NCBI RefSeq assembly: GCF_002778315.1
Contig: NZ_NESA01000007.1
Span: 1 to 64,000, forward strand
Source: Limnohabitans sp. JirII-31
Lineage (GTDB): Bacteria; Pseudomonadota; Gammaproteobacteria; Burkholderiales; Burkholderiaceae_C
Length of the DNA stretch: 64,000 nt
Reading direction: 5' to 3'
A program made the position numbers and the translations under genes. Positions 1-64,000 of the stretch are shown here, in pieces; positions within the stretch are counted from its first letter, which is position 1; each line of letters opens with the position of its first letter. The notes beneath the pieces were generated by a model. That model searched no databases. It worked only from the letters and a program-made list of their open reading frames with translations, and was not told the DNA's origin.

Positions 1-76
1 AACAGTTCGACTCAGGGAAATAAGGAGGGAAAACAGAGAAAATCAAAACAGGAGCTCTAAAAAGCACAAATCGGGT

Positions 77-127
77 GGGTCAATATTCGATGCAAATCCC
101 GGGTCAGATTTGGATGCAATTCAACAC
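77..127. mobile_element. Possible terminal repeats of an IS21-family element
   Basis: Two 19-base copies of the pattern GGGTCA-N7-ATGCAA stand 24 bases apart (from 77 and from 101). They are followed by a TTCAACA end that reads TGTTGAA on the other strand. Tandem GGGTCA-type repeats near a CA-3' end are typical of IS21-family termini. No istA or istB coding sequence is visible because the window begins here, so this would be an outer end only. The assignment rests on pattern memory, not on a database match. Confidence 0.35.
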
Positions 128-186
128 TGCAAGCACGCACAACAGTCAGCAGCAGCCAATTGGGAACCTTTGTCACAATTTTTTCA

Positions 187-212
187 CATATTTCAATTAA
201 TATCGAAGTATG
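187..212 (+). promoter_or_regulatory. Candidate ArsR operator overlapping the arsR start
   Basis: CATATTTC and GAAGTATG form an 8-base inverted repeat with one mismatch and a 10-base AT-rich spacer. It ends on the arsR ATG. ArsR/SmtB repressors bind such palindromes over their own promoters, so autorepression released by arsenite is expected. No convincing Shine-Dalgarno lies between the repeat and the start. Confidence 0.5.
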
Positions 213-533
213 GAATCAAAAGCGGTGATCAAAGCATTGGGCGCCTTGGCTCAGCCTTCGCGTTTGCAAATTTTCAGGGCACTCGTTGTGGCAGGAGAGA
301 CAGGACTCACACCCAGCGCTCTGAGCGAGTCATTGCATGTCGCCGCGAACACTCTTTCTTTTCATCTGAAGGAACTCGCACATGCTGACTTGGTCACACA
401 AGAGCGTGTAGGCCGCAATCTCATCTACCGTGCGCAATTTGACCGAATGAACCAAGTGCTCTCGTACCTGACGCAAAACTGTTGTGAAGGTCAAGCGTGT
501 CTGACAACTGCTGCCACTGAATGCAAGTGCTAA
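210..533 (+). CDS. arsR: ArsR-family metalloid-responsive repressor
   Basis: A 107-residue winged-helix repressor whose reading frame matches the ArsR/SmtB family along its length. It starts with KALGALAQPSRLQIFRAL, has the recognition helix around residues 35-60 (LSESLHVAANTLSFHLKEL) and then the wing. Unlike ArsR proteins with a CxC in the DNA-binding helix, this one has its cysteines in the C-terminal tail (NCCEGQAC and a terminal CKC), which are probable As(III) ligands. It is first in an operon with the reductase gene (4-base gap) and the efflux gene. It should repress the operon until arsenite or antimonite binds. Confidence 0.93.
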   Translation: MESKAVIKALGALAQPSRLQIFRALVVAGETGLTPSALSESLHVAANTLSFHLKELAHADLVTQERVGRNLIYRAQFDRMNQVLSYLTQNCCEGQACLTTAATECKC

Positions 534-537
534 AAAA

Positions 538-1062
538 ATGAACATCGATATCCAACCATTCAACGTGCTCTTTCTATGCACACACAACTCCGCACGGAGT
601 ATCTTGGCTGAGGCGATGCTGAATCACCTGGGACGAGGTCGGTTCAAAGCTTATTCAGCCGGCAGCAGTCCACGCGAAAACCAAAAACCCAACCCTATTG
701 CCTTGGACACTTTGCGCATGGCTGGTGTTTCAATCGAAGGTTTATCTAGTAAAAGCTGGGATGTGTTCGCCAAGCCCGACGCCCCTCATATGGACTTGGT
801 CATCACAGTCTGCGACAACGCAGCGGGAGAAGTATGCCCTTATTGGCCTGGGCAACCTGCCACAGCGCACTGGGGGTATGCAGATCCTTCCACAGTTGAG
901 GGTGAAGACGAGAAGAAGCGTGAAGCGTTTGTTCAAACGCTGCATCTCATTCGCAAACGCTTAGAAATTTTTGTGAACCTGCCAGCATCCAGTCTGACAC
1001 GTCTTGCCATCGAACAAACAGCACGTGATTTGACCCAATTGGATAAAGCATTCCATGAATAA
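538..1062 (+). CDS. arsC: Arsenate reductase, low-molecular-weight phosphatase type
   Basis: Reduces arsenate to arsenite in the cytoplasm for export. The P-loop CTHNSAR (C14 to R20, the CX5R signature) and a downstream YADPS carrying the general-acid Asp place it in the LMW tyrosine phosphatase-like ArsC class. This is not the glutaredoxin-type ArsC of plasmid R773. At 174 residues it is longer than the 130-140-residue thioredoxin-linked enzymes and has a helical C-terminal extension. Two more cysteines (VCDNAAGEVC) could relay reducing equivalents. Its end overlaps the start of the pump gene by 8 bases, so the two are probably translationally coupled. Confidence 0.92.
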   Translation: MNIDIQPFNVLFLCTHNSARSILAEAMLNHLGRGRFKAYSAGSSPRENQKPNPIALDTLRMAGVSIEGLSSKSWDVFAKPDAPHMDLVITVCDNAAGEVCPYWPGQPATAHWGYADPSTVEGEDEKKREAFVQTLHLIRKRLEIFVNLPASSLTRLAIEQTARDLTQLDKAFHE

Positions 1063-2116
1063 GCAACCCGAAATAACCGCCAACATCGCGGCTCCAATGA
1101 GCGTATTCGAGCGTTACCTGACCGTTTGGGTCCTCCTGTGCATCGTCATTGGCATTGCCGTCGGTCAATGGCTTCCTGGCACATTTCAAATTATTGGTCG
1201 CATGGAGATTGCACATGTCAACCTGCCAGTCGGTTTGTTAATTTGGATCATGATCATTCCGATGTTGGTCAAAGTGGACTTCCATGCATTGGGGGAGGTG
1301 CGCCAACATATCAAAGGTATCGGAGTGACTTTGTTTGTCAATTGGATGGTCAAACCATTTTCAATGGCCTTGCTTGCTTGGTTGTTCATCCGTCATTGGT
1401 TTGCACCTTATTTGCCCTCAGATCAACTCGACAGCTATGTTGCTGGACTGATCTTGTTGGCTGCAGCACCTTGCACTGCGATGGTTTTTGTCTGGAGCAG
1501 GCTGACAGCCGGTGACCCTTTGTTCACGCTGTCACAAGTCGCTTTGAACGACAGCATCATGATCATCGCGTTTGCACCGCTGGTGGGCCTACTCCTAGGC
1601 ATCTCTGCAATAGCGGTGCCATGGGACACGCTCTTAACATCCGTTGTGCTTTACATCTTGATTCCGGTGGTATTGGCTCAGGCTTGGCGGCAATCATTGC
1701 TGACAAAAGGTCAGGCCGCTTTTGACGCCGCCATGGAACGTATCAGTCCATGGTCTATCACAGCACTGCTCGCCACGCTGGTTTTACTTTTCGCGTTTCA
1801 AGGCGAAGCTATTTTGAGCCAACCTTTGGTCATTGGCTTGCTGGCGATTCCTATCTTGATCCAAGTTTTCTTCAACTCGGGCTTGGCATATTGGCTCAAT
1901 CGCACTGTGGGAGAAAAGCACAACATCGCTTGCCCATCAGCATTGATTGGCGCGTCCAATTTCTTTGAACTTGCCGTTGCTGCGGCAATCAGCTTGTTTG
2001 GTTTTCACTCGGGGGCAGCACTGGCAACTGTCGTCGGCGTATTGATCGAGGTACCCGCCATGCTGTTGGTTGTCTCTGTGGTGAACAATTCCAAAAAATG
2101 GTACGAATGCAAGTGA
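1055..2116 (+). CDS. acr3: ACR3-family arsenite efflux transporter
   Basis: A 353-residue, roughly 10-helix inner-membrane transporter that expels arsenite using the proton motive force. Family hallmarks are the APCTAMVFVWS segment with its conserved cysteine (near residue 138) and GASNFFELAVA near the C terminus. It is the last gene of the arsR-arsC-acr3 operon, and no arsA ATPase is present. The family is often labelled ArsB in annotations, but this is the ACR3 fold and not the E. coli ArsB type. Confidence 0.93.
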   Translation: MNKQPEITANIAAPMSVFERYLTVWVLLCIVIGIAVGQWLPGTFQIIGRMEIAHVNLPVGLLIWIMIIPMLVKVDFHALGEVRQHIKGIGVTLFVNWMVKPFSMALLAWLFIRHWFAPYLPSDQLDSYVAGLILLAAAPCTAMVFVWSRLTAGDPLFTLSQVALNDSIMIIAFAPLVGLLLGISAIAVPWDTLLTSVVLYILIPVVLAQAWRQSLLTKGQAAFDAAMERISPWSITALLATLVLLFAFQGEAILSQPLVIGLLAIPILIQVFFNSGLAYWLNRTVGEKHNIACPSALIGASNFFELAVAAAISLFGFHSGAALATVVGVLIEVPAMLLVVSVVNNSKKWYECK

Positions 2117-2132
2117 TACCTATCAGCCCTGT

Positions 2133-2609
2133 TCAGTCGACTCGATCAATTTGTGACAACGGTTTAAAACTGATGGTGTGTGACGCATACAAGATCTCAA
2201 CCAGGTACAAGACACATGAACTGACAAGCGCCAAAAAACTGCCAATGAAGGTGATCGCAACCCAGTTGGACAAGTGAAGCTTGCCGGGCTCAATACTGAC
2301 TGAAAAAAACAACTCAATCACAGTCAAGGCAATCAGCACAGCGCTAAAAACCAAGAAGGCTGTTGCGATGTTGATGATTAATTTTCGATACTCTAATGAC
2401 GCCAGTTCAAGGTGATATTGCTCAATGCGCCTTGAGACAACGCCTCGACTGTCCGTGGAATCGTCGATCAGATTCTGTACTTTTCTGGCTCGATCAATGA
2501 CTCGACCAAGTCGGTTACCCAACACGTTGAGAATACCCCCGACTCCAGTCAATAGAAACACAGGTGCGGTTGCCAATCGAATCGCTTCAGAAATTACACT
2601 CATATCCAT
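2133..2609 (-). CDS. DUF2721 family membrane protein
   Basis: A protein of about 158 residues when started at the ATG reading MDMSVISEAIRLATAPV. An upstream in-frame ATG would add 30 residues that do not look like family sequence. The N-terminal hydrophobic segment (APVFLLTGVGGILNVLGNRLGRVIDRAR), a charged central helix and two C-terminal membrane helices fit DUF2721, a family of unknown function. It runs convergently into acr3 with 16 bases between the stops. No Shine-Dalgarno is evident. Confidence 0.75.
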   Translation of the reverse strand: MDMSVISEAIRLATAPVFLLTGVGGILNVLGNRLGRVIDRARKVQNLIDDSTDSRGVVSRRIEQYHLELASLEYRKLIINIATAFLVFSAVLIALTVIELFFSVSIEPGKLHLSNWVAITFIGSFLALVSSCVLYLVEILYASHTISFKPLSQIDRVD

Positions 2610-2744
2610 CAAATCTATCCAAGCTATCGTTTTAGGGCTTTTATCACTGGGTATTGTTTGTAACATGTAACTTGGTCGTGAAATGGTGCAAAGCATCACA
2701 TCAGATGCCCAGCGATCCGAAGCTGCGATAACGGAAGAAAAGCT

Positions 2745-2894
2745 TTAGCTTTTGGAGACCTTCGGAAATTTCCTTTTTCTGCTCTTTGGCATTGGAATGT
2801 CAAATTGGCGTAAAAATAATGAACCACGTAAGCCAAGCCCAACCAAGCCTACAAACGCTACAAGAACAACAAATAGTTTAATTACTTCAGTCAT
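2745..2894 (-). CDS. Small single-pass membrane protein, unknown
   Basis: A 49-residue open frame beginning MTEVIKLFVVLVAFVGLVGL. One transmembrane helix is followed by a strongly basic tail (KSRKRKFPKVSK), the positive-inside pattern of a genuine small membrane protein. It lies 135 bases upstream of the DUF2721 gene on the same strand. The start has no good ribosome-binding site, so expression is uncertain. Confidence 0.4.
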   Translation of the reverse strand: MTEVIKLFVVLVAFVGLVGLGLRGSLFLRQFDIPMPKSRKRKFPKVSKS

Positions 2895-3202
2895 AAGGCC
2901 ATTAGAAATAAAACTTAAAGTTTAATTTTAATACCTGATTCAGAATATGTATATGTCAATCATCGAGCAACAATGATTGCACCTCATGATGAAAAAAGCC
3001 GCTAAATATTGCTATCTAGCGGCTTTCGTCTTTACGGATGGTGGTGAATGGTTGACCAATTACGAACTCGCTATTTCGACTACTTAGCAATTAAAAGTAA
3101 ATGAGAGGAAATGCGCGGCAAGAACTTAACAGCTAAATTGCACCAATCTGATGCATTTACCATTTCTGGATTTGAACCCAAGTCCACTATAGCTTTTAAG
3201 GT
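2895..3202. other. Stretch without a recognisable gene
   Basis: Apart from a strong hairpin near its middle, I see no open frame of meaningful length. On the minus strand around 3163-3185 there is a T-arm-like GGTTCAAATCC, but no tRNA can be folded around it. Confidence 0.5.
2995..3026 (-). terminator. Intrinsic terminator hairpin
   Basis: AAAGCCGCTA and TAGCGGCTTT form a perfect 10-bp stem around a 12-base loop. On the minus strand the stem runs into TTTTTT, giving a good rho-independent terminator. On the plus strand the T-tract is interrupted. It would stop minus-strand transcription coming from about 3.2-3.4 kb. Confidence 0.7.
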
Positions 3203-3394
3203 CTACGCCGCAGCGAAAGCGGTCAGTACTCGTCGCAAGTAGATGTTAATCTTGTAAAACTCCTCAATGCACAGGCATAGTGCGTTGGCATCCTTTTGAT
3301 CTCGAAGTAATGCTCGGGGGACAGCACTCACAGGAGCCAAGGGATGTAATGAACCAGGCTCGTTGCGGGCATTGATCTCATCGGCAAATGACAC
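3203..3394 (-). pseudogene. Probable 3' remnant of an unrecognised gene
   Basis: The frame encodes a plausible protein C terminus (FADEINARNEPGS, then LRDQKDANALCLCIEEF). It stays open upstream past the GTG used as its start, as far as a TAG near 3460, with no ATG. That pattern suggests the tail of a decayed gene. I do not recognise the family. Confidence 0.3.
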
Positions 3395-3525
3395 GAGGTT
3401 TTCTTTTTCGATGCAAAAGCTCTTCGTACGTTCATTGAGCGGTGCAAAGCCCTACTCAGCGTATGTAAGGACATGAAATTCATGGCGCTGTGGCCATACT
3501 GAGCCTATGTGCGCTTTCTTGAGGA

Positions 3526-4203
3526 TCACAGTGCTTTACTTTTGACAGCATTGAGACTTACAACCAATCGATCAGATTTGATCTTGAAATCACCCAATGA
3601 AATGCGCATTGATCTGATGGCATCATCCTTTTGATAGGTGACCTGTAGATCATCTCCACGCTCTCTGTGTTCCATGATTTCATCAGCCTCAGATACAAGA
3701 GTCGTCAACTTTGAGCCATCTGTCCTCACAAGACTAAGTGTCACTTTAGAATTATTTGAAGTGCCGCCCGCTGGAGCCCTAAGCTTACTCTCAAGGTAGA
3801 TGACTCTGGTGTTGTTACTGGATCTGTCCAATGGAAGTATTCGGCTTAGGATTTGATTTTGATCCGGGAAGAGCCATTGAGCCTTCTCTTTATCGGTTGA
3901 TACAAAGAGAAGATTTCGCGTCTCATTGTCACGGCCCTCGTACCCAGTCTTTTCCCCATTTGCATTCACCAGAAGTACCAGATTGTCCGCACCCCCATCG
4001 AAATGCGCCAAATGGACACGGAGGACGTCTTCGGCAGGTACAGCTGCACCTGCAGGTGGAATGATTGGTTTGCCTCGCGAGATTCCTTGATCTGAAATAA
4101 ATGCCCAGCCAACCAGGCAAATTATCAGGAGGATGCATCCCGCTGGAATAAGGGTATTGAAGCGGTGGAGGTATTGAAAGAATTTTTCGGAGTTCATGTG
4201 CAT
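3526..4203 (-). CDS. Membrane-anchored protein of unknown function
   Basis: About 225 residues. A short cytoplasmic N terminus (MHMNSEKFFQYLHRFN) precedes one membrane helix (TLIPAGCILLIICLVGWAFI), then a roughly 180-residue exported or periplasmic domain rich in beta-type segments. No catalytic motif is visible. The start is chosen among three near ATGs (4215, 4203, 4197); 4203 or 4197 leaves the cleanest membrane topology. A GCTCAT/ATGAGC palindrome lies about 50 bases upstream. It has no operon partner. Confidence 0.6.
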   Translation of the reverse strand: MHMNSEKFFQYLHRFNTLIPAGCILLIICLVGWAFISDQGISRGKPIIPPAGAAVPAEDVLRVHLAHFDGGADNLVLLVNANGEKTGYEGRDNETRNLLFVSTDKEKAQWLFPDQNQILSRILPLDRSSNNTRVIYLESKLRAPAGGTSNNSKVTLSLVRTDGSKLTTLVSEADEIMEHRERGDDLQVTYQKDDAIRSMRISLGDFKIKSDRLVVSLNAVKSKAL

Positions 4204-4250
4204 CCCTGTTTTCATTACTGATTTAGCTCATGCAAACTCTATCCACCGTG

Positions 4251-4268
4251 AGGCTCATCGGATGAGCT
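4251..4268. repeat. Island palindrome, copy a
   Basis: GCTCAT-CGG-ATGAGC, a 6-bp inverted repeat with a 3-base spacer, in the gap upstream of the minus-strand membrane-protein gene. A further GGCTCA half-site follows at about 4281. Confidence 0.6.
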
Positions 4269-4283
4269 CGGATGGTTCATGGC

Positions 4284-4529
4284 TCACCTCTGAAATTGTT
4301 CACAGCGAACCGCCGTGTACGCTTGACGCGTAATTGGGATTTCGTTTTGCCCAGGGTCGTTGATATCGAATCGTGAGAACAATATCTGACCGTTCTCAAA
4401 TACACGCTTCAGATAGACCCACTCACCATCGGACGACCACTTGCAATACTCCTCGCTAGGGAAGTCGTACATATTGTCATGATCTATCGTCTGCATTGTG
4501 GAGACGTTGTTCTTTGATGATTTTCTCAT
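4284..4529 (-). CDS. Small hypothetical protein downstream of the thermonuclease
   Basis: An 81-residue protein (MRKSSKNNVSTMQTIDHDNMYDF). Its ATG overlaps the TGA of the thermonuclease gene as ATGA, so the pair is probably translationally coupled. It is acidic and aromatic-rich in the middle (EEYCKWSSDGEWVYLKRVF), with no signal peptide or known motif. The frame also stays open further upstream, but that part is out of frame with the nuclease gene it overlaps and looks like a shadow. Function unknown. Confidence 0.5.
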   Translation of the reverse strand: MRKSSKNNVSTMQTIDHDNMYDFPSEEYCKWSSDGEWVYLKRVFENGQILFSRFDINDPGQNEIPITRQAYTAVRCEQFQR

Positions 4530-5053
4530 CTGGCCACACCATCTTTGGTCCGTCCATGTCCATTTGCCGATACTCGTCTCCACATCCATGGAGAAGTTGG
4601 GTGGTCTTCTGCCCATAGTCCTTCATGAGCTGATCGCGCAGCTTGCTCGGCTTGCGAATATTTGAGACGATCTTTGACCATCTGCTCAGTGGCGTAATGC
4701 TTGTAATGCCAAGCCATCCCTCGAACAATTTGCTCAAAACAGGCATCGGTAATGTCACTAAGTAGCACTTTGCCGACCACACGGTCATACCGATCTCGCT
4801 TGTTCCACTGAACTTCAACGCGGCGTTGAAATACGAGCTCTGAGAGTGACTGCTTCGCTCGCTGACCAAACGGTTGAGCTTTTTCTGGCGCATCAATGCC
4901 CATCAGCCGAATGACAAACAATTTCTTGGAGTCATCGAGCACCTTGATCGTATCTCCGTCACTCACAGCGACCACCTGACCCACAATTGTTTCCGCGTGC
5001 AGCAAAGATGCACATAAACAAATGAAGGTGACGGCTATTTTCAAGTACCGCAT
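4526..5053 (-). CDS. Secreted thermonuclease (SNase-like) family protein
   Basis: A Ca2+-dependent staphylococcal-nuclease fold. The mature region holds VSDGDTIKVL, then RLMGIDAPEKAQPFG, KRDRYDRVVGKVLL and a C-terminal GLWAEDHPTSPWMWRR, the usual order of family motifs with the active-site Arg/Asp residues. A signal peptide (RYLKIAVTFICLCASLLHA) predicts export. The ATG at 5053 is preferred; a TTG nine bases upstream overlaps the stop of the DUF2779 gene. It degrades nucleic acids outside the cytoplasm. It sits last but one in a minus-strand operon headed by an 83-residue protein. Confidence 0.85.
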   Translation of the reverse strand: MRYLKIAVTFICLCASLLHAETIVGQVVAVSDGDTIKVLDDSKKLFVIRLMGIDAPEKAQPFGQRAKQSLSELVFQRRVEVQWNKRDRYDRVVGKVLLSDITDACFEQIVRGMAWHYKHYATEQMVKDRLKYSQAEQAARSAHEGLWAEDHPTSPWMWRRVSANGHGRTKDGVAR

Positions 5054-5058
5054 CAATA

Positions 5059-7236
5059 TCAATTCAACATTAAGATTGAAGATGTTTCGATCTTCATTGG
5101 CTGACCTCTCAATTCCATCAGACCTTGAACTAGCATGACCATAGCCAATGTGTCGAGTTCACAGTATCGAAGTAGCGCCTCTTCAATTTTGAGTCGCTCC
5201 TCAGGAGAAATTGAGCTGAATTGGGTGTAGTTGTACGCGGTCATCGCTAGGCCCCCTTGCGCGATCACTCCCTCTTCCTCGTCGTCTCCCGCAAGACGCA
5301 TCAGCATCTCATTTAGATCTGGGTTCTCTTTCCCAAAAATGCCTGGTAGCGTTTTGTATGGATCACCACCTTTGGCCTTTTGAAGCCAAACATGGCCGCC
5401 CGCGTCCTTGAAATTCAGGCTATGGATGTCAAGACCTAAGCCGTACAGCCCAGGTCGTTCATAGAGCTGTGCAACCCCTTTGGCATCATGAAGTATGGCG
5501 GGAAGCACATATTTGAGGGAAATGCTTCCACCTGATTTTCTGGAGAAGTAGCCCTCTTGCACTAAGCGGTGCAGGTCAATCATGGATTTCGGACCAGCAT
5601 ATTCTCCAGATTGCCTTGCCTCTTCGGAGGTTGATTTTGTTATCAGATCAATGAATGCCAGCAGGTTCTCTGCATCTGGAGCATCAGCCCTTGAAGACTT
5701 CATGATCTCCCCCCGAAGGCTTCGCAAAACCGTGTTCTCGTGGTTGTGATACCGAAACACTGTCCCATTTAACTGCCCGTTGGGCATTAGTGCTTTTCTG
5801 AGTTGGCGGACAAATTCAATGCTTGGAAATTGACCCGAAGCTGTAGATATCCATTGGCTCGCGTGCCGGATTCGAACCTCCCCACTTTCCATTCGCTCCA
5901 TCACATGGTGACTGAACTGGAAAGCCAAGGTCTGATACGGGTGCATTCCTTTGAAGAAAGGCAACGCAGGTGCTGACGTTTCAAAGTCAATCATGTGCAA
6001 CGGCCAATTCCACGCATCCATCTCAGCCAGTCGAGACTCACTCAAGACAGATTCTGGCCCTGCACCTGATGCAGCATTAACCTGAGCCATTCGCCTTTCA
6101 AGCGAAGTCATACCAACTCCACTGGATGGATTTTTGGGTCGAATGTCATCTTCTTGAATATCAGACAAGAAGCCACGACCACATTTGAGGACGGAATCAG
6201 CCATACTTTTGCTACCTGACCCTCCGCCCCAGATGTCTATTGATAAGGGGTTCGATCGGTCATCCGCCTTCTGGGCTCCATGAATCAGCCCTTGGCTCAA
6301 CGCCATTTGCCAACATTCATGAACACCACTTTGCAGCGGGTCTCCTTCTGAAGCCCTGTACTGGCAAGCCTTGCAATTTTTGGACAGGCCGTGAAAAACA
6401 CGTTGGCGTTCGATTTGAATTTTCCCCGCCCACTGCATAAATGTGAGCATTGATTGCCTGGCAAATTGGGGAACATGTGCAGGGTTATCAATTGGTCTCT
6501 GTCTCAAATCACTCACCACATTTGAAACATTGACCTCTCGCAGAAACTTAAGGCTTCCGAGACAAGCAGGCGTGACGCCATCAGGAGTTTTGACTCTTGC
6601 ACGAGCTCTACCGCTCTCTGGATCCTTCTCTGTGATGATGGGGAACATCTGGTGTAGCCCTGAAACATCGCATGCGACAGAGGAGTCCACCAAAAGCAGC
6701 TTGGGAATTACCTTGTAGCCCGGAAATGCCAAGCGGACGACTTCAGCTTGAAATGCTACGTCGTACAGGTACGGCAACCATTTCGACTCGTATTTACCCG
6801 ACGCATTTCTAAATTTAGCAGCAACAGTTTCATCCGATACGCTCTTGGATTTAACTTCAATGATCTCAATGGACTTGGACTGTTCATCTCGAATCAGAAT
6901 GTCAACTCTGATGAAAAATGGATGAACAAGCAAGGCTGCTTCTGCGATAACTGATCGTGATTCGGCTTCTAGCTTCTCTTGCGTTATGCGAATCGCCTCG
7001 TCGTAATCCAACGTTTCAACCGTGATCTCTTTCCCGATTGGGTCAGCATGGTACTTGTACTTGGCCAGCTCACCGATCTGATGGCCACCGTCTGCCAAGG
7101 ATTGAAGGAAGTCGTTGTCGCTGTTTTTGTCGAAGTACAGCCCTCGCTGGTCTGCATAGTAAAGCTTAGTCGGACACTCTAGCGCCAGCTTGAATTTGGA
7201 CTTCGTCAAATAACGAGGACGGGAAGATCGACTCAA
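5059..7236 (-). CDS. DUF2779 protein: Cas4/Dna2-like nuclease fused to a DEDD-type exonuclease
   Basis: A 725-residue protein. The N-terminal half resembles the Cas4/RecB PD-(D/E)XK nuclease fold: YLTKSKFKLALEC with C21, then D112 (RVDILI) and E127-V-K129 (IIEVKS). C288, C291 and C308 complete the four-cysteine pattern used for a [4Fe-4S] cluster in Cas4/AddB enzymes. The C-terminal DUF2779 half carries MIDFET (D417, E419), MIDL (D554) and YCELDT (D695), an RNase-T/D-like 3'-5' exonuclease set. Which substrate it cleaves is unknown. It overlaps the upstream 255-residue gene by 4 bases and the thermonuclease frame follows at once. The operon could be defensive or repair-related; that is an inference. 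Confidence 0.82.
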   Translation of the reverse strand: MSRSSRPRYLTKSKFKLALECPTKLYYADQRGLYFDKNSDNDFLQSLADGGHQIGELAKYKYHADPIGKEITVETLDYDEAIRITQEKLEAESRSVIAEAALLVHPFFIRVDILIRDEQSKSIEIIEVKSKSVSDETVAAKFRNASGKYESKWLPYLYDVAFQAEVVRLAFPGYKVIPKLLLVDSSVACDVSGLHQMFPIITEKDPESGRARARVKTPDGVTPACLGSLKFLREVNVSNVVSDLRQRPIDNPAHVPQFARQSMLTFMQWAGKIQIERQRVFHGLSKNCKACQYRASEGDPLQSGVHECWQMALSQGLIHGAQKADDRSNPLSIDIWGGGSGSKSMADSVLKCGRGFLSDIQEDDIRPKNPSSGVGMTSLERRMAQVNAASGAGPESVLSESRLAEMDAWNWPLHMIDFETSAPALPFFKGMHPYQTLAFQFSHHVMERMESGEVRIRHASQWISTASGQFPSIEFVRQLRKALMPNGQLNGTVFRYHNHENTVLRSLRGEIMKSSRADAPDAENLLAFIDLITKSTSEEARQSGEYAGPKSMIDLHRLVQEGYFSRKSGGSISLKYVLPAILHDAKGVAQLYERPGLYGLGLDIHSLNFKDAGGHVWLQKAKGGDPYKTLPGIFGKENPDLNEMLMRLAGDDEEEGVIAQGGLAMTAYNYTQFSSISPEERLKIEEALLRYCELDTLAMVMLVQGLMELRGQPMKIETSSILMLN

Positions 7237-8000
7237 GAAATTCTCCTCAATCCTTCATACGCGACATTCAATCCATTACCTCTGTAGATTGCTGGAATTT
7301 CATCCGAGTCAACGTTGTCCATACTGAACATTTCTGACATATCGGCAATGCCTACAGCCGCATAATTTCCATGGGCCGAGACTCTGCTAAGTTGAATTTT
7401 GATCTCTTCGATATTCTCGGTTATCCCATCATCTTCATCAGGGAATCGATAGGCTCGGACAATGACCCATTCTGGACCGTCATCCCCGGCGAACCAAATT
7501 GAGGGCTGGACTTCTGGGTTTCCATTCCACGACATTAATTCACGCCCAGCCTTTTTTAGATCATCTCGGACTACTTGCACAGCGAAGTCCTGAAGCTCCC
7601 AATCTGTCATCTCAACTTTCTCGTCAGATACAAATGAAATGGGATCCATAGCTCTACGTGTTTCTGCATCAATGAGCCCCCAACCTGGGGCTGTGGCCTG
7701 CCATCGGTCACCTTGCTTCTTCATAGGCATCAGACATGCATGACCGTTGCACCCCTTCGCAATAGTCATAAGCCCATCTGTGCTTCCAGGCACTTCAAGT
7801 AGGCCATCTTCATCCTTGATTTGGATGAAAAACAATTGATTCCCTAATCTGAACGAAAGATGCTCCAAAAAAGGCGGTGCAAGAGTTGCCTTAAGCCAAC
7901 TCATGAGCTCACCATTCGCCATACGCTGGATGTGCGAACCAGCGGCATTCCAACACTGAGAAAATTCCTCAGTGAACTCGGCCATATGGATGTTATGCAT
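7233..8000 (-). CDS. Hypothetical protein upstream of the DUF2779 nuclease
   Basis: A soluble, acidic 255-residue protein that I do not recognise. It has an N-terminal helix-rich segment (AEFTEEFSQCWNAAGSHIQ), a central part with GCNGHACLMPM, and a C-terminal beta/alpha part (PEWVIVRAYRFPDEDDG). AGGAG lies ten bases before the chosen ATG, supporting that start. The 4-base overlap with the nuclease gene points to stoichiometric production, so it may be a partner or specificity subunit. Confidence 0.65.
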   Translation of the reverse strand: MHNIHMAEFTEEFSQCWNAAGSHIQRMANGELMSWLKATLAPPFLEHLSFRLGNQLFFIQIKDEDGLLEVPGSTDGLMTIAKGCNGHACLMPMKKQGDRWQATAPGWGLIDAETRRAMDPISFVSDEKVEMTDWELQDFAVQVVRDDLKKAGRELMSWNGNPEVQPSIWFAGDDGPEWVIVRAYRFPDEDDGITENIEEIKIQLSRVSAHGNYAAVGIADMSEMFSMDNVDSDEIPAIYRGNGLNVAYEGLRRIS

Positions 8001-8014
8001 TACGGTATATCTCC

Positions 8015-8266
8015 TCAGAAGCGATCTTCTTCGTCTTTATTGAATACTGCCCCCAACCCGCTAGCTGTGCTGCCCATTCTGGTACTGCCGTCCGAGCTGA
8101 AACTGCCCATCTGAGTGAAGACGGAGCCATCGCTGCCCACTGTTATGTTGCCCATCCGGTTGTAAACCGTCCCTTCGGATGAAATTGACGTCGTGTCAGA
8201 CACCTTCTGAATTGACTCGCCCGAGTCGGAATACGCCCACTTTCCGAGGATTTGCCAGAAAGACAT
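8015..8266 (-). CDS. Small protein with imperfect MGN/MGS repeats
   Basis: An 83-residue Ser/Gly-rich protein with three to four imperfect repeats of a pattern like NRMGN-x-TVGSDGSVF-TQMGSFSSDGST. Short repeat proteins of this kind occur in many proteobacteria without assigned function. AAGGAG lies a good distance before the ATG. It heads the minus-strand run that continues into the 255-residue and DUF2779 genes (14-base gap). A GGCTCAC/GTGAGCC palindrome lies about 47 bases upstream. Confidence 0.65.
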   Translation of the reverse strand: MSFWQILGKWAYSDSGESIQKVSDTTSISSEGTVYNRMGNITVGSDGSVFTQMGSFSSDGSTRMGSTASGLGAVFNKDEEDRF

Positions 8267-8312
8267 ATTTGCTCCTTACTTCAATTGATTTTCAACATTA
8301 GAGCCATGTGCA

Positions 8313-8329
8313 GGCTCACACCGTGAGCC
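8313..8329. repeat. Island palindrome, copy b
   Basis: GGCTCAC-ACC-GTGAGCC, a perfect 7-bp inverted repeat with a 3-base spacer, upstream of the 83-residue protein that heads the DUF2779 operon. Confidence 0.65.
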
Positions 8330-8400
8330 CATCCAGCCCTAACCTGCTTCCACTCCCTGTTTCCGAATTTGGTATTGGATGCAGTTGCCTTAGGAGTCTT

Positions 8401-8425
8401 AAAGCCCCGATTTGGGGCTTTTTTA
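8401..8425 (+). terminator. Intrinsic terminator hairpin, probably bidirectional
   Basis: AAAGCCCC-GATTT-GGGGCTTT is followed by more T on the plus strand. On the minus strand the same hairpin lies just past the stop of the HD-domain gene and ends in a shorter T-run. It most likely closes the minus-strand HD operon, although the U-tract is better in the opposite direction. Confidence 0.65.
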
Positions 8426-8438
8426 TCTCAATTCCAAG

Positions 8439-9005
8439 CTAGACGGCTAAAATTTTCATTTCATTAACAGCGCTTCGCAAAGCGCGAGCAACAGGTGTAC
8501 CGCGTGATTCAAATATCTGCGCCAGGCTTTCGTAATACCAGAGCGTTTGATCCTTGCTCACGGAAAATCGGTCAAAGACCGTGTGCCCAATGTTCAACAG
8601 GTCTTCCACAATCGCTCGTGCGTTGTGCAGCTTGTCCGAACTTGAGACCAGCAGAACGTCACAACTGGCTGTTTTGAGGTGATCAAGGTAGGCTTGCTTT
8701 CTGGCTTGCCATGGAGGTTTTATTCCACTCTCATCGGGCACACCATCTGTGCAGCCAGCCACGATGTCCGCCACGCGGTCTCCGAATTTGGTACGGATTC
8801 GCTCGGCATACTCTGCACCTCCGTCTTCAACTGCATCGTGTAACAAAGCGGCCATTGCCTGTTCCTCATCAGCTCCATGGTCCAATGCAATTGAGGCCAC
8901 GCCCATAGGGGGGGCGATGTAGGGAATGTTGGTGCCCTTGCGTTTCTGGCCATCATGGGCCTCCACGGCTAACGCTAGTGCCTGTGCGATCTTGTCTGTC
9001 ATCAT
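8439..9005 (-). CDS. HD-domain phosphohydrolase, RelA/SpoT (MESH1-like) hydrolase type
   Basis: A 188-residue protein matching the hydrolase half of RelA/SpoT: AHDGQKRKGTNIPYI (H17), LLHDAVEDGG (H56-D57) and SSSDKLHNAR (D124), the metal-binding HD-domain set. A stand-alone HD of this size resembles MESH1/small alarmone hydrolases, which cleave (p)ppGpp. Other nucleotide substrates are possible. GAAGGA precedes the ATG. It is the last gene of a five-gene minus-strand operon of otherwise unknown proteins. Confidence 0.8.
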   Translation of the reverse strand: MMTDKIAQALALAVEAHDGQKRKGTNIPYIAPPMGVASIALDHGADEEQAMAALLHDAVEDGGAEYAERIRTKFGDRVADIVAGCTDGVPDESGIKPPWQARKQAYLDHLKTASCDVLLVSSSDKLHNARAIVEDLLNIGHTVFDRFSVSKDQTLWYYESLAQIFESRGTPVARALRSAVNEMKILAV

Positions 9006-9040
9006 GATTGATCCTTCATGTCATTGTGTTTCATTCTTCT

Positions 9041-9301
9041 TCAGAACTGCCCGCCACCATAAGGTGATGGTGGACGCCCGGGGGTGTAGTTAAGAAAATC
9101 TAAAGCAAGGATCTTCAATCCATCCACCTCATCAACCGTGGGCAGTCCCTTTTCTCGGTCTAGGAGACGCTCCTTGAGCATTCTTCGGAAATCCCGCATT
9201 CCAGCCTCGGTCGCTTGCAGGCGATCTGTTTCAGAAAAAACCTTGTTTTCATACATATCCATCATGATCCCAAAGGCTTTCCAAATTTGGTCTTCATTCA
9301 T
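9041..9301 (-). CDS. Hypothetical protein of the HD-hydrolase operon
   Basis: An 86-residue, mostly helical protein from MNEDQIWKAFGIMMDMYENK, ending in a Pro/Gly-rich tail (PGRPPSPYGGGQF). This ATG overlaps the end of the preceding 210-residue gene by 8 bases. A longer frame upstream would add a basic stretch that belongs to a different reading frame of the neighbour. Function unknown. Confidence 0.6.
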   Translation of the reverse strand: MNEDQIWKAFGIMMDMYENKVFSETDRLQATEAGMRDFRRMLKERLLDREKGLPTVDEVDGLKILALDFLNYTPGRPPSPYGGGQF

Positions 9302-9926
9302 CTTCGTTTTCCTCCTTGGTATCGAGCCACTCATCCACTTTGGCTCTGATCAGCGCACCGAACTCAGAGTAGAAACTGCTTGACGCATCGACGATGAACC
9401 AATGAACCCGGTCACGGGGATATCCGTCCCCCTCGAAATTGCAGTCAAGGCAATTGATCAGGTCCCAGCTTTTCAGAAAGAACTCAACCAACTCATCCAA
9501 CTTCAATGGCTTTGTGCTGGTTCTAAGGCCTGTCCCACTGAGGGTGTCTCCACCGTATTCATCCACCACTCTGTAATGAATGCGTTGTCCCACCTGGCGG
9601 GCATAGACACAAGTCACATCCTGCGTGGTCGAAGCAATCGTGATTCGCGCAATCTCGACTTCCTGGCGCTCCCGTGTGGGCAAATACTCTCCCCCCATAA
9701 ATGCGGGATGAACTCGCCCGAGCACCTGTCGATCCTCTTCGCTAAGCACCTCTTCGGTGACCTCTTGAGGTAGCAGGTCTTCCTTTCCGTCCTCCAGAGC
9801 TTTGGCGTAGATACGCCGCCGCTCTGCGCCCTTTATGTCAGAAAGCAAGGCAATTCCTCGCTCTTGCGCCCAAAAGTAAGTGGTAGGCCTGTACTTGAGA
9901 TCGAGACCGTCTGTGTGGTTTCCCAT
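9294..9926 (-). CDS. Hypothetical protein of the HD-hydrolase operon
   Basis: A 210-residue soluble protein starting MGNHTDGLDLKYRPTTYFWA. The start follows AGGAG at a good distance, so an upstream ATG is rejected. The middle contains HPAFMGGEYLPTRERQEVEIARI and a later acidic tail (DTKEENEDE). I recall FMGGEYLP-type proteins as a conserved hypothetical group in proteobacteria, with no function attached. Confidence 0.65.
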   Translation of the reverse strand: MGNHTDGLDLKYRPTTYFWAQERGIALLSDIKGAERRRIYAKALEDGKEDLLPQEVTEEVLSEEDRQVLGRVHPAFMGGEYLPTRERQEVEIARITIASTTQDVTCVYARQVGQRIHYRVVDEYGGDTLSGTGLRTSTKPLKLDELVEFFLKSWDLINCLDCNFEGDGYPRDRVHWFIVDASSSFYSEFGALIRAKVDEWLDTKEENEDE

Positions 9927-10015
9927 GGTTTTCTCCTGTTTAGCGGCTTTATCAGATGAAGGGGGCCGCAATCTGGATCAAATCCCCCCAACCCTTTTCA
10001 AGGTTCAAATCCTCT

Positions 10016-10231
10016 TCATTTGCTGTTCTGGACTGGCCCAACGCCCTCGTCTGTCGATGGATCTGGCAGTACGTCCTCTGGAAGACGCCAGTTGAGGCGC
10101 GTGACCAGTTTGATCAGTCGTAGCCTGTTGTAAATCTGGATGTCTTTGACCCACTTGGGAATCGGTTCATTGAACTGATTGACATACAGCTTGCTGTGGT
10201 GCCACCAGGCCCATCCAACATTGGCACTCAA
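10016..10231 (-). CDS. Small hypothetical protein
   Basis: A 71-residue protein (MSANVGWAWWHHSKLYV) with a Trp-rich N terminus and a basic middle. Its start overlaps the stop of the 160-residue gene by 4 bases, which argues for real coupled translation. Function unknown. Confidence 0.5.
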   Translation of the reverse strand: MSANVGWAWWHHSKLYVNQFNEPIPKWVKDIQIYNRLRLIKLVTRLNWRLPEDVLPDPSTDEGVGPVQNSK

Positions 10232-10710
10232 TTTGCCAACTCCCGCTGGATCAGTGCTTGCAATTGTTCAAGGCCAGTTCGATCGATACAGGCCCTGAAT
10301 CTGAACTGCTCATCCTCCGGGTTTGCTGATGACTTCCACTGACTCGTAATAGCCAGGAAGTAACCGCCCGCCAGAGACCGAACCTTGTCCAGAGCAACGA
10401 TGTACTGGAAGTCGCCGTTATCGAACAACGTCGCCCGCGTACTCGGCTCGAACGGTTCATCATTGATCTTCTGGATTTCAAAGCGTCTCTGACGGTCCAC
10501 CTCATTTAGCTTCGCGGTCAGTAGTTCACGATCCAACCCCAACGCACCAGGATCTAAATCGAACTCGCCTTCAGCATTCAGATAGCGATCCCAATCTGGA
10601 TCAAAAAGGAATTCATGTCCATCTGCGCCCCGGACCCTGATCCGAGCTGAACCTGGCACGGTCTGGAGGTCAAAAACTTGCTCATCGATACGAAGGGTGA
10701 ATTGCCCCAT
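10228..10710 (-). CDS. Hypothetical protein heading the HD-hydrolase operon
   Basis: A 160-residue acidic protein (MGQFTLRIDEQVFDLQTV) with a beta-rich first half and a C-terminal helix (RTGLEQLQALIQREL). It is the first gene after a roughly 200-base gap that contains an AGGCTCA/TGAGCCT palindrome. The four genes behind it follow with overlaps or short gaps. No known motif. Confidence 0.6.
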   Translation of the reverse strand: MGQFTLRIDEQVFDLQTVPGSARIRVRGADGHEFLFDPDWDRYLNAEGEFDLDPGALGLDRELLTAKLNEVDRQRRFEIQKINDEPFEPSTRATLFDNGDFQYIVALDKVRSLAGGYFLAITSQWKSSANPEDEQFRFRACIDRTGLEQLQALIQRELAN

Positions 10711-10867
10711 GATTTTTCTCCTACCCGCTGGATTGCGAACCTAGGCGTTCGCTGCGTGCGGGTCGGGGCGCAGACGACGCTTTAGCAGTATTTGTGAGTC
10801 GCCCTGCAAGTTGTCCTTAAATCGGCGACGCGAACTTTCGATCCGCACATTGATCATCACACGTGTG

Positions 10868-10886
10868 AGGCTCAATACATGAGCCT
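10868..10886. repeat. Island palindrome, copy c
   Basis: AGGCTCA-ATACA-TGAGCCT, a perfect 7-bp inverted repeat with a 5-base spacer, between the DUF3293 gene and the start of the HD-hydrolase operon. Confidence 0.65.
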
Positions 10887-10908
10887 GGTAAAAATTACAT
10901 CAACACGT

Positions 10909-11337
10909 TTACCTCAGAAAAATTAGTTGTGGTGTTCCATCAGATCCAGTCCAGATGATTGCGTTTTGGTCAAGACGAGCACCCAAGGTTTTTGCAGCCT
11001 CAAGCGTTAAACCATAAATCAAGTAACTTGGTTCACCGGGCCATTGATTCGAAGGATGTTTTCCAACGCCATCAACGAACACTAGGCTACGGGATGCAAG
11101 CTCTTTAGCCAGTGCCTTTTGTCTTTCTGTATTGGCTTCATCAGTCAGTTCTTGGCTGAAAGGATTGCACGCCGTCAGAAAGGCGCTGCACTCTACCCGC
11201 TGGCTCTTATGCGCGACAAGCAAGTCGCTACAAACTTTGCCAACCTGAAGCGTGAAAGGCTTCCCCTCCAGAACACGGAACTCGGTCTCCGTGTAGGCCT
11301 GGATGAGATCGGGATGAATATTAGATGCAGAAAACAA
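10909..11337 (-). CDS. DUF3293 domain protein
   Basis: A 142-residue protein. Its sequence order (IHPDLIQAYTETEFRV, then SAFLTACNPFSQEL, WPGEPSYLIYGLTLEAAKTLG and DQNAIIWTGSDGTPQLIFL) matches the DUF3293 family, whose function is unknown. No ATG is available in frame. The best start is a TTG four bases after GGAGGG, and that GGAGGG is the 3' arm of a hairpin in the RNA element immediately upstream. Translation may therefore be controlled by that structure. Confidence 0.75.
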   Translation of the reverse strand: MFSASNIHPDLIQAYTETEFRVLEGKPFTLQVGKVCSDLLVAHKSQRVECSAFLTACNPFSQELTDEANTERQKALAKELASRSLVFVDGVGKHPSNQWPGEPSYLIYGLTLEAAKTLGARLDQNAIIWTGSDGTPQLIFLR

Positions 11338-11340
11338 AAA

Positions 11341-11455
11341 ACCCTCCGTTGTAGGAGGGTCGACGCAATTACCCGTTTGGTTGCTTCCTCAGAAGCCACA
11401 TCAGCTTTCGCTAACCACCTTGCCCGAGTAGGCAGGTTGGCGTGGGCGTCGACCC
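11341..11455 (-). ncRNA. Riboswitch-like structured RNA upstream of the DUF3293 gene
   Basis: On the minus strand GGGTCGACGC (11455-11446) pairs perfectly with GCGTCGACCC (11366-11357), enclosing three small hairpins. P2 is ACCTGCC/GGC-A-AGGT with a TACTCG loop (11437-11417). P3 is TTAGC-GAAA-GCTGA with a GNRA tetraloop (11414-11401). P4 is GCTTC-TGAG-GAAGC (11396-11383). A second hairpin, ACCCTCC-TACAAC-GGAGGGT plus six T (11360-11336), shares ACCC with the closing stem, so the two are mutually exclusive. This is the geometry of a riboswitch with a terminator or SD-sequestering platform. I cannot match it to a known class. Confidence 0.6.
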
Positions 11456-11498
11456 ATCTCCAAATGTTGCTCAAATTCTAGCAACGATTAATCACTTG

Positions 11499-11978
11499 TC
11501 AATCAACTACTTTTGTATAGATTGAGATTGCCTTTGATAGAGTAGTCTGGTTATCCTGGTACTTTTGCTTTTGTACTTGTTGGATAGCCAGCAATGACTG
11601 ATGCGATATGCATTTGACGAAGACACCGTCTATCACCCTCTTGACTGCTAACTCCTGCAGATCTTTGATCAGGTCATGGTTTGCGAAAGTCAAATGCAAG
11701 TTCACACCGTGTAGATTTTTTATGTCGTGAGTCTTTTTTAGAAAATCGAAGGATTCTCCGTTGAAGATGAGAGTTCTCGCATAGTCTTTATTGACCAACA
11801 GTAGTGCCTCTGGGTGATTTACCGGCGTGTTGTCAGACAAAAGATCATCCACCTGAGGCAGGGGAGCTTCAGTCAATCCAAAAATGTTTTCGCTCACAAC
11901 GATAAAGTCATCAAGTTGCAGGCTTGAGAGACATCGCTTTACCTCTGAAAAATTTACAACATATGACTCGATCAGCAT
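11499..11978 (-). CDS. Hypothetical protein paired with a macro-domain protein
   Basis: A 159-residue soluble protein (MLIESYVVNFSEVKRCLSSLQ) with no motif that I recognise. It overlaps the end of the macro-domain gene by 7 bases and follows it in the same operon. It could be a partner or effector whose product is reversed by the macro domain, as in DarTG-like pairs. It lacks any visible ADP-ribosyltransferase signature, so that is speculation. Confidence 0.6.
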   Translation of the reverse strand: MLIESYVVNFSEVKRCLSSLQLDDFIVVSENIFGLTEAPLPQVDDLLSDNTPVNHPEALLLVNKDYARTLIFNGESFDFLKKTHDIKNLHGVNLHLTFANHDLIKDLQELAVKRVIDGVFVKCISHQSLLAIQQVQKQKYQDNQTTLSKAISIYTKVVD

Positions 11979-12490
11979 GACGTCCTTTCGAGCTCGAGAG
12001 CAGATTCAAATAATTTACGTATCTCCTCGTTCACTACGCAAATTCGAATTAGCTCAATGTCGTGTTCACCTTTGGCAAACTCTTGCAAGCATTTGGCAGT
12101 TATTCGTGCAGCCAATACCGCCGGGAACTTAAACATGCCTGTTCCGATGGCTGGCATTGCCAAGGTTTTGATCTTGTTTTCTCTTGCCACATTCAGCATG
12201 GAAAAAATGGCAAACGCCATGTAGCGCTCTGGCTCAGTGTTGTTGATGTAGTGAGCAGAGCGAACATGAATCACCCATTTATTGGGCAAGTCAAAGCCTG
12301 GAGTGATTAGCGCAGCCCCGAGCTCTAAGGGGGCAAATGGCTGGCAGTACTCTTCTAGCTTTTTACCTGCCGCCATGTGAATTGCGCCAGCAACACCAGG
12401 CCCTAGGCGAAGGTTCGCATTTGCTGAATTTACGATGGCTTCTACGTCCGTCTGTTTGACGATATTGCCAATGACAACTTCAATCTTCAT
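11972..12490 (-). CDS. Macro-domain protein (ADP-ribose binding or hydrolase)
   Basis: A 172-residue stand-alone macro domain. Visible motifs are GNIVKQTDVEAIVNSANANL, GPGVAGAIHMAAG and AMPAIGTGMFKFP (the phosphate-binding loop GTGMF). These enzymes bind ADP-ribose and many remove it from proteins, DNA or O-acetyl-ADP-ribose. The Asn in VNSANAN is the usual catalytic-site residue. It is followed by an overlapping gene of unknown function. Confidence 0.88.
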   Translation of the reverse strand: MKIEVVIGNIVKQTDVEAIVNSANANLRLGPGVAGAIHMAAGKKLEEYCQPFAPLELGAALITPGFDLPNKWVIHVRSAHYINNTEPERYMAFAIFSMLNVARENKIKTLAMPAIGTGMFKFPAVLAARITAKCLQEFAKGEHDIELIRICVVNEEIRKLFESALELERTSC

Positions 12491-12496
12491 TGGTTT

Positions 12497-14347
12497 TCAC
12501 TCCAGGAAATATTGCTGGCGCAGATCTCTCTGCAAGACTTTGGTGAATTGATCCCATTCCAAATCATCTTCTCTCCCACAAACAGATCGCCCCCTGTTAG
12601 CTTCAAATGTTCGTGTCACATGGATAGTTTTGCCTGTGATTTGATAGCTAACGAGATAACTAAGCGTTTTAGATTTGAATCTGACATCAACCGGAGCACG
12701 AGTAATACGGGACTCCTCTGGAAAATTTAATTCAATGATCTCTTTGTGAGAAGAGGATCCGCAAATGTGAGGGAACTTGCTTTTGTCTTGAGCTTTAACG
12801 CTAGCAAGCGTTTGGAATCGTCCCTGCGCCAGACCGACTGGCATAGACAAAGCGACAACGCCCGGAAGGTTTGCGACAGGGTCTAATGCGTAATCTGAAT
12901 TTACTACCCAGTCAGCATTCAAATCTAAGGGGTCAGGATGCTGAATTCGTCCTGTCCCAGACTCGTTGAATCTGGCCAACATATTTCCAACCACCTCGTC
13001 CTGAAGTTTGTTCAAATTTCTGTAAATCCTAGCTCTAGACACAAGTTCAAAATATCCGAATTGCTCAACTCGTGAAGCGCCCGTGACTCGGCCATCTGGA
13101 TGAAGCGTCATCTTTGTCGATGTGATGGTCTTATCTTTTTCCACATCATCAAGCGGTGTTGTGATCACTTGGCCTGTTGCGGTAATCAGCCCAGGTTTGC
13201 CAACATCTCCTTCTGGTAGCAGGCCCATTGGCGTGAACCGGGAGGTTGAATCCAAGAACAAGTTGAGCGACGGAACATACGTGATGACGTGGTCAAAAAC
13301 CGCAGCGCTAGGCAGCTCTGGCAACTTGTAAGCTTTGTCTGAATTGATTAAGACCTGCGAGCTTTCAATGCCAACAGCACGCAGAAGAGCTTCAAGCAAC
13401 GTTGCATGGTCTTTGCAGTCACCATACCTAGCACGGAAGATGTTTTGCGCTGGATGTGGAACATAGCCACCGGATCCAGCGAATACTCCAAGATATCGAA
13501 TATTTCTCGATACCCACAGGTAGAGTCGTTTTACCTTTTCATTCTCAGTGGTTGCGTCTCCGATGACTTTGCGTGCATGAGCAACTAACTCAGGTGTCGT
13601 TGCGGACTTTGGTCGGGCACGGTCTTGATATGCCTTTGCTACATCCGCGTAGCTTTTGAAGCTACTGGCAGAGAACTGGGGTGCGTAATCCACATAGCTG
13701 ACCATGTTCGATTCAGTCGGGTCTGCGGTTGGCTGGGAATATCGAAATGCATAGCGTGTCACGCCACTTTTGCCACTCGCTGTATCCCCTACTCGACCAC
13801 CAGTCATACCCCGGCCACTAACGTTGATGTCTAGGGTCGATGCATGTGAAAACCTGACCTCGACGTCCTCATATTTCCTGTGGGGAGAGAAGTACTCGGA
13901 CCACGTGAAGTTGTTGGGAAAATTTGGGGTGTGCTCGAAAGACTCAACGAGATAGTAGGTTTTGCTCCCGACCCTAACGTTGGGGAAAATGATGACCTTC
14001 ACCTTGGACTCGCTATAGACGCCATTTGCAGCATCGTCTTGGTCATCTTGAGTACGAATGCGATCCGGTGTCACCACATCTTTAGTTCCGTCGGGATGAA
14101 GCGTATAAGCTTTGATCACTCGCACACGTTCATGTGCGCTGTTGTAGGTGATCTTCTGCTCTCCAAGCAAGGCGATGCCTTGTTCTGTCTCGACCTTGTT
14201 CACGACCTCCATCCGTTGTCGTACCGTCCAGTCCTTGTTCACATGAATCTCTACGAGAGATTTTTCAGTTGAAACCGGGGCTACGAATTCAGCCATCGAA
14301 TTTGAAGCGAACCCGCAAGCAACTAAGAATGTCAAAACTTTCAGCAT
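12497..14347 (-). CDS. DUF3857 / transglutaminase-like exported protein
   Basis: 616 residues. A signal peptide (LKVLTFLVACGFASNSMA) precedes a DUF3857 domain (about residues 40-220) and a transglutaminase core with RARYGDCKDHATLLEALL (C311), FDHVITY (H353) and FLDSTSRF (D366), the Cys-His-Asp triad. A beta-rich C-terminal domain follows. The pairing of DUF3857 and transglutaminase is common in exported proteins of Bacteroidetes and proteobacteria; peptidase or amidase activity on an envelope substrate is likely but not proven. A membrane-protein gene ends one base upstream. Confidence 0.88.
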   Translation of the reverse strand: MLKVLTFLVACGFASNSMAEFVAPVSTEKSLVEIHVNKDWTVRQRMEVVNKVETEQGIALLGEQKITYNSAHERVRVIKAYTLHPDGTKDVVTPDRIRTQDDQDDAANGVYSESKVKVIIFPNVRVGSKTYYLVESFEHTPNFPNNFTWSEYFSPHRKYEDVEVRFSHASTLDINVSGRGMTGGRVGDTASGKSGVTRYAFRYSQPTADPTESNMVSYVDYAPQFSASSFKSYADVAKAYQDRARPKSATTPELVAHARKVIGDATTENEKVKRLYLWVSRNIRYLGVFAGSGGYVPHPAQNIFRARYGDCKDHATLLEALLRAVGIESSQVLINSDKAYKLPELPSAAVFDHVITYVPSLNLFLDSTSRFTPMGLLPEGDVGKPGLITATGQVITTPLDDVEKDKTITSTKMTLHPDGRVTGASRVEQFGYFELVSRARIYRNLNKLQDEVVGNMLARFNESGTGRIQHPDPLDLNADWVVNSDYALDPVANLPGVVALSMPVGLAQGRFQTLASVKAQDKSKFPHICGSSSHKEIIELNFPEESRITRAPVDVRFKSKTLSYLVSYQITGKTIHVTRTFEANRGRSVCGREDDLEWDQFTKVLQRDLRQQYFLE

Positions 14348-14348
14348 T

Positions 14349-14957
14349 TCAATTCCACTGAGTCAAAAATTCGCCAACTACTTTTCGATTTCGCACTAAT
14401 GCGTAGCCAGAAATTACATCTCGCGGGCCTGCATATTGCGGGCCTCTGTGGCCTACCGCAGGGCGAGCCTGATAGCCTGCAGTTTGAAAGCTCCACATGA
14501 CATCCCCAATCCTCATTTGACTTCGCAAGACTTTCCAGCCCTTATTGAGGTGACCAAATGGCAACTCTGAAACTCGTTTTTTAGGGTCAACAACTTTGCC
14601 CGCCGTCTCCACTTCGTGTGGATTGACTATCTCAACCAAGTCTTTCTCTGCACACTTGAACTTAGGCTCATCGTGATTGGCGGTTGTGGAATTTGGCTGC
14701 CCTCTCAATTCGTTGACCAGAACGGCAAAAGCAACCGGCCACACAGCGAATACCAAAGATCCTGTGGCAATGCTCTTAAAAAATTCCCGTCGTTTTTGTT
14801 GCGGCGTTTTGTCCTCTTCAAGCGCAACTAAGACGCTTTTCACAAAATCACTGCGCTTGTCCTTGTAGAAAAGTTTCACAAGCACCCGGCCAACAAGAAC
14901 TAAAACTACGCCATTAACGAAGTAGCATGCCAACCAAAACCACAGGTCATAGTTCAT
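14349..14957 (-). CDS. Two-helix membrane protein of unknown function
   Basis: 202 residues. Helix 1 is LWFWLACYFVNGVVLVLVGRVLV and helix 2 is FKSIATGSLVFAVWPVAFAVLV. They flank a basic cytoplasmic loop, and a soluble C-terminal domain of about 110 residues ends RNRKVVGEFLTQWN. It directly precedes the transglutaminase gene with one base between them, so the two are probably co-expressed. No family recognised. Confidence 0.6.
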   Translation of the reverse strand: MNYDLWFWLACYFVNGVVLVLVGRVLVKLFYKDKRSDFVKSVLVALEEDKTPQQKRREFFKSIATGSLVFAVWPVAFAVLVNELRGQPNSTTANHDEPKFKCAEKDLVEIVNPHEVETAGKVVDPKKRVSELPFGHLNKGWKVLRSQMRIGDVMWSFQTAGYQARPAVGHRGPQYAGPRDVISGYALVRNRKVVGEFLTQWN

Positions 14958-15014
14958 TTCTTCGCTCCGATTAGTTCGACCATGAGAATGGTGGTGATCA
15001 ATATGAACATTTGC

Positions 15015-15497
15015 TCACTTTCGACCAAATGTTGTCATCGCCCCAATCCGGTAGCCTTGCGGCGCATTTGGCTCTGCATGTCCGTTTGTCACTATCCGTT
15101 CGGATAGCAAGACCCCTTTGTCAATTTTCAAGAACAAGTCCATTTCGTAACGACTCTCGTATCCCCCGTGTATGTATTCGAGTAGCCCCCCCATTGGGCA
15201 GCGCAACTCTCCTGTATACCAATGTGCAAGCACGCCATCCGGATAGTCAGGAAAGATTTCCCCAAGCTCGATTTCCTTCGTACCTGAGGCTGTTTCCTTG
15301 AAACCTTTGAGCTTTACCAGATACAAACGCCCATCCTCAATCGTCCAGGTTCCTACATAACCTCGCCAGAGGGCTGTTGAGGGCGCTTGAAGCTTTAAGT
15401 CTTTGCCTATCGTTTCCATGTAGTAGTGGAGCGGCTCATCGCACAAGGAAAGCTCCTCGCCTTTGTAGATCATCTTTTCTGCAATTTGCGCGGTCAT
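15015..15497 (-). CDS. Hypothetical protein, possible DUF-type carbohydrate-like fold
   Basis: A 160-residue soluble protein (MTAQIAEKMIYKGEELSLCDEPL) with many short beta strands (WRGYVGTWTIEDGRLYLVKLKG) and a conserved-looking YPDGVLAHWYTGELRCPMG. I remember similar conserved hypothetical proteins but no function. It is divergent from the SprT-like gene, and the shared 180-base gap carries two GGCTCA/TGAGCC palindromes. Confidence 0.6.
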   Translation of the reverse strand: MTAQIAEKMIYKGEELSLCDEPLHYYMETIGKDLKLQAPSTALWRGYVGTWTIEDGRLYLVKLKGFKETASGTKEIELGEIFPDYPDGVLAHWYTGELRCPMGGLLEYIHGGYESRYEMDLFLKIDKGVLLSERIVTNGHAEPNAPQGYRIGAMTTFGRK

Positions 15498-15545
15498 CTT
15501 TGCCTCGGTCGCGTTGTATTTAATGCACTCAGTGTTTCAGAACCG

Positions 15546-15564
15546 AGGCTCAATGCATGAGCCT
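15546..15564. repeat. Island palindrome, copy d
   Basis: AGGCTCA-ATGCA-TGAGCCT, a perfect 7-bp inverted repeat differing from copy c only in the spacer. It lies in the divergent gap between the 160-residue gene and the SprT/Zorya operon. Confidence 0.65.
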
Positions 15565-15611
15565 GCCAAATAACTTTTTGAGCCACTTACTGTATAAAAA
15601 CCCTCCTCCAG

Positions 15612-15653
15612 AGGCTCACGCAATTAGCCCCGAGCTCACCAAACTGTGAGCCT
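15612..15653. repeat. Island palindrome, copy e (expanded)
   Basis: An AGGCTCAC arm at 15612 pairs with GTGAGCCT ending at 15653. A closer GCTCAC half-site at 15634 offers an alternative pairing with a 6-base spacer. A TTGAGCC half-site follows just before the SprT start. It lies in the same divergent gap as copy d. Confidence 0.6.
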
Positions 15654-15677
15654 GATTAAATTTTGTTTTGAGCCCGT

Positions 15678-16265
15678 ATGAACAAGCACACCACACGCGA
15701 AACTTGGCTGCTTGCAGCCGTTGACTTACTCCGTCCAGTCTTTCTGGCAAAACACCATCTCATCCCGGCAGATGTCATGGTCTCCTGCGGTTTCGCCAGT
15801 ACTGGCACTCGCAGTCATCACATCGGGCAGTGCTGGTCTAGACAATGCAGCACCAATGACCAGAATCAAATTTTCATTTCCCCTGCGTTGCATGAGCCCG
15901 TCGAGGTCCTCGACACGCTTGTGCATGAGCTTGTCCATGCCGTGGACGATTGCAAACACAAGCACGGCAAAGAATTCAAGAAGATTGCATTTAGCCTAGG
16001 CATGAAAGGGCCAATGCGCAGCGCTGATGCCGGACCTGAGCTCAAGGAAAAGCTCACCCAACTTGCTAAGCAGCTTGGCGTCTACCACCATGGGAAGTTG
16101 CAGGTAACTCACCACAAGGCGGTTTCACGCGCCAGGGCACGCGCCAAATGCCCAGAGTGCGGGTTTCAAGTACCCATGTACCGCAAGTTTCTGGCTTATG
16201 GCCCTCCACTTTGCCCCAAAGACAAGATCGAAATGACCCCCGTGGGCGATTGGGAGGAAGCATGA
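15678..16265 (+). CDS. SprT-like zinc metalloprotease domain protein
   Basis: 195 residues. LVHELVHAVD (zincin HExxH, H83-E84, H87) is followed by HKHGKEFKKIA, the SprT-like third-ligand region. A C-terminal CPECG (C158, C161) resembles half of a zinc ribbon, with C179 as a possible third ligand. Bacterial SprT proteins are uncharacterised; eukaryotic SPRTN cleaves DNA-protein crosslinks. It is the first gene of the plus-strand run that continues through a 78-residue ORF and the WYL regulator into zorABCD. Confidence 0.85.
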   Translation: MNKHTTRETWLLAAVDLLRPVFLAKHHLIPADVMVSCGFASTGTRSHHIGQCWSRQCSTNDQNQIFISPALHEPVEVLDTLVHELVHAVDDCKHKHGKEFKKIAFSLGMKGPMRSADAGPELKEKLTQLAKQLGVYHHGKLQVTHHKAVSRARARAKCPECGFQVPMYRKFLAYGPPLCPKDKIEMTPVGDWEEA

Positions 16266-16498
16266 TCTTCGCCCTCACGTATGTTGCAGCGGTGTTTTTC
16301 TCCAACATTGGGGCGATTTCGTCAGAAATCGGCTTCGCCCATTACAGCCCCCGAACCAAACAGGCGGAGGTCGTCAGGACCGCTTCCGAGACAAATTTCA
16401 TACTTTCTGACTATGGTGTGTGGTTTGAACCAAGGAAATTGGGACGGAAGGAGCGCTTGGCTCTCGCATTTACTAACTTGGCTGAAACTGGCCAATAA
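16262..16498 (+). CDS. Small hypothetical protein between SprT-like and WYL genes
   Basis: A 78-residue frame starting MIFALTYVAAVFFSNIGAIS. Its ATG overlaps the SprT TGA as ATGA. The N terminus is hydrophobic (a helix or uncleaved signal) and the rest is basic and soluble. The coupling argues for a real gene; no homology is recognised. Confidence 0.5.
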   Translation: MIFALTYVAAVFFSNIGAISSEIGFAHYSPRTKQAEVVRTASETNFILSDYGVWFEPRKLGRKERLALAFTNLAETGQ

Positions 16499-16517
16499 TT
16501 GTCAAAATTGGACGCAT

Positions 16518-17486
16518 ATGAGTGAAATTGACCGGCTCTACAGCTACAGAACCCTTTTGACAGGGAGACGGGCTGTGCCACGCCATGAAATCCTATCGAA
16601 GCTTGAAATCTCATTGGCTACGTTTAAGCGTGACTTGGCCAAGTTACGAGACCGTCTGAATATCCCGATTGTCTTCGATCGGGATCTGGGTGGTTACAAG
16701 CTGGAGGTCGCGGACTCACGCGAAGAACTGCCTGGTCTGTGGTTTAGTCAGGAAGAAATCCTTGCCCTACTGACCATTCAAAACATGATCGGACAGCTCG
16801 AACCAGGCATCTTGGGGCCGAAACTCAAACCATTGCAAAAACGGCTGGATGAGATGCTGAACAGCCAAGGATTGAGCTCGCAAACCCTGGCTCAACGCGT
16901 CAAATTAGTCCATGCTGGTAAACGTCGTCTCCAACTCAAGTCCTTTGAAATCGTCGCGAAAGCTACATTGGAGAGACTCCAGCTAAAAGTCACTCACTTC
17001 AACCGTCAAAGTGGCGAGTCAGTACAGCGCGTGATCTCTCCGCAGCAACTGGTTCATTACCGAGACAACTGGTATGTGGATGCATGGTGCCACTTACGTC
17101 ACGGGCTGCGAAGTTTTTCCGTCGATGCTCTTACAGACTGTGAACTGCTTGATCTTGAAGCCAAGGAGTTCGATCCTGAAATGGTTCGCGAAAGCATGCA
17201 GAGTGGGTATGGAATATTCGGAGGTCGCGTTAAGGACTGGGCCAAAATTACTTTCAATGTTGAACGAGCTCGTTGGGTTCAGCATGAGGAGTGGCATCCG
17301 GACCAGATTGGAAGCATTAACAAGGATGGCACATACACACTTGAAATTCCATATTCTGACGAGCGCGAATTGGTAGGCGACATTTTGAAATACGGATCAG
17401 ATGTATCTGTCATCTCTCCGTCATCACTAGTAAAGCTAATCAAAGACCACCTTTCAGGTGCAATCAACAAGTACTCGAAGAATTAG
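16518..17486 (+). CDS. WYL-domain transcriptional regulator
   Basis: 322 residues from MSEIDRLYSYRTLL; an upstream frame extension overlaps the 78-residue gene and is rejected. An N-terminal winged helix (RHEILSKLEISLATFKRDLAKL) is followed by a WYL domain (SPQQLVHYRDNWYVDAW) and a WCX-like C terminus. WYL repressors such as BrxR and CapW commonly sit at the head of defence operons and control them. This one lies directly before zorA, with a 63-base gap that contains two TCCGAAA direct repeats 20 bases apart. It probably regulates Zorya. Confidence 0.85.
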   Translation: MSEIDRLYSYRTLLTGRRAVPRHEILSKLEISLATFKRDLAKLRDRLNIPIVFDRDLGGYKLEVADSREELPGLWFSQEEILALLTIQNMIGQLEPGILGPKLKPLQKRLDEMLNSQGLSSQTLAQRVKLVHAGKRRLQLKSFEIVAKATLERLQLKVTHFNRQSGESVQRVISPQQLVHYRDNWYVDAWCHLRHGLRSFSVDALTDCELLDLEAKEFDPEMVRESMQSGYGIFGGRVKDWAKITFNVERARWVQHEEWHPDQIGSINKDGTYTLEIPYSDERELVGDILKYGSDVSVISPSSLVKLIKDHLSGAINKYSKN

Positions 17487-17549
17487 CAATCAATGCAGTG
17501 ATGCGAATTTCCGAAACAAACAAAGTATCCGAAAAATCTAGGCAAGCAA

Positions 17550-19175
17550 ATGACCATAACAAATGAAGTTGCGAATTTCTTGAGCATTTCAAGCGATTTT
17601 GTTTTACCAATTGGAATCTCGGTTTCAATTTTGATATCGGCAGCAATGCTCTATTTCAGGTGGTCGTCAAAGATCACAGAAACAGAAGCCATCATGCGTG
17701 AACTGATCAAGTCGATTGGACAATCCGACATGAGCGGACTGGAGGCACTTGTATCAACGATCAACACAACAAAAGACCATCAGCTTAAAAGTTTGCTACT
17801 GGAAACCAGAGACAACCTAGTTGAAATTGAAGGAGATATCGGTCAAGAGTTTTACAGCTTAAGAAACTACGCCGACATCTGGACTGCGCGGGGTGTCCTG
17901 ACGGGACGGATGAATTTATCTCTATTTGAGACGATGCCGAACATTTTGATCGGCGCAGGACTAATGTTCACATTCATATTTCTCTCATTAGCTCTAACTG
18001 ATGCGGGTAGGGCAATGGATGACAACGCAGCGAGAGATGCAGCGATGAAGTCCCTCATCGCAAACGCAGGTGGCAAATTCATCACCTCAATCATTGGTCT
18101 TCTTTGCTCACTTTCATGGAACTGGAGAGCAAAGATAAAAATTGACGAGCTACAAAGCAGGATGTTCGAACTGCATACTGCATTAAGGAAAATCGCACCC
18201 GATACAGCAGCTCAGGCCATCGTAAAACGTCAGCATTCAATTTTCAAAGAAATGCTTGCCGAAAGTCGAGAGCAGGTTGGCCAATTAAAGCGATTTGAAA
18301 CCGACATTGCAGTTGCAATCGCTAAGGCAATTGGGAATGAGCTGCAACCGTCCTTCAAGACTCTAGGAACCGAACTTGTTGATGCCATTAAAGAGTTGAC
18401 AAATCGTATTGGCAATATGAACGAAGATGCGCTTCAAAAAATGATCGCTCAGTTCATCGAAGAGTTTAGAGGTACGTCTTCAGCAGAGATGCAGGAATTC
18501 AAGAATGTACTAGCGCAGCTTGCAATAAATCTTGAATCAGCCGGAACAAAAATCGGTACCGACTTGGGCAATGCGGGCGCATCCTTCGGTTCTGCAGCTG
18601 GCAACCTGGAAAGCGCAATTACTAAAACCAAGGAGACCGTTGAACAACTGGACACCAGCCTTCAGCGTGCAGGCACCGTTGTGTCAGAAGGCTCCGACAG
18701 GTTCGAAGTTGTATCAGATAAGCTCTTCACGAACCTGAGGGCAGTTGATGGGATTCTGGTCGGCGTAGATGCGTTTATCGAGAAGATTCAACAGAACATC
18801 GGAACATTGAACAACATTTCAGACTCACTCGATGACACAGTTGAGTCTCAAAAAGCAATAGCTATTGAGTTCCGAGACGCCATTCCTAAGATGTCTAAAG
18901 CGCTGTCAGATGCAGTATTGGAGATCAGTACTAGCTCGAATACTGCTGCCAATGCCCTTACCGCGATAAGAACTGAACTTGAGAAAACAACGGGGTCAAT
19001 TGACCAAACCGTCGTGTCATTGAGCTCGGGAGTCGATCAATATACTGAGAAAGTAAAAGCGCTACATCTAATTTTGGATGAAAAAATTGGCGAGGCCATC
19101 TCAAAAATTGGATCAGCAGTTATGGACCTTACCGATACGATGGACGATTTAGTCGAAGCTCTACCCAAAAAGTGA
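17550..19175 (+). CDS. zorA: Zorya anti-phage motor protein ZorA
   Basis: 541 residues, MotA/TolQ/ExbB-like. There are three or so membrane helices: FVLPIGISVSILISAAMLYF, MPNILIGAGLMFTFIFLSLA and GGKFITSIIGLLCSLSW. A helical cytoplasmic tail of more than 300 residues follows (repeated EQLDTSLQRAGTV-type heptads). In Zorya, ZorA pentamers form the stator of a proton-driven motor with a long tail that signals phage invasion. ZorB follows 11 bases downstream. Confidence 0.9.
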   Translation: MTITNEVANFLSISSDFVLPIGISVSILISAAMLYFRWSSKITETEAIMRELIKSIGQSDMSGLEALVSTINTTKDHQLKSLLLETRDNLVEIEGDIGQEFYSLRNYADIWTARGVLTGRMNLSLFETMPNILIGAGLMFTFIFLSLALTDAGRAMDDNAARDAAMKSLIANAGGKFITSIIGLLCSLSWNWRAKIKIDELQSRMFELHTALRKIAPDTAAQAIVKRQHSIFKEMLAESREQVGQLKRFETDIAVAIAKAIGNELQPSFKTLGTELVDAIKELTNRIGNMNEDALQKMIAQFIEEFRGTSSAEMQEFKNVLAQLAINLESAGTKIGTDLGNAGASFGSAAGNLESAITKTKETVEQLDTSLQRAGTVVSEGSDRFEVVSDKLFTNLRAVDGILVGVDAFIEKIQQNIGTLNNISDSLDDTVESQKAIAIEFRDAIPKMSKALSDAVLEISTSSNTAANALTAIRTELEKTTGSIDQTVVSLSSGVDQYTEKVKALHLILDEKIGEAISKIGSAVMDLTDTMDDLVEALPKK

Positions 19176-19186
19176 GATAGCTGCGT

Positions 19187-19948
19187 ATGCTTTTTATTCC
19201 CTCCTCGGCAAAAACTGATCAAGAAGAAGTTGAAGAAGCTGGCTATCTGGCTTCTGCAAGCGACCTCATGGTTGGTCTTCTATTTGTTTTTATCATCATG
19301 GTGGTCATTCTTTCTCAGCGAGTTGAGGAGGCTGAAAACGGAAGTAAAAACAATGACCCACTTGAATCAGCTGTCAGAGCCATCGGCAAAAAAATCCAGC
19401 AGTCTGGGGTCCCTGTAGTGATTGATCCTGCATCGGGGGTCATCACACTACCTGCCGACACGCTTTTCCCCAAAGGCCTTGCTGAGCTAAACACAGACGG
19501 GGTAGCAGTCCTAGATCGAGCGAAAGTGGCATTGAATGGGATATTGCCTTGCTACATTTACTCCGAACGCAAGAACAGAAGCAATTGCCCATCTAACCCG
19601 AACGAAGTTGAGATTGAGACCATCTTCATCGAAGGACACACAGACTCGACACCTCTGCAACGAGGTATTTATACCAACTGGCATCTTGGGCTTGATCGCG
19701 CTCATGCGGTCTACGATGTGCTCACAGTAGGTCCAATGCAAAACTTTAAAAATGAGCGTTCACTTGATGTTGTTGGCATAAGTTCTTATGCAGACAAACG
19801 GCCCAACAAAGATCAACCGAAAGACGATGCCAAAAATAGACGCGTCGAGCTGCGCTTTGTTCTTGCATTCAAGCCACAACCGAATAAGTCTGCACCAGAC
19901 ACCGGAAGCTTTCAAGATAAGTTTCAGAAAACGATGGGCACCAAATGA
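19187..19948 (+). CDS. zorB: Zorya motor protein ZorB (MotB/OmpA-like)
   Basis: 253 residues. One N-terminal membrane helix (SDLMVGLLFVFIIMVVIL) carries the MotB-like Asp near its start. A periplasmic OmpA-like peptidoglycan-binding domain follows, with FIEGHTDSTPL, HLGLDRAHAVYDVL and DDAKNRRVELRFVL. It anchors ZorA to the cell wall and gates ion flow. Its stop overlaps the zorC ATG by 4 bases. Confidence 0.9.
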   Translation: MLFIPSSAKTDQEEVEEAGYLASASDLMVGLLFVFIIMVVILSQRVEEAENGSKNNDPLESAVRAIGKKIQQSGVPVVIDPASGVITLPADTLFPKGLAELNTDGVAVLDRAKVALNGILPCYIYSERKNRSNCPSNPNEVEIETIFIEGHTDSTPLQRGIYTNWHLGLDRAHAVYDVLTVGPMQNFKNERSLDVVGISSYADKRPNKDQPKDDAKNRRVELRFVLAFKPQPNKSAPDTGSFQDKFQKTMGTK

Positions 19949-21309
19949 GCTTCACCGGCTTTCCAACCGAACTACCTATGATTTCAAAGGCGGTTCTTGG
20001 CCTTCTCACCGAGGCTGTTGGACCGCCGCCTGACATGCGATCTTTAGGGCAAAAAACACTCGAAGCATTTTTAAGCAATCCGAATGATTTCGACAGCATT
20101 AGAAAACGCGACTGGCGTCACGTTCCTTATGCCATCTGGATTAAAGATGCAGGAGGATTGCTCAACATCCCCGCAGCAATCGATCACTACCTGAATCGAG
20201 AATTACCCAAGGCGCTGGACGAAACACGCCGCCCTTTTAAATGGGGACGGCCTTTGGTGTTTATCTACATTGAACAGTACAACCCAAATGATGCGCTGTT
20301 CAAAACGATTTCAAAACACACCAAAGATTTCTTCAATTCGCCAAAAGTTAACAACGCCTCCAGCATAGTCGGACTAGCAAGAAGCCTAAATCTCTTTGAT
20401 GTTAATGAAGGGCCAAGAAAGACTGCTGAAGCAATAGCGACTTCAAGACGAACACTACGCGAGTGGATACAAGTTCACGAGTTGTGGCCGAGCTTTGGAA
20501 CCAGTCCATTCGCAGAAGCCGCCTTCAATTCCTTCCTGCAATCTGATGAAGATTTTCGACGCAGTGTTGACTTTATAAACACAATTTTCGAGTGGAGCAC
20601 TACCGATCGAGGCGACCTGCGTTACTCTGCTTCTCGCACAAAATTGGCAGATGCTTTACTCTTGCCATGGCGATTCAAGCAACCTAATGATGCAATCCAA
20701 AGCAGACTCATCACCTTTTTGCTGAAACACTATGGTGATCCACGTATTGGCAAGAATCTTTGGCATGGCGTTAGTTCAGAGGCAATCAGAGTTCTGATTG
20801 GATGGATCAACGGCAGGACCCTTGAAGCATTCTTTCGCATACTGCAAGAAACTGCAGATAGCATTTGGCAGTACCGTCAGAAATTTTGGACAGCTTATTT
20901 CAAAGCTGGACACATTGACGAAGCATGGGTGGCGCTTGGCCCAGATGCTGCAGCAGTTCTAAAACGACTTGACGAAACCAAACAGCTCAAATACGCGAAC
21001 CTACTTGGCTCGGAGTCATCTCAAAGCATTCTTCTCATTCGAATGGGCCAAATCATTTTTTGCGAATGGAGCCATAACGGTCGACTTCGTGCGCAGCGAA
21101 TGGACTCGCCTGTTTCACCTGCAATGTACAAGACATACTACGAATCGGAGTCACTTCGATTTCAGTCCTTGGACTTCAACAATGGGATAACGCAAGACCC
21201 CGGTCTGGTGCATTTCAGCTCACAAAGCGGCGGCTGGCAAGATCGAGCTCGTCTCTTTATTCAAAAGAATATTGGGATACGCATGACTCAGGCAGAGGTA
21301 ACTAGATGA
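19945..21309 (+). CDS. zorC: Zorya effector-side protein ZorC (EH-signature type)
   Basis: 454 residues, with position and size as in type I Zorya. The EH-signature region is around residues 270-360 (RIGKNLWHGVSSEAIRVLIG, then RQKFWTAYFKAGHIDEAWVALG). It is a soluble, DNA-associated component reported to work with ZorD. It overlaps zorB and zorD by 4 bases each, so the three are translationally coupled. Confidence 0.87.
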   Translation: MSFTGFPTELPMISKAVLGLLTEAVGPPPDMRSLGQKTLEAFLSNPNDFDSIRKRDWRHVPYAIWIKDAGGLLNIPAAIDHYLNRELPKALDETRRPFKWGRPLVFIYIEQYNPNDALFKTISKHTKDFFNSPKVNNASSIVGLARSLNLFDVNEGPRKTAEAIATSRRTLREWIQVHELWPSFGTSPFAEAAFNSFLQSDEDFRRSVDFINTIFEWSTTDRGDLRYSASRTKLADALLLPWRFKQPNDAIQSRLITFLLKHYGDPRIGKNLWHGVSSEAIRVLIGWINGRTLEAFFRILQETADSIWQYRQKFWTAYFKAGHIDEAWVALGPDAAAVLKRLDETKQLKYANLLGSESSQSILLIRMGQIIFCEWSHNGRLRAQRMDSPVSPAMYKTYYESESLRFQSLDFNNGITQDPGLVHFSSQSGGWQDRARLFIQKNIGIRMTQAEVTR

Positions 21310-24143
21310 ACATAACAATTACGAATAATTTCATTAAATTTCAATTGCCACAGTCTTTGGACTTGTGGGCAGGCTCAGCAAATGGTGACAAGCTTGCATT
21401 GGCCGCAAGGCTACTTGCTGACTGTGAATTTGCGCAAATCGATTCCTCTGAAACAGTAATTCAACTTCCTGTAAAACTGGTTGCCGCCTGGCCTGAGGCA
21501 CTCGCTGTCAGCGCTGGGTTGCCGCGAAATTGCCCATTTGGTTGCGACCTGCGCCTATCAAGTGGCCTTGGTCAAACGGGAACAACGCTTTCAGTGCGCT
21601 GGTTAAAACCTTCAACATCAGTGCCTTTGAGTCAAGCCCCTGCTATTGATGGCTTAAAGATTTCTCTAGGCACTCACACTTTTAGACTTCAGGAACCATA
21701 CTTCTCGGTGCTTGAGTTAGTCGAAGAGTTTAATGAAGCGGGAAGAACTGACCCGCAGGAGCAATTCAGAATCTGGGCACAGATTAGAGCTGCGCTAGGT
21801 GAAAGTGCCGTCGGGAATGTCACCGACTCTTTTCTACGTATTTTCCGAGTCACCAGCGCTGATTCATTGACTTTTTCATTTACAACGGATGCACATGGAG
21901 ATTTGCAAATTGATCCTGTGTTGCTCACATCACAATTCAATAGCGATGATGGAACGATGGGAAAGGTTCGCGCACTTCTTGAGTCTGAAGAGGCGACCTT
22001 AATTTCACGCCTAGACAATTTGTCTTCAGGAGCAAGTTCGTTTCCTCTCTCAAATGGCACATACGTGGTTGTGGACGAGCGCCTACAGAAGGCGCTTGCG
22101 GCAGTCAAAGTGCTGCGAAAAGCATCGCCCGAAGAGCGCAAGCGAGCTGTGCTTCATCCAGAAGCGGTTATCGCTGAAATGATGGGGGAAGACAACGATT
22201 CTCAATCGCTCCCTCCTGTTTTCATCGAAACAGAAACCTATTCAGAGCGTGTACTTGATGTCGCTGAATGGGTTGCCCCAATCGTCCCTTGGATAAAAGT
22301 TGAAAGTCAGCAATGGCTTCCAGCTGACACATTTGGTTTTCGTATTGGCGGCGCTGAAATTGCACTTACCGAGACAGACCTCGAGGCTGCCATTCATCAG
22401 GTGCAAGCTGCAATCGAAAAAAGTGAAAAAACTGCATTGGTCAACGGTCAGAATGTACCTGCAACCGCTGAGACTGTCTCTTCTTTGACGGAGTTGAAGG
22501 ATGCAATAACGACAAGAAAAGATGCTTCCCTAAAAGGCGAAAAATCCAAAATCTCGAAAAATGTTCTGATCATCCAAACAAACTTTCAAGACTCAGATTT
22601 TGTTCACACATCAGTTTCCAGTCGCCCTGGCACTATTGGCCTTCCTGACTCTTTGAAGACCCAGCCTAAGCTGCATCAAGTTGATGGCCTCACCTGGTTG
22701 CAGTCGCATTGGACAGCAGGATCTGTAGGCGCCTTACTGGCTGACGATATGGGGTTGGGCAAAACATTCCAAGCATTAGCTTTCTTGGCATGGGTGAAGG
22801 AGCAAATGCATGCGGGGCTCATTGAAAAACGACCTATTTTGATCGTCGCACCAGTTGGCCTATTGCGCAACTGGGAAGCAGAACATGCGTTGCACCTTGC
22901 AGCACCAGGGCTAGGTGATGTAGTCCGAGCTTACGGTGATCACATCAAATTTTTGAAAAAAGGCTCGCACAAGCAAGGCAATGCTGGTTTGGACTCGGCT
23001 CAGCTTAGTACTGCCGATTGGGTGCTTGCAAATTACGAAGCAATCTCGGATTACCAATTGACGTTTGGAGCTATCAAATTTTCCTGCGCAGTCTTCGACG
23101 AAGCTCAGAAGATCAAAACGCCCTCTGCCCGAATGACCCATGCGGCCAAAGGATTGAATACTGATTTCGTTTTGGCGATGACTGGCACTCCCGTTGAGAA
23201 TCGTTTGGCCGATCTCTGGTGCATTTCAGATGTCGTTCAACCCTCTTCGCTTGGATCAATCAAAGAATTTAGTGCCAAGTACGAAGGTGTGGACTCGACC
23301 GAGGCGATCAAAGGACTGAGAGAAAGAATCTGGCAGGAAGAATCAGAGATACAAAACAAGCCTCCTCTACTAATGCTTCGTAGGCTAAAAAATGAAAAGC
23401 TCAAAGGTTTGCCTGCCAAACACGAACATGTCATTCGAAAAGAGATGCCTGCTGAACAGGCACAAGCCTACAGCCACGCTATTGCACTTAAGCAAATCAA
23501 AGGCCCTCAGGGAACTTTGGGAACGATTCAGGCCTTGCGTGCTGTCTCTCTGCACCCAGACCTATACCATGGGACTTCTCAAGACCTCTCTCCAGAGAAA
23601 TCAGCGCGATTTCTAGTTGCCTTGGATGTATTGGACAAGTGCTTTGAGTTAAACGAAAAGGCTTTGGTTTTTCTAGAATCACTGGAATTGCAGTCAGGCG
23701 ATCAACTTCCTCTGATTCTTCAACAACGATACAAGCTATCTAAGCTACCACTCGTTATCAATGGTGAAGTCAACACATCAACTAGGCAAGATCGTGTTGA
23801 TGATTTTCAAAGCCGGGACGGATTTGATGTAATGATTCTTTCTCCTAAGGCGGGCGGAGTAGGCATCACATTAACAGCAGCGAATCATGTGATTCATCTC
23901 TCTAGGTGGTGGAACCCTGCGGTTGAAGATCAATGTTCGGATCGAGCATACCGAATCGGACAAACCAAAGATGTTCATATTTACTACCCAATGGCGATCA
24001 ATCCGAATGACCCAGACAGCAGTTTTGACTTGAAGCTTGATGAATTGATGACGCGAAAACGTGTATTGAGCCAACAGCTACTAGCGCCACCAACTATCAC
24101 CAAACAAGACTACGAGTCTTTGCTCAACCAAGTCAAGGGCTAG
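21306..24143 (+). CDS. zorD: Zorya ZorD, SNF2-family helicase
   Basis: 945 residues. An N-terminal region of about 450 residues has no clear motif. The SNF2 core has Walker A ADDMGLGKT (about residue 480), DEAQ (about 598), MTGTPVENRLADLW, and the C-terminal helicase motifs GGVGITLTAANHVIHLSRWW and DRAYRIGQ. ZorD is the DNA-translocating, nucleic-acid-degrading component that acts when the ZorAB motor senses infection. Its presence, with no zorE, defines type I Zorya. An intrinsic terminator follows. Confidence 0.92.
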   Translation: MNITITNNFIKFQLPQSLDLWAGSANGDKLALAARLLADCEFAQIDSSETVIQLPVKLVAAWPEALAVSAGLPRNCPFGCDLRLSSGLGQTGTTLSVRWLKPSTSVPLSQAPAIDGLKISLGTHTFRLQEPYFSVLELVEEFNEAGRTDPQEQFRIWAQIRAALGESAVGNVTDSFLRIFRVTSADSLTFSFTTDAHGDLQIDPVLLTSQFNSDDGTMGKVRALLESEEATLISRLDNLSSGASSFPLSNGTYVVVDERLQKALAAVKVLRKASPEERKRAVLHPEAVIAEMMGEDNDSQSLPPVFIETETYSERVLDVAEWVAPIVPWIKVESQQWLPADTFGFRIGGAEIALTETDLEAAIHQVQAAIEKSEKTALVNGQNVPATAETVSSLTELKDAITTRKDASLKGEKSKISKNVLIIQTNFQDSDFVHTSVSSRPGTIGLPDSLKTQPKLHQVDGLTWLQSHWTAGSVGALLADDMGLGKTFQALAFLAWVKEQMHAGLIEKRPILIVAPVGLLRNWEAEHALHLAAPGLGDVVRAYGDHIKFLKKGSHKQGNAGLDSAQLSTADWVLANYEAISDYQLTFGAIKFSCAVFDEAQKIKTPSARMTHAAKGLNTDFVLAMTGTPVENRLADLWCISDVVQPSSLGSIKEFSAKYEGVDSTEAIKGLRERIWQEESEIQNKPPLLMLRRLKNEKLKGLPAKHEHVIRKEMPAEQAQAYSHAIALKQIKGPQGTLGTIQALRAVSLHPDLYHGTSQDLSPEKSARFLVALDVLDKCFELNEKALVFLESLELQSGDQLPLILQQRYKLSKLPLVINGEVNTSTRQDRVDDFQSRDGFDVMILSPKAGGVGITLTAANHVIHLSRWWNPAVEDQCSDRAYRIGQTKDVHIYYPMAINPNDPDSSFDLKLDELMTRKRVLSQQLLAPPTITKQDYESLLNQVKG

Positions 24144-24170
24144 CCTGCATTTGAGGTTGATTTCAAACAT

Positions 24171-24208
24171 AGCCCGGTAGCAACGCTCAGCTGCTGTTGG
24201 CTTTTTTT
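24171..24208 (+). terminator. Intrinsic terminator after zorD
   Basis: AGCC and CAAC pair with GTTG and GGCT around an imperfect inner stem, followed by seven T. It lies 28 bases past the zorD stop and ends the SprT-WYL-zorABCD transcript. Confidence 0.6.
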
Positions 24209-24405
24209 CATTTCAGAACTTCGCGCACCTTCACAGCGAGTTCCATCACCTTTGGGTCGTTGCCAGATTTCGTGATCACCATTTCCAAAACAGATCCAAT
24301 TGCCGTTTTCATGGTGGGGCTGTATCGCACATCCTTTAGCTTAGCCACTCGTGCGCACTCGTCTTTTGCCAGTTTGATGAGGCCGTTGATCGTTGTTGTG
24401 GTCAT
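24208..24405 (-). CDS. Small helical hypothetical protein
   Basis: 65 residues (MTTTTINGLIKLAKDECARVAKLK), soluble and alpha-helical with a Lys/Val-rich C terminus. GAAAGGAAC precedes the ATG on the minus strand. It stands alone, divergent from the MerR-type gene, and its stop abuts the zorD terminator. Function unknown. Confidence 0.55.
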   Translation of the reverse strand: MTTTTINGLIKLAKDECARVAKLKDVRYSPTMKTAIGSVLEMVITKSGNDPKVMELAVKVREVLK

Positions 24406-24569
24406 ATTGTTCCTTTCGTCGTTGATTTCGTTTTTTCAGAAGACCACGTTTCCGGCTTGGTCGTCAACTTCTGATCTGCTTCGGCTAGCCACACCTACGG
24501 TGTGAATTTCCGACTTTTTTGAGCGGGAATTGATCCCGTCCCGGACGTCCCAAATTCTTCCGCTAGCCA

Positions 24570-24586
24570 GGCTCACGCCTTGAGCC
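24570..24586. repeat. Island palindrome, copy f
   Basis: GGCTCA-CGCCT-TGAGCC, a perfect 6-bp inverted repeat with a 5-base spacer, in the gap between two divergent genes. Confidence 0.6.
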
Positions 24587-24662
24587 CAGCCCTATCTACA
24601 TTGACCCTTATTCAGTCTGCTCCTCTGGTTTGGGTGATGGTTCTGGGTAAAAGTGATCTGAT

Positions 24663-24705
24663 TTATTGCGACAGTTTATTGTGACACTAAGAACTGTTAC
24701 AATAA
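24663..24705 (+). promoter_or_regulatory. Candidate promoter/operator of the MerR-type gene
   Basis: TTATTGTGAC (24676) and GTTACAATAA (24696) form a 10-bp inverted repeat with one mismatch and a 10-base spacer. TACAAT within the right arm is a good -10. Just upstream TTTATTGCGACA is a direct repeat of TTTATTGTGACA with a 13-base period. MerR-family dimers bind palindromes between -35 and -10, so autoregulation is likely. The -35 assignment is unclear. Confidence 0.5.
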
Positions 24706-24726
24706 TTCAAAACACCCCTTCTGAAC

Positions 24727-25143
24727 ATGAATACCAAGACATTTACCGCTGACGAGTTGAGCCAGTTGACGGACATCCCGAAGAGGACGATCCGCTACTA
24801 CATCCAACTTGGATTGGTGGACAGACCGATCGGCGAAACCAAGGCCGCTCATTACGTTGATACCCATCTGGATCAACTCCTGCGGGTAAAGAAACTGACT
24901 GAAGCCAAGGTTCCGCTGGAACGGATTCGGCAAGTGATGGATGGGGAAGCTGAAGCCCCCCCAACCAGCACTAGGAAACCAGGCTCGATAGAAGTGAAAA
25001 CGCACCTCTATGTCATGCCCGGGGTTGAGATACAGATTTCTGCTGAGGAGGCAGGTATGAGTCCAGAACAAATTCGAATGCTGCTCAAAGAAGTGATGGC
25101 AGCAACAAAAAGAGTGATGAAAAAAGACGATGGCGAAAGCTGA
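24727..25143 (+). CDS. MerR-type transcriptional regulator
   Basis: 138 residues. The N-terminal winged helix (FTADELSQLTDIPKRTIRYYIQLGLVD) is typical MerR. A short linker helix (KKLTEAKVPLERIRQVMDG) and a distinctive C-terminal part (VEIQISAEEAGMSPEQIRMLLKEV) follow in place of a metal-binding loop. It precedes the VIT/vWA gene on the same strand, an arrangement I recall from other proteobacteria, so that gene is its probable target. Confidence 0.8.
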   Translation: MNTKTFTADELSQLTDIPKRTIRYYIQLGLVDRPIGETKAAHYVDTHLDQLLRVKKLTEAKVPLERIRQVMDGEAEAPPTSTRKPGSIEVKTHLYVMPGVEIQISAEEAGMSPEQIRMLLKEVMAATKRVMKKDDGES

Positions 25144-25208
25144 TTGGTGGGCCTAGCGTGATGGGCAGACAGGTGATGCCTTGTAGATGTGAATCCTGTC
25201 TGTCGGTG

Positions 25209-25240
25209 GTACTTGCGGCCCTTAATGATTGAACAAGTAC
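25209..25240. promoter_or_regulatory. Inverted repeat before the VIT/vWA gene
   Basis: GTACTTG and CAAGTAC, a perfect 7-bp inverted repeat with an 18-base spacer, 79 bases before the VIT/vWA start. It could be an operator or an mRNA hairpin; there is no T-tract for a terminator. Confidence 0.35.
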
Positions 25241-25318
25241 TGCCCCTTTCCAACCGCGAAACGAGGGACGCGGAATCTACATCTCCCCTCAACTAACAAC
25301 ACCAAGCTGGAGCGTTCA

Positions 25319-27673
25319 ATGAAAACAAAGTCAGGTCTCGAAAACGAATATGGCCAAAGCGTTTCCCTCAAATCGGTTCACCTTGAGGGCAAGCTGGAAG
25401 GTCTATTGCTCACCATGCTTGTGAAGCAGCGTTACCTGAATGATTCAGAGGAAACGATCGAAGCCTGCTATACCTTTCCAGCAGGATGGGGCGCAAACCT
25501 GATGGGCTTCAGTGTGGAGCTCAATGGCAAGCGAATGCAGGCCGTGGCTCTTGCCAAGAAGAAGGCGGAAAAGAAATACGAAGAGGCGATAGACAGCGGT
25601 GACACCCCTGTCATGCTGGAGAAGTCTCCTCTTGGCCTATACACAGCTAACCTGGGCAACCTCAAGCCTGGCGAAGAGGCGGTGATCACCATTGAGTACG
25701 CCCAACTTTTGCGATTCGAAAAGGGCCGCGTGCGCATCACAGTGCCGACAGTGATTGGTGAACGCTACGGTGATTCAATTGCCGATGGACATATTGCCCC
25801 CCATCAAACGGTAGACACCGATCTGTTGGCCGAGTATCCGTTCACGGCAACACTCGACATCCTTGGGCAAATGGCTCATGGCTCCATTGCCTGCCCTAGC
25901 CATAGCGTAGACACAGAGCAAATTGAGGGTGGCACCCGTTTGCGGTTGGCCAAAGGCGGAATGATGGATCGAGATTTCATTGTGACCATTGAGGATGTCA
26001 AAGGCGAGTCATACGTCTCCGCAAGTGAAGATGACGGAGCCTTTGCCGTGGTCGCCAGCTTTTGCCCCAAGCTCCAAGAAAAGGAGCCCTCTCCTTTTGG
26101 ACTCAAGATCCTTGTGGATTGCTCCGGCTCGATGCAAGGCGACAGCATTGAACAAGCTCAAGAGGCTATGCACGAATTGATCCTCAGGCTATCTGAACGC
26201 GACATGGTTTCGTACAGTAAGTTTGGATCAACCGTGGTGCACACATCCAATCAACTCGAAAAATGCACGCCTCGCTACATCAAGAACGTGCTTGCCAAGG
26301 CTGTTCATGAAACAGCGGCTGACTTAGGCGGCACCGAGCTGAATCAAGCACTCTCGTCCACATTCAAGATCAGCTTCGCAAAAGCCTACAGAGAGGGCTG
26401 CGATATTCTTCTCATCACAGACGGTGATGTTTGGGAAATCGAAGAGGTCGTGAAGCAAGCAAAGATCAGCAATCACCGAATTTTCGCGATTGGGGTAGGC
26501 AGTGCGCCAGCCGAAAGCTTGCTCAAGGATCTGGCAGAGCAAACTGGTGGCGCATGCGAGCTGGTTACCCCATCTGAGAGCATTGCGGAAGCCGTGTTAC
26601 GTATGACTCAACGCATTCGTTCAGCTCGTACCAGCTCGATTGCCATCGAATGGGGGGGCGAAGTCTTATGGCAATCCAAGCTACCAAAGCAAGTCTTTTC
26701 GGACGAAACAATTCACGTGCATGCGCGGGTCAAAGATAAACCCACAGCAACGCCTACGTTGAAGTGGACAGTTGAAGGCGTACCAAGCCAAGATGCTGCT
26801 ACTTCAATCGACTGGCATACGACTGGTGCCTTACCTCGGATGGTTGCAGGTGCAGAGATCTCCAGCATGAGTGACGAAAAGGCCGCTGAAGAACTGGCAT
26901 TGAAATATCAACTGGCAAGCAAGTACACCAACCTGATTCTTATCCACGTTCGCGAGGAAGAAGACAAGTCCCTAGGTTTACCAAAGTTACAAAAAATTAA
27001 GAAAATGAGTGCAGCTGGTTGGGGGGGATTAGGAACGGTCCAGCAACCACGGGTTATGTACTCAATTTCAGCATGCAGAGTTCTTCGGACAGGAACCGAT
27101 GGTGTCGCGTTCTCAGCTAGTGCATCGCCTGCTGTATTTAGGACTAATCGCACTGCTGCTGCTTCAAATGTAGATGCATTGGCTTCTGGTGGCATGGATG
27201 ACTATGAAATTCCTGCCTTTTTGCGAAAGCAACCAGACTCCTCAAATTCGAAACCTGCTTTTGATGATGACAGCTTCACACCTGAGCAGCTCCTCGAGAA
27301 GTTCAACGATATGTGCCTCATCACCACAATGTTCAGCGACATCACCTGGGAACTTACTGAGTCGGTGTCTGACGGCTTTGTCTGGAAAGTCCTGTGCGAT
27401 ATCGCCGAGGGCAAAGACAAGATTGAACTACATTGGGCCTGCCTCATCAGATGGCTTGCAAATGAGGTCCCAGGGATCGTCTCTCTGACAAGGCACTCTC
27501 AGCGAATAATCAATGCTCAAGTTGCCAGCATTGATGCCGCCACCATTCAAGAGATTGAAGCCAAGTTTGTGAATGCATTCCCAGGTATTACGAAATCATC
27601 CTGGGGGCAAACTTCAGCCGCTGAAAAACGCTCACTACTGTCCCGCTTTAAGAAGCTGATGACTGGCGGCTGA
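25319..27673 (+). CDS. VIT domain / von Willebrand factor A domain protein
   Basis: 784 residues from MKTKSGLENEYGQ, which follows GGAG; an in-frame ATG 90 bases upstream adds an implausible basic stretch. The N-terminal VIT domain (ETIEACYTFPAGWGANLMGFSVELNGK) is followed by a vWA domain with the MIDAS DCSGSM (about residue 266), ELNQALSSTF and LLITDGDVW. A linker and a C-terminal region of about 200 residues without a known fold follow. No signal peptide is visible, so it is probably cytoplasmic, unlike inter-alpha-trypsin inhibitors. It may scaffold a complex with the small proteins encoded next to it. Confidence 0.85.
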   Translation: MKTKSGLENEYGQSVSLKSVHLEGKLEGLLLTMLVKQRYLNDSEETIEACYTFPAGWGANLMGFSVELNGKRMQAVALAKKKAEKKYEEAIDSGDTPVMLEKSPLGLYTANLGNLKPGEEAVITIEYAQLLRFEKGRVRITVPTVIGERYGDSIADGHIAPHQTVDTDLLAEYPFTATLDILGQMAHGSIACPSHSVDTEQIEGGTRLRLAKGGMMDRDFIVTIEDVKGESYVSASEDDGAFAVVASFCPKLQEKEPSPFGLKILVDCSGSMQGDSIEQAQEAMHELILRLSERDMVSYSKFGSTVVHTSNQLEKCTPRYIKNVLAKAVHETAADLGGTELNQALSSTFKISFAKAYREGCDILLITDGDVWEIEEVVKQAKISNHRIFAIGVGSAPAESLLKDLAEQTGGACELVTPSESIAEAVLRMTQRIRSARTSSIAIEWGGEVLWQSKLPKQVFSDETIHVHARVKDKPTATPTLKWTVEGVPSQDAATSIDWHTTGALPRMVAGAEISSMSDEKAAEELALKYQLASKYTNLILIHVREEEDKSLGLPKLQKIKKMSAAGWGGLGTVQQPRVMYSISACRVLRTGTDGVAFSASASPAVFRTNRTAAASNVDALASGGMDDYEIPAFLRKQPDSSNSKPAFDDDSFTPEQLLEKFNDMCLITTMFSDITWELTESVSDGFVWKVLCDIAEGKDKIELHWACLIRWLANEVPGIVSLTRHSQRIINAQVASIDAATIQEIEAKFVNAFPGITKSSWGQTSAAEKRSLLSRFKKLMTGG

Positions 27674-27674
27674 T

Positions 27675-28055
27675 ATGCGAGGCGAGAGCATCACCCTTTC
27701 TCCTCTCTTTCAGTCTGTGCCGGAAGAGATTCAGTGGCATCAGACAGATGCGAATTTGGGATACACCAAGGCACAACACCGCCTTGGACTCCTCTATCTT
27801 GAATCTGCAATTGATGCAGGTGAGCTCTATCAAGCCTACAAGTGGCTCTTCATTTCCGTAGCTCTGGGCAACGAAACAGCTAGGTATGACCTCGTCGAAG
27901 TCAACACTCGTCTGGACTACGACCAGATCAATGAGGCATATCAACTGGCAGAAGATTGGTTCGAAGAGAAATTCGACGAGGAATTCGAGCGCGATGAAAG
28001 CTCGTGGTCGCTAGAGTTGTTGAAGTGGCGCTTTGCACTTCCATTAGTTAATTGA
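27675..28055 (+). CDS. Sel1-like repeat protein
   Basis: 126 residues. ANLGYTKAQHRLGLLYLESA followed by LYQAYKWLFISVALGNETARYDL matches one to two Sel1-like (TPR-type) repeats, with a Glu-rich C-terminal helix. These are protein-interaction modules. The ATG lies one base after the VIT/vWA stop, and its own stop abuts the next gene, so it belongs to the same operon and may bind the vWA protein. Confidence 0.7.
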   Translation: MRGESITLSPLFQSVPEEIQWHQTDANLGYTKAQHRLGLLYLESAIDAGELYQAYKWLFISVALGNETARYDLVEVNTRLDYDQINEAYQLAEDWFEEKFDEEFERDESSWSLELLKWRFALPLVN

Positions 28056-28066
28056 AAGGAAAGGCT

Positions 28067-28369
28067 GTGTCCTCACAACCAACTGAGATCATGTTCGACA
28101 AAGAAGCCATGAAGGCTCGTATGTCAGAAATAATTGAAAAGCTAACTCGTGATCAATGCGAGCACTTCACCTATGCGTTAGAACAGGTAGCGAGTTGCTA
28201 TCTGAGCTCATCCAGTCACGGGGCATTACTCATTTCCAACGAAACGGAAGAATTTCAGTCATTGGTCGCCATCAATGCAAGCGAGATGCAGATCTCTGAG
28301 ATGGTTGAATTCATGGCTGAAGCTATGCAAGGACGGCACTCCTCACCCGGTGGCATGTATGTCAATTGA
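28067..28369 (+). CDS. Small hypothetical protein of the VIT/vWA operon
   Basis: About 100 residues, helical (EAMKARMSEIIEKLTRDQCEHFTYALEQVA). The GTG start is chosen because AAAGGAAAGG lies just before it. A TTG 15 bases upstream overlapping the previous stop is the alternative. No motif recognised. Confidence 0.55.
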   Translation: MSSQPTEIMFDKEAMKARMSEIIEKLTRDQCEHFTYALEQVASCYLSSSSHGALLISNETEEFQSLVAINASEMQISEMVEFMAEAMQGRHSSPGGMYVN

Positions 28370-28433
28370 TCAGTAATAAACTAATCATCTTCTACCCAGA
28401 TAACAACCGAACTTTTTGAAGAAGATTTAGCCT

Positions 28434-28877
28434 ATGAGCCGTCAATTCCCAGAGCTTGAAGACATTGAGTATCTGACTGAGTGGGCCGAGCGCAAGATCA
28501 TTCAAATGGCGAAAGAAGACCAAGCGTCTAATTTTGTAAATGTTGCCGAATTGGCACGCTCATTTGCTTTTTATTTGAACACCATGGAAATGGTTTGGGA
28601 CTCCTCGCAAAATTGGTTGCGTCGCAGAATTTCAGACACCTACTACGCGCTGAGTGTTATGCGCCGAAACGAAGTGGGTTCGGAAGAATTTAGCCGCTCA
28701 GAAGATTTTTTGATTGATACGCTCAAACATATTTCTAGTTACTTCGAAGAAAACGGATGCTCTGATCCAAGTCTCAGCTGTGAAATTGAAATTTCATCAA
28801 CTGGCGCTCAGAAAATCTGGCGTCCACCTTCAAGCTGGCTACAGCTGCACTCGGAAGATTTAGATGAGCTTGAGTAG
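28434..28877 (+). CDS. Hypothetical protein, last gene before the IS remnant
   Basis: A 147-residue, acidic and mainly helical protein (MSRQFPELEDIEYLTEWAERKI) ending EDLDELE. No known motif. It follows the previous gene by 64 bases. The IS3 remnant starts within a few bases of its stop, so the native C terminus could have been altered by the insertion. Confidence 0.55.
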   Translation: MSRQFPELEDIEYLTEWAERKIIQMAKEDQASNFVNVAELARSFAFYLNTMEMVWDSSQNWLRRRISDTYYALSVMRRNEVGSEEFSRSEDFLIDTLKHISSYFEENGCSDPSLSCEIEISSTGAQKIWRPPSSWLQLHSEDLDELE

Positions 28878-29276
28878 TCCTCGATCGTTGGTATCGCCTA
28901 ACGGTCCTGAGTTCACGAGCCGAGCCTTCATGGCTTGGGCCACAGCACATGGCGTGAGACATATCTTGATTCAACCAGGACGCCTCATGCAAAACGGCTA
29001 CATCGAGAGCTTCAATGGGAAGTTTCGTGACGAGTGCTTGAACGAGCAATGGTTTGAGACCTTGCAGCAAGCCAGAACGTGCATCGCTGAATGGCGCAGG
29101 GACTACAACGAAGTCAGGCCACACAGCAGCTTGGGTCGGATACCACCGGCTCAATTCGCGCAGCAGCATCGGATTAATTCAAATGCTGCTGCAAATACAA
29201 ACCATCAAGTTTTGGAATAACCTTGGCCCCTCGGACTAACTTCTAAATCAGTGGTACGGCTAGTGGGAGCAGGTCA
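28878..29276 (+). mobile_element. IS3-family remnant, right end only
   Basis: The 3' part of an IS3-type transposase gene is followed by about 55 bases ending GGGAGCAGGTCA, which reads TGACCTGCTCCC from outside, a typical IS3-group terminal repeat. The left end, orfA and most of orfB are absent. It separates the VIT/vWA cluster from the Dnd cluster. Confidence 0.75.
28882..29220 (+). pseudogene. Truncated IS3-family transposase OrfB
   Basis: About 110 residues of the rve integrase core C terminus: NGPEFTSRAFMAWATAHGV, GYIESFNGKFRDECLNE with the catalytic Glu, and DYNEVRPHSSLG. The catalytic Asp that normally precedes NGPEF is replaced by Pro at the junction, and the N-terminal two thirds are missing. 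It cannot be functional. Confidence 0.85.
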
Positions 29277-29331
29277 CACACCAGCGGACTAGTTCATCCA
29301 AATGCAAAATTAGCCTCAGGATCTTGAACTC

Positions 29332-31944
29332 ATGAACCAATCAGCCGGAACGCAGAAAATTGGAAAACGGATCCTAGATGAAATTTATGTGCACCGCGAT
29401 GCTGTTCATCTAATTGAATCCCCTACCTTTCATGAGTTATTAGAGAACACACTTGCACTAGCCACTGATGATCAAACGCTGAGGTTCAATGTCATTAAAG
29501 TGAACGAAAAAAAACAGAGAGTCTCACTACTTCACTACTTAGATTTTGATCAAGATCTATTTCCCACATTGCAAGAGTCGTGGTCTTACTCTCATGAACG
29601 AAAGGTCATCACGTACCGAGACTTCTCTAAGTCGTTCAATCCACCAATACTCCACAGGAAAGAGCTACTAGTTGGCCATTTGCATAGTTCATTTGAAAAG
29701 TGGTCACAACTAACTGCGCAGGCCGAATCAATTGGTCTTTTTGATACGCCCAATATCATTGGCTTCAAAGAAAACTGGACAAAATTAATTTTTGAAAAAG
29801 GTTTCAAACTCGAAGCAGGCAACTTTCTGCCATTAGGCAACGATGATGTAGATACAGCTGACCTAACAAAGTTCAATTCTGAAATCGGAATACAGAGACA
29901 CTTAACCGCACTTAACAGGACGAATCTTTCAGCACCAATTCAACTATTGATCCGCCTAGGACTATTGAACATGGAAACTGTGGCATTTGACTACGGATGT
30001 GGGCGTGGCGATGACATTGCTGGGTTGAATGAAATTGGGATTAAATGCACGGGCTGGGATCCACATTACGCCCCAGATAATTCAATCGAAAATGCTGATG
30101 TTGTAAACCTTGGTTTCGTTGTCAACGTCATTGAAGATCCAGCGGAGAGAGTAGATGCAATTCATAAAGCATTCACTCTAACAAGGGGGGTTTTAGCAGT
30201 TTCAGTAATGCTTCACAGTGCAGAACGCACAGGAAAGCTATACCGCGATGGGTACATCACCAATCGCAATACTTTCCAAAAATATTTTACTCAGGACGAA
30301 TTTAAGAATTACATCGAACAGATTCTTTCTCGTGAAGCGTTCATGGTCGGGCCCGGCATAGCCCTTGTCTTTGCGACCGAAGACGCTGAGCAAAAGTTTG
30401 TTTTTCAACGGCTAAGACGGCGTGATGTCGCAAAGCGACTCATCTATGCAAGACAGCCTATGCTTAGAGTTCGCAAACGCTTTCAATTTCAAGATAAACC
30501 GCCAAGACTTACCAAACTCGAACGAGAGTTTCAGCAAGTCAAGCCAGCTCTAGATCAACTTTGGGAGCAATCTCTTGATTTGGGACGCATTCCCGATGTA
30601 GAAGAAGTTAACTCGTTAGAAGAGCTTCAAAATCAATGCAGAACCTTTAGTAGAGCAAAGCGCCTCCTTCGAATTCACTATGATTTTTCTCTATTAGAAG
30701 CTGCCGCTGTTACACGCTCTGACGAGATTAGATTATTTTTCGCACTTCAAAAATTCTCCAAACGCGCGCCGTACAAGCAACTCGAGCCACGCCTGCAACG
30801 CGATGTAAAGTATTTTTTTGGAGATTACAAATCAGCGCAAGCCGCAGGTTTCTCGCTTCTAAAAGAATCTGCCGACACAGAAGAAATTCTCAAAGCTTGC
30901 AAAGCAGCTGAATCTAATGGAATTGGATGGCTTGAAGATGAACACTCCCTTCAACTTCATGTTTCTTTAGTCCCAAGACTTCCAGCAATCCTTCGTGTCT
31001 ACGTCAGCTGCGGACTATTGCTCTGGGACAACATTAGCGACATTGATCTAGTCAAAATTCACATTGAATCAGGAAAGCTAACCTTACTTCAGTATCAAGA
31101 TTTTGATGTTTCACCAATTCCTCTTTTACTGAAAAGAGTAAAGGTCAATTTGAGGAAACTTGACTATGACTTGTATGAATACGGGTCAGAAAAATATCCA
31201 TCCCCTCCTCTTTACTTCAAAAGTAGGTATCTGCATGAAGACATGCATGACTACGCATCTCAAGAACAGTTTGAAAATCAGCTCGAAGCACTTATCGCAA
31301 CAGTAGACGAAGCTGCCTTTCCAAGTCTTAAATCTCTTGAATCAGCATTGAACATGCAACGATTGCTTATCAAGAACTTTGAGCTCATCCCCAGTAACAG
31401 CATTCCAGAACTAGATCAACTTTGCGGTCTGAATTTCACATATAGAAACTTTATCCAATGCGGCTCTACTCAAACACGCCTGGGAATTGCCAACCTCCCA
31501 CTCAAACCAGAGACTTATAACGCCTACAACGACTTAGCGAGGAACGTGATTGACCCGTTGATTGATTACTTCGGAGGAATTCGCCTGACCTACGCTTTTT
31601 GCTCCGCAATGCTAGCTAGCAAAATTACTGAACGCATTGCACCAAAGCTTGATCAACATGCTGGACACGAGCTAAATCGTGTTGGCAAACCAATATGTGA
31701 ACGTCTTGGTGCCGCCGTCGACTTTATCGTTGATGACGAAGACATGGCCGAAGTAGCCCAATGGATAGTTGAGAACACGAACTTTGATCGCATTTATCTA
31801 TATGGGCGAAACAAACCACTACACGTCAGTTACAGCAAAACACCCGCAAAGCAAGTAACGCTGATGCTTGCATCAGCCTCCGGGCGCTTAACTCCAAGAA
31901 CTTTGACCAACAACAACAACATCTGCGAACTCATGCCCAAATAA
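29332..31944 (+). CDS. DNA phosphorothioation-associated putative methyltransferase
   Basis: 870 residues. It resembles the large proteins found next to dnd genes that carry a Rossmann SAM-binding motif; here VAFDYGCGRGDDIAGL is at about residue 220, followed by GWDPHY and GFVVNVIEDP. The N- and C-terminal parts have no clear fold. Family members are named for their neighbourhood only, and the methyl acceptor is unknown. It precedes dndB on the same strand, but dndB has its own promoter. Base composition is AT-rich like the rest of the cluster. Confidence 0.82.
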   Translation: MNQSAGTQKIGKRILDEIYVHRDAVHLIESPTFHELLENTLALATDDQTLRFNVIKVNEKKQRVSLLHYLDFDQDLFPTLQESWSYSHERKVITYRDFSKSFNPPILHRKELLVGHLHSSFEKWSQLTAQAESIGLFDTPNIIGFKENWTKLIFEKGFKLEAGNFLPLGNDDVDTADLTKFNSEIGIQRHLTALNRTNLSAPIQLLIRLGLLNMETVAFDYGCGRGDDIAGLNEIGIKCTGWDPHYAPDNSIENADVVNLGFVVNVIEDPAERVDAIHKAFTLTRGVLAVSVMLHSAERTGKLYRDGYITNRNTFQKYFTQDEFKNYIEQILSREAFMVGPGIALVFATEDAEQKFVFQRLRRRDVAKRLIYARQPMLRVRKRFQFQDKPPRLTKLEREFQQVKPALDQLWEQSLDLGRIPDVEEVNSLEELQNQCRTFSRAKRLLRIHYDFSLLEAAAVTRSDEIRLFFALQKFSKRAPYKQLEPRLQRDVKYFFGDYKSAQAAGFSLLKESADTEEILKACKAAESNGIGWLEDEHSLQLHVSLVPRLPAILRVYVSCGLLLWDNISDIDLVKIHIESGKLTLLQYQDFDVSPIPLLLKRVKVNLRKLDYDLYEYGSEKYPSPPLYFKSRYLHEDMHDYASQEQFENQLEALIATVDEAAFPSLKSLESALNMQRLLIKNFELIPSNSIPELDQLCGLNFTYRNFIQCGSTQTRLGIANLPLKPETYNAYNDLARNVIDPLIDYFGGIRLTYAFCSAMLASKITERIAPKLDQHAGHELNRVGKPICERLGAAVDFIVDDEDMAEVAQWIVENTNFDRIYLYGRNKPLHVSYSKTPAKQVTLMLASASGRLTPRTLTNNNNICELMPK

Positions 31945-31945
31945 C

Positions 31946-32006
31946 CGTAAGTTTGTACGTTTAATAGACTTGATATGCCGTTGTTTGTATGTAAAATAAC
32001 AAACAA
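31946..32006 (+). promoter_or_regulatory. dndB promoter with two palindromes
   Basis: TTGATA (31970) and TAAAAT (31992) with a 16-base spacer make a good sigma70 promoter. A perfect 7-bp inverted repeat TTGTTTG/CAAACAA (31981-31987, 32000-32006) brackets the -10. A second palindrome, CGTA-N6-TACG, lies at 31946-31959. In Salmonella the DndB homologue DptB represses its operon through a CGTA/TACG-type site; a similar autoregulation is inferred here. Confidence 0.6.
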
Positions 32007-32017
32007 GGACACAGAAT

Positions 32018-32041
32018 ATGCAAACGTATGTCAAACTTTGA
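32018..32041 (+). CDS. Seven-codon leader ORF overlapping the dndB start
   Basis: Encodes MQTYVKL and then TGA. AAGGA lies 8 bases before this ATG, the best ribosome-binding site in the region. The dndB ATG is 10 bases downstream in another frame and has no such site of its own. Ribosomes may translate the leader and re-initiate at dndB, limiting its level. No expression evidence. Confidence 0.35.
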   Translation: MQTYVKL

Positions 32042-33125
32042 GTACACATTTCCATCAATCAGAGGTGTACAAGCAGGCCGAGAGTACTACATCTCAATGT
32101 GCCCTCTTCGCCTCATTCCTCGAATTTTCCTGTTTGACGACGAAGAGTTAACACCGGAATTAAGGGCTCAGCGAACTCTAAACAGAAGTCGAATTCCAGA
32201 GATGTCACGATACATCCTTGAGAACAAACATGACTACGTTTTTTCTGCCATCACAGCCTCCATCAATGGCGATGTCAGGTTCACGCCAATAGGCAACAAA
32301 GCCAGCGACGATCGAATGGGCATTCTTCACGTAGACATGAAGAATCAATTCATCATTAATGATGGCCAACACCGGCGCGCTGCAATTGAACAAGCCATCA
32401 AAGAAGATCAATCACTTAGTGATGAAACTATTGCCGTAGTGTTCTTTGTCGACCAAGGCTTATCACGAAGCCAGCAAATGTTTGCTGACTTGAATCGACA
32501 CGCAATTCGCCCATCCAAATCTCTCGGGCTTCTATACGATCAGAGAAACGATTTGGCCAAAGTCGGAAAACTTGTAGCTCTCAAGTCCGAAGCCTTTAGC
32601 GGCATGGTTGAACTCGAGCGAAGCACCCTGTCTGAACGCTCAAGAAAACTGTTTACGCTCAGCGCACTCTGCTCTGCAACTTCAGACTTTCTTGGTCCAA
32701 AGGAGTACAAGACACAAGAGGATGCAGCTGACGAAGCAATCAAGTTTTGGGATGAATTGGCAAAGCACATCCCCGAATGGCAACTTGTTCGTAAGTCAAA
32801 GATGACTGCTGGAGAAATTCGACGCGATTTTGTGCACTCCCATGGTGTCTTGCTACAAGCGTTTGGGAGGGTTGGCGCAGCACTTAACTCCGGCGAGAAA
32901 AGTGACTATACGGCGCTAACAAATTTGAAAAAAATCAACTGGTCTAGAGCCAATGCAAAAGACTGGGAGGGGCGCGTAATGCTCGGAGGCAGGCTGAACA
33001 AAGCAACTAACAGCGTAATTTTGGCATCCGCATTTATCAAGAAAACCATCGGCATTGAACTTTCACCCGATGAACGAAAAGCCGATGCCTCCTTCAACAA
33101 ATCAAGAAAAGCAATGAGAGATTAA
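32028..33125 (+). CDS. dndB: DNA sulfur modification protein DndB (DGQHR domain)
   Basis: 365 residues. The family signature DGQHR is at 112-116 (FIINDGQHRRAAIEQA), and the N terminus FEYTFPSIRGVQAGREYYI matches the family start, which fixes this ATG. DndB is not required for phosphorothioation. It acts as a transcriptional repressor and modulates modification frequency. It is first in dndBCDE, with three bases to dndC. Confidence 0.93.
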   Translation: MSNFEYTFPSIRGVQAGREYYISMCPLRLIPRIFLFDDEELTPELRAQRTLNRSRIPEMSRYILENKHDYVFSAITASINGDVRFTPIGNKASDDRMGILHVDMKNQFIINDGQHRRAAIEQAIKEDQSLSDETIAVVFFVDQGLSRSQQMFADLNRHAIRPSKSLGLLYDQRNDLAKVGKLVALKSEAFSGMVELERSTLSERSRKLFTLSALCSATSDFLGPKEYKTQEDAADEAIKFWDELAKHIPEWQLVRKSKMTAGEIRRDFVHSHGVLLQAFGRVGAALNSGEKSDYTALTNLKKINWSRANAKDWEGRVMLGGRLNKATNSVILASAFIKKTIGIELSPDERKADASFNKSRKAMRD

Positions 33126-33128
33126 AAG

Positions 33129-34643
33129 ATGGCTTCTAACCTTGCCCTAAAAATTACTTCAGCAACAAAAAATATTGCCGAGTTATATCGTGCTGACGAA
33201 TTGCCCTGGATCGTTGGCTATAGCGGAGGCAAAGACTCCACAACAGTATTGCAGCTTGTTTGGCGGGCAGTTGAATCCATACCGGTAGAAGAGCGCACAA
33301 AAAAAATCTATGTGATTTCAACAGACACACTTGTTGAGAATCCAGTAGTCGCTCGATGGGTACAACTATCGCTATCAAAGATTAATGTTGCCTCACAAAA
33401 AGGCAAGATGAACATAGAAGCACGACGCTTGGTACCAAAACTAGAGGATAGATTCTGGGTTAACTTGATAGGAAAAGGCTACCCTGCACCTCGTCCAAAA
33501 TTTAGATGGTGTACTAGCCGCTTAAAGATAAATGCATCTACTGACTTTGTTCGCAATGTAGCTACCGAACGCGGCGAAGCTATTCTTTTCCTCGGCACGC
33601 GGTCTGGAGAAAGCCAAGCACGTAAAAAGGTTATGGAGCGACACGAAGGAAGCACACGTGAGCTACTGAGTAGGAACTCAGATCCTCGATTAGATAGGGT
33701 TTGGATCTTCCCCCCTATCGCCGATTGGAGCAGCGATGACGTTTGGGAATACTTGATTGAGAATGAAAACGCTTGGGATCACAGCAATATCGAGTTGTTC
33801 CATCTCTATAAAGGTGCCACCCCAGATGCAGAGTGCCCATTAGTTGTTGACAGCACAACCCCAAGCTGTGGAGATAGTCGTTTTGGATGCTTTGTCTGCA
33901 CGATGGTCGATAAAGACAAATCGATGATGGCGATGATTCAAAACGATGAAGACAAGAAGTGGATGATCCCGCTAGCACAACTGCGTGAGAACAAGTTGAG
34001 TACATCAGATGATTTCGTAAATCGCGACTTCAGAAGAATGGACCGGACTTTAACGGTTTACCAAAAGAAAGAAGGTCCTGGCCTGATCCATGGGCCATAC
34101 AAACAGTCTTATCGAGAAGAGCTGTTGCTAGAACTTTTGAAAGCACAGAGTCAAATCAGAAAAGATGCTCCGCATGGTTTGGAAAATTTCGAACTAATCT
34201 CACTTGAAGAACTTGAAGAGATTCGGCGAATTTGGGTTGACGAAAAACATGAAATTGAGGATAGCCTTCCTCGGATTTTCAAACTCGCGACAGGAAAGAA
34301 ATACCCAGCTACTGACTCTGATGAAAAACCACTTTTTTCTAAAGATGACTTAGACATCTTGAAAGAACTTGCATCTAGCGAAGATGACCCTGATGGCATT
34401 CACTACCAAATGTTGCGAGAGATGCTTCACACAGAACAAAACTATCGTGGGGCCTATCGGAGGCACGGAATTTTCGAATCACTAGAGAAAACCTTAAAAC
34501 AGCACGCATTCATAAATGCAGAGGAAGCACTTGAATTTAAGTTGAGTCACACAGACCAAATTTATACCTACTCAGAAATTTCTTCTGAAGATGAGTTGAG
34601 TGGCTTAACAGAAATTGACCCCGCAGACGAGATCGTTAAATGA
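33129..34643 (+). CDS. dndC: DNA sulfur modification protein DndC
   Basis: 504 residues of the PAPS reductase/ATP pyrophosphatase family. The PP-loop SGGKDS is at 32-37. The cysteines for its [4Fe-4S] cluster lie in FRWCTSRLK and in SCGDSRFGCFVCT. It activates the DNA backbone with ATP for sulfur transfer. No dndA cysteine desulfurase is in the window, so a chromosomal IscS probably supplies sulfur. It overlaps dndD by 4 bases. Confidence 0.94.
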   Translation: MASNLALKITSATKNIAELYRADELPWIVGYSGGKDSTTVLQLVWRAVESIPVEERTKKIYVISTDTLVENPVVARWVQLSLSKINVASQKGKMNIEARRLVPKLEDRFWVNLIGKGYPAPRPKFRWCTSRLKINASTDFVRNVATERGEAILFLGTRSGESQARKKVMERHEGSTRELLSRNSDPRLDRVWIFPPIADWSSDDVWEYLIENENAWDHSNIELFHLYKGATPDAECPLVVDSTTPSCGDSRFGCFVCTMVDKDKSMMAMIQNDEDKKWMIPLAQLRENKLSTSDDFVNRDFRRMDRTLTVYQKKEGPGLIHGPYKQSYREELLLELLKAQSQIRKDAPHGLENFELISLEELEEIRRIWVDEKHEIEDSLPRIFKLATGKKYPATDSDEKPLFSKDDLDILKELASSEDDPDGIHYQMLREMLHTEQNYRGAYRRHGIFESLEKTLKQHAFINAEEALEFKLSHTDQIYTYSEISSEDELSGLTEIDPADEIVK

Positions 34644-36619
34644 TTCTGACAAAACTAACACTTCACAACTTCGGCATTTATGCCGGACGACATGAAATCG
34701 ATATCACCCCAAAACCAGACCGCCCAATCATCTTGATTGGAGCGTTGAACGGCTCTGGAAAGACGACTCTACTTGAAGGAATTCAGTTTGCATTGTTTGG
34801 AAAATTTGCAAAATTTCTAAGCAAAAACAAATCTGCATACCTAGACTTCCTTACAAACTCGGTGAATCGTCGAAACTTGCAAGACTCAGCATCAGTAAGC
34901 GTTTCGTTTATTACGAAGCGAAGGGGACGACAACAGCAGTTTGAAGTTGTGAGAACGTGGTCTTTGAAGACTCATGGAGCATCAGCCGATACTGTTCAAG
35001 TATTCAAAAATGGAGAGCTTGACTTAGAGCTTTCTGAGCGCTGGCCGGAGCTCTCCGAAACATTTTTCCCCAGCCAACTTTCTGATCTATTCTTCTTCGA
35101 CGGTGAGCGAATTGAGTCCTTGGCTCAACCTGCACGTTGCAGCGAACTAATTCGAACCGGACTGAATTCATTACTTGGCTTAGACCTTGTCACAGATCTT
35201 TCCAAAACACTACAAACCCTTGATCGAAGACTGAAGGTTGAGGGCGTAAGTGAGGAACATAAAGAAAAAATTCTCCGCTTGAACGAAAAAGTCTCGGTTC
35301 TTACCGATCAGCAGCAGAACTTAGATCATGAGATGTCTGAAATCCTAGCCAGACTAGGAGATTTGCAATCACATCTAGAAACACTCAGAGCGCAATTAAA
35401 ACAACAGGGCGGCGATCTTTACGAGCAACGAGACTTGTTAGTTCAACGTCAAAGCGAGCTACTTTCCCTTGTTGCAAGCAAACGCTCAGAGCTAACAGAA
35501 CTTGCATCTTCGAACCTACCTCTTACTTTACTTGAGGGGATGGTCAAACAATTAGAGGCACTAGCTAGAAATGGCCTCACTCTCGATCAAAAAGAAGTTG
35601 TTCAAGACGCGCTTTCATCATTTAGCTCTAGCGTTATTGGTGAACTTTCTGGGCGCTCGGAATTTACTGAATCACAAGTTGAATTTCTAAGAAAGATTCA
35701 TTCAACTTTGATGGAAATCCAAAAGGATGATGACTCTAGGCCTGAAATCAACTTTTCTAAAGAAAGTATTTTTAGAGCTAGAACTGAAGGTACTCACAAT
35801 CGCTCAATCGCCTTAAAGCAGTTGCTTGAGTTGGGAAAATTTCAAACCGAACTCGATCAAATTGATCGTCAACTTCTTGCAGTCCCAGATGCTGTCAAGC
35901 TTGAACCTCTCTTCATTGAAATTAAATCCACAGAAGATGACATCAGATCTCATGAAACAAAGCGAGATGGGTTGCAAGACCAGATTGAACGCGTTAAACG
36001 AGACCTTGAATCATCAACCAAGCAATTCAATACTGCCTCAGACGAAGTTCGAAAAAATGAAGCCGATGAAAAACAGCTGATCAAAATGCACGAACAACTT
36101 GTTCGTGGTCGTGAAGTACTAGCCAATTTTGAGGAAAAGATTAGGAACAAACACATTGCGAATTTGGAAAAACTGATCCGTGAAGGCTTTGAAATTTTGC
36201 TGAGAAAAAAATCGTTTGTTAGCTCAATTTCAATCTGCCCAGACACCTTCATGTTGACGATAAAAATCGTAGGCGAAGGCGCGGTTCCCGCCTCAAAATT
36301 ATCGGCAGGAGAACGACAACTACTGGCCGTTGCAGTCCTGTGGGCACTTGCACAAGCCTCCGGTCGGAAGTTACCAACCGTAATTGACACACCTCTTGGC
36401 CGACTAGACAGCAGCCATCGCAAATCATTTGTACAAAACTACTTCCCTTACGCTGGAGAACAAGTCATCTTGCTATCTACAGACGAAGAGATCGTCGGTT
36501 CATATCACCGGTCACTGAAGAAACACACCTCACATCAGTACTTAATTGAATACGATGACAAAAAACAGTCTTCAGAAATTGTTAAGGGCTATTTCGAATA
36601 CTCGAAGGAGGCTGCATGA
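34640..36619 (+). CDS. dndD: DNA sulfur modification protein DndD (SMC-like ATPase)
   Basis: 659 residues of the RecF/SMC family. The P-loop GALNGSGKT is at 34-42. Long coiled coils cover about 210-500. The ABC signature is LSAGERQ, and Walker B is TVIDTPLGRLD near the C terminus. It is thought to open or nick DNA with ATP during sulfur insertion. It overlaps dndC and dndE by 4 bases. Confidence 0.94.
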   Translation: MILTKLTLHNFGIYAGRHEIDITPKPDRPIILIGALNGSGKTTLLEGIQFALFGKFAKFLSKNKSAYLDFLTNSVNRRNLQDSASVSVSFITKRRGRQQQFEVVRTWSLKTHGASADTVQVFKNGELDLELSERWPELSETFFPSQLSDLFFFDGERIESLAQPARCSELIRTGLNSLLGLDLVTDLSKTLQTLDRRLKVEGVSEEHKEKILRLNEKVSVLTDQQQNLDHEMSEILARLGDLQSHLETLRAQLKQQGGDLYEQRDLLVQRQSELLSLVASKRSELTELASSNLPLTLLEGMVKQLEALARNGLTLDQKEVVQDALSSFSSSVIGELSGRSEFTESQVEFLRKIHSTLMEIQKDDDSRPEINFSKESIFRARTEGTHNRSIALKQLLELGKFQTELDQIDRQLLAVPDAVKLEPLFIEIKSTEDDIRSHETKRDGLQDQIERVKRDLESSTKQFNTASDEVRKNEADEKQLIKMHEQLVRGREVLANFEEKIRNKHIANLEKLIREGFEILLRKKSFVSSISICPDTFMLTIKIVGEGAVPASKLSAGERQLLAVAVLWALAQASGRKLPTVIDTPLGRLDSSHRKSFVQNYFPYAGEQVILLSTDEEIVGSYHRSLKKHTSHQYLIEYDDKKQSSEIVKGYFEYSKEAA

Positions 36620-36987
36620 TTGATACCGTCCGCGTTTCTGAAAAAGGGAAAATTCAACTAATCACGCTCAAACGAAGAACTGGCATTCAGAACTGGAATA
36701 CTTTGTGCCGTTGGGCGCTATGTATTTCGTTGAATGAGAATTCAGAGCCTCCAAATGAAGATATTCCATCAGACAGTTCAATTGAAATGACCTGGAAAAC
36801 TTTCACCGGAGGAGATGAGGAAATCTATCTAGCCCTAATCAAGCTGAGAGCACACAATGCAGGAATTTCTCTTAGCAAAGAGTCCCTGACACGATATTTC
36901 CGGTTGCATTTGCATCGCGGCATTTCCTACATGTCAGGGAATCCAAAGCTGCTTAAAGTTGAAGATCTAATTAGGCTTGCAGCCTAG
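36616..36987 (+). CDS. dndE: DNA sulfur modification protein DndE
   Basis: A 123-residue small helical protein (GIQNWNTLCRWALCISL, SLSKESLTRYFRLHLHRGISYM). DndE tetramers bind nicked DNA and are essential for phosphorothioation. It is last in dndBCDE and converges on dptH with about 20 bases between the stops. Confidence 0.92.
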   Translation: MIDTVRVSEKGKIQLITLKRRTGIQNWNTLCRWALCISLNENSEPPNEDIPSDSSIEMTWKTFTGGDEEIYLALIKLRAHNAGISLSKESLTRYFRLHLHRGISYMSGNPKLLKVEDLIRLAA

Positions 36988-36994
36988 AAGAAGC

Positions 36995-37018
36995 GGGGGC
37001 TCTTCTATTAGAGCTCCC
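36995..37018. terminator. Hairpin between convergent dndE and dptH
   Basis: GGGGGCTCT-TCTATT-AGAGCTCCC, a 9-bp stem with one G-U pair, spans the stops of two convergent genes, so it can act on both transcripts. There is no T-tract on either side, so it may instead protect 3' ends. Confidence 0.5.
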
Positions 37019-40000
37019 AAAACGCCTTGTCGCGCATTTTGCGAACATGCTTATCACCGTCGATGTAAAGACTGTAGTGCTTATCAAGTCGGCGGATTGT
37101 TTCCATCAAGCCTTCTTGCTCAGCCTTGTCATCCTTGTTGAAAATCGCCTTAATGTCGGCGTTTTTAATTTCGGCAACACGGTGAACAACCCACGTCAGG
37201 ATGTAAGAAGCGTAGTTATTTTCTCCGGTCTTAAAGTGCGTTATATCTTGAGTTGAAAGAATCACCCCAACACCATACTCACGCCCTTCTTTCAAGATTT
37301 TCCTCAGACTCTGAAAGTCTTCTTTCATGAAGTTATCGGCTTCATCAACCAATATCATTTTAGTTATCTGACGGAAATCACCTTTAACAGTGGGCTTTCC
37401 TCTTTTTTGCATCTGGGAATAGAACAGATCAAGAGTTAGAGCAACTACTAAATTTTGAATCTGCGGTGAGTACCCCGCTAATTCGATCACCGTTACGTCG
37501 TCGAGCATGTCGTAAAGCGATTTAACCTGCTGTGCGTTCGGTTCGAAAATTTGATATGACACCAAGCTGTCCAGTGCCGCATACAAAGAGTCTTCTTCAA
37601 CCTTATCTTGCTTAAGAAATAAATCCCAAACTGTAGCCAGCGTTGGAGCAGGAAGCTTCCATGTGGAACTGTCTGCTTGAACAATACCCGCGCCCTCGTA
37701 TGCATCAAGAATCAGTTTTCTCAAGCGAAGTTGTTGCTTCTGACCAAGGCCAAATGCTTTAGCCATCGTTTCGGTAAAACCTGTGGCGATGTGCAATGGC
37801 AACATTGGCATGTCGCCATACAAGCTCAATGGGTTGTATGGAAGTCGATGAAGCTTTAAACGGTTAGCCTTCGTTGCACTACAAAAAGCGTCATCTACGT
37901 AGTCTGACTTGTAATCAAAAATCAACAATCCAATCGGAGCTCCATTCACATTTGAAGCCTTATTCCGCATCAACTGAGTTACCAATGACTTTGTGAATTG
38001 GGTCTTACCAGTTCCCATGGTCCCAATAATTCCAGTATTGGTATTCATGAACTTTGCTGTATTAGTTGGCTCCCAATACAGCGGTTGATTTCTGGCTGAA
38101 TCATGTCCAATAAGGACCTGAAGTGGGCCCGCCTCTTCCAAAGCTTGGATAACAGGCTTACTCAAAGCTTCAACTACAGGAACTACTGGATTTTGAGACT
38201 CTTTAATAGGCTGTTCAGTGCGCACCTCTACAGCAGGAGGTTCACTTGATTCAGCTTTTGCAACAGGTTGCTTAGCCTGCAACTTTCCAAGCAACAAGTC
38301 CTCAGGAACATTACAAGTTTTAACAAGGTTGGAAAGTGCCTCGCCTGAATCTGCACTGATCAGGTCGGGTAGCAAGCCGTATGGCAGCTGGATCTGAATC
38401 AAGCTTTCTTTACGTTCGTAGACTGGAGAGAAAAACGTACTGGATTCAATATGCGCCAGAACGATTCCCTCTGCAAAATCGGACACAGAACCCAACTGAT
38501 AGTCACCTTGTTGCCACCACTCTCGTCTATCAAGCAATTGATGAAGTCGTGTTTCATCCAAGACCTGATATAGCTTGAATTTTTCGACCTGCATCAGGAC
38601 TTGACGAATAAATAGTGATCGATAGAGGCGTGAGGCAAGCGTGTCTGGACCGAGTACCTCTTCCTTCAGATAACGGCCTAACTCAAGCGCTTGCTGTCCA
38701 GCATAGCCAAAGTCAGGTCGCGAACCAGTTTTCACCTCTAAGGGAAGCAAATACAGTCTATCGTCTTTAAATCCTACAAAAAGTACATCATCAGAAATTG
38801 CCCCCTTTCTGTAGCCATGAACTGCACGGGAAAACTCGCTATCGCTCATTTTCAAACCGATGTTGCCCGATACGCGAATCATCTCCGCTACAGATAAAGG
38901 AACCCAACTGATATCAGAGTCACGAAGCATTGCACTGACAAACTTGTAAGCGCCAATGATTCCGTGCTTCTCTTTACGTTCAGTAGCCTGAGCTGTCAAC
39001 ATTTTCAACAGCCATTCACCATTGAAGGCATTGAACTCAGAAAGTAGTCTCTCAGTTGTGACACGACTATCTTTGTTTAGTAGATGTTCAAACAGATCGA
39101 CCTGCTTAGTCACTGTAATTGCGTCATATCCAGAACTGCTTGTGTACTGGTCAGAGTAATGGATCAACACAACATCTTTTTGAGCCGTGAAGAAATCCAA
39201 AGTAACTTTTGGATCGATGATTGTTGTCCAGAGGGCACTGTCATAGGACCTAGTTAAAAGCTCTTTGAAATCAGAGCTAACAGCCAATCCAATTCCTAAC
39301 CCATGGTACTGAGCGTTTGGAAGAATAGACGGTCCCCACAGAGATCCTATTGATTGCGCTAATCTAAGCGGTTGATTAGCCTCAACATCTACCTTTCTCA
39401 ATCCGAATGATGTGAAGTAAGAGTCGCCCTGAGTTTCAGCCGCCTCACCTGATATCAAACCATTGCATAAAACGCCACTCAATGACTCACGTATTTTTAC
39501 GTTAATGCACTCAACGGGCGCATTATTTCTAAAAAACGCCAGATGGGCATACTTCAGGCTTTGACCTTGATGAGGCGTTTCAAATTTACTGTAAGTGAGT
39601 CGACCGCGAATCAAATCGATCAAAAGGTCAGACTCAGCTCGGTAGTCACTCGAATTCAGTTCTAGCCAAACTTTCAGCTCGCTAAGTTTTCCTGATTCAG
39701 CAAACTTGTCGAAGTCGTTCTGCTGCAATCTATCGTCATAAAGATTCACATGTATTGGAATTGACTTCTCTTTATGCTTTTTGAAGTGATCAATCACCCC
39801 AAGGAACAATTCTTCTGCTTGCCCTTGGTGAATGGCATTGATGATCAGCGGCCCCGTGTTGCCAGCAGAAAAGATTCGCGAATAAGCATAAATGAACTCT
39901 GAAAGTTTGTCCTTCACCAAGCGACGAACAAAACTATGGCTTACATCTTTTTGAGGAATGATGTCGAGCCAGAACCTGTTGTCACGTACGGGTGACAAAT

Positions 40001-42095
40001 AAGCATAACCGTGTACCGCGTGTGGCACAAATGGCATCAATCCAGACGCAACTAATCTATTAAGCGTAACGTCTGGCAGTTCTGAAAAGGAGAAACTATC
40101 TGAAGATTTTTTCTCTTTTTCAATTGATGACACTAAATCCAAGTGATAAGAGAGGACGAGCGGATGGATAGGCATAAGACGCTCTTTTCCATCACGTCGA
40201 TGCAATCCAATTCGCATCAACATTTTTTGCTCAGTCGTCAGTACGCGATCGATCTCAATCGCATTAATCACATCTTCATAAGCATTCAACACGTCACCGA
40301 CAAGCCCACGATACTCCGGCCCCCAAGCTACTAGACTAGGAAGCGTTTTGTACTTGGTGTAGTAATCAAACAAAGCCTTGTAAGACTGATACACATCAGG
40401 ATGAGTTGCCAGAAGCGATTCAAGTCCAAGATCCTTATCACTATCATTAACAGCCAGCAGACCTTTGGCAACCAAGTCGGCCTCATAGTCCAACAACTGT
40501 TGGCGAACTCCAATAACAGTGTGCTCTGCATTTTCAAAAACAATTCGATGCTTGCTCCTCGAATACTCGGCATTCGCTTCATCATTAAATAATTTGATGA
40601 CTCGCTCTTTTTCAAAGAGCAGTGGAACGCTAATAGTTTCCTGAGCGCTTGGCCCTTCGATGTTTATTTTTAATCGATGCTGACCAGAAAGAATGATGAA
40701 CTGAATCAGTTCATTTTTAGTCGCCTGCTCTTCAAAATCAACAAGCGCAAACTTAGAGCAATCAATTTCACTTCGATCCTCTTGCAACTTAAACTCGAGG
40801 TCGCCTAGGCTTGCTATACGGAAGTAATTTTCCTCAACCTGAAGAGTCACCTGCTCTTTTGCAGGCTCAACTCTGAAGCAATTTTTTGCCTCTTCCAAGT
40901 GGAAGGTGTCTTGGTGGACGAGCAAGCATCTAAATTTGTACTCTTCAGATGTGTTCTCCCTTTTAAGCTCAACACTAAAAAACGTTGGGCTCCCAGAAAA
41001 TGGGACCGCTAGTCGAACCCTAGAGTTTTTACCTCCCATGCGACTAACTGAAGGAGTCAGGGTTTGCTGAAGAAATTTGTTGTGGCGCAGAACGACTTGA
41101 TTGTCTTGAAGGTCATTTCCTTGAAAGACAAACTCTAAATTAGCCAATACTTCGCCAGGAGGCACTTGAATGAGAACGCTCTGCTCTTTCTGGCCAGCCT
41201 TCGTGCCACTCTTAGCACGAGTAAATGAGCTGCCAGTTGAGATATCAATTCGATCAAATTGAAGACCTTGTGCTTTGTTACTCTCTTGTGCACTAAGGTA
41301 ATCTTCAAAGGGAAGACTTTGCCAGTCTTTTCTGTCGTAGAAATGTTCTTGAATAAACTTTGGACTGAACTTGGGCAGTACAGTTTCAAGAATGTCACCG
41401 TAATGCTCTACCTGCTCTTCGATATGACGGCGAAGCTGTCTATTTGCATCAATTCGATTACGCACTTGATTGGGCTGCCCACCAAGCGTTAAGAGAATTG
41501 GATCTTTAAACAGACTCAATTCGGCGAAATTTAGTTGCCCGCTCTCTAGCGAGTGGAACAGTGGTTTGAAGCCAAAAACTGTGGCACCTTCTTCCACAAT
41601 GATGTCAAGCTGATCATCAAGAAGGCACTTAAAAAGTGAAGCAGTTCCACTACCAGGTGGAATTAATGCTTTAAGTTTTTCTGAGAATGTTGCGGGGTGC
41701 CAAATTGCATCTCTTGTCGCAACGTCCATGGCGCTATTAATCAGCGTATCCAACATGCTGTTGTGAATAATGAACAAGGCCGCCGATGAAAAAGCATCAT
41801 TTCGGCTGGCAATTTGATCACGCAAGTGAGAGATGTAATTTTCAGTAAACCCATTTCCATCTTCATGATGAAGCACAGGAATCAGCTTTGTCCCATTGCA
41901 TTCAACATATGGATGCTGATGCTCACGGTAGGTAATAGTCTCCCCCCCCGAATGCTGGAGGAAAGCCTCGTAAAGAAGGCTTGAGTTATCGACATCAGGA
42001 GACTTGAACTGATAGCGAAAACCTGGCTGTATAGCCTCACTGGCCCATTTGATCAAACAATTGGCAAGAAATTTTTCAAACTGTTTTGAGGACAT
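37008..42095 (-). CDS. dptH: Phosphorothioation-dependent restriction protein DptH/DndH
   Basis: About 1695 residues. The C-terminal quarter is a HerA/FtsK-like ATPase: Walker A GTMGTGKT at about 1360, Walker B MILVDEADNF, and then STQD. The long N-terminal part is unassigned. With DptF and DptG it damages DNA lacking phosphorothioate. ATG 42095 is preferred because GGAG lies nine bases upstream; it overlaps dptG by 20 bases. Confidence 0.92.
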   Translation of the reverse strand: MSSKQFEKFLANCLIKWASEAIQPGFRYQFKSPDVDNSSLLYEAFLQHSGGETITYREHQHPYVECNGTKLIPVLHHEDGNGFTENYISHLRDQIASRNDAFSSAALFIIHNSMLDTLINSAMDVATRDAIWHPATFSEKLKALIPPGSGTASLFKCLLDDQLDIIVEEGATVFGFKPLFHSLESGQLNFAELSLFKDPILLTLGGQPNQVRNRIDANRQLRRHIEEQVEHYGDILETVLPKFSPKFIQEHFYDRKDWQSLPFEDYLSAQESNKAQGLQFDRIDISTGSSFTRAKSGTKAGQKEQSVLIQVPPGEVLANLEFVFQGNDLQDNQVVLRHNKFLQQTLTPSVSRMGGKNSRVRLAVPFSGSPTFFSVELKRENTSEEYKFRCLLVHQDTFHLEEAKNCFRVEPAKEQVTLQVEENYFRIASLGDLEFKLQEDRSEIDCSKFALVDFEEQATKNELIQFIILSGQHRLKINIEGPSAQETISVPLLFEKERVIKLFNDEANAEYSRSKHRIVFENAEHTVIGVRQQLLDYEADLVAKGLLAVNDSDKDLGLESLLATHPDVYQSYKALFDYYTKYKTLPSLVAWGPEYRGLVGDVLNAYEDVINAIEIDRVLTTEQKMLMRIGLHRRDGKERLMPIHPLVLSYHLDLVSSIEKEKKSSDSFSFSELPDVTLNRLVASGLMPFVPHAVHGYAYLSPVRDNRFWLDIIPQKDVSHSFVRRLVKDKLSEFIYAYSRIFSAGNTGPLIINAIHQGQAEELFLGVIDHFKKHKEKSIPIHVNLYDDRLQQNDFDKFAESGKLSELKVWLELNSSDYRAESDLLIDLIRGRLTYSKFETPHQGQSLKYAHLAFFRNNAPVECINVKIRESLSGVLCNGLISGEAAETQGDSYFTSFGLRKVDVEANQPLRLAQSIGSLWGPSILPNAQYHGLGIGLAVSSDFKELLTRSYDSALWTTIIDPKVTLDFFTAQKDVVLIHYSDQYTSSSGYDAITVTKQVDLFEHLLNKDSRVTTERLLSEFNAFNGEWLLKMLTAQATERKEKHGIIGAYKFVSAMLRDSDISWVPLSVAEMIRVSGNIGLKMSDSEFSRAVHGYRKGAISDDVLFVGFKDDRLYLLPLEVKTGSRPDFGYAGQQALELGRYLKEEVLGPDTLASRLYRSLFIRQVLMQVEKFKLYQVLDETRLHQLLDRREWWQQGDYQLGSVSDFAEGIVLAHIESSTFFSPVYERKESLIQIQLPYGLLPDLISADSGEALSNLVKTCNVPEDLLLGKLQAKQPVAKAESSEPPAVEVRTEQPIKESQNPVVPVVEALSKPVIQALEEAGPLQVLIGHDSARNQPLYWEPTNTAKFMNTNTGIIGTMGTGKTQFTKSLVTQLMRNKASNVNGAPIGLLIFDYKSDYVDDAFCSATKANRLKLHRLPYNPLSLYGDMPMLPLHIATGFTETMAKAFGLGQKQQLRLRKLILDAYEGAGIVQADSSTWKLPAPTLATVWDLFLKQDKVEEDSLYAALDSLVSYQIFEPNAQQVKSLYDMLDDVTVIELAGYSPQIQNLVVALTLDLFYSQMQKRGKPTVKGDFRQITKMILVDEADNFMKEDFQSLRKILKEGREYGVGVILSTQDITHFKTGENNYASYILTWVVHRVAEIKNADIKAIFNKDDKAEQEGLMETIRRLDKHYSLYIDGDKHVRKMRDKAFWEL

Positions 42096-43389
42096 AAACC
42101 GCATCTCCGCTATCACTCATACGCTCAACATTCCCCATGCGTTCGTAAAACGCGACCAAGGCTTGCTTCGTTTGGTTATCCACATAAAAACCTCGCTGCT
42201 CAAATTCAATAAGCAACTCATGCAACCTTAGTTTTGGTCTTACACCTATGGCCAAATTAGTCATCAGGAGCAAATAGTCTTGGTTAAGTACAAGTACGCG
42301 ACCTGATCGCCCCCTAGACTGGATGAAGTCAGTACAGATTTTGTCTTCGAGCTCTTTGACATACTTCTTGTTAACACTCGCTCTTTCAGTTTTGGAGTCT
42401 TCAAACTGCTCGATAGCGACTTCTTCCATTTGTCTAAAGACTTGCTCAATAGTTTCAGGGCTCGTCCGGGCTTTTAGTCGACGGTCTGCAGTGAAGTCTT
42501 CAACGTATTTTTTCAATTTAACGAAAACATCATCCTTTTCTGCTGAGTTTTCAACATCAGAATAGATTTGCCACAGTGGTCTTTTCTTATCTCCAACCTG
42601 CAACACCTCAAGCGCAGACAAGACAGGAAAGAGAAACACGCTCATTGCTGCAAATTTTTTGTACCCATCATGCTGAATCTTGTAACGCTCAAGACTTGCC
42701 TTCTCTGTGTCCAAAATGAAATAGAGAGGCTTGCTTTTGGGTTCACCATCACGCCAAGTTCTGACATTCAATGCCAACTGAGAACAATACGAGAACGCAT
42801 AAAGCTTCAATGTATTACCAAACTCTTGAAGTAAATAGTTTGGATGAGCCGCAAGGAAATGCATGTCTCTCTGAAATGCTTCAGCAAGATAAGGTAAATA
42901 AGGCTGCTCTTCACCGAATGGATTCTGAGTCAGAGGCTCAATCTTCTCCTTGAGAACATCAAGCATCTCTTGCTCGATAAAGTTCAATCTATCTTGAGGT
43001 GGCGTTGGAATTGAAAACTTTGCCAACAAGCTCGTAAATAGTGTTCCCAATCTCCAATTCGCAGGGCCCAACTTGCTTTTTCCCATGTTTGCGAACTGAG
43101 CATTGAATAAAAGAAACAGCGGAGAAAATTTGAAAATATCTTGATTCTCAAAGTAAATGCGATCGAGCACATCCCAAAATTCAGGAGATTCGAGGGACGA
43201 GAGTAAGCGACGTTTGCAGTCCTCACGGAACGCTTCAAACTCATACCTACTTACTTGACTTTTGAACGCATGACTCAAGACAAGGCCTGTGACCTTGTCC
43301 CAGTCAAATTCGTTACCTTTGTTACGCAAAGGAAAGTAACTATCCAACAGGTTATTGCGGACTTTGAGCTCACTTGAAATCGGAAACAT
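42076..43389 (-). CDS. dptG: Phosphorothioation-dependent restriction protein DptG/DndG
   Basis: A 437-residue soluble, helical protein (MFPISSELKVRNNLLDSYFPL) with no catalytic motif that I can see. Assigned by size, position directly behind dptF (no gap) and overlap with dptH. It is part of the DndFGH restriction complex. Confidence 0.87.
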   Translation of the reverse strand: MFPISSELKVRNNLLDSYFPLRNKGNEFDWDKVTGLVLSHAFKSQVSRYEFEAFREDCKRRLLSSLESPEFWDVLDRIYFENQDIFKFSPLFLLFNAQFANMGKSKLGPANWRLGTLFTSLLAKFSIPTPPQDRLNFIEQEMLDVLKEKIEPLTQNPFGEEQPYLPYLAEAFQRDMHFLAAHPNYLLQEFGNTLKLYAFSYCSQLALNVRTWRDGEPKSKPLYFILDTEKASLERYKIQHDGYKKFAAMSVFLFPVLSALEVLQVGDKKRPLWQIYSDVENSAEKDDVFVKLKKYVEDFTADRRLKARTSPETIEQVFRQMEEVAIEQFEDSKTERASVNKKYVKELEDKICTDFIQSRGRSGRVLVLNQDYLLLMTNLAIGVRPKLRLHELLIEFEQRGFYVDNQTKQALVAFYERMGNVERMSDSGDAVYVLKTV

Positions 43390-45036
43390 TTACGCCCCCT
43401 CGCTAACGACGATCATTCCGTCATCTTGTCTTGCGGTGTAACGCACATCGCCGTCATAGAACTTCAAGGTCATACTTGATTTCGCCATATCAGTCACTTG
43501 CTCAACAATTTCATCAAGCAACACAATTGCATTCTTGTCGTACTTGTTGGGTCGATATCCATCTTTTAATTTTTGGAGAAGTTCAAATAAATTCAAATTA
43601 ATTGCAATTGGTTTTATAGATTGATCGCCCACTTTTAGATATGCCATGAAATGTGAGCTGGTGATGTGTGCTTTTTTATGAATTGCTTCGTAATCGGGCT
43701 TCAGTTCAACAGGGGCCGTCAACTTGACTTTGCCAAACGAACTAAGAAAGAGCTCGCCTTGAACATTTAGCAACTCAGGGGCATTCCTGTTTGCATATCT
43801 TTGAATTCCATGGATGAGATCAAGTGAATAAAACTTACGAAGCTCTTTCTTCTTGTCTGCGCTGTTGTCAAACTCGTTATGAAGTCGCCAAACTTGTGCG
43901 TAACTTTCCAAGAGTTCTTCTTCAAAAATAGATTTGAAATCGTGATGGAAATTGTTGCTAAATTCTTCATTTCTCATCAAACTAAAGAAACGAATCAATG
44001 AAGCCGCACTTCCTTGTTTAATGTTGCTCCTGTCTACAAACATGCCCTCGTAAGCCATTGCATCTAGGAATGCATTCAATCTTTCGTCAGGCAGTGAAAG
44101 CTCGTATTTCAAAACAAACTGATCAAGCTCTCTTGTGTGAATTTTGACGGGATCAAATTCAGTTAGACGAGCGACAAGTTCGTTGTCATCTCCGATGAAC
44201 AAGTTGTCAAAGAGATATCCAGGCCCAACTAAAAGATGATGAATTAAGTCCAATAGCGCCCGAGTTGTAATGAATTGATCTTTGATCAATCTCGCTTTGA
44301 ACAGTTGAGTGATGATGAGCTCTTGAACACTTTCAAGTGATAGCAATTTGTAATTTGCGACTACTCTTTGATCACCCCGACGCATCTCAGCATCTTTCTT
44401 TGCGACAAGAAAAAAAGGATTTGCTAGATCGGCACTAGTTAGCTTTTTCAAAAGCGTGCGAGCAAAGGCTGAGTAAGAACCACCTTCTTTTTGGAAGTTG
44501 AATCTCGCGTATTGTTCAAAGTCAAGGTAGTAGACGTTTCCGTCAGGAATAGGACGCAGGTTTTTGTTTAACTGACCGCTTAGGAAACGATCAATGGATT
44601 CTTTTATCTCTTGGTGACGCGCATCCCCCTCATTGGAGTAGTTTGCAAGCATCCCGATGTTGATTCCCAGAACTAGAGGCTTAGAACCTCGCTTGTGGTC
44701 ATCAAACTTCTCATCAAGGGCCTGAATAGCTGATTGATGAGGCGCAAAGCTATGGGTTGCATCTAGATGAAAGTCAAACTTTTGCTGATATTCGCTAAAG
44801 CATCTCGTCAAAATTTCAGACTTCCCATCGCCACTGCTTCCACACAGAAAGACAATTTTTTGCCCTTCAAGCGAGGCGAGAAGCTTCCTCAGATCCGTCT
44901 CGATGTCTTGCTGAACAAACAGCCAAGCTTTCATGTCATCGAGTTCGTCCTTTTTACGGGTAGAAACTGTCGTTACTGAAAATGGGGAGGATTTGGCAAG
45001 TACGCCAAGGGCTTTTGTGAGGGTAATTGTGCTCAT
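43390..45036 (-). CDS. dptF: Phosphorothioation-dependent restriction protein DptF/DndF
   Basis: 548 residues. An N-terminal P-loop FLCGSSGDGKSEIL (66-73) precedes a NTPase-like core. It heads the dptFGH operon, transcribed towards dndBCDE. Host DNA carrying phosphorothioate is protected, while unmodified invading DNA is attacked. The upstream gap carries island palindromes g and h. Confidence 0.9.
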   Translation of the reverse strand: MSTITLTKALGVLAKSSPFSVTTVSTRKKDELDDMKAWLFVQQDIETDLRKLLASLEGQKIVFLCGSSGDGKSEILTRCFSEYQQKFDFHLDATHSFAPHQSAIQALDEKFDDHKRGSKPLVLGINIGMLANYSNEGDARHQEIKESIDRFLSGQLNKNLRPIPDGNVYYLDFEQYARFNFQKEGGSYSAFARTLLKKLTSADLANPFFLVAKKDAEMRRGDQRVVANYKLLSLESVQELIITQLFKARLIKDQFITTRALLDLIHHLLVGPGYLFDNLFIGDDNELVARLTEFDPVKIHTRELDQFVLKYELSLPDERLNAFLDAMAYEGMFVDRSNIKQGSAASLIRFFSLMRNEEFSNNFHHDFKSIFEEELLESYAQVWRLHNEFDNSADKKKELRKFYSLDLIHGIQRYANRNAPELLNVQGELFLSSFGKVKLTAPVELKPDYEAIHKKAHITSSHFMAYLKVGDQSIKPIAINLNLFELLQKLKDGYRPNKYDKNAIVLLDEIVEQVTDMAKSSMTLKFYDGDVRYTARQDDGMIVVSEGA

Positions 45037-45235
45037 GGCTTTGGCATTGACTTTGCTTATTGAGCAATTCTATAGAGGAGGCTTCAACAGCCTTAAAAGT
45101 GACATTACTTCGACTCAGGTTCGCTCTTTTCGACCGCAACCTTCCAAAAACGCCCAGCCCCGAATCAGGCATGAAGGCCAGTCACTGAATTAACTCTTTC
45201 GTAATACTTCATGCCATAAGAATATCAGACCAAAA

Positions 45236-45250
45236 GCTCATTAGATGAGC
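45236..45250. repeat. Island palindrome, copy g
   Basis: GCTCAT-TAG-ATGAGC, the same type as copy a, about 200 bases upstream of dptF. A lone AGCTCA half-site follows at 45261. Confidence 0.6.
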
Positions 45251-45360
45251 CCAACAATAAAAGCTCAATTCCTACGAACTTGGACATTGTTGTTTGTTGT
45301 GTTGGTTTAGTGGATTGAAGTGACGTCTAAGGTTTTCATCACAGAACTCAATCCCCGTTC

Positions 45361-45385
45361 CATGAGCCTGCGCGCCAGGCTCATG
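45361..45385. repeat. Island palindrome, copy h (inverted order, 10-bp arms)
   Basis: CATGAGCCTG-CGCGC-CAGGCTCATG, the longest copy, with the half-sites in the reverse order. It sits nine bases past the Rz stop. As a hairpin it could end the phage lysis transcript, but no T-tract follows. Confidence 0.65.
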
Positions 45386-45393
45386 TTTAACTT

Positions 45394-45885
45394 TTAGCGG
45401 TCAAGAACCACTTGCCTTCGATACCAACGCTGGATTTCCAGCAACATAAGCGTAGTCTGCGCTGAATCACTGCTGAGCTGTTCACAGCTCACTATTGCCG
45501 AAACTCCTTCGGGAGTAAGTACAAAGTGGGAGCCGGTTGAAGCAACTCCTGCGGCATTACTGGAAACTGCGGACAAATCACTTGAGCTGATTTCGGTCCT
45601 GTTGAGCACCCGCCCAGATACAACAGCACGACTAGACAACATACTAGACTTCTTGCGATAGTCATCAGAGATCTCCTTAGATATTTGGTTTTGAACTTGA
45701 GCCACATCGGCAGCGTGTTGCTCTTGTTTTGCTTGTGCGATTTGCAGGGTTTGTTTCTCAGCATCCCACCGGCGCTGCAGACGGGATTGCCCCATCTGCA
45801 GGCCTAGTAAAAACGCCATGAGAAGCAACAGCCCATTGAGAAACAAGGACTTGTTCAATTCGAGTAACACACGAATCCAGCTCAT
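45394..45885 (-). CDS. Phage i-spanin (Rz-like)
   Basis: 163 residues from the ATG five bases after GGGGAG, which overlaps the endolysin stop as ATGA. An N-terminal membrane helix (LFLNGLLLLMAFLLGLQMG) is followed by a coiled coil (RRWDAEKQTLQIAQAKQEQHA), the inner-membrane spanin architecture. It fuses the inner and outer membranes at the end of lysis. It contains the Rz1 gene in another frame. Confidence 0.85.
   Translation of the reverse strand: MSWIRVLLELNKSLFLNGLLLLMAFLLGLQMGQSRLQRRWDAEKQTLQIAQAKQEQHAADVAQVQNQISKEISDDYRKKSSMLSSRAVVSGRVLNRTEISSSDLSAVSSNAAGVASTGSHFVLTPEGVSAIVSCEQLSSDSAQTTLMLLEIQRWYRRQVVLDR
45492..45665 (-). CDS. Phage o-spanin lipoprotein (Rz1-like), nested in Rz
   Basis: 57 residues: MTIARSLVCCLVVLLYLGGC with a lipobox LGGC, then a Pro-rich mature part (CPQFPVMPQELLQPAP). 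AAGGAG lies 8 bases before the ATG. A fully embedded, out-of-frame lipoprotein gene inside Rz is the classic lambda-type spanin arrangement. The lipoprotein sits in the outer membrane and pairs with Rz. Confidence 0.85.
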   Translation of the reverse strand: MTIARSLVCCLVVLLYLGGCSTGPKSAQVICPQFPVMPQELLQPAPTLYLLPKEFRQ

Positions 45886-46346
45886 ACGCACTCCCCGTCC
45901 AGTGAAGCCAGGCTGTAGGTACCAATCAAACTAATGAGCTTGTCGGCATAGTCAGGGTCCGTGGCGTAGCCTGCATTGAGGAGCGCGCGCGCAAAGGTCT
46001 GCGCCGAGACACACAGGAAGCAGTCTTTGTAGCGAGGGTTACGCTTCAAGAATGCAGCATGGTCATCGACACTAGCTTGCCACGTCGGGTACTTGCGCCA
46101 CTTGGCGGGCACGACGACCCACTGCCCTCGGATGAACTCCTTGGTGTCAAGCGTCACGGCCTCACCACGCCACAAACTGTCTGCCTTGATCCCGAACAGG
46201 TTATTGGCCGTCTTGGTCAGCCCTGATTCACCCCAGCCAGATTCCAGTGCAGCCTGACTCACGGTGATGCTGGCCGGTACACCCGAGGACTTGTGACAAG
46301 CCCGCGCGGCAGGCCCAATGAGAGCAATGAAGTCTTGTGGTTTCAC
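45882..46346 (-). CDS. Endolysin, glucosaminidase (FlgJ-like) type
   Basis: 154 residues of one catalytic domain: SGVPASITVSQAALESGWGES with the catalytic Glu (E35), NNLFGIKAD, then KYPTWQASVDDHAAFL. It hydrolyses peptidoglycan glycan strands at lysis. No signal peptide, so it needs the holin. It overlaps the holin gene by 4 bases and Rz by 4. Confidence 0.88.
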   Translation of the reverse strand: MKPQDFIALIGPAARACHKSSGVPASITVSQAALESGWGESGLTKTANNLFGIKADSLWRGEAVTLDTKEFIRGQWVVVPAKWRKYPTWQASVDDHAAFLKRNPRYKDCFLCVSAQTFARALLNAGYATDPDYADKLISLIGTYSLASLDGECV

Positions 46347-46726
46347 AGCATCTCCCTCACGTCTTTGGCAACCTGGTCGATGGATGCATCTCGCCGCTGC
46401 TCAATGAAAGTAAAAAGCCAACGGACCATGGCCCATCCGGGCAAGCCGCATGCAAAGATCAAACCGCCCATGGCGCACAGGCCCACTGTTGAGAACGCCC
46501 AGTGGTGAAGCTGGAAATACTCGATCGTGGTTGCACCGCCTCCAATGCTGGAAACCACAGTACTGATCAATCCGACCGTCCATTCGCGCTTATCGCGAGG
46601 TGGCGTCATGAGCATGACAACGACTGCGGCAAGCGTCGCTCCACTGGCTGCGGCAGCAGCCGTTCCGCCAAAGGCTTTGTATGCAGCGGCGGCTCCTGCC
46701 ACTCCGCTGCTCGTTGGTTCTGGCAT
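46343..46726 (-). CDS. Probable phage holin
   Basis: 127 residues with three or four hydrophobic segments (AAASGATLAAVVVMLM, VGLISTVVSSIGGG, FSTVGLCAMGGLIFACGLPGW) and a charged C terminus. It is first in holin-endolysin-Rz/Rz1. Position and topology indicate the holin; the sequence family is not recognised. Confidence 0.7.
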   Translation of the reverse strand: MPEPTSSGVAGAAAAYKAFGGTAAAAASGATLAAVVVMLMTPPRDKREWTVGLISTVVSSIGGGATTIEYFQLHHWAFSTVGLCAMGGLIFACGLPGWAMVRWLFTFIEQRRDASIDQVAKDVREML

Positions 46727-46736
46727 TTGAAAACTC

Positions 46737-46773
46737 CCAAAAAAATACCCGCCTGAATCGCATCAAGGCGGGT
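46737..46773 (-). terminator. Intrinsic terminator between tail and lysis genes
   Basis: ACCCGCCT and AGGCGGGT form an 8-bp stem around an 11-base loop and are followed on the minus strand by TA and then seven T. It stands about 20 bases past the TipJ stop, so lysis genes need read-through, antitermination or their own promoter. Confidence 0.8.
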
Positions 46774-46791
46774 TGTGAACAAATCGTTTGT

Positions 46792-49071
46792 TTATGTTTG
46801 ATCAGCGGTATGGACTGCCGCGCTTTCTGCCACGCAGGTCACCTCCACCAAGTCAGCTCGAGGCTTGACGCTCATCACGCGCGCCATCTGGGCCCAGGTC
46901 TGCCCTACCCCAAATGCAAAATGCGTTCGCTCCTCACCGCCACCCGTTTGGATTGCAATGCTCGGCGCTTGCTGCAGCACTGCATGTCGCTCAGTCGCTC
47001 CACGCATCACACCAATCGGGTCAGTGACGGAACCATCCACGCGCCTCAAGGCGATGTAGTGATTCGCCCCTGTCTGCCAAGGCAACCGTTCAGAACAAAC
47101 CAACACCTTTGATGCACCATCCCAAGACAAGGCCTCACCACTCACGCCCCAGTTGGGCATGTCATGGCTGATGGCCACCAAATCCCCGTAGGCCGGGATC
47201 AGCCCTTCAAGCTCTGTCCTAAAAGTGATGATCCGTCTGCGGTACCGATTCGCCGCTGCGATGTACTTCCCCTCGCGCATCGCTTGGAACTTGTCGGTAC
47301 AACCAAAGAGCTTCAGGCGGGCAGGCTTTGACAGGGCCGAACCCGCAAGGGCTACTGTCACCTCATCAGGCTTCCAGCTCTTGGGATTGAAGTACTCCAC
47401 CGTAACCGCATCCGCTGTCGCATCACCTGGCATCACGTACTGAATCTTCAAACTGCTGCGCACGATGTTTCGGGTGGAGAACAAGGCCACAGGGATGGTC
47501 TTGGGTTCATCTCGAACAATGCGCACAATGCCGCCTTGCAGGAACGGAACTGCACGTCCAGCTCTGGCAATCTGCCCCATGGCGTCCCAAACCGTTAGGT
47601 TCTGGTCAAACACGCCATTGAACGTATCACCACGCGCAGACCACACGCCGTCGAGTCGACCGAGTGCATTCAAGTCAATCTTTGCATCAGGCAACCCTGC
47701 CCCGTAGCTCGAGCGCGCTGCATCTGCAAATGCCCAAGCAATCGAGCGAGTAGCTTGAGGTGAACTCCATCCTGTGGTTTTTGACCAAACAGGGAGCTTT
47801 CGTGTGACCAAGCAGTTCACCAAACGAGATGACCGTTGCGACAAGTTGTCCGTCGCACGCATGCGTAAAGCCAGCAAGGTCAAATCAGGCGGCAAAGTTG
47901 GATTGACCAGGTAGCCCTTGGCCTGTCCCCAGCGAAGCTCATGCCCAGCACGAGTACTGGCGTCTTTGGTGTCTAGCCTTTGAACACGCACCTCGTAGCG
48001 CCCGGCGCCCACTCCGTATTTATAAGTTCTGCGCTGAGCTGTGTTGGTGGCCGCCGAGTAAGACTCATCTGCAAGGTGAAGCCATCCGGAAGTGGCATCC
48101 CCATCGTCATTGATGGCTCTTGCCTCAACCCGCCATTGAACGGTTCGACTATCCAGCGTTCCACCATCAGTCGCGTAGTACAAGCCACGCATCATCACAA
48201 CGTCAATGCCAATCTGATTAACTTGGGTCCCCGCAGGGTTGAGCGCAAAGGGGCCAATGATGCTGCCGCCCGTATCAGCGACAGCAATCAATTCCTGCCC
48301 CGTCACCTCAGCCGCTGTCACCACATCGTTGTTGAACAAGGTGTTTTGACCACCCGGCTCAATGACTTGGGCTTGCACTTCTTCGAACGAAGAAATGGGA
48401 CTGTCATCAATCGACAGCTCTTCAAACTGGAAGTGTCCAATGCCGATCACATGAAGCTGGTGTAGGTACTCCTCGTTGTCGACGTACTCCGTATAGGGCA
48501 TCGCTGCCAAATCTGGATAAATCAGATGCTGCCCATACACAACAGGAATCGGCTGAGACAGTCGCCCATAGTTGCCACGCGCCTGCAGTGAGTAAGTTGG
48601 ACTTGGTGAAGATGAGCTGGCTGTGGCATTGGGCAGGCTCTGATTGGGTAACGGCACCAAGGCATTCACGATGATGGAACCTGTCACAGCAATTGCGGTT
48701 GATGCCACCGAAGTCGCTACTGCGCCTGAATATCCGAACGATGCGGCCAGCTCAGCGCCATAGGCGTTGGCCACGACCAATACGGCAATCATCAGAACCG
48801 TTTGCAACGGGTTCTTACCCCCGCCTCCACCGCCTTGCGGGAGCGACACCAGTGCGATGACATCTCCAGCCTCAATGAGGGTCACGCAGCGTTCAGCCAT
48901 CAGCACAGGCTTACCGTTCTTGAGCACCAGCGTTGGTTGCTCAAAAACGATCTGCTCTTGGTTCATCCATTGGCTGATGGTTGGATTGCCCTGAACGTGA
49001 TGGACATCACGCTCATGGGGATCGAATGGGTTTCGAAGCCAAACTACGACACCGTCATTGCTGCTTGACAT
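46792..49071 (-). CDS. TipJ-family tail tip / host-specificity protein
   Basis: 759 residues, shorter than lambda gpJ but with the same plan. The N-terminal part includes a Gly/Ala-rich hydrophobic stretch (VLMIAVLVVANAYGAELAASFGYSG). Next come hub domains (YGQHLIYPDLAAMPYTEYVDNEEYLHQL) and a gpJ-like middle (DNLSQRSSRLVNCLVTRKLPVW). It forms the central hub/baseplate that contacts the host. It overlaps the NlpC/P60 gene by 28 bases. Confidence 0.85.
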   Translation of the reverse strand: MSSSNDGVVVWLRNPFDPHERDVHHVQGNPTISQWMNQEQIVFEQPTLVLKNGKPVLMAERCVTLIEAGDVIALVSLPQGGGGGGKNPLQTVLMIAVLVVANAYGAELAASFGYSGAVATSVASTAIAVTGSIIVNALVPLPNQSLPNATASSSSPSPTYSLQARGNYGRLSQPIPVVYGQHLIYPDLAAMPYTEYVDNEEYLHQLHVIGIGHFQFEELSIDDSPISSFEEVQAQVIEPGGQNTLFNNDVVTAAEVTGQELIAVADTGGSIIGPFALNPAGTQVNQIGIDVVMMRGLYYATDGGTLDSRTVQWRVEARAINDDGDATSGWLHLADESYSAATNTAQRRTYKYGVGAGRYEVRVQRLDTKDASTRAGHELRWGQAKGYLVNPTLPPDLTLLALRMRATDNLSQRSSRLVNCLVTRKLPVWSKTTGWSSPQATRSIAWAFADAARSSYGAGLPDAKIDLNALGRLDGVWSARGDTFNGVFDQNLTVWDAMGQIARAGRAVPFLQGGIVRIVRDEPKTIPVALFSTRNIVRSSLKIQYVMPGDATADAVTVEYFNPKSWKPDEVTVALAGSALSKPARLKLFGCTDKFQAMREGKYIAAANRYRRRIITFRTELEGLIPAYGDLVAISHDMPNWGVSGEALSWDGASKVLVCSERLPWQTGANHYIALRRVDGSVTDPIGVMRGATERHAVLQQAPSIAIQTGGGEERTHFAFGVGQTWAQMARVMSVKPRADLVEVTCVAESAAVHTADQT

Positions 49072-49487
49072 GGTTCACCTCGAAACGCATAAAACCCCTC
49101 GACACGCCAACCATGACGGTCAAGCGCCCACAAGTCCTGGAACACCACACCCACGCCTTGCGCGCAATGCAGCACGCCACCACCATCGATGTCTAGCCAA
49201 ACACCGACATGCACCGGATATCTGGACTGACGCATCAGAACGGCATCCCCATGTTTTGGCGTTGGAACGCGCTGCCATCGTTTTCGCTCAGGGTGCTCGT
49301 TGAATGTCCTGAGCACAACCCGCAAATCCAGCGCATCCACAGAGATGAGCGGAAGCTCACGTCTGAAGTGACTTCTCTGCACCCATAAAAAAAGGCCCCA
49401 GCAGTCAAATGACTCGGGGCCTCGCGCGCCTGCTATCCATAGGCGACCGATGTATCGGTGCGCCCAGTAGCCGTCTGTTGGTTTCAT
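49044..49487 (-). CDS. NlpC/P60-type tail assembly peptidase
   Basis: 147 residues (lambda gpK C-terminal type). The catalytic Cys is in ESFDCWGLFLW. HVGVWLD supplies the His, and LHCAQGVGVVFQDL follows. It likely trims peptidoglycan during infection or acts in tail assembly. The codons around the catalytic Cys form a strong terminator-like hairpin. Confidence 0.87.
   Translation of the reverse strand: MKPTDGYWAHRYIGRLWIAGARGPESFDCWGLFLWVQRSHFRRELPLISVDALDLRVVLRTFNEHPERKRWQRVPTPKHGDAVLMRQSRYPVHVGVWLDIDGGGVLHCAQGVGVVFQDLWALDRHGWRVEGFYAFRGEPCQAAMTVS
49387..49422 (-). terminator. Terminator-like hairpin inside the NlpC/P60 gene
   Basis: AGGCCCC/GGGGCCT with an inner AGTCA/TGACT stem and a two-base loop, followed on the minus strand by TTTTTTT. 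It looks like an intrinsic terminator but lies within the codons around the catalytic Cys. Confidence 0.5.
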
Positions 49488-49497
49488 GAATTACCCA

Positions 49498-50040
49498 TCA
49501 CCGGGCAAGTCCCGGAAACTCTGTCGAGGTGTAGAGCCGACCCGGAAATGCTTTGTTTCCGATATCGACCATTCGCGCTCTTGCAGTCACACGCATCACA
49601 TCCGCCTCCACCTCAGTCAGCACCAGCGTGATGGGAGGATCCATCTGAGGCCCCTCCATATCGTTTGACAAGTACGGTCGATAAGTGACTTCGATAGAAG
49701 CTTCTGACTCGGACGCAGCATCAAGGTGTTTGACGATCTCGCGGGAGACGTTGTCCAAGGTCAGCACGACCTCAGGAACCGGTGCAATGTCCACAGGTGG
49801 CAAATCCAAATCAAACCCCATGGCCACAAACCTCACTGTTTGGCTGGGGTTCAACGGTGCCGAGGCTTCGAGGCGCGCAAAGAGGTCTTGTTGGTCTCGC
49901 ACCACTCGGATGGCTGTCGTCACGCCCGACTCATTTTTAAAGTCAGGGTGACGCAGCTCCAAGGTATGCAGGATCACCACATCCGATGGCGCACTGGCAT
50001 ACGCCTCTCTTATGGCATCGGATAGGGAAGCATCAGGCAT
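49498..50040 (-). CDS. DUF1833 phage tail protein
   Basis: 180 residues from MPDASLSDAIREAYASAPSD, matching DUF1833, a distal-tail or baseplate family usually placed directly before NlpC/P60 and TipJ, as here. It overlaps the radical SAM gene by 8 bases. A longer frame upstream is the radical SAM gene read out of frame. Confidence 0.82.
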   Translation of the reverse strand: MPDASLSDAIREAYASAPSDVVILHTLELRHPDFKNESGVTTAIRVVRDQQDLFARLEASAPLNPSQTVRFVAMGFDLDLPPVDIAPVPEVVLTLDNVSREIVKHLDAASESEASIEVTYRPYLSNDMEGPQMDPPITLVLTEVEADVMRVTARARMVDIGNKAFPGRLYTSTEFPGLAR

Positions 50041-51397
50041 GAGATACACCAATAGGAATGACACGTCGCTCTGGCACACCTTGACTTGCCTCCACAGACA
50101 AACCAAAGATGTCAGAACGACTCTCAGGCAAATCGCCTTCAATGCGATAGACAGAACACCCTGTCAGATGTTCAAAGGCAGCGACAAAAAATGACACATG
50201 ATCCGAGTAGGCGTTATCACATGCGGCTTCCCACAAAGGCCCCTCCAAAAACATACAAGCACCCTTGCACGCCTGAAGAACGGGGCAATTCACGCACTCT
50301 TGGCGATGACTCCAGTGGGTCGAAGTTTTAACCGCCACAGAACTCAAGTCAGACAGATGACCCGCCTTGTGTGATTCCCCATTCGGAGCCATAGAGACCG
50401 CACTCACGTTTTGGCAAGTCAGCACATTGCCATGGAGATCAACGGCCAAGTTGTCTGCGTTGTCCATCCCGCATTTCTGCCCTAAAACCGATGCAGGCTG
50501 TCGCTCCAAAATACTCTTCACCCAATCTCGCATGCGGGCTCTTGCGACATCAAGAGAAACGATTCGCCCACGTCGAATTTCATCTAGTGACTGGCGACGA
50601 AATGCAAATGCCTGGTCGTCAGATTGCAACGAGTTGGCCAGACCACCTGCGTCATACGGATCCACGAATGCCCCCTCACCAATCACAAGAGTTGGATCTC
50701 CTGTGAGTTTGAGGAAGAACTGAGCGATCGCCTCTCGGCTGGTGTTGGTCCGGTGCACCATGGCATTGAACGAAATGCGCCGCTGCGGAGCCAAACGCTC
50801 ATACAGATCCAAGATCCCGGCTTTGGCTTGTGCGTCCTCCAGCGGATCAGGTCCACGTGCTGATTGCCCGGGACCGTCGTGACTTATCCCCACACCAAAC
50901 CCCATCTCATCAAGCCACGCATTGATTTCGGGGGTGAGAAGCGTGCCGTTGGTCACCATGCCAAATGAAGCATTTGGAAACTTAGCGCGCAAGTGCTCAG
51001 CCAAAGGTTTGAGCGTCTTGATGTACACCAGCGGCTCGCCACCCCAAAACTCAATCCGTTGCGGAGATTCACTCAAATTCGCCTCAAGCAAGGCCATGAA
51101 TGCAGGCACATCATCCTTGGTCGTTTCCTCGGCATGGGGCACAAACCTTTGACTGCAATAGTCACAGGCATAGTTGCAAGAAAGACCAAGCTGAATTTTT
51201 AAGACAGCTGGCGATGACTTAGCGCCGGGCGAAGATTGGCTAATCGCCTCAATAGCTCCAACGCTCCAACTTTTATCCACATATGGCAATGGCCATGGCG
51301 AACCGTCCGAGTCAAGCAGTTCACTTGTTTGGTTGTCGTAGCTGAGTGAAACATCCTGCCCACGACGATCGTGCGCTTTCAACTGAAATCGGGCCAT
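50033..51397 (-). CDS. Radical SAM/SPASM peptide-maturase-type enzyme in the tail operon
   Basis: 454 residues from MARFQLKAHD. The radical SAM cluster is CNYACDYC (C74, C78, C81; CX3CX2C), and FWGGEPL follows. A full SPASM domain has C-X13-G-X4-C (CGMDNADNLAVDLHGNVLTC), then CVNCPVLQACKGAC (CX2CX5CX3C) and a later Cys, enough for two auxiliary [4Fe-4S] clusters, as in anSME and RiPP maturases. The TAATG overlap with the 66-residue gene and the 8-base overlap with DUF1833 tie it to the tail operon. The substrate is not shown by sequence; the Cys-rich fibre is the best local candidate. Confidence 0.9.
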   Translation of the reverse strand: MARFQLKAHDRRGQDVSLSYDNQTSELLDSDGSPWPLPYVDKSWSVGAIEAISQSSPGAKSSPAVLKIQLGLSCNYACDYCSQRFVPHAEETTKDDVPAFMALLEANLSESPQRIEFWGGEPLVYIKTLKPLAEHLRAKFPNASFGMVTNGTLLTPEINAWLDEMGFGVGISHDGPGQSARGPDPLEDAQAKAGILDLYERLAPQRRISFNAMVHRTNTSREAIAQFFLKLTGDPTLVIGEGAFVDPYDAGGLANSLQSDDQAFAFRRQSLDEIRRGRIVSLDVARARMRDWVKSILERQPASVLGQKCGMDNADNLAVDLHGNVLTCQNVSAVSMAPNGESHKAGHLSDLSSVAVKTSTHWSHRQECVNCPVLQACKGACMFLEGPLWEAACDNAYSDHVSFFVAAFEHLTGCSVYRIEGDLPESRSDIFGLSVEASQGVPERRVIPIGVSHA

Positions 51398-51597
51398 TAC
51401 AAGTTCTCCTTTACTGTCGAATGCTCTAAATCTTGAAATGCTTCTGGACAGACCGCACGACAAACCTCTTGCGCGCTTTGAAATGGCAACTTAGCCAAGT
51501 GGTACTCACGACGAGAGCGCACACGCTCACCGTCCATGACTTCAACAATCAGCAGGACTTCTTCCTCACTGATTTCTTCAACTGATGCTCGTAGCAT
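51397..51597 (-). CDS. 66-residue protein coupled to the radical SAM enzyme
   Basis: MLRASVEEISEEEVLLIVEVMDG, a beta hairpin-like basic stretch (ERVRSRREYHLAKLPF) and a C-terminal helix with two cysteines (EVCRAVCPEAF). The size and beta/helix order recall a minimal peptide-recognition or chaperone domain; RRE domains are usually longer. It has no leader/core (GG or Cys-repeat) features of a RiPP precursor. TAATG coupling to the radical SAM gene and 20 bases of overlap with the oxygenase gene support a dedicated role. Confidence 0.65.
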   Translation of the reverse strand: MLRASVEEISEEEVLLIVEVMDGERVRSRREYHLAKLPFQSAQEVCRAVCPEAFQDLEHSTVKENL

Positions 51598-52279
51598 TTA
51601 TGTAACCTTCACTTTTAGACAAATTGCAATAAAGCTCACAGTAGTTGTGAGATGCGACGCGCAGGGTGACAACAAGCAGCGTTCGTGTGCCCTGCGCATT
51701 AAATGGATTACTCTCGTGCCAAACCCTTGAGGGGTGGATGACCACTAGGCCCGGATAGGTTTCGATGTGGCGCAGCTTTTCCCAAAATGGAAACCCCGCC
51801 ATGGGGCGGGGATCTTGAAGAATGAGCTCACCGTCACCAACGGTCCAATCGCGTTCTATAGGTGAGCGCCTGTCATGGCCACAATCCAAATAGAGACACA
51901 ACACATGGTCACAGGTATGGTGATAGTGAGGCTGCGCGCGCATACCCTGTTGGTAATGAACAGGTATGCACCTAGCTTCAATCAAAAGTTCTTCAGCGTT
52001 TCTGAGCCCGTGTGCTTGGGCGAGATAGCTTCGATAAAGCTTATCTACCCATTGACGAAACTGAATCCACACCGAGGGAGCCAGCGCCTCATGGATTGAG
52101 TGAAACAAGTTCAACTGAACCCTTAGCTTCACGCCCACATCAGGCAAAGAATGCTCCGGTGGATTGGCTTTGTGGTTTTTGAAACGCTCGACAGCAAAGA
52201 CCCTGAGTTGCTCAATCTGTGAGTCAGACCACGGAGCTTTATCGGTCAACACAGGCGTTGGCCAAAGGTTCTCAATCAT
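51578..52279 (-). CDS. Putative 2OG-Fe(II) oxygenase (third of three)
   Basis: 233 residues from MIENLWPTPV. The double-stranded beta-helix region reads PHYHHTCDHVLCLYLD (H118, H120, H121, D124), LILQDPRP, then YPGLVVIHPSRVWHESNPF (H188) and R199. This matches the pattern of the 2OG-FeII_Oxy_5-type family. Which early His/Asp bind iron is not obvious, so activity is less certain than for its two neighbours. It is a tandem gene in the oxygenase block, overlapping both sides. Confidence 0.7.
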   Translation of the reverse strand: MIENLWPTPVLTDKAPWSDSQIEQLRVFAVERFKNHKANPPEHSLPDVGVKLRVQLNLFHSIHEALAPSVWIQFRQWVDKLYRSYLAQAHGLRNAEELLIEARCIPVHYQQGMRAQPHYHHTCDHVLCLYLDCGHDRRSPIERDWTVGDGELILQDPRPMAGFPFWEKLRHIETYPGLVVIHPSRVWHESNPFNAQGTRTLLVVTLRVASHNYCELYCNLSKSEGYINATSIS

Positions 52280-52853
52280 TGCCCACCTCGCAAGCAAACG
52301 CCACCGCAATGCGCAGAGCATTGCAATACCGAGACATGGGTCGCACCGAATGTGGTTTTGTCCCATCAATGCAAACCAATCGATTTGGCTTAACCATTGC
52401 TGCAGCCTCGATTTCGCCGTCTTGGTCTAAAACGATCAAATCTCCACCCCAATCCGGATCCCATTTCTCAACGGGATACCAAATCACAGATCTCGCCTGT
52501 CCCGCAAACTCCTGTGGAAAGTCACGATGCAATGAGGCTTCGTCTCCAAACGATTGCACATTGACCCACACGCGGGTGAGTGAGACGCCTTTGAAAAATT
52601 CAGCCTGCACAAGGCGCGCCACATCAGCCAATGGGCTAGCCTCACGCAAAAACGCCTCAAACGTCAGGTCATGTCGCCATGCCCCAGCGTCATAGTGGTG
52701 CTTGTAGGTACCGGGAAGAACAAAGTTTCGGTGCCAAAAAACTCCCGAAGAACCCGAGTGCGCCTTCCATCCATAAACAAGGGGTTGCCCTAGCAGCCAG
52801 CTTCTGGTTTGGCTGACAAGCTTTGCATCGATGAAGTCATCCAAGATGTTCAT
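52272..52853 (-). CDS. 2OG-Fe(II) oxygenase (second of three), hydroxylase type
   Basis: 193 residues (MNILDDFIDAKLVSQTRSWLL). The clear facial triad is H109-R-D111 (SLHRDFPQE) and H168 (TKPHSVRPM), with R181 for 2-oxoglutarate. WGGDLIVLD lies between them. This is the prolyl/aspartyl hydroxylase pattern. It overlaps both neighbours by 4 and 8 bases. A protein target in the tail is plausible; nucleic-acid or small-molecule hydroxylation cannot be excluded. Confidence 0.83.
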   Translation of the reverse strand: MNILDDFIDAKLVSQTRSWLLGQPLVYGWKAHSGSSGVFWHRNFVLPGTYKHHYDAGAWRHDLTFEAFLREASPLADVARLVQAEFFKGVSLTRVWVNVQSFGDEASLHRDFPQEFAGQARSVIWYPVEKWDPDWGGDLIVLDQDGEIEAAAMVKPNRLVCIDGTKPHSVRPMSRYCNALRIAVAFACEVGND

Positions 52854-53437
52854 TGAACGACTCCCGAATTTGTCGACACCTTGAATTCAAAGTGGATTTC
52901 CACTGAGGGTCGCTCTCCGTTGTAGGGGTGAGAGTGATGCGCCAAATAGCTTGGAAAGACCAAAAGCATGCCAGGCTTGGGGTGGATGATTTCTGAACGC
53001 CACCCCTCCCAAGGCAACTTGCGGCTTCCGTACGCACCGCTTGGATTTACAAGAACAAATGCTCCGGAATAGTTTTGGCGCTCAGGGTCTGGGCGCGCAT
53101 CCGTATCCAACCAATAGACAGCCGAGAGATCTGTGTCTTCAACATGAAGTGGGATGAATTGACCTTTATAGGTAATCACCTCTCGGGCTGTAGCCTGATC
53201 AATAGAACACGCATAGTTATCCACAATCACTTTGCGAACAAGCTCGTCAAGCCCTTTGAATTTCCCATCCCCTAGTTGAGATAAGAGGCTTTGGCGATTT
53301 TGGCGTGACCAAGGCTGACCGTTGGGATTCAACGTTGCGTGCACGGCTAGCGCATGTAAATGCATCTGAGCCATCTGCTCTTGCGCAAATTGATGAATGC
53401 CTTGGTAGATTCGACAAGCAAAAATGTCACGTGTCAT
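52850..53437 (-). CDS. 2OG-Fe(II) oxygenase (first of three)
   Basis: 195 residues. PLHVEDTDLSAVYWLD gives H98-V-E100. PGMLLVFPSYLAHHSHPYNGERPSVEIHFEFKV gives the distal His (167-170) and R176. The order matches the 2OG-FeII_Oxy_5-type family known from cyanophages and marine or freshwater bacteria. It overlaps the Ig-like tail gene by 4 bases, as expected for a phage-borne modification enzyme. Confidence 0.83.
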   Translation of the reverse strand: MTRDIFACRIYQGIHQFAQEQMAQMHLHALAVHATLNPNGQPWSRQNRQSLLSQLGDGKFKGLDELVRKVIVDNYACSIDQATAREVITYKGQFIPLHVEDTDLSAVYWLDTDARPDPERQNYSGAFVLVNPSGAYGSRKLPWEGWRSEIIHPKPGMLLVFPSYLAHHSHPYNGERPSVEIHFEFKVSTNSGVVQ

Positions 53438-54261
53438 GTGATGTTCACCTCTAAATCTGCAGCCCCAAGGAAAAACTTGAAACCCGCCTTGATCCGAGCT
53501 TTGTCACCCGGCTGCAGTCCTAGCGCCATGAACTTAGCTGTCGCAGTTCCGTTTACCGTTCTCACGCGTGACTTGGGCAAATACCCGTTCACAGCTTCGA
53601 GATAAATCTCTGCGTCCTTTTCAAGCGGAGCTCCATCAGCGTCAACGATCTGTAGCTCGAATTCCACGCTTTCATTTGCCGGACATTCAGACGCTCCCGA
53701 GATACTCACATCAGGCATCACGATCAACTCGCGGACATAAGACGATGCGGAATATGACGTTCGAATGATGTCGGCCTCTTCCAAGCCGTAAATCTCACAG
53801 TCACCACGATCAACATCTGGACTGATGTTGGCGGTGATGACACAGTCATCAAATTGACTATCGGCAAATGGGACCGCAAGGCCAACCGAGAAGTTATTGC
53901 GATAGGTCGTCAACGAAAACTCAGGCGCAGACATGCGAGTCGGCAGTGTGACGGTGTACAGCGGAATTGGACGACTCCAGTCACGCTGATCCCATCGATA
54001 TGTCAAGTGCCACGCCTGACGGTCTGACCAAGCTCGGTTTGCTTTGAGCTCAGAAAATGAAAGGACCGAATCGGCAAGGAGTCGATATTCCTTGCCCTTG
54101 TTGATAAACGTTTCTCCTTCGAAACGGCTGTTGCTTGGCCACTGCTGGCTTGCCAAGCCCATCTCAAACGTGATCGTTTCAGCCACCTTATCCACATAGA
54201 TGCGGATGACATGATCAGGAACCGAGGCCATTGTTTGGGGGCGTGTGATGTATGCCTTCAT
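53434..54261 (-). CDS. Phage tail protein with C-terminal Ig-like domain
   Basis: 275 residues. The N-terminal part is beta-rich (HVIRIYVDKVAETITFEMG). The last ~80 residues (VEFELQIVDADGAPLEKDAEI, NGTATAKFMALGLQPGDKARI) resemble a bacterial Ig-like/invasin fold, common on tail surfaces. It lies nine bases after the Cys-rich fibre gene and is followed at once by the oxygenases, so it is a second candidate substrate. Confidence 0.65.
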   Translation of the reverse strand: MKAYITRPQTMASVPDHVIRIYVDKVAETITFEMGLASQQWPSNSRFEGETFINKGKEYRLLADSVLSFSELKANRAWSDRQAWHLTYRWDQRDWSRPIPLYTVTLPTRMSAPEFSLTTYRNNFSVGLAVPFADSQFDDCVITANISPDVDRGDCEIYGLEEADIIRTSYSASSYVRELIVMPDVSISGASECPANESVEFELQIVDADGAPLEKDAEIYLEAVNGYLPKSRVRTVNGTATAKFMALGLQPGDKARIKAGFKFFLGAADLEVNIT

Positions 54262-54270
54262 GCGTCCCCC

Positions 54271-54831
54271 TTAGCAACAACCGCAGCAGTTGCAATTACA
54301 GTTGCAGTTGCAATTTGTGCGGCAGTTAAAGGCCCCGCAATTGCAATTGCGGTACCAACGGTGGTATTCAGAACCACCGATTTCATTAGCCGCTTCGTAG
54401 TAGCCGTCGTAGTTGTAGCTAACTGGCACTGCATTAAAAGATTGGGTCGTGCCACCTGCCCCGTCATAGCTACCCCAATTGGCACAGTTGGTTGTAGGAA
54501 CGCCACTCACACCCCATGTCCACCAATTGCCATTGGGTGGATTCCAGTTTCCATTGCTTGCGCAATTTCCATTGGGCAAATAGCCGTTGCAGTTGGCCGC
54601 CCTATCGTCGTAATACTGGCTTGAACGGTTCATCTCTCCGATGTCTTGTCCATCCGCCATCTTGTAGCCCGTGTTGCGGGCATCATCGCTGGTCACACTA
54701 CTCTTGATGAGTGCACCATTGCTCATCGTGACGGTACCGGTCATCGTGCCGCCCGTCTTATCCAACTTACCGTTGAGCTCTGCTTGCAAAGCATCATCCA
54801 GCCCCGCTTTGGGGATGCGTGTAATTGCCAT
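54271..54831 (-). CDS. Short tail fibre with Cys/Asn-rich C terminus, candidate modified substrate
   Basis: 186 residues. The N-terminal segment KLDKTGGTMTGTVTMSNGAL is the standard phage tail-fibre repeat. A Gly/Asn/Trp-rich middle (YLPNGNCASNGNWNPPNGNW) follows, and the protein ends in a low-complexity tail with 11 Cys in its last 27 residues, most as Asn-Cys pairs (NCNCNCNCNCCGCC). Such a tail is unusual for a phage fibre and resembles a RiPP core. It is encoded four genes upstream of the three oxygenases and the radical SAM enzyme. Alternatives are disulfide or metal cross-linking of a fibre tip. Confidence 0.75.
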   Translation of the reverse strand: MAITRIPKAGLDDALQAELNGKLDKTGGTMTGTVTMSNGALIKSSVTSDDARNTGYKMADGQDIGEMNRSSQYYDDRAANCNGYLPNGNCASNGNWNPPNGNWWTWGVSGVPTTNCANWGSYDGAGGTTQSFNAVPVSYNYDGYYEAANEIGGSEYHRWYRNCNCGAFNCRTNCNCNCNCNCCGCC

Positions 54832-54843
54832 GAAATCTCCTGA

Positions 54844-57501
54844 TCAGATGTAGCGCACCACAATCCGCGCGTTGGCGGGAGGTGCAGAAGTAAATCGAAG
54901 TGTTGCCCCTGAATTCACAAGGACATAGGCTTCAAGCGAGTCTTGAACTACGTAATTGATGGTGACCATCAACTTATGGACACTAGATGCTGCGGTCGTT
55001 AAAACAAAGTCAGTGGCAGAGCCATTGGCCATGAAAACTTGAGGCGCAACGTTTGAGCCTCCTGCTGCAGCCGCGTACCCTTGCGCCTGATTCATGTAGC
55101 TCTGCGATTGCGTCGCAGAGTTAGCAGAAGCTGTAGCCGAGGATGCAGACTGACTTGCGCTTGTCGCAGAGGCACCTGCAGATGCAGCTGCCGCCGCAGA
55201 CTGTTGCGTTGCAGTTGCTGCGTTTGCAGCAATGGATTGCGCGTAATACTTGGCCGAATACTCCGTCGCACCAGATACAGGCCCGGAAGTTTTGTTCGCC
55301 CACTCCTCAGCCGCCGCTGCACCAGATTGCGCCTCCTTATCGAGATAACGAACGCTGATGCCAACACCATTGGCAGGAGCTGACGAAAACCTCAGCGTTG
55401 TCGTTGCAGGCGTTGTGTAGGAATCAAGCGGCGCTTGTGGAACCCCTGCCACCGTCACCATCAAAGCGCCGGGATAACCGACTGGTCGGCTCAGCGCGAA
55501 ATCTGTCTTGACCCCGTCTCCCGTAAAAATATCAGCTGGAATCACAGTGTTGGCCGTTACTGCTGCTGCAGAACCTGCCGCTTGCGACGCCCAATACTTT
55601 GCAGAGTATCCGGTGCCGTCTACCGTTGCAGACGTTTTCTCTGCCCAATCTGCGGCACGAACGGCCTGCGCCTGAGCAGCCGTTAAAGCCGTTGACGCAT
55701 TACCCGCACTGCTCGAAGCAGCATTGGCAGAGCTTGCAGCCGCAGTCGCACTTGCTTGTGCATCAGTCGCTTTTACTCCTGCCGTGCTGGCAGAAGTAGA
55801 AGCAGCCGTCGCGGATGCAGTGGCGTTGGTTGCACTACTCGCGGCATTCGTAGCAGATGCGGCTGCAGCAGTTGCACTGGTTTGCGCATCAGCGGCTTTG
55901 GTAGAAGCTGTGGTAGCCGAGCCCGCCGCCGCACTCGCCGAACTTGCAGCCCCTGTTGCTGAGGTCGATGCAGCGGTGGCTTGCGTTGACGCCACCCCCG
56001 CAGAAGCTGCCGCATTGGTGGCTGATGTCGTTGCATCTGTTGCTTTCGTACCCGCTATGGTGGCCGATGCAGATGCGGCGGTCGCGCTCGTCGCTGCATC
56101 GCTTGCTTTTGTTGTAGCTGTGCTGGCAGCTCCTGATGCGGAGGTTGCAGAAGCGGCAGCGTTTGTTGCGCTACTCGCCGCATTGGTAGCTGATGTCGCT
56201 GCCGAATTCGCACTCGTTTGCGCTTCACCTGCTTTAGTCGAAGCCGTAGTGGCCGAACTTGCAGCAGCGCTCGCCGAAGTGGTCGCCGATGTCGCAGAGC
56301 TCGAAGCACCAGTAGCTTGCGTTGTTGCCACCACAGCAGATGCTGCCGCATTCGTCGCAGAGGTCGCCGCGTCCGTTGCTTTAGAACCCGCCGTGGTAAC
56401 TGAACCAGCTGCTGCCGTTGCACTGTTTGCAGCATCACTTGCTTTTTGTGTCGCAGTTGCCGCAGCCGTGCTGATTGACTGTGCGTAGTATTTGGCGGAG
56501 TAATCACTCCCCGAAACAGGGGCTGTGGTTTTAGTCGCCCAATCCTGAGCCGATGTGGCACTTGAACCGGCCTGACTTGCGGAACTTGCCGCTGCAGTCG
56601 CACTCGCTGCTGAGTCAGTAGCCTTTGTACTTGCGGTAGTTGCGGAAGCAGCCGCCGCCGTGGCACTTGCAGCTGAAGCTGTTGCAGAGCTCGCCGCTTC
56701 ACTCGCTTTGGTTGAAGCAGTTGCAGCAGAAGTTGCTGAATTACTTGCTGATACGCCTGCCGCATCTGCTTTCGAAGATGCGGTTGTTGCGCTGGCTACA
56801 GATGCAGAAGCACTCGAGGCTGCACCACTGGCAGATGTAGCCGCAGCACTGGCGCTAGCTGCTGCTGCTTGGGCTTGGTACTTTGCTGAGTACTCGCTAC
56901 CTTGAACTGGCCCATTCGTCTTGCTGGCCCAATCCATTGAGGACGCAGCGCCCGTTTGACTCTCTTTGTCGAGAATGCGGGCCGTGATCTCAACGCCATT
57001 GACGGGTGGAGAACTGAAACGCACAGTGGTCGAGTTTGCCAAGGCGTAGGACACGAACGGAGTTTGTAAAACTCCAGCCACTGTGATTTGAAGCGCACCA
57101 GGATGGCCGACCGGGTAGTCAAGCGTGAAATCCGTCAACGCCCCAGTTCCAGTCCACGTTTTGGTTGGAATCACCGTCGCGCTGGTTGCCTTGTTCGCTT
57201 CATCAATGACGCGCGTCAAAGTGACACTTGCATCAGCCGCTTTCGTTGAAGCAAGCGTTGCACTTTGAGCGGCGTTGCTCGCCTGATTGGTGGCAACCGT
57301 GACTTGTTGCGTTAGCTCAGTTCTTGAAGCTGCCAAGTCATCCTGAACACCTTTGATCGCTTTGGCCACCGTCTTGACCGGACCACCCTCTGTCACGACA
57401 TCTGTATGGTCATTGCCATGGACGATCGAATGCAGAATCGTTGCGTCAGCAGTTGCCTTATCAACCACTGCTTCAATTTGTTGCTGTAGGTTTAAGGCCA
57501 T
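54844..57501 (-). CDS. Long tail fibre with Ala/Ser/Thr repeats
   Basis: 885 residues. The N-terminal adaptor (MALNLQQQIEAVVDKATADA) and two phage fibre modules (TDFTLDYPVGHPGALQITV and TDFALSRPVGYPGALMVTV) flank several hundred residues of AS/AT-rich repeats (SATNAASSATNAAASATSAS-like), as in lambda Stf-type side fibres. A TDFVLTTAASSVHKLMVTI module closes it. The repetitive coding DNA is prone to slippage and assembly error. It probably forms the trimeric shaft that displays the next two gene products. Confidence 0.85.
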   Translation of the reverse strand: MALNLQQQIEAVVDKATADATILHSIVHGNDHTDVVTEGGPVKTVAKAIKGVQDDLAASRTELTQQVTVATNQASNAAQSATLASTKAADASVTLTRVIDEANKATSATVIPTKTWTGTGALTDFTLDYPVGHPGALQITVAGVLQTPFVSYALANSTTVRFSSPPVNGVEITARILDKESQTGAASSMDWASKTNGPVQGSEYSAKYQAQAAAASASAAATSASGAASSASASVASATTASSKADAAGVSASNSATSAATASTKASEAASSATASAASATAAAASATTASTKATDSAASATAAASSASQAGSSATSAQDWATKTTAPVSGSDYSAKYYAQSISTAAATATQKASDAANSATAAAGSVTTAGSKATDAATSATNAAASAVVATTQATGASSSATSATTSASAAASSATTASTKAGEAQTSANSAATSATNAASSATNAAASATSASGAASTATTKASDAATSATAASASATIAGTKATDATTSATNAAASAGVASTQATAASTSATGAASSASAAAGSATTASTKAADAQTSATAAAASATNAASSATNATASATAASTSASTAGVKATDAQASATAAASSANAASSSAGNASTALTAAQAQAVRAADWAEKTSATVDGTGYSAKYWASQAAGSAAAVTANTVIPADIFTGDGVKTDFALSRPVGYPGALMVTVAGVPQAPLDSYTTPATTTLRFSSAPANGVGISVRYLDKEAQSGAAAAEEWANKTSGPVSGATEYSAKYYAQSIAANAATATQQSAAAAASAGASATSASQSASSATASANSATQSQSYMNQAQGYAAAAGGSNVAPQVFMANGSATDFVLTTAASSVHKLMVTINYVVQDSLEAYVLVNSGATLRFTSAPPANARIVVRYI

Positions 57502-57514
57502 GAAAAGCTTTCAA

Positions 57515-57994
57515 TCACCAGTTCTCGGTGGGCAAGTGTTGATTTACCAAAATGTCAAAGTTGTCAGCTGATCGCTGCAAGTCTTCAAGTTCGCTGTCAA
57601 GCAAGATGCCAAGTGCACCCTGCGTCAAAGTCGGGCGATTTCTAATCTCAAACTCCCCCGTCACTTCCCACTGGTTTTTTCGAACCAACTTGGCTTGATA
57701 GGCTTTGGTAAATCTGGCCTGGTGCGTTGCCATTCCAATGCCGCCCAACAGTTCAATGTCAAACCATTCCGCCCCCTCCTTAGCTTCGTGTTTGAACCAA
57801 GCTTCAAAGATGGCGTAGGTCAGTGGTCTCAAATTCCAGCGAACAGCCACCTTGGCAGGGGTTTGTGTAAATCGACGCCGCGCACGCGCAGCGCCTGACT
57901 CCATGTCCGTTCGAATCACACCCTCACTTGGGGATATCTGATACCCATCGACTGTTGGAAGCGGGATCTTGTCCGGCCAAACTAAATTAGTCAT
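57515..57994 (-). CDS. Phage tail protein following the tape measure gene
   Basis: 159 residues (MTNLVWPDKIPLPTVDGYQI), including an RRFTQTPAKVAVRWNLR-type core seen in distal-tail/minor-tail proteins next to DUF1833 genes. It overlaps the tape measure stop by 4 bases. A baseplate initiator role is inferred from position. Confidence 0.65.
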   Translation of the reverse strand: MTNLVWPDKIPLPTVDGYQISPSEGVIRTDMESGAARARRRFTQTPAKVAVRWNLRPLTYAIFEAWFKHEAKEGAEWFDIELLGGIGMATHQARFTKAYQAKLVRKNQWEVTGEFEIRNRPTLTQGALGILLDSELEDLQRSADNFDILVNQHLPTENW

Positions 57995-60612
57995 CGCATT
58001 GCTCCTGCGGCGGGGTTGAGTCCATAGCGACGCTCAAGCGTTGGCGCAATACCCGTGCCCTGACCAATCGATCGGGACATGCGGGCTTCAATTTGCTCAA
58101 CGATGATGTCTAGACGCATGGAGCCATCTGCCTGTTGTGAGGACTGCACGCGTGCATCCACGCCAGAAGCGTTGTTGATCACGTTCACGGCCACACGCAC
58201 TTGGGGTTGGTTCTTCGTTGAGAGCGCACCACCCAGCGCACGCATCTGACCGGGCGTGAACACAGCCTCACCTGGCTGGGCAATGATGGGCACCTCCCCA
58301 TCGACCAAACCACCTGTGTGATACCGGGTAGCACCTGCGAAGTTGTGAAGCCCAACAGAGCGGGAAGCCAAACTGTCCGAACCAATCAAGCCACCCGTGT
58401 GTGCCACTGCAACCAAGGGATTCATAAGGTCTGTCGCACCGATTGGAACGATGCTGCCCCCGGGTGCAGGTGTTGGTGATGAGCCCAAACCTCCCAACCA
58501 TCCAGCCAATGGCAAAGTGACCATGCGCTGGATCTGAATGCGCACCAGGTCAGCAATGATGGAGTTGGCCAAGCTGCTGAAGTCAAGCTTGCCCGTGGTC
58601 ACAAATTGAACCAGCGCATCTTCCATGCCTTTAAAAGCAGTAGTCACCGCCCGCTCAGCTTGCTTGGCAGCGTTGGTGGAATCCTCCACATAGCTACGAA
58701 CAGATGAGCGCATGCCGTAATCAAAGCTGCGTTGATACTCTACATTGGCACGGGCCAAATCCACAATCACAGGCAACTGGCGCGACAGCGCGTGGTTGAT
58801 GAGCTCGATGGCCTCAGCCTTCAGACCCGGGTCCGTGATTTGATCCGCTTGCTTACGGGCAGCGTAGGCAGCTTTTTCCAAATCGAAGCGTACTTGCATG
58901 CCAGCGCGTTCGATCTCGCCCACATCCAGCATCTGACGCTTGAGCATCAGCTCCTCTTGCTTGAGTCGGTTGTTGCCGATGTAGCCCTCGGTGATCTGGT
59001 AAACCTTTTGGATCTCTTTCTCGTACTCATCGAACTTTTTGTCTGAGACCTTTTGCTTCTCCATGGCCTCAATGACTTGGATGTACTTCTCAGCCTCAGC
59101 CCGAACGCCCGCGTAGCCCTTCTTCTCTAAGTCCAGCGCCTTGGCTCTGAGCTCGGCAGCTTCACCACCCGTCACACGCAGTGAGCGCTGCTCGAGTTGT
59201 TTTAAGAACTGCAGGCCTTCGTTGTTCTTATCAAAGCCCGAGAGGTCCATCCCAGTGGGAGCCTTTCTGGGCATCTTTGGCAAGAACTCGTCATAGATCT
59301 TTTGAACCTGTGCGGCTTGCTCAGCCGTATCAAGTACAAACTTCTGCCCCATCACCCGAACAGTTCGACGTTGCTCGTCGAAGAACTTCTCAATGGAGTT
59401 CACATAGCCGGGGTTGTCATTAATGCGTGCCAGGCGCTCATTGGCCGATTCGACAAACTTGTCACGGGCACTTTGCAGCTTGGCAATCTCTGCATCAATC
59501 TGCTGTTCGTTGTAGCCCATGGACTTCATCGAGCGCAGCATGTCGCTCTTCATCCAAGTCTCTACGTCCTTGCTCACCACCGACAAACTGTCGAATGGTT
59601 GAGAGATCACCCGCTTAGCCAACACCGCCGATTCAGCAATGAAGCCAAGCCCCTTGGCAACGTCTTCAAGGTAGTTGAGGACTTGCTGACGGTTGTTACT
59701 GATGGCAATGAGCTCACTGCTAAAACCGCCAGTCTCCGTCTTAGCAATGAAGATATGCTCAGTCAGGTCAGCCAAGATTGGAATGAAGGCCGAGCCAATT
59801 TGGCGCTGTACACCTTCGTTGACTGCGTGCAGTCGCTTGAGGTTGTCGTTGAACTCTTCAGAGGCTCGGGCAGCATCTGCCGACATCACTAAACCCAAAC
59901 GCTTGGCTTCTTCCATCATGGCCGTGATGCCCTCACGCCCTTGGTTGAGCATCGGGATCATGTCCAGACCGTTCTTGCCAAAAAGCTTCACAGCCAATGC
60001 CGCCTTCTCGGCGCTGTCAGGCATGGCCGAGAACTTGTCGGCCAGATCGAGCAAGACTTCTTCAGTTGGGCGAATCTGGTTGTGCGCATCCACAGCAGAG
60101 ATGCCAAACGCGCGCAACGCTGCGCTGCCCTCGCCACCTTTGACTTTCGCGTCAAACATGGCGGTAGACAAGAACTTCAAAGCCTTGGTCAAACTCTCCG
60201 TGCTCACGTCCGACAGCTCGGACGCATACAGCAGTGCAGACAAAGCTTCCACGGACACAGCCGTTTTTTGGGACAACTTGTTGAGTTCTTCGCCCACCTC
60301 AGCCACGGGCACGATCAGCTGGTGCATGCCGTAGCCTGCGGCTGCGATGGATGCTCCAGCGATTAAACCTGCGGGCCCGAGTTTGCCCAGCACGGTACCG
60401 AGCATGCCAAGACGCGACGTTGCATCCTCCATTTGGGCGAATGCATCGTTCGCTGCTTTGGAGACGATCTGCAAACCCGCCGATGCGGGGTGGGAAGCTG
60501 ATTCAATGCGCTTGAGAGATTTCTCCCCGGCTTCACCCACATCAGACAACTCAGCCTTGACCTTGCCGCCATCCACCACCGAGAGTCGAATTGCGAGATT
60601 GCGTTCAGCCAT
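57991..60612 (-). CDS. Phage tail tape measure protein
   Basis: 873 residues, helical. A hydrophobic segment lies near residues 75-100 (LGPAGLIAGASIAAAGYGMH). The lambda-type tape-measure C-terminal region is seen (KGMEDALVQFVTTGKLDFSSLANSIIADLVRIQIQRM). Its length suggests a tail of roughly 130 nm by the usual 1.5 A per residue rule. It starts inside the end of the frameshifted chaperone gene (8-base overlap). Confidence 0.9.
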   Translation of the reverse strand: MAERNLAIRLSVVDGGKVKAELSDVGEAGEKSLKRIESASHPASAGLQIVSKAANDAFAQMEDATSRLGMLGTVLGKLGPAGLIAGASIAAAGYGMHQLIVPVAEVGEELNKLSQKTAVSVEALSALLYASELSDVSTESLTKALKFLSTAMFDAKVKGGEGSAALRAFGISAVDAHNQIRPTEEVLLDLADKFSAMPDSAEKAALAVKLFGKNGLDMIPMLNQGREGITAMMEEAKRLGLVMSADAARASEEFNDNLKRLHAVNEGVQRQIGSAFIPILADLTEHIFIAKTETGGFSSELIAISNNRQQVLNYLEDVAKGLGFIAESAVLAKRVISQPFDSLSVVSKDVETWMKSDMLRSMKSMGYNEQQIDAEIAKLQSARDKFVESANERLARINDNPGYVNSIEKFFDEQRRTVRVMGQKFVLDTAEQAAQVQKIYDEFLPKMPRKAPTGMDLSGFDKNNEGLQFLKQLEQRSLRVTGGEAAELRAKALDLEKKGYAGVRAEAEKYIQVIEAMEKQKVSDKKFDEYEKEIQKVYQITEGYIGNNRLKQEELMLKRQMLDVGEIERAGMQVRFDLEKAAYAARKQADQITDPGLKAEAIELINHALSRQLPVIVDLARANVEYQRSFDYGMRSSVRSYVEDSTNAAKQAERAVTTAFKGMEDALVQFVTTGKLDFSSLANSIIADLVRIQIQRMVTLPLAGWLGGLGSSPTPAPGGSIVPIGATDLMNPLVAVAHTGGLIGSDSLASRSVGLHNFAGATRYHTGGLVDGEVPIIAQPGEAVFTPGQMRALGGALSTKNQPQVRVAVNVINNASGVDARVQSSQQADGSMRLDIIVEQIEARMSRSIGQGTGIAPTLERRYGLNPAAGAMR

Positions 60613-61284
60613 GTCCGTTACCTGTTGTTGATACGTTGCTTGAAGAATTCATGGCTGCCGTCACTCCTGCCTCAATTGCAGGAAATATGTGCGACATCGC
60701 ACAGACATCCGCATCCAAAACCTCACTGGCTTGTTTCCATGCGTTGAAGTCCAAGCCAATGACTGTGTTTTGAGCCATGCGAAGCTGAGCCGCGCAGACC
60801 TCAAGCACCGACAGCGCCTGCCAACCTTCTTCGGTCTGAGGCGCGTTCAATCGGTAGGGACACTCATGGCACGTTGTTTCACACGCTTCGCAGTAGGTGG
60901 GCCCGCCACCGAAGTGCCATTCGGTGCGAGCCTTCAGACGTTTTTTTCTGCATCCAGCAAATAAAGCGCCGCCAGATACTCACGCTCGAAAGCGTCGGCC
61001 ACAGGCCACAGCTCCATCAAGGCTTCAATGCCCTCTGGGGTCACTGGTGTGGCCTTGCCCTTTTCGTCACCCACACCTTCCCAAGCCAGCACTGCTAACT
61101 TGGCAAGTTCGGTGATCAAAGTCGCGGTGCGTTGGCCTGCTGCTGCATGGTCTTTGCCATCGATGACAGATGCCGCATGGCGCGCAGCCATGACCAGTGC
61201 AGTGGTGGCGGGTTTGACCTTGACGCGTACGCCATGGTTCAAGTCGAGCCAATACGGCTCACGTTTTAAGTTCAGTTTGAGCAT
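60605..61284 (-). CDS. Tail assembly chaperone fusion (G-T type) made by -1 frameshift; DUF1799 C terminus
   Basis: The predicted 226-residue product reads the chaperone frame to the heptamer A AAA AAC and then continues in the -1 frame: RLKARTEWHFGGGPTYCEACETTCHECPYRLN and the DUF1799 part NAPQTEEGWQALSVLEVCAAQ. The -1 frame reaches its stop in phase, which supports the reading. It is the lambda gpGT equivalent that brings tape measure and tube protein together. The C-X2-C-X3-C-X2-C cluster in the extension may bind a metal. The DUF1799 part has no start of its own apart from a TTG. Confidence 0.8.
60934..61284 (-). CDS. Tail assembly chaperone (G type), zero-frame product
   Basis: 116 residues from MLKLNLKREPYWLDLNHGVRV, ending AEKNV just past the slippery site. 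The ATG is preferred over a TTG 27 bases upstream that overlaps the tube gene. It is the major product, needed in excess over the frameshifted form. Confidence 0.82.
   Translation of the reverse strand: MLKLNLKREPYWLDLNHGVRVKVKPATTALVMAARHAASVIDGKDHAAAGQRTATLITELAKLAVLAWEGVGDEKGKATPVTPEGIEALMELWPVADAFEREYLAALYLLDAEKNV
60940..60946 (-). promoter_or_regulatory. Programmed -1 ribosomal frameshift site
   Basis: The canonical slippery heptamer A AAA AAC is in the right phase (GAA AAA AAC), two codons before the zero-frame TGA. The -1 frame then stays open through DUF1799. Downstream GC-rich sequence could form a stimulatory hairpin; I have not defined it. Confidence 0.82.
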
Positions 61285-61307
61285 GGGGATGAATCTCTTG
61301 GAGTGGC

Positions 61308-62252
61308 TCAATAGCTGGCCACATCGTTGTGAAGAATGACCGTGAACATCCGACCTGCGGCAGTGTTCTTGGCGGCTTGCCAGTTGAAGGTGGCCTGAAT
61401 GCCACCAGGCCCAGAGATGGAGAGCTTGGGCTTTGGCAGATACACCTCATGCGCGATGAAGGTCAAACTCTTCGTGGCATCAATGACGTAGCTGAACGTC
61501 AACTCCAGCGGCGCGTTGTTGGTCGCCGCATCGATGAGGTCTGTGTCAGCAAACCGAACCTCAAGGTTTCCGGTCAGACTGGCAACCGTTGGATCAGCTC
61601 CTTCGATTTTTCCGTCAGAGCGGATGGTCTCGATGCGGGCTAGGTTGTTTGAAAAGGTGAGCTGCGCTGCCACCACGTTGCCAAGCGCCTGTCCGTTCTT
61701 TTTGATCGAACCTTGGAACTGGTTAAAGCGGGTGATGCCCAGCGCCTGTGGCGTTGCATCCACTGACACCAGTTGCTTGACCTCCCCTTGCGCGATTAAC
61801 CCCAGGGTCGCATCCGCTGCGCCTGAGCGCGCGAACTTGACCTGAACGGAGTTGACCATCACACCCGAAGACTCAAAGTACGCGGGGATATCAGGCAAGC
61901 CCGTCTCAAGCGCGAGGCTTGGCAAAACAGGCTGCCCCGACCCAAAGGTGTGCTGATGATCCACATCGCCTGTAGAAACAGGAGCGCCTAACAATGCCTT
62001 GAGCCACAAGCCAAAGTTGCGCAAGTCGATTGGGACCACCATGTCACCCTCGACCTTGATCACATCCCGAATGGGAGCACTTGGGTCTCGCCCCAGTCCA
62101 ATCAGGTCATTGGCAATGAGGCCTTGTTCAGACCCCAATGAGGTGGACACAAAGGGAAGCTTCCAGTACTCGGTCGTGCCGCTGGGGTGCGTACCGTAGG
62201 AAGGTTCGAATGCAGCCAGCAAGCTGGCATTTGCGCCATAGGCACGGGCCAT
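61308..62252 (-). CDS. Phage major tail tube protein
   Basis: 314 residues (MARAYGANASLLAAFEPSYGT) with the tail-tube family's beta-rich order; GSIKKNGQALGNVVAAQLTFSNNL and ISGPGGIQATFNWQAA are typical. It lies between the tail terminator and the chaperone genes, as expected. It polymerises around the tape measure. Confidence 0.85.
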   Translation of the reverse strand: MARAYGANASLLAAFEPSYGTHPSGTTEYWKLPFVSTSLGSEQGLIANDLIGLGRDPSAPIRDVIKVEGDMVVPIDLRNFGLWLKALLGAPVSTGDVDHQHTFGSGQPVLPSLALETGLPDIPAYFESSGVMVNSVQVKFARSGAADATLGLIAQGEVKQLVSVDATPQALGITRFNQFQGSIKKNGQALGNVVAAQLTFSNNLARIETIRSDGKIEGADPTVASLTGNLEVRFADTDLIDAATNNAPLELTFSYVIDATKSLTFIAHEVYLPKPKLSISGPGGIQATFNWQAAKNTAAGRMFTVILHNDVASY

Positions 62253-62277
62253 AGTTTTTCTCCAGTTTCAAAAAGAT

Positions 62278-62712
62278 TCAAGCCAGCGGATCGCTGCTTG
62301 CGTAATGCATCACCACATCCAAGGTGCAGGCCTTGATACCCACAGCACCATCGGGTGCGACTTCTTCGAACTTCGGGGGATGAATTTCGATAAACTCCAC
62401 AACGCCACCCAAAGTTCGGTCTGCCCTGACAAGGGACGAGAACTGCTTAAGCAACGCATCCATGCGCGCGTCTCGCTCCGCGCCATCCGGGTGACTCACG
62501 TACACCTCCAGATTGGCCGAGTGCTCCCACTGATAGGTCAGTGGCGAGAGCATCACTTCGACTTCGTTCATGTCACCATCACGCAGCACCACCATGGAGT
62601 GCTCTGTCATGCGCTCGGGCAGCGCGCTGTTGCGCTTAGGGGGATTGCCACCAAGGGGCAACTGCCCCAACAACTGAAACAAAGCACCGACGGCCTCTTC
62701 ACGCTTAGACAT
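62278..62712 (-). CDS. Tail terminator / completion-like protein
   Basis: 144 residues from MSKREEAVGALFQLLGQLPLGGNP. It matches the small neck/terminator proteins placed just before the tube gene. The ATG has only a hairpin and seven T before it. A TTG 36 bases upstream (GAGGG at six bases) is a serious alternative start. Confidence 0.68.
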   Translation of the reverse strand: MSKREEAVGALFQLLGQLPLGGNPPKRNSALPERMTEHSMVVLRDGDMNEVEVMLSPLTYQWEHSANLEVYVSHPDGAERDARMDALLKQFSSLVRADRTLGGVVEFIEIHPPKFEEVAPDGAVGIKACTLDVVMHYASSDPLA

Positions 62713-62733
62713 AAAAAAATAGGCCCATGGCCT
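62713..62733 (-). terminator. Hairpin with T-tract abutting the tail terminator start
   Basis: AGGCC-ATG-GGCCT (5-bp stem), then TA and further T (seven in a row) up to the ATG on the minus strand. It is weak as a terminator but could dampen or pause transcription, and it bears on start choice. Confidence 0.35.
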
Positions 62734-62757
62734 GCTCCGGTAAATCAACCCCTGCCC

Positions 62758-63405
62758 TCATTCATCGGGCCAGTTGGAGATGACGTTTTGTATGAGCTGG
62801 GATTCCCAGCGTTGAACGGCTGAATTGATGTCGAACTTCTTCTTGAGCTGAGCCTGCGGCACCAGCAAGAAAATCGGCACACTCACCAGCCCCTTACCGG
62901 ACTGCTGCGCAGAAGCAGAAGCGGTTGTGAAACCACCCCGCTTGCCTGCTCTTGCACGTTGGTTGTCCGCCACCAAGAGTGACGGCTTACCTGATCGGTA
63001 AACGAATCGAAGTCTCTGGCCACGCATGCGCTCCCAAAGCCCCGGTGTGATGCGCTTGCCGCGTGGGCCTGTTCCTGCAGCGGGCAATGGAATGGAGAGC
63101 CAAAACCCGTTCTTCGAACGAATCAGTGCTCCCTCGTCATGAGCCGCCACAACCACAGGTGCTCGGCTGTAGACCAAACCTGCAGCTCCCAGACTCTCAC
63201 GCCCCTTGGGATAGACCTCACCGCGCCAAGTATTGGCAAGACGTGCGCCAAGACCAGCACCTGTGATCTGACTGCGCAGTTCACCTTTCAGGCCCTCGGT
63301 GGCATCACGCACACCTGTGGTCACCGCATGTCTGGCCGCCTTGAGTTCAGCAGCCATCAGCTCTTGCAGATTGCCACTGAGCGCAGCAATAAGTCTTGAA
63401 GACAC
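62758..63405 (-). CDS. Phage neck/minor tail protein (gp10/Z-like, DUF6441-type)
   Basis: 215 residues from the GTG reading MSSRLIAALSGNLQELMAAELKAARHAV. GGAGG lies seven bases before it, whereas upstream TTG starts are too close to or inside it. The middle has ANTWRGEVYPKGRESLGAAGLVYSRAPVVVAAHDEG, typical of this neck family. Confidence 0.72.
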   Translation of the reverse strand: MSSRLIAALSGNLQELMAAELKAARHAVTTGVRDATEGLKGELRSQITGAGLGARLANTWRGEVYPKGRESLGAAGLVYSRAPVVVAAHDEGALIRSKNGFWLSIPLPAAGTGPRGKRITPGLWERMRGQRLRFVYRSGKPSLLVADNQRARAGKRGGFTTASASAQQSGKGLVSVPIFLLVPQAQLKKKFDINSAVQRWESQLIQNVISNWPDE

Positions 63406-63407
63406 GC

Positions 63408-63728
63408 TCAATCCTCCGGCCAAATAGACGCACTCACCGTCCAGACGAGCCGCTCACGGTCAATGAGCGGCGCCCCATTAAGGACATAGCGCGTCCCACC
63501 CAACACCAATCGGTCCCCTTCTCTTGGCTGTTTGACCTCGAATGCCATCAACTCAAAACGCTGGGTATCAACCACCAGATGGGTTTGACCGAAGTTTTGA
63601 ACCGCATCGGGCGCTTTGGCGATCACCCGCACATCGAGATAGGCCCCCGCTTGTGTGATGTACACAGCGGGAGCCCCCAAGCGAAGAAACAACCGAGAGA
63701 TGAGCTGAACGAAAGGATCTCGACTCAT
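63408..63728 (-). CDS. Phage head-tail joining/closure protein
   Basis: 106 residues (MSRDPFVQLISRLFLRLGAPAVYI, then REGDRLVLGGTRYVLNGAPLIDRERLVWTV), a small beta-barrel adaptor pattern as in lambda FII-like closure proteins. The ATG is preferred over the preceding TTG. Its stop lies two bases before the next gene's GTG. Confidence 0.65.
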   Translation of the reverse strand: MSRDPFVQLISRLFLRLGAPAVYITQAGAYLDVRVIAKAPDAVQNFGQTHLVVDTQRFELMAFEVKQPREGDRLVLGGTRYVLNGAPLIDRERLVWTVSASIWPED

Positions 63729-63739
63729 CAACTAAGCCC

Positions 63740-63988
63740 TCAGCTGGCTAAGACTTTGACCAACAGGCTGGGACGATGGCACATGGGCAACGGGTTGCTC
63801 TGCGTGTGCAAGTCCGTACCGCGACCGAAGTCACGCGGCTCTTGCTTGGCATACAGCGGCTGGCCCAATGTGTTGACCGTCTCATTGAAGTCGGCGGGTG
63901 CGAAGTACGTGGCAAAGGTATCGAGCGTGCCCTCAGGGAATGCTTGGCCCTCGCCGGGTTCAATGAAGCGGCGCAGATTGCCCGACAT
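63740..63988 (-). CDS. Small phage structural-region protein
   Basis: 82 residues (MSGNLRRFIEPGEGQAFPEGT), a conserved-looking phage hypothetical next to head-closure genes. The window ends 12 bases upstream, so the start and any earlier codons cannot be fully judged. Capsid genes should follow beyond the window. Confidence 0.55.
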   Translation of the reverse strand: MSGNLRRFIEPGEGQAFPEGTLDTFATYFAPADFNETVNTLGQPLYAKQEPRDFGRGTDLHTQSNPLPMCHRPSLLVKVLAS

Positions 63989-64000
63989 GTCAGTCGCCTG

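What the first reader, a model, noticed from the sequence alone, without database searches (positions are those of the whole stretch)
49498..57501. A radical SAM/SPASM enzyme, three oxygenases and a Cys/Asn-rich tail fibre in one phage tail operon
Between the usual distal-tail genes and DUF1833-NlpC/P60-TipJ, the prophage carries a fibre ending in 11 Cys within 27 residues, an Ig-like tail protein, three 2OG-Fe(II)-type oxygenases, a 66-residue protein and a complete radical SAM/SPASM enzyme. Almost every junction overlaps. The motifs are seen directly. Radical SAM/SPASM enzymes commonly mature peptides, and 2OG-Fe(II) oxygenases hydroxylate side chains. The inference is that they modify the fibre tip (for example thioether bridges or hydroxylated Asn/Pro) to alter stability or adsorption. 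I know of no described phage system of this kind.
Basis: partly seen in the sequence, partly recalled or inferred. Interest (0 to 1): 0.92.

Follow-up and report, generated by a model that had tools for sequence, protein, structure and literature searches.

The report
Radical-enzyme maturation of phage fibre tips
This phage tail operon encodes a tail fibre that ends in a cysteine-asparagine repeat, next to a radical SAM enzyme that likely cross-links that repeat, and in the phage sequences checked the repeat and the enzyme almost always occur together even when the rest of the fibre is different.

Summary
In detail: a phage tail operon encodes a 186-aa fibre with 11 Cys in its last 25 residues, 2OG-Fe(II)-type oxygenases, a 66-aa protein and a complete radical SAM/SPASM enzyme. 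It belongs to a large phage system for which I found no report. Its constant pair is the enzyme plus a C-terminal (Asn/Ala/Asp)-Cys repeat ("CNC tail"). Starting from the enzyme, 33 of 35 assayable viral loci have a CNC tail. Starting from the fibre, 60 of 60 have the enzyme. Starting only from a DNA pattern for NCNCNCNC, 63 of 64 C-terminal tails with enough downstream sequence have the enzyme on the same strand. The tail sits on at least eight dissimilar scaffolds, sometimes just before a Hint or Peptidase_S74 domain. The oxygenases are optional. Some chromosomal relatives of the enzyme lie in clusters that look like peptide-maturation (RiPP) clusters. I infer that the enzyme cross-links the fibre tip through thioethers; this is untested. 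Cultured Achromobacter phage JWF has a Hint version and makes it testable.

The parts
54844..57501 (-). 885-aa Ala/Ser-rich tail fibre protein
   Evidence: PHROG tail fibre matches, best 2.7e-14
54271..54831 (-). 186-aa tail fibre carrying the CNC tail
   Evidence: ORF; weak PHROG tail fibre match, 18 bits; 145 homologues found, 112 of the 120 listed have at least 3 Cys-x-Cys in the last 60 residues
54271..54348 (-). CNC tail: last 25 codons plus stop, 11 Cys; likely substrate of the enzyme
   Evidence: sequence; residue between two Cys is N, A or D in 94% of cases over 118 distinct tails
53434..54261 (-). 275-aa protein of unknown fold ('Ig-like' by appearance), frequent partner
   Evidence: profile found in 116 of 154 loci with tail and enzyme; no Pfam/PHROG/NCBIfam match
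52850..53437 (-). 2OG-Fe(II)-type oxygenase C (195 aa)
   Evidence: PF13759 31.6 bits, cut-off 27; HxE and distal H conserved in 23 relatives
52272..52853 (-). 2OG-Fe(II)-type oxygenase B (193 aa)
   Evidence: PF13640 35.7 bits, cut-off 27; HxD, distal H and R conserved in 27 relatives
51578..52279 (-). putative 2OG-Fe(II) oxygenase A (233 aa; ORF open from 52369)
   Evidence: PF13759 23 bits, below cut-off 27; phrog_81 4e-10
51397..51597 (-). 66-aa protein of unknown function
   Evidence: related short ORFs found in 21 of 154 loci; alignment of 10
50033..51397 (-). radical SAM/SPASM enzyme (454 aa)
   Evidence: AlphaFold2 pLDDT 89.1; top Foldseek PDB matches are peptide- and protein-modifying SPASM enzymes
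49498..50040 (-). DUF1833 tail protein, backbone marker
   Evidence: PF08875 145.6 bits
   Evidence: phrog_329 1e-16
46792..49071 (-). tail tip protein TipJ / central tail fibre J
   Evidence: phrog_469 5e-140, phrog_31 8e-106

Best explanation
The phage-encoded radical SAM/SPASM enzyme likely acts on the C-terminal Cys-(Asn/Ala/Asp) repeat of the tail fibre encoded beside it and is predicted to join cysteine sulfurs to carbons of the interleaved Asn, Ala or Asp residues, which would give a rigid, thioether-stapled fibre tip. Shown by sequence: tail and enzyme form a cassette that is swapped as a unit on a conserved tail backbone. Shown: the tail stays while the fibre scaffold changes, and it usually ends the protein; in a minority it runs into a Hint-like or Peptidase_S74 domain. 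Inferred: those domains cut themselves off and so make the tail the mature tip. Inferred: the tail is the substrate and a thioether is the product. Inferred: the oxygenases are optional tailoring enzymes. Inferred: the gain is stability or grip of the tip at the host surface.
For: Enzyme-first: 33 of 35 assayable viral loci have a Cys-x-Cys-rich ORF on the same strand, 2 on the opposite strand; in genomes 45 of 58, 47 with two short tails read by eye. Fibre-first: 60 of 60 assayable loci have the enzyme. Homology-free: 63 of 64 C-terminal NCNCNCNC proteins with at least 2.7 kb downstream have a radical SAM gene on the same strand, and 0 of 91 on the opposite strand. Backbone-matched: 16 loci with both, 4 with neither, 0 with one only. 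At least eight dissimilar scaffolds. Position X of CXC is N 65.5%, A 19.4%, D 9.1% over 118 distinct tails; Asn, Ala and Asp are reported thioether acceptors (passages of PMC8172795, PMC8326336). Nearest solved structures and profiles are SPASM maturases: ChlB, CteB, anSME, TigE, SkfB, SuiB, PapB and QhpD families. Some chromosomal relatives lie beside YcaO or C39 exporter genes. Hint or S74 domains follow the tail in several proteins.
Against: No chemistry was seen. Phage-type misses: L052 and L055 (same phage type, degenerate tail), L216, and L384 in the pattern test (3.6 kb downstream without the enzyme). Eleven of 12 internal NCNCNCNC runs have no enzyme in view. Chromosomal relatives work without a CNC tail, and three of seven enzyme-bearing genomes of the order lack it. 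All named NCBIfam maturase families score far below cut-off (65 vs 340 bits for PapB). The model shows no RRE-like helical domain before the radical SAM barrel. The fibre model is poor. Campylobacter phage CP220 has 11 reported radical SAM genes but no CNC tail in the 150 of 177.5 kb scanned.
Confidence: 0.6

Rival explanations
1. The enzyme acts on the tail but with other chemistry: Cys to formylglycine as in anSME, epimerisation, or carbon-carbon cyclophane formation. A tip carrying aldehydes could bond to the host surface.
For: anSME is among the nearest structures; cyclophane and sulfatase maturase families score close to thioether ones.
Against: The tail has many Cys with N/A/D at nearly every other place, and the best-scoring profile (PapB) belongs to a thioether-forming family.
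Confidence: 0.25
2. The tail is a metal-binding, metallothionein-like tip (Cys-x-Cys motif, recalled); the enzyme makes an unusual ligand, helps cluster assembly, or acts elsewhere.
For: Dense Cys-x-Cys repeats.
Against: A metal site alone does not explain an enzyme beside 63 of 64 tails.
Confidence: 0.09
3. The enzyme is a passenger or auxiliary metabolic gene that happens to sit in the variable fibre region.
For: Radical SAM cassettes are reported in the variable host-recognition cluster of pelagimyophages (passages of PMC7029224), and Campylobacter phage radical SAM genes were read as metabolic (passages of PMC2853527).
Against: Position alone does not explain why a tail found by DNA pattern is nearly always followed by the enzyme, why scaffolds change while the tail persists, or why two intact fibres on a related backbone without the enzyme are Cys-poor (L422, L423).
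Confidence: 0.06

Closest known systems
Sactipeptide / ranthipeptide maturases (CteB, SkfB, PapB, RumMC)
   Same: Radical SAM/SPASM fold, Cys-rich substrate, acceptors that include Asn, Ala and Asp
   Different: Substrate here is the C terminus of a phage tail protein, not a secreted peptide with a leader; no RRE seen in the model; scores far below family cut-offs
QhpD (thioether maturase of a quinohemoprotein subunit)
   Same: SPASM enzyme that cross-links Cys in a larger protein rather than a small peptide (TIGR03906 59 bits; passage of PMC8326336)
   Different: Different operon, substrate and motif; below cut-off of 453 bits
Anaerobic sulfatase-maturating enzyme (anSME)
   Same: Close structural match; JWF's enzyme bears this name in one record
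   Different: No sulfatase gene was seen among the annotated or profiled genes beside it, and the substrate motif differs
Peptidase_S74 and Hint auto-processing domains
   Same: Follow the CNC tail directly in some members
   Different: Here they sit behind a short Cys repeat with a radical SAM gene beside it
Radical SAM genes reported in phages (Campylobacter CP220, pelagimyophages)
   Same: Phage radical SAM genes; in pelagimyophages inside the host-recognition cluster (passages)
   Different: The passages I read name no Cys-rich substrate or virion modification; no CNC tail in the 150 kb of CP220 scanned

Membership tests
Radical SAM superfamily | CxxxCxxC cluster motif and PF04055 above cut-off | tested here: met
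   CNYACDYC; 33.5 bits, cut-off 29.5
SPASM domain proteins | seven conserved auxiliary-cluster Cys; TIGR04085 above cut-off | tested here: met
   32.3 bits, cut-off 27; invariant Cys in 28 and 42 relatives
PapB-type ranthipeptide maturases (NF047865) | score above curated cut-off | tested here: not met
   65.2 bits against 340
QhpD (TIGR03906) | score above curated cut-off | tested here: not met
   59 bits against 453
RiPP biosynthesis | recognition element (RRE) fused to the maturase | tested here: inconclusive
   model shows three short strands and no helix before residue 116; the 66-aa protein was not modelled
RiPP biosynthesis | leader removal and release of a small peptide | tested here: inconclusive
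   no exporter or leader peptidase among the genes profiled beside the window's enzyme; a C-terminal tail is used instead
Sactipeptides / ranthipeptides | S-to-carbon thioether | not testable with these tools
   needs mass spectrometry
2OG-Fe(II) oxygenases (B and C) | Pfam cut-off and HxD/E...H residues | tested here: met
2OG-Fe(II) oxygenases (A) | Pfam cut-off and HxD/E...H residues | tested here: inconclusive
   23 bits, cut-off 27; H128, H130, D134, H198 of a relative conserved, spacing not standard
Phage tail fibres | match to tail-fibre families and place in the tail operon | tested here: inconclusive
   position fits; PHROG match only 18 bits for the window protein, stronger for the JWF and L046 versions; model poor
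Metallothioneins | metal binding by Cys-x-Cys | not testable with these tools
   motif only

The most novel reading that the evidence does not exclude
Many tailed phages mature their own fibre tips with peptide-natural-product chemistry: almost any fibre can be given a portable C-terminal Cys-(Asn/Ala/Asp) tag, exposed where needed by a self-cleaving Hint or S74 domain, and a phage radical SAM/SPASM enzyme knits the tag into a covalent thioether knot that hardens the tip or grips the host, with optional oxygenases decorating it. It would be a general maturation system for virion proteins, spread over phages of Burkholderiales, Alphaproteobacteria and others.
Probability: 0.45. Interest if true: 0.96.

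Novelty: categorically new. Interest (0 to 1): 0.9.

Why it matters
If true, phages use radical peptide chemistry on their own virion proteins. I found no report of that in eight open-access full-text searches (listings only, apart from the papers whose passages are cited; subscription journals and preprints were not searched). The enzyme superfamily is known; the new part is the substrate class, the portable tail tag and the cassette swapped as a unit. It would offer a function for some phage radical SAM genes that have been filed as metabolic, add a covalent layer to models of host recognition, and suggest a portable tag for stapling proteins. It can be tested in cultured phage JWF and in isolates such as Limnohabitans or Thalassobacter that carry the genes.

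Tried and rejected
(1) A first screen for at least 7 Cys in 30 residues missed the Hint type in JWF and the short CNC proteins; replaced by counting Cys-x-Cys. (2) The clustering script dropped two proteins as 'odd'; one of them, L194, is a true CNC tail (ACDCACACDCACNC) and is therefore labelled 'none' in the tree. Of the other nine 'none' rows, five (L028, L036, L188, L198, L213) are cut off before the fibre gene, L242 is a short piece of the window itself, L179 has a family fibre that leaves frame, L052 has a degenerate tail and L216 has no tail. (3) Five of the 79 viral enzyme loci (L083-L087) match over 93 residues at 32% identity and were left out of counts. (4) My first pattern tally used the 80 listed of 120 stretches and gave 41 of 41; on recount I took all 118 loci that I could identify as held, which gave 63 of 64 and one miss, L384. 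(5) Campylobacter phage CP220: no CNC tail in 150 of 177.5 kb. (6) Xylophilus phage Lumi: no CNC tail in the 20.5 kb around its tail-tip gene, and it was not among the enzyme hits. (7) The fibre model is too poor to use. (8) The 275-aa protein has no PDB relative, best E 0.067. (9) A DNA pattern over 399 genomes was swamped by hexanucleotide repeats and is not used as a count. (10) Direct fibre searches in named phages and plasmids found nothing. (11) Rejected: 'all three oxygenases belong to the core'.
Full report
WHAT IS THERE. The 186-aa fibre ends in 25 residues with 11 Cys, the densest of 481 ORFs in the window. The enzyme has the radical SAM motif and all seven SPASM cysteines. Oxygenase A is below the Pfam cut-off. 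In the protein database 145 homologues of the fibre were found; 112 of the 120 listed have at least three Cys-x-Cys in their last 60 residues.

THE TAIL AND THE ENZYME GO TOGETHER. Three searches with different starting points were made. (a) From the enzyme: 79 viral loci (the best 80 of 83 relatives were kept), 74 of them family members at 140 bits or more. 35 of the 74 have at least 3.5 kb upstream and 1.2 kb downstream, and 33 of the 35 carry a Cys-x-Cys-rich ORF on the same strand within 7.5 kb, against 2 on the opposite strand. The two misses, L052 and L055, are one phage type that keeps the usual scaffold with a degenerate tail. (b) From the fibre: 80 loci (best 80 of 93), 72 newly held. 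60 of the 72 have at least 2.3 kb after a CNC tail and all 60 have the enzyme; 12 could not be assayed. Eleven of the 60 lie on contigs already seen in (a). (c) Without homology: a DNA pattern for Asn-Cys four times over, in viral contigs. I examined 118 loci: 103 encode the motif in frame, 91 within 20 residues of the C terminus. Of these 91, 64 have at least 2.7 kb downstream and 63 of the 64 have a radical SAM gene on the same strand; none of the 91 has one on the opposite strand. The miss is L384, with 3.6 kb downstream; among the hits the gap reaches 5.4 kb, so its enzyme may lie outside the stretch. Of 12 internal runs one (L291) has the enzyme in view and 11 do not. The enzymes reach well beyond one close family: the best match is only 102 and 91 bits in L337 and L361, and L286 and L325 carry four and three radical SAM genes of 40-151 bits.

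GENOMES. From the enzyme in GTDB species genomes: 80 loci (best 80 of 108), 58 assayable, 45 with a tail by the rule and 1 on the opposite strand. Two more (L234, L240) have short tails read by eye, making 47 of 58. The 11 without are L179 (a family fibre that runs out of frame), L216 (phage-like, no tail), L237 (enzyme fragment) and eight loci that look chromosomal rather than phage (L218, L220, L221, L227, L233, L235, L239, L241). In 399 genomes drawn from the window's order 7 have the enzyme. Four of these have a CNC tail beside it (the window genome, G060, G129, G110) and three do not (G035, G080, G154).

SWAPPED AS A UNIT. With DUF1833 as anchor (44 viral loci), 20 loci have at least 5.5 kb upstream. 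16 have both tail and enzyme, 4 have neither, none has only one. Two of the four (L422, L423) are intact and carry Cys-poor fibres; L420 and L424 look broken or chimeric. DUF1833 is 93-96% identical to the window's in 13 of the 16, yet at least three different fibre-plus-enzyme cassettes occur on this backbone: the window type, the RYNCNCDCNCC type (L398, L403, L405 and others) and the type of L102-L104. Three of the 20 loci (L396, L421 and the L102-L104 set) overlap contigs counted above.

THE TAIL IS A PORTABLE TAG. Outside the tail, 177 of 178 CNC proteins (one was too short) fall into 11 groups without detectable similarity at E 1e-4 over 40 residues. Two groups are truncated pieces, so I claim at least eight scaffolds, among them 92-113-aa proteins in tandem (L035, L038), a 2046-aa protein (L034) and several fibre types. 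Over 118 distinct tails the residue between two Cys is N 65.5%, A 19.4%, D 9.1%. In 214 of 237 proteins at most 6 residues follow the last Cys, and in two 18 or 20. Of the 21 with more, nine run into Hint-like sequence (L088, L089, L065, L129, L145, L146, L209 and two in L250), three (L046-L048) into Peptidase_S74, eight share an unnamed domain, and one is internal in L034. Of the Hint-like ones scanned against Pfam, L089 passes the cut-off, L065, L145 and L209 match below it and L129 has no match; L250 was scanned once with no match; the rest rest on sequence appearance. L046 just passes the S74 cut-off (22.5 against 22 bits). L153, a further Hint case above cut-off, lies in a locus too short to hold the enzyme. 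That these domains cleave themselves is recalled, not tested here. Two cultured Achromobacter phages, JWF and 2-1, have the Hint version with the enzyme downstream. JWF was isolated from sewage (record) and is listed as a temperate siphovirus (passages of PMC3899368).

WHAT THE ENZYME LOOKS LIKE. The AlphaFold2 model is good (pLDDT 89.1). Its first distinct PDB matches are ChlB, CteB, anSME, TigE, SkfB and SuiB (some names and functions recalled); later ranks include EpeE, viperins and others. Profiles agree: TigE and CteB lead in the PDB sequence search, and PapB, geopeptide and QhpD maturases lead in NCBIfam, all far below their cut-offs. Some chromosomal relatives stand beside YcaO plus nitroreductase genes (L218; L221, SagD-like but below cut-off) or C39-peptidase exporters (L206; L249), as in peptide maturation. 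The others were not scanned. In L218, L221, L227, L235 and L239 a 64-118-aa ORF lies at or just before the enzyme start, in L227 and L235 with a DCGC motif. In a tree of 106 enzymes the 11 chromosomal rows need 3 changes against 10.7 in shuffles and lie in several places among phage ones (quick method, long branches), so the family seems to have moved between phages and chromosomes.

MECHANISM. My best reading is thioether formation between tail Cys and the interleaved N, A or D residues. Reviews report Cys-Asn and Cys-Ala links in ruminococcin C1, Cys-Asn in NxxcA and Cys-Asp in freyrasin (passages of PMC8172795 and PMC8326336). That the enzyme acts on the tail I hold at about 0.85; a thioether product at about 0.6 overall. 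The oxygenases are optional (81 of 154 loci; a lower bound because loci are cut and other 2OG families are missed). The 275-aa protein is more constant (116 of 154) and the 66-aa protein less so (21 of 154).

KNOWN OR NOT. Eight open-access full-text searches on this question gave no phage system of this kind in their listings. Phage radical SAM genes are reported in Campylobacter phages (PMC2853527) and in the host-recognition cluster of pelagimyophages (PMC7029224); in the passages I saw no protein substrate is named. NCBIfam has an 'FlmC' oxygenase and an 'FlmE/OhkG' radical SAM family that match weakly. They may mark a described peptide system with both enzyme types; I could not read about it.

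LIMITS. Loci are not dereplicated beyond identical contigs, so counts of loci exceed counts of independent events; the scaffold groups and the enzyme tree are the better guide. CNC calls depend on a simple Cys-x-Cys count. Host labels of metagenome-assembled genomes (for example Bacteroidetes for L162) may be binning errors. The window is called a prophage because it lies in a bacterial genome contig beside tail and lysis genes; I did not look for an integrase or the borders.

Noticed in passing
window 43390-45036 (-): A DptF gene (DNA phosphorothioation-dependent restriction, TIGR03238, 472.6 bits, cut-off 50) lies next to the phage lysis genes; it may mark the prophage border or a carried defence gene.
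   Followed up: partly
L286 3051-11662 and L325 240-6597 (-): Clusters of four and three radical SAM genes beside a 67-79-aa protein ending ...YSTACNCNCNCNC; possibly several modifications on one small tail protein.
   Followed up: no
L250 7012-19499 (-): Five radical SAM ORFs and two CNC proteins running into Hint-like sequence; one CNC protein starts with what looks like a Tat-type signal, so this locus may not be a phage.
   Followed up: no
L218, L221, L227, L235, L239, just upstream of the enzyme: Short ORFs (64-118 aa) before chromosomal relatives of the enzyme, some with a DCGC motif, next to YcaO-type genes where scanned: possible uncharacterised RiPP precursors.
   Followed up: partly
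L217, L223-L226, L229-L232, L236: Rhodobacteraceae loci, including isolates Thalassobacter stenotrophicus, Nereida ignava and Thalassovita autumnalis, carry CNC protein, 2OG oxygenase and enzyme after phage-tail-like genes.
   Followed up: partly
window 52272-52853 (-): PHROG phrog_274 is labelled 'DNA endonuclease V', but the window member matches 2OG-Fe(II) oxygenase in Pfam; the PHROG label looks wrong.
   Followed up: no
L030 4056-10395: One phage contig holds two tail-enzyme pairs: a 95-aa CNC protein followed by its own enzyme, and a fibre-type CNC protein followed by another.
   Followed up: no
L132, L135, L137, L140-L143 and others: A second, smaller radical SAM gene (335-340 aa) stands before the main enzyme in a subset of phages.
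   Followed up: no
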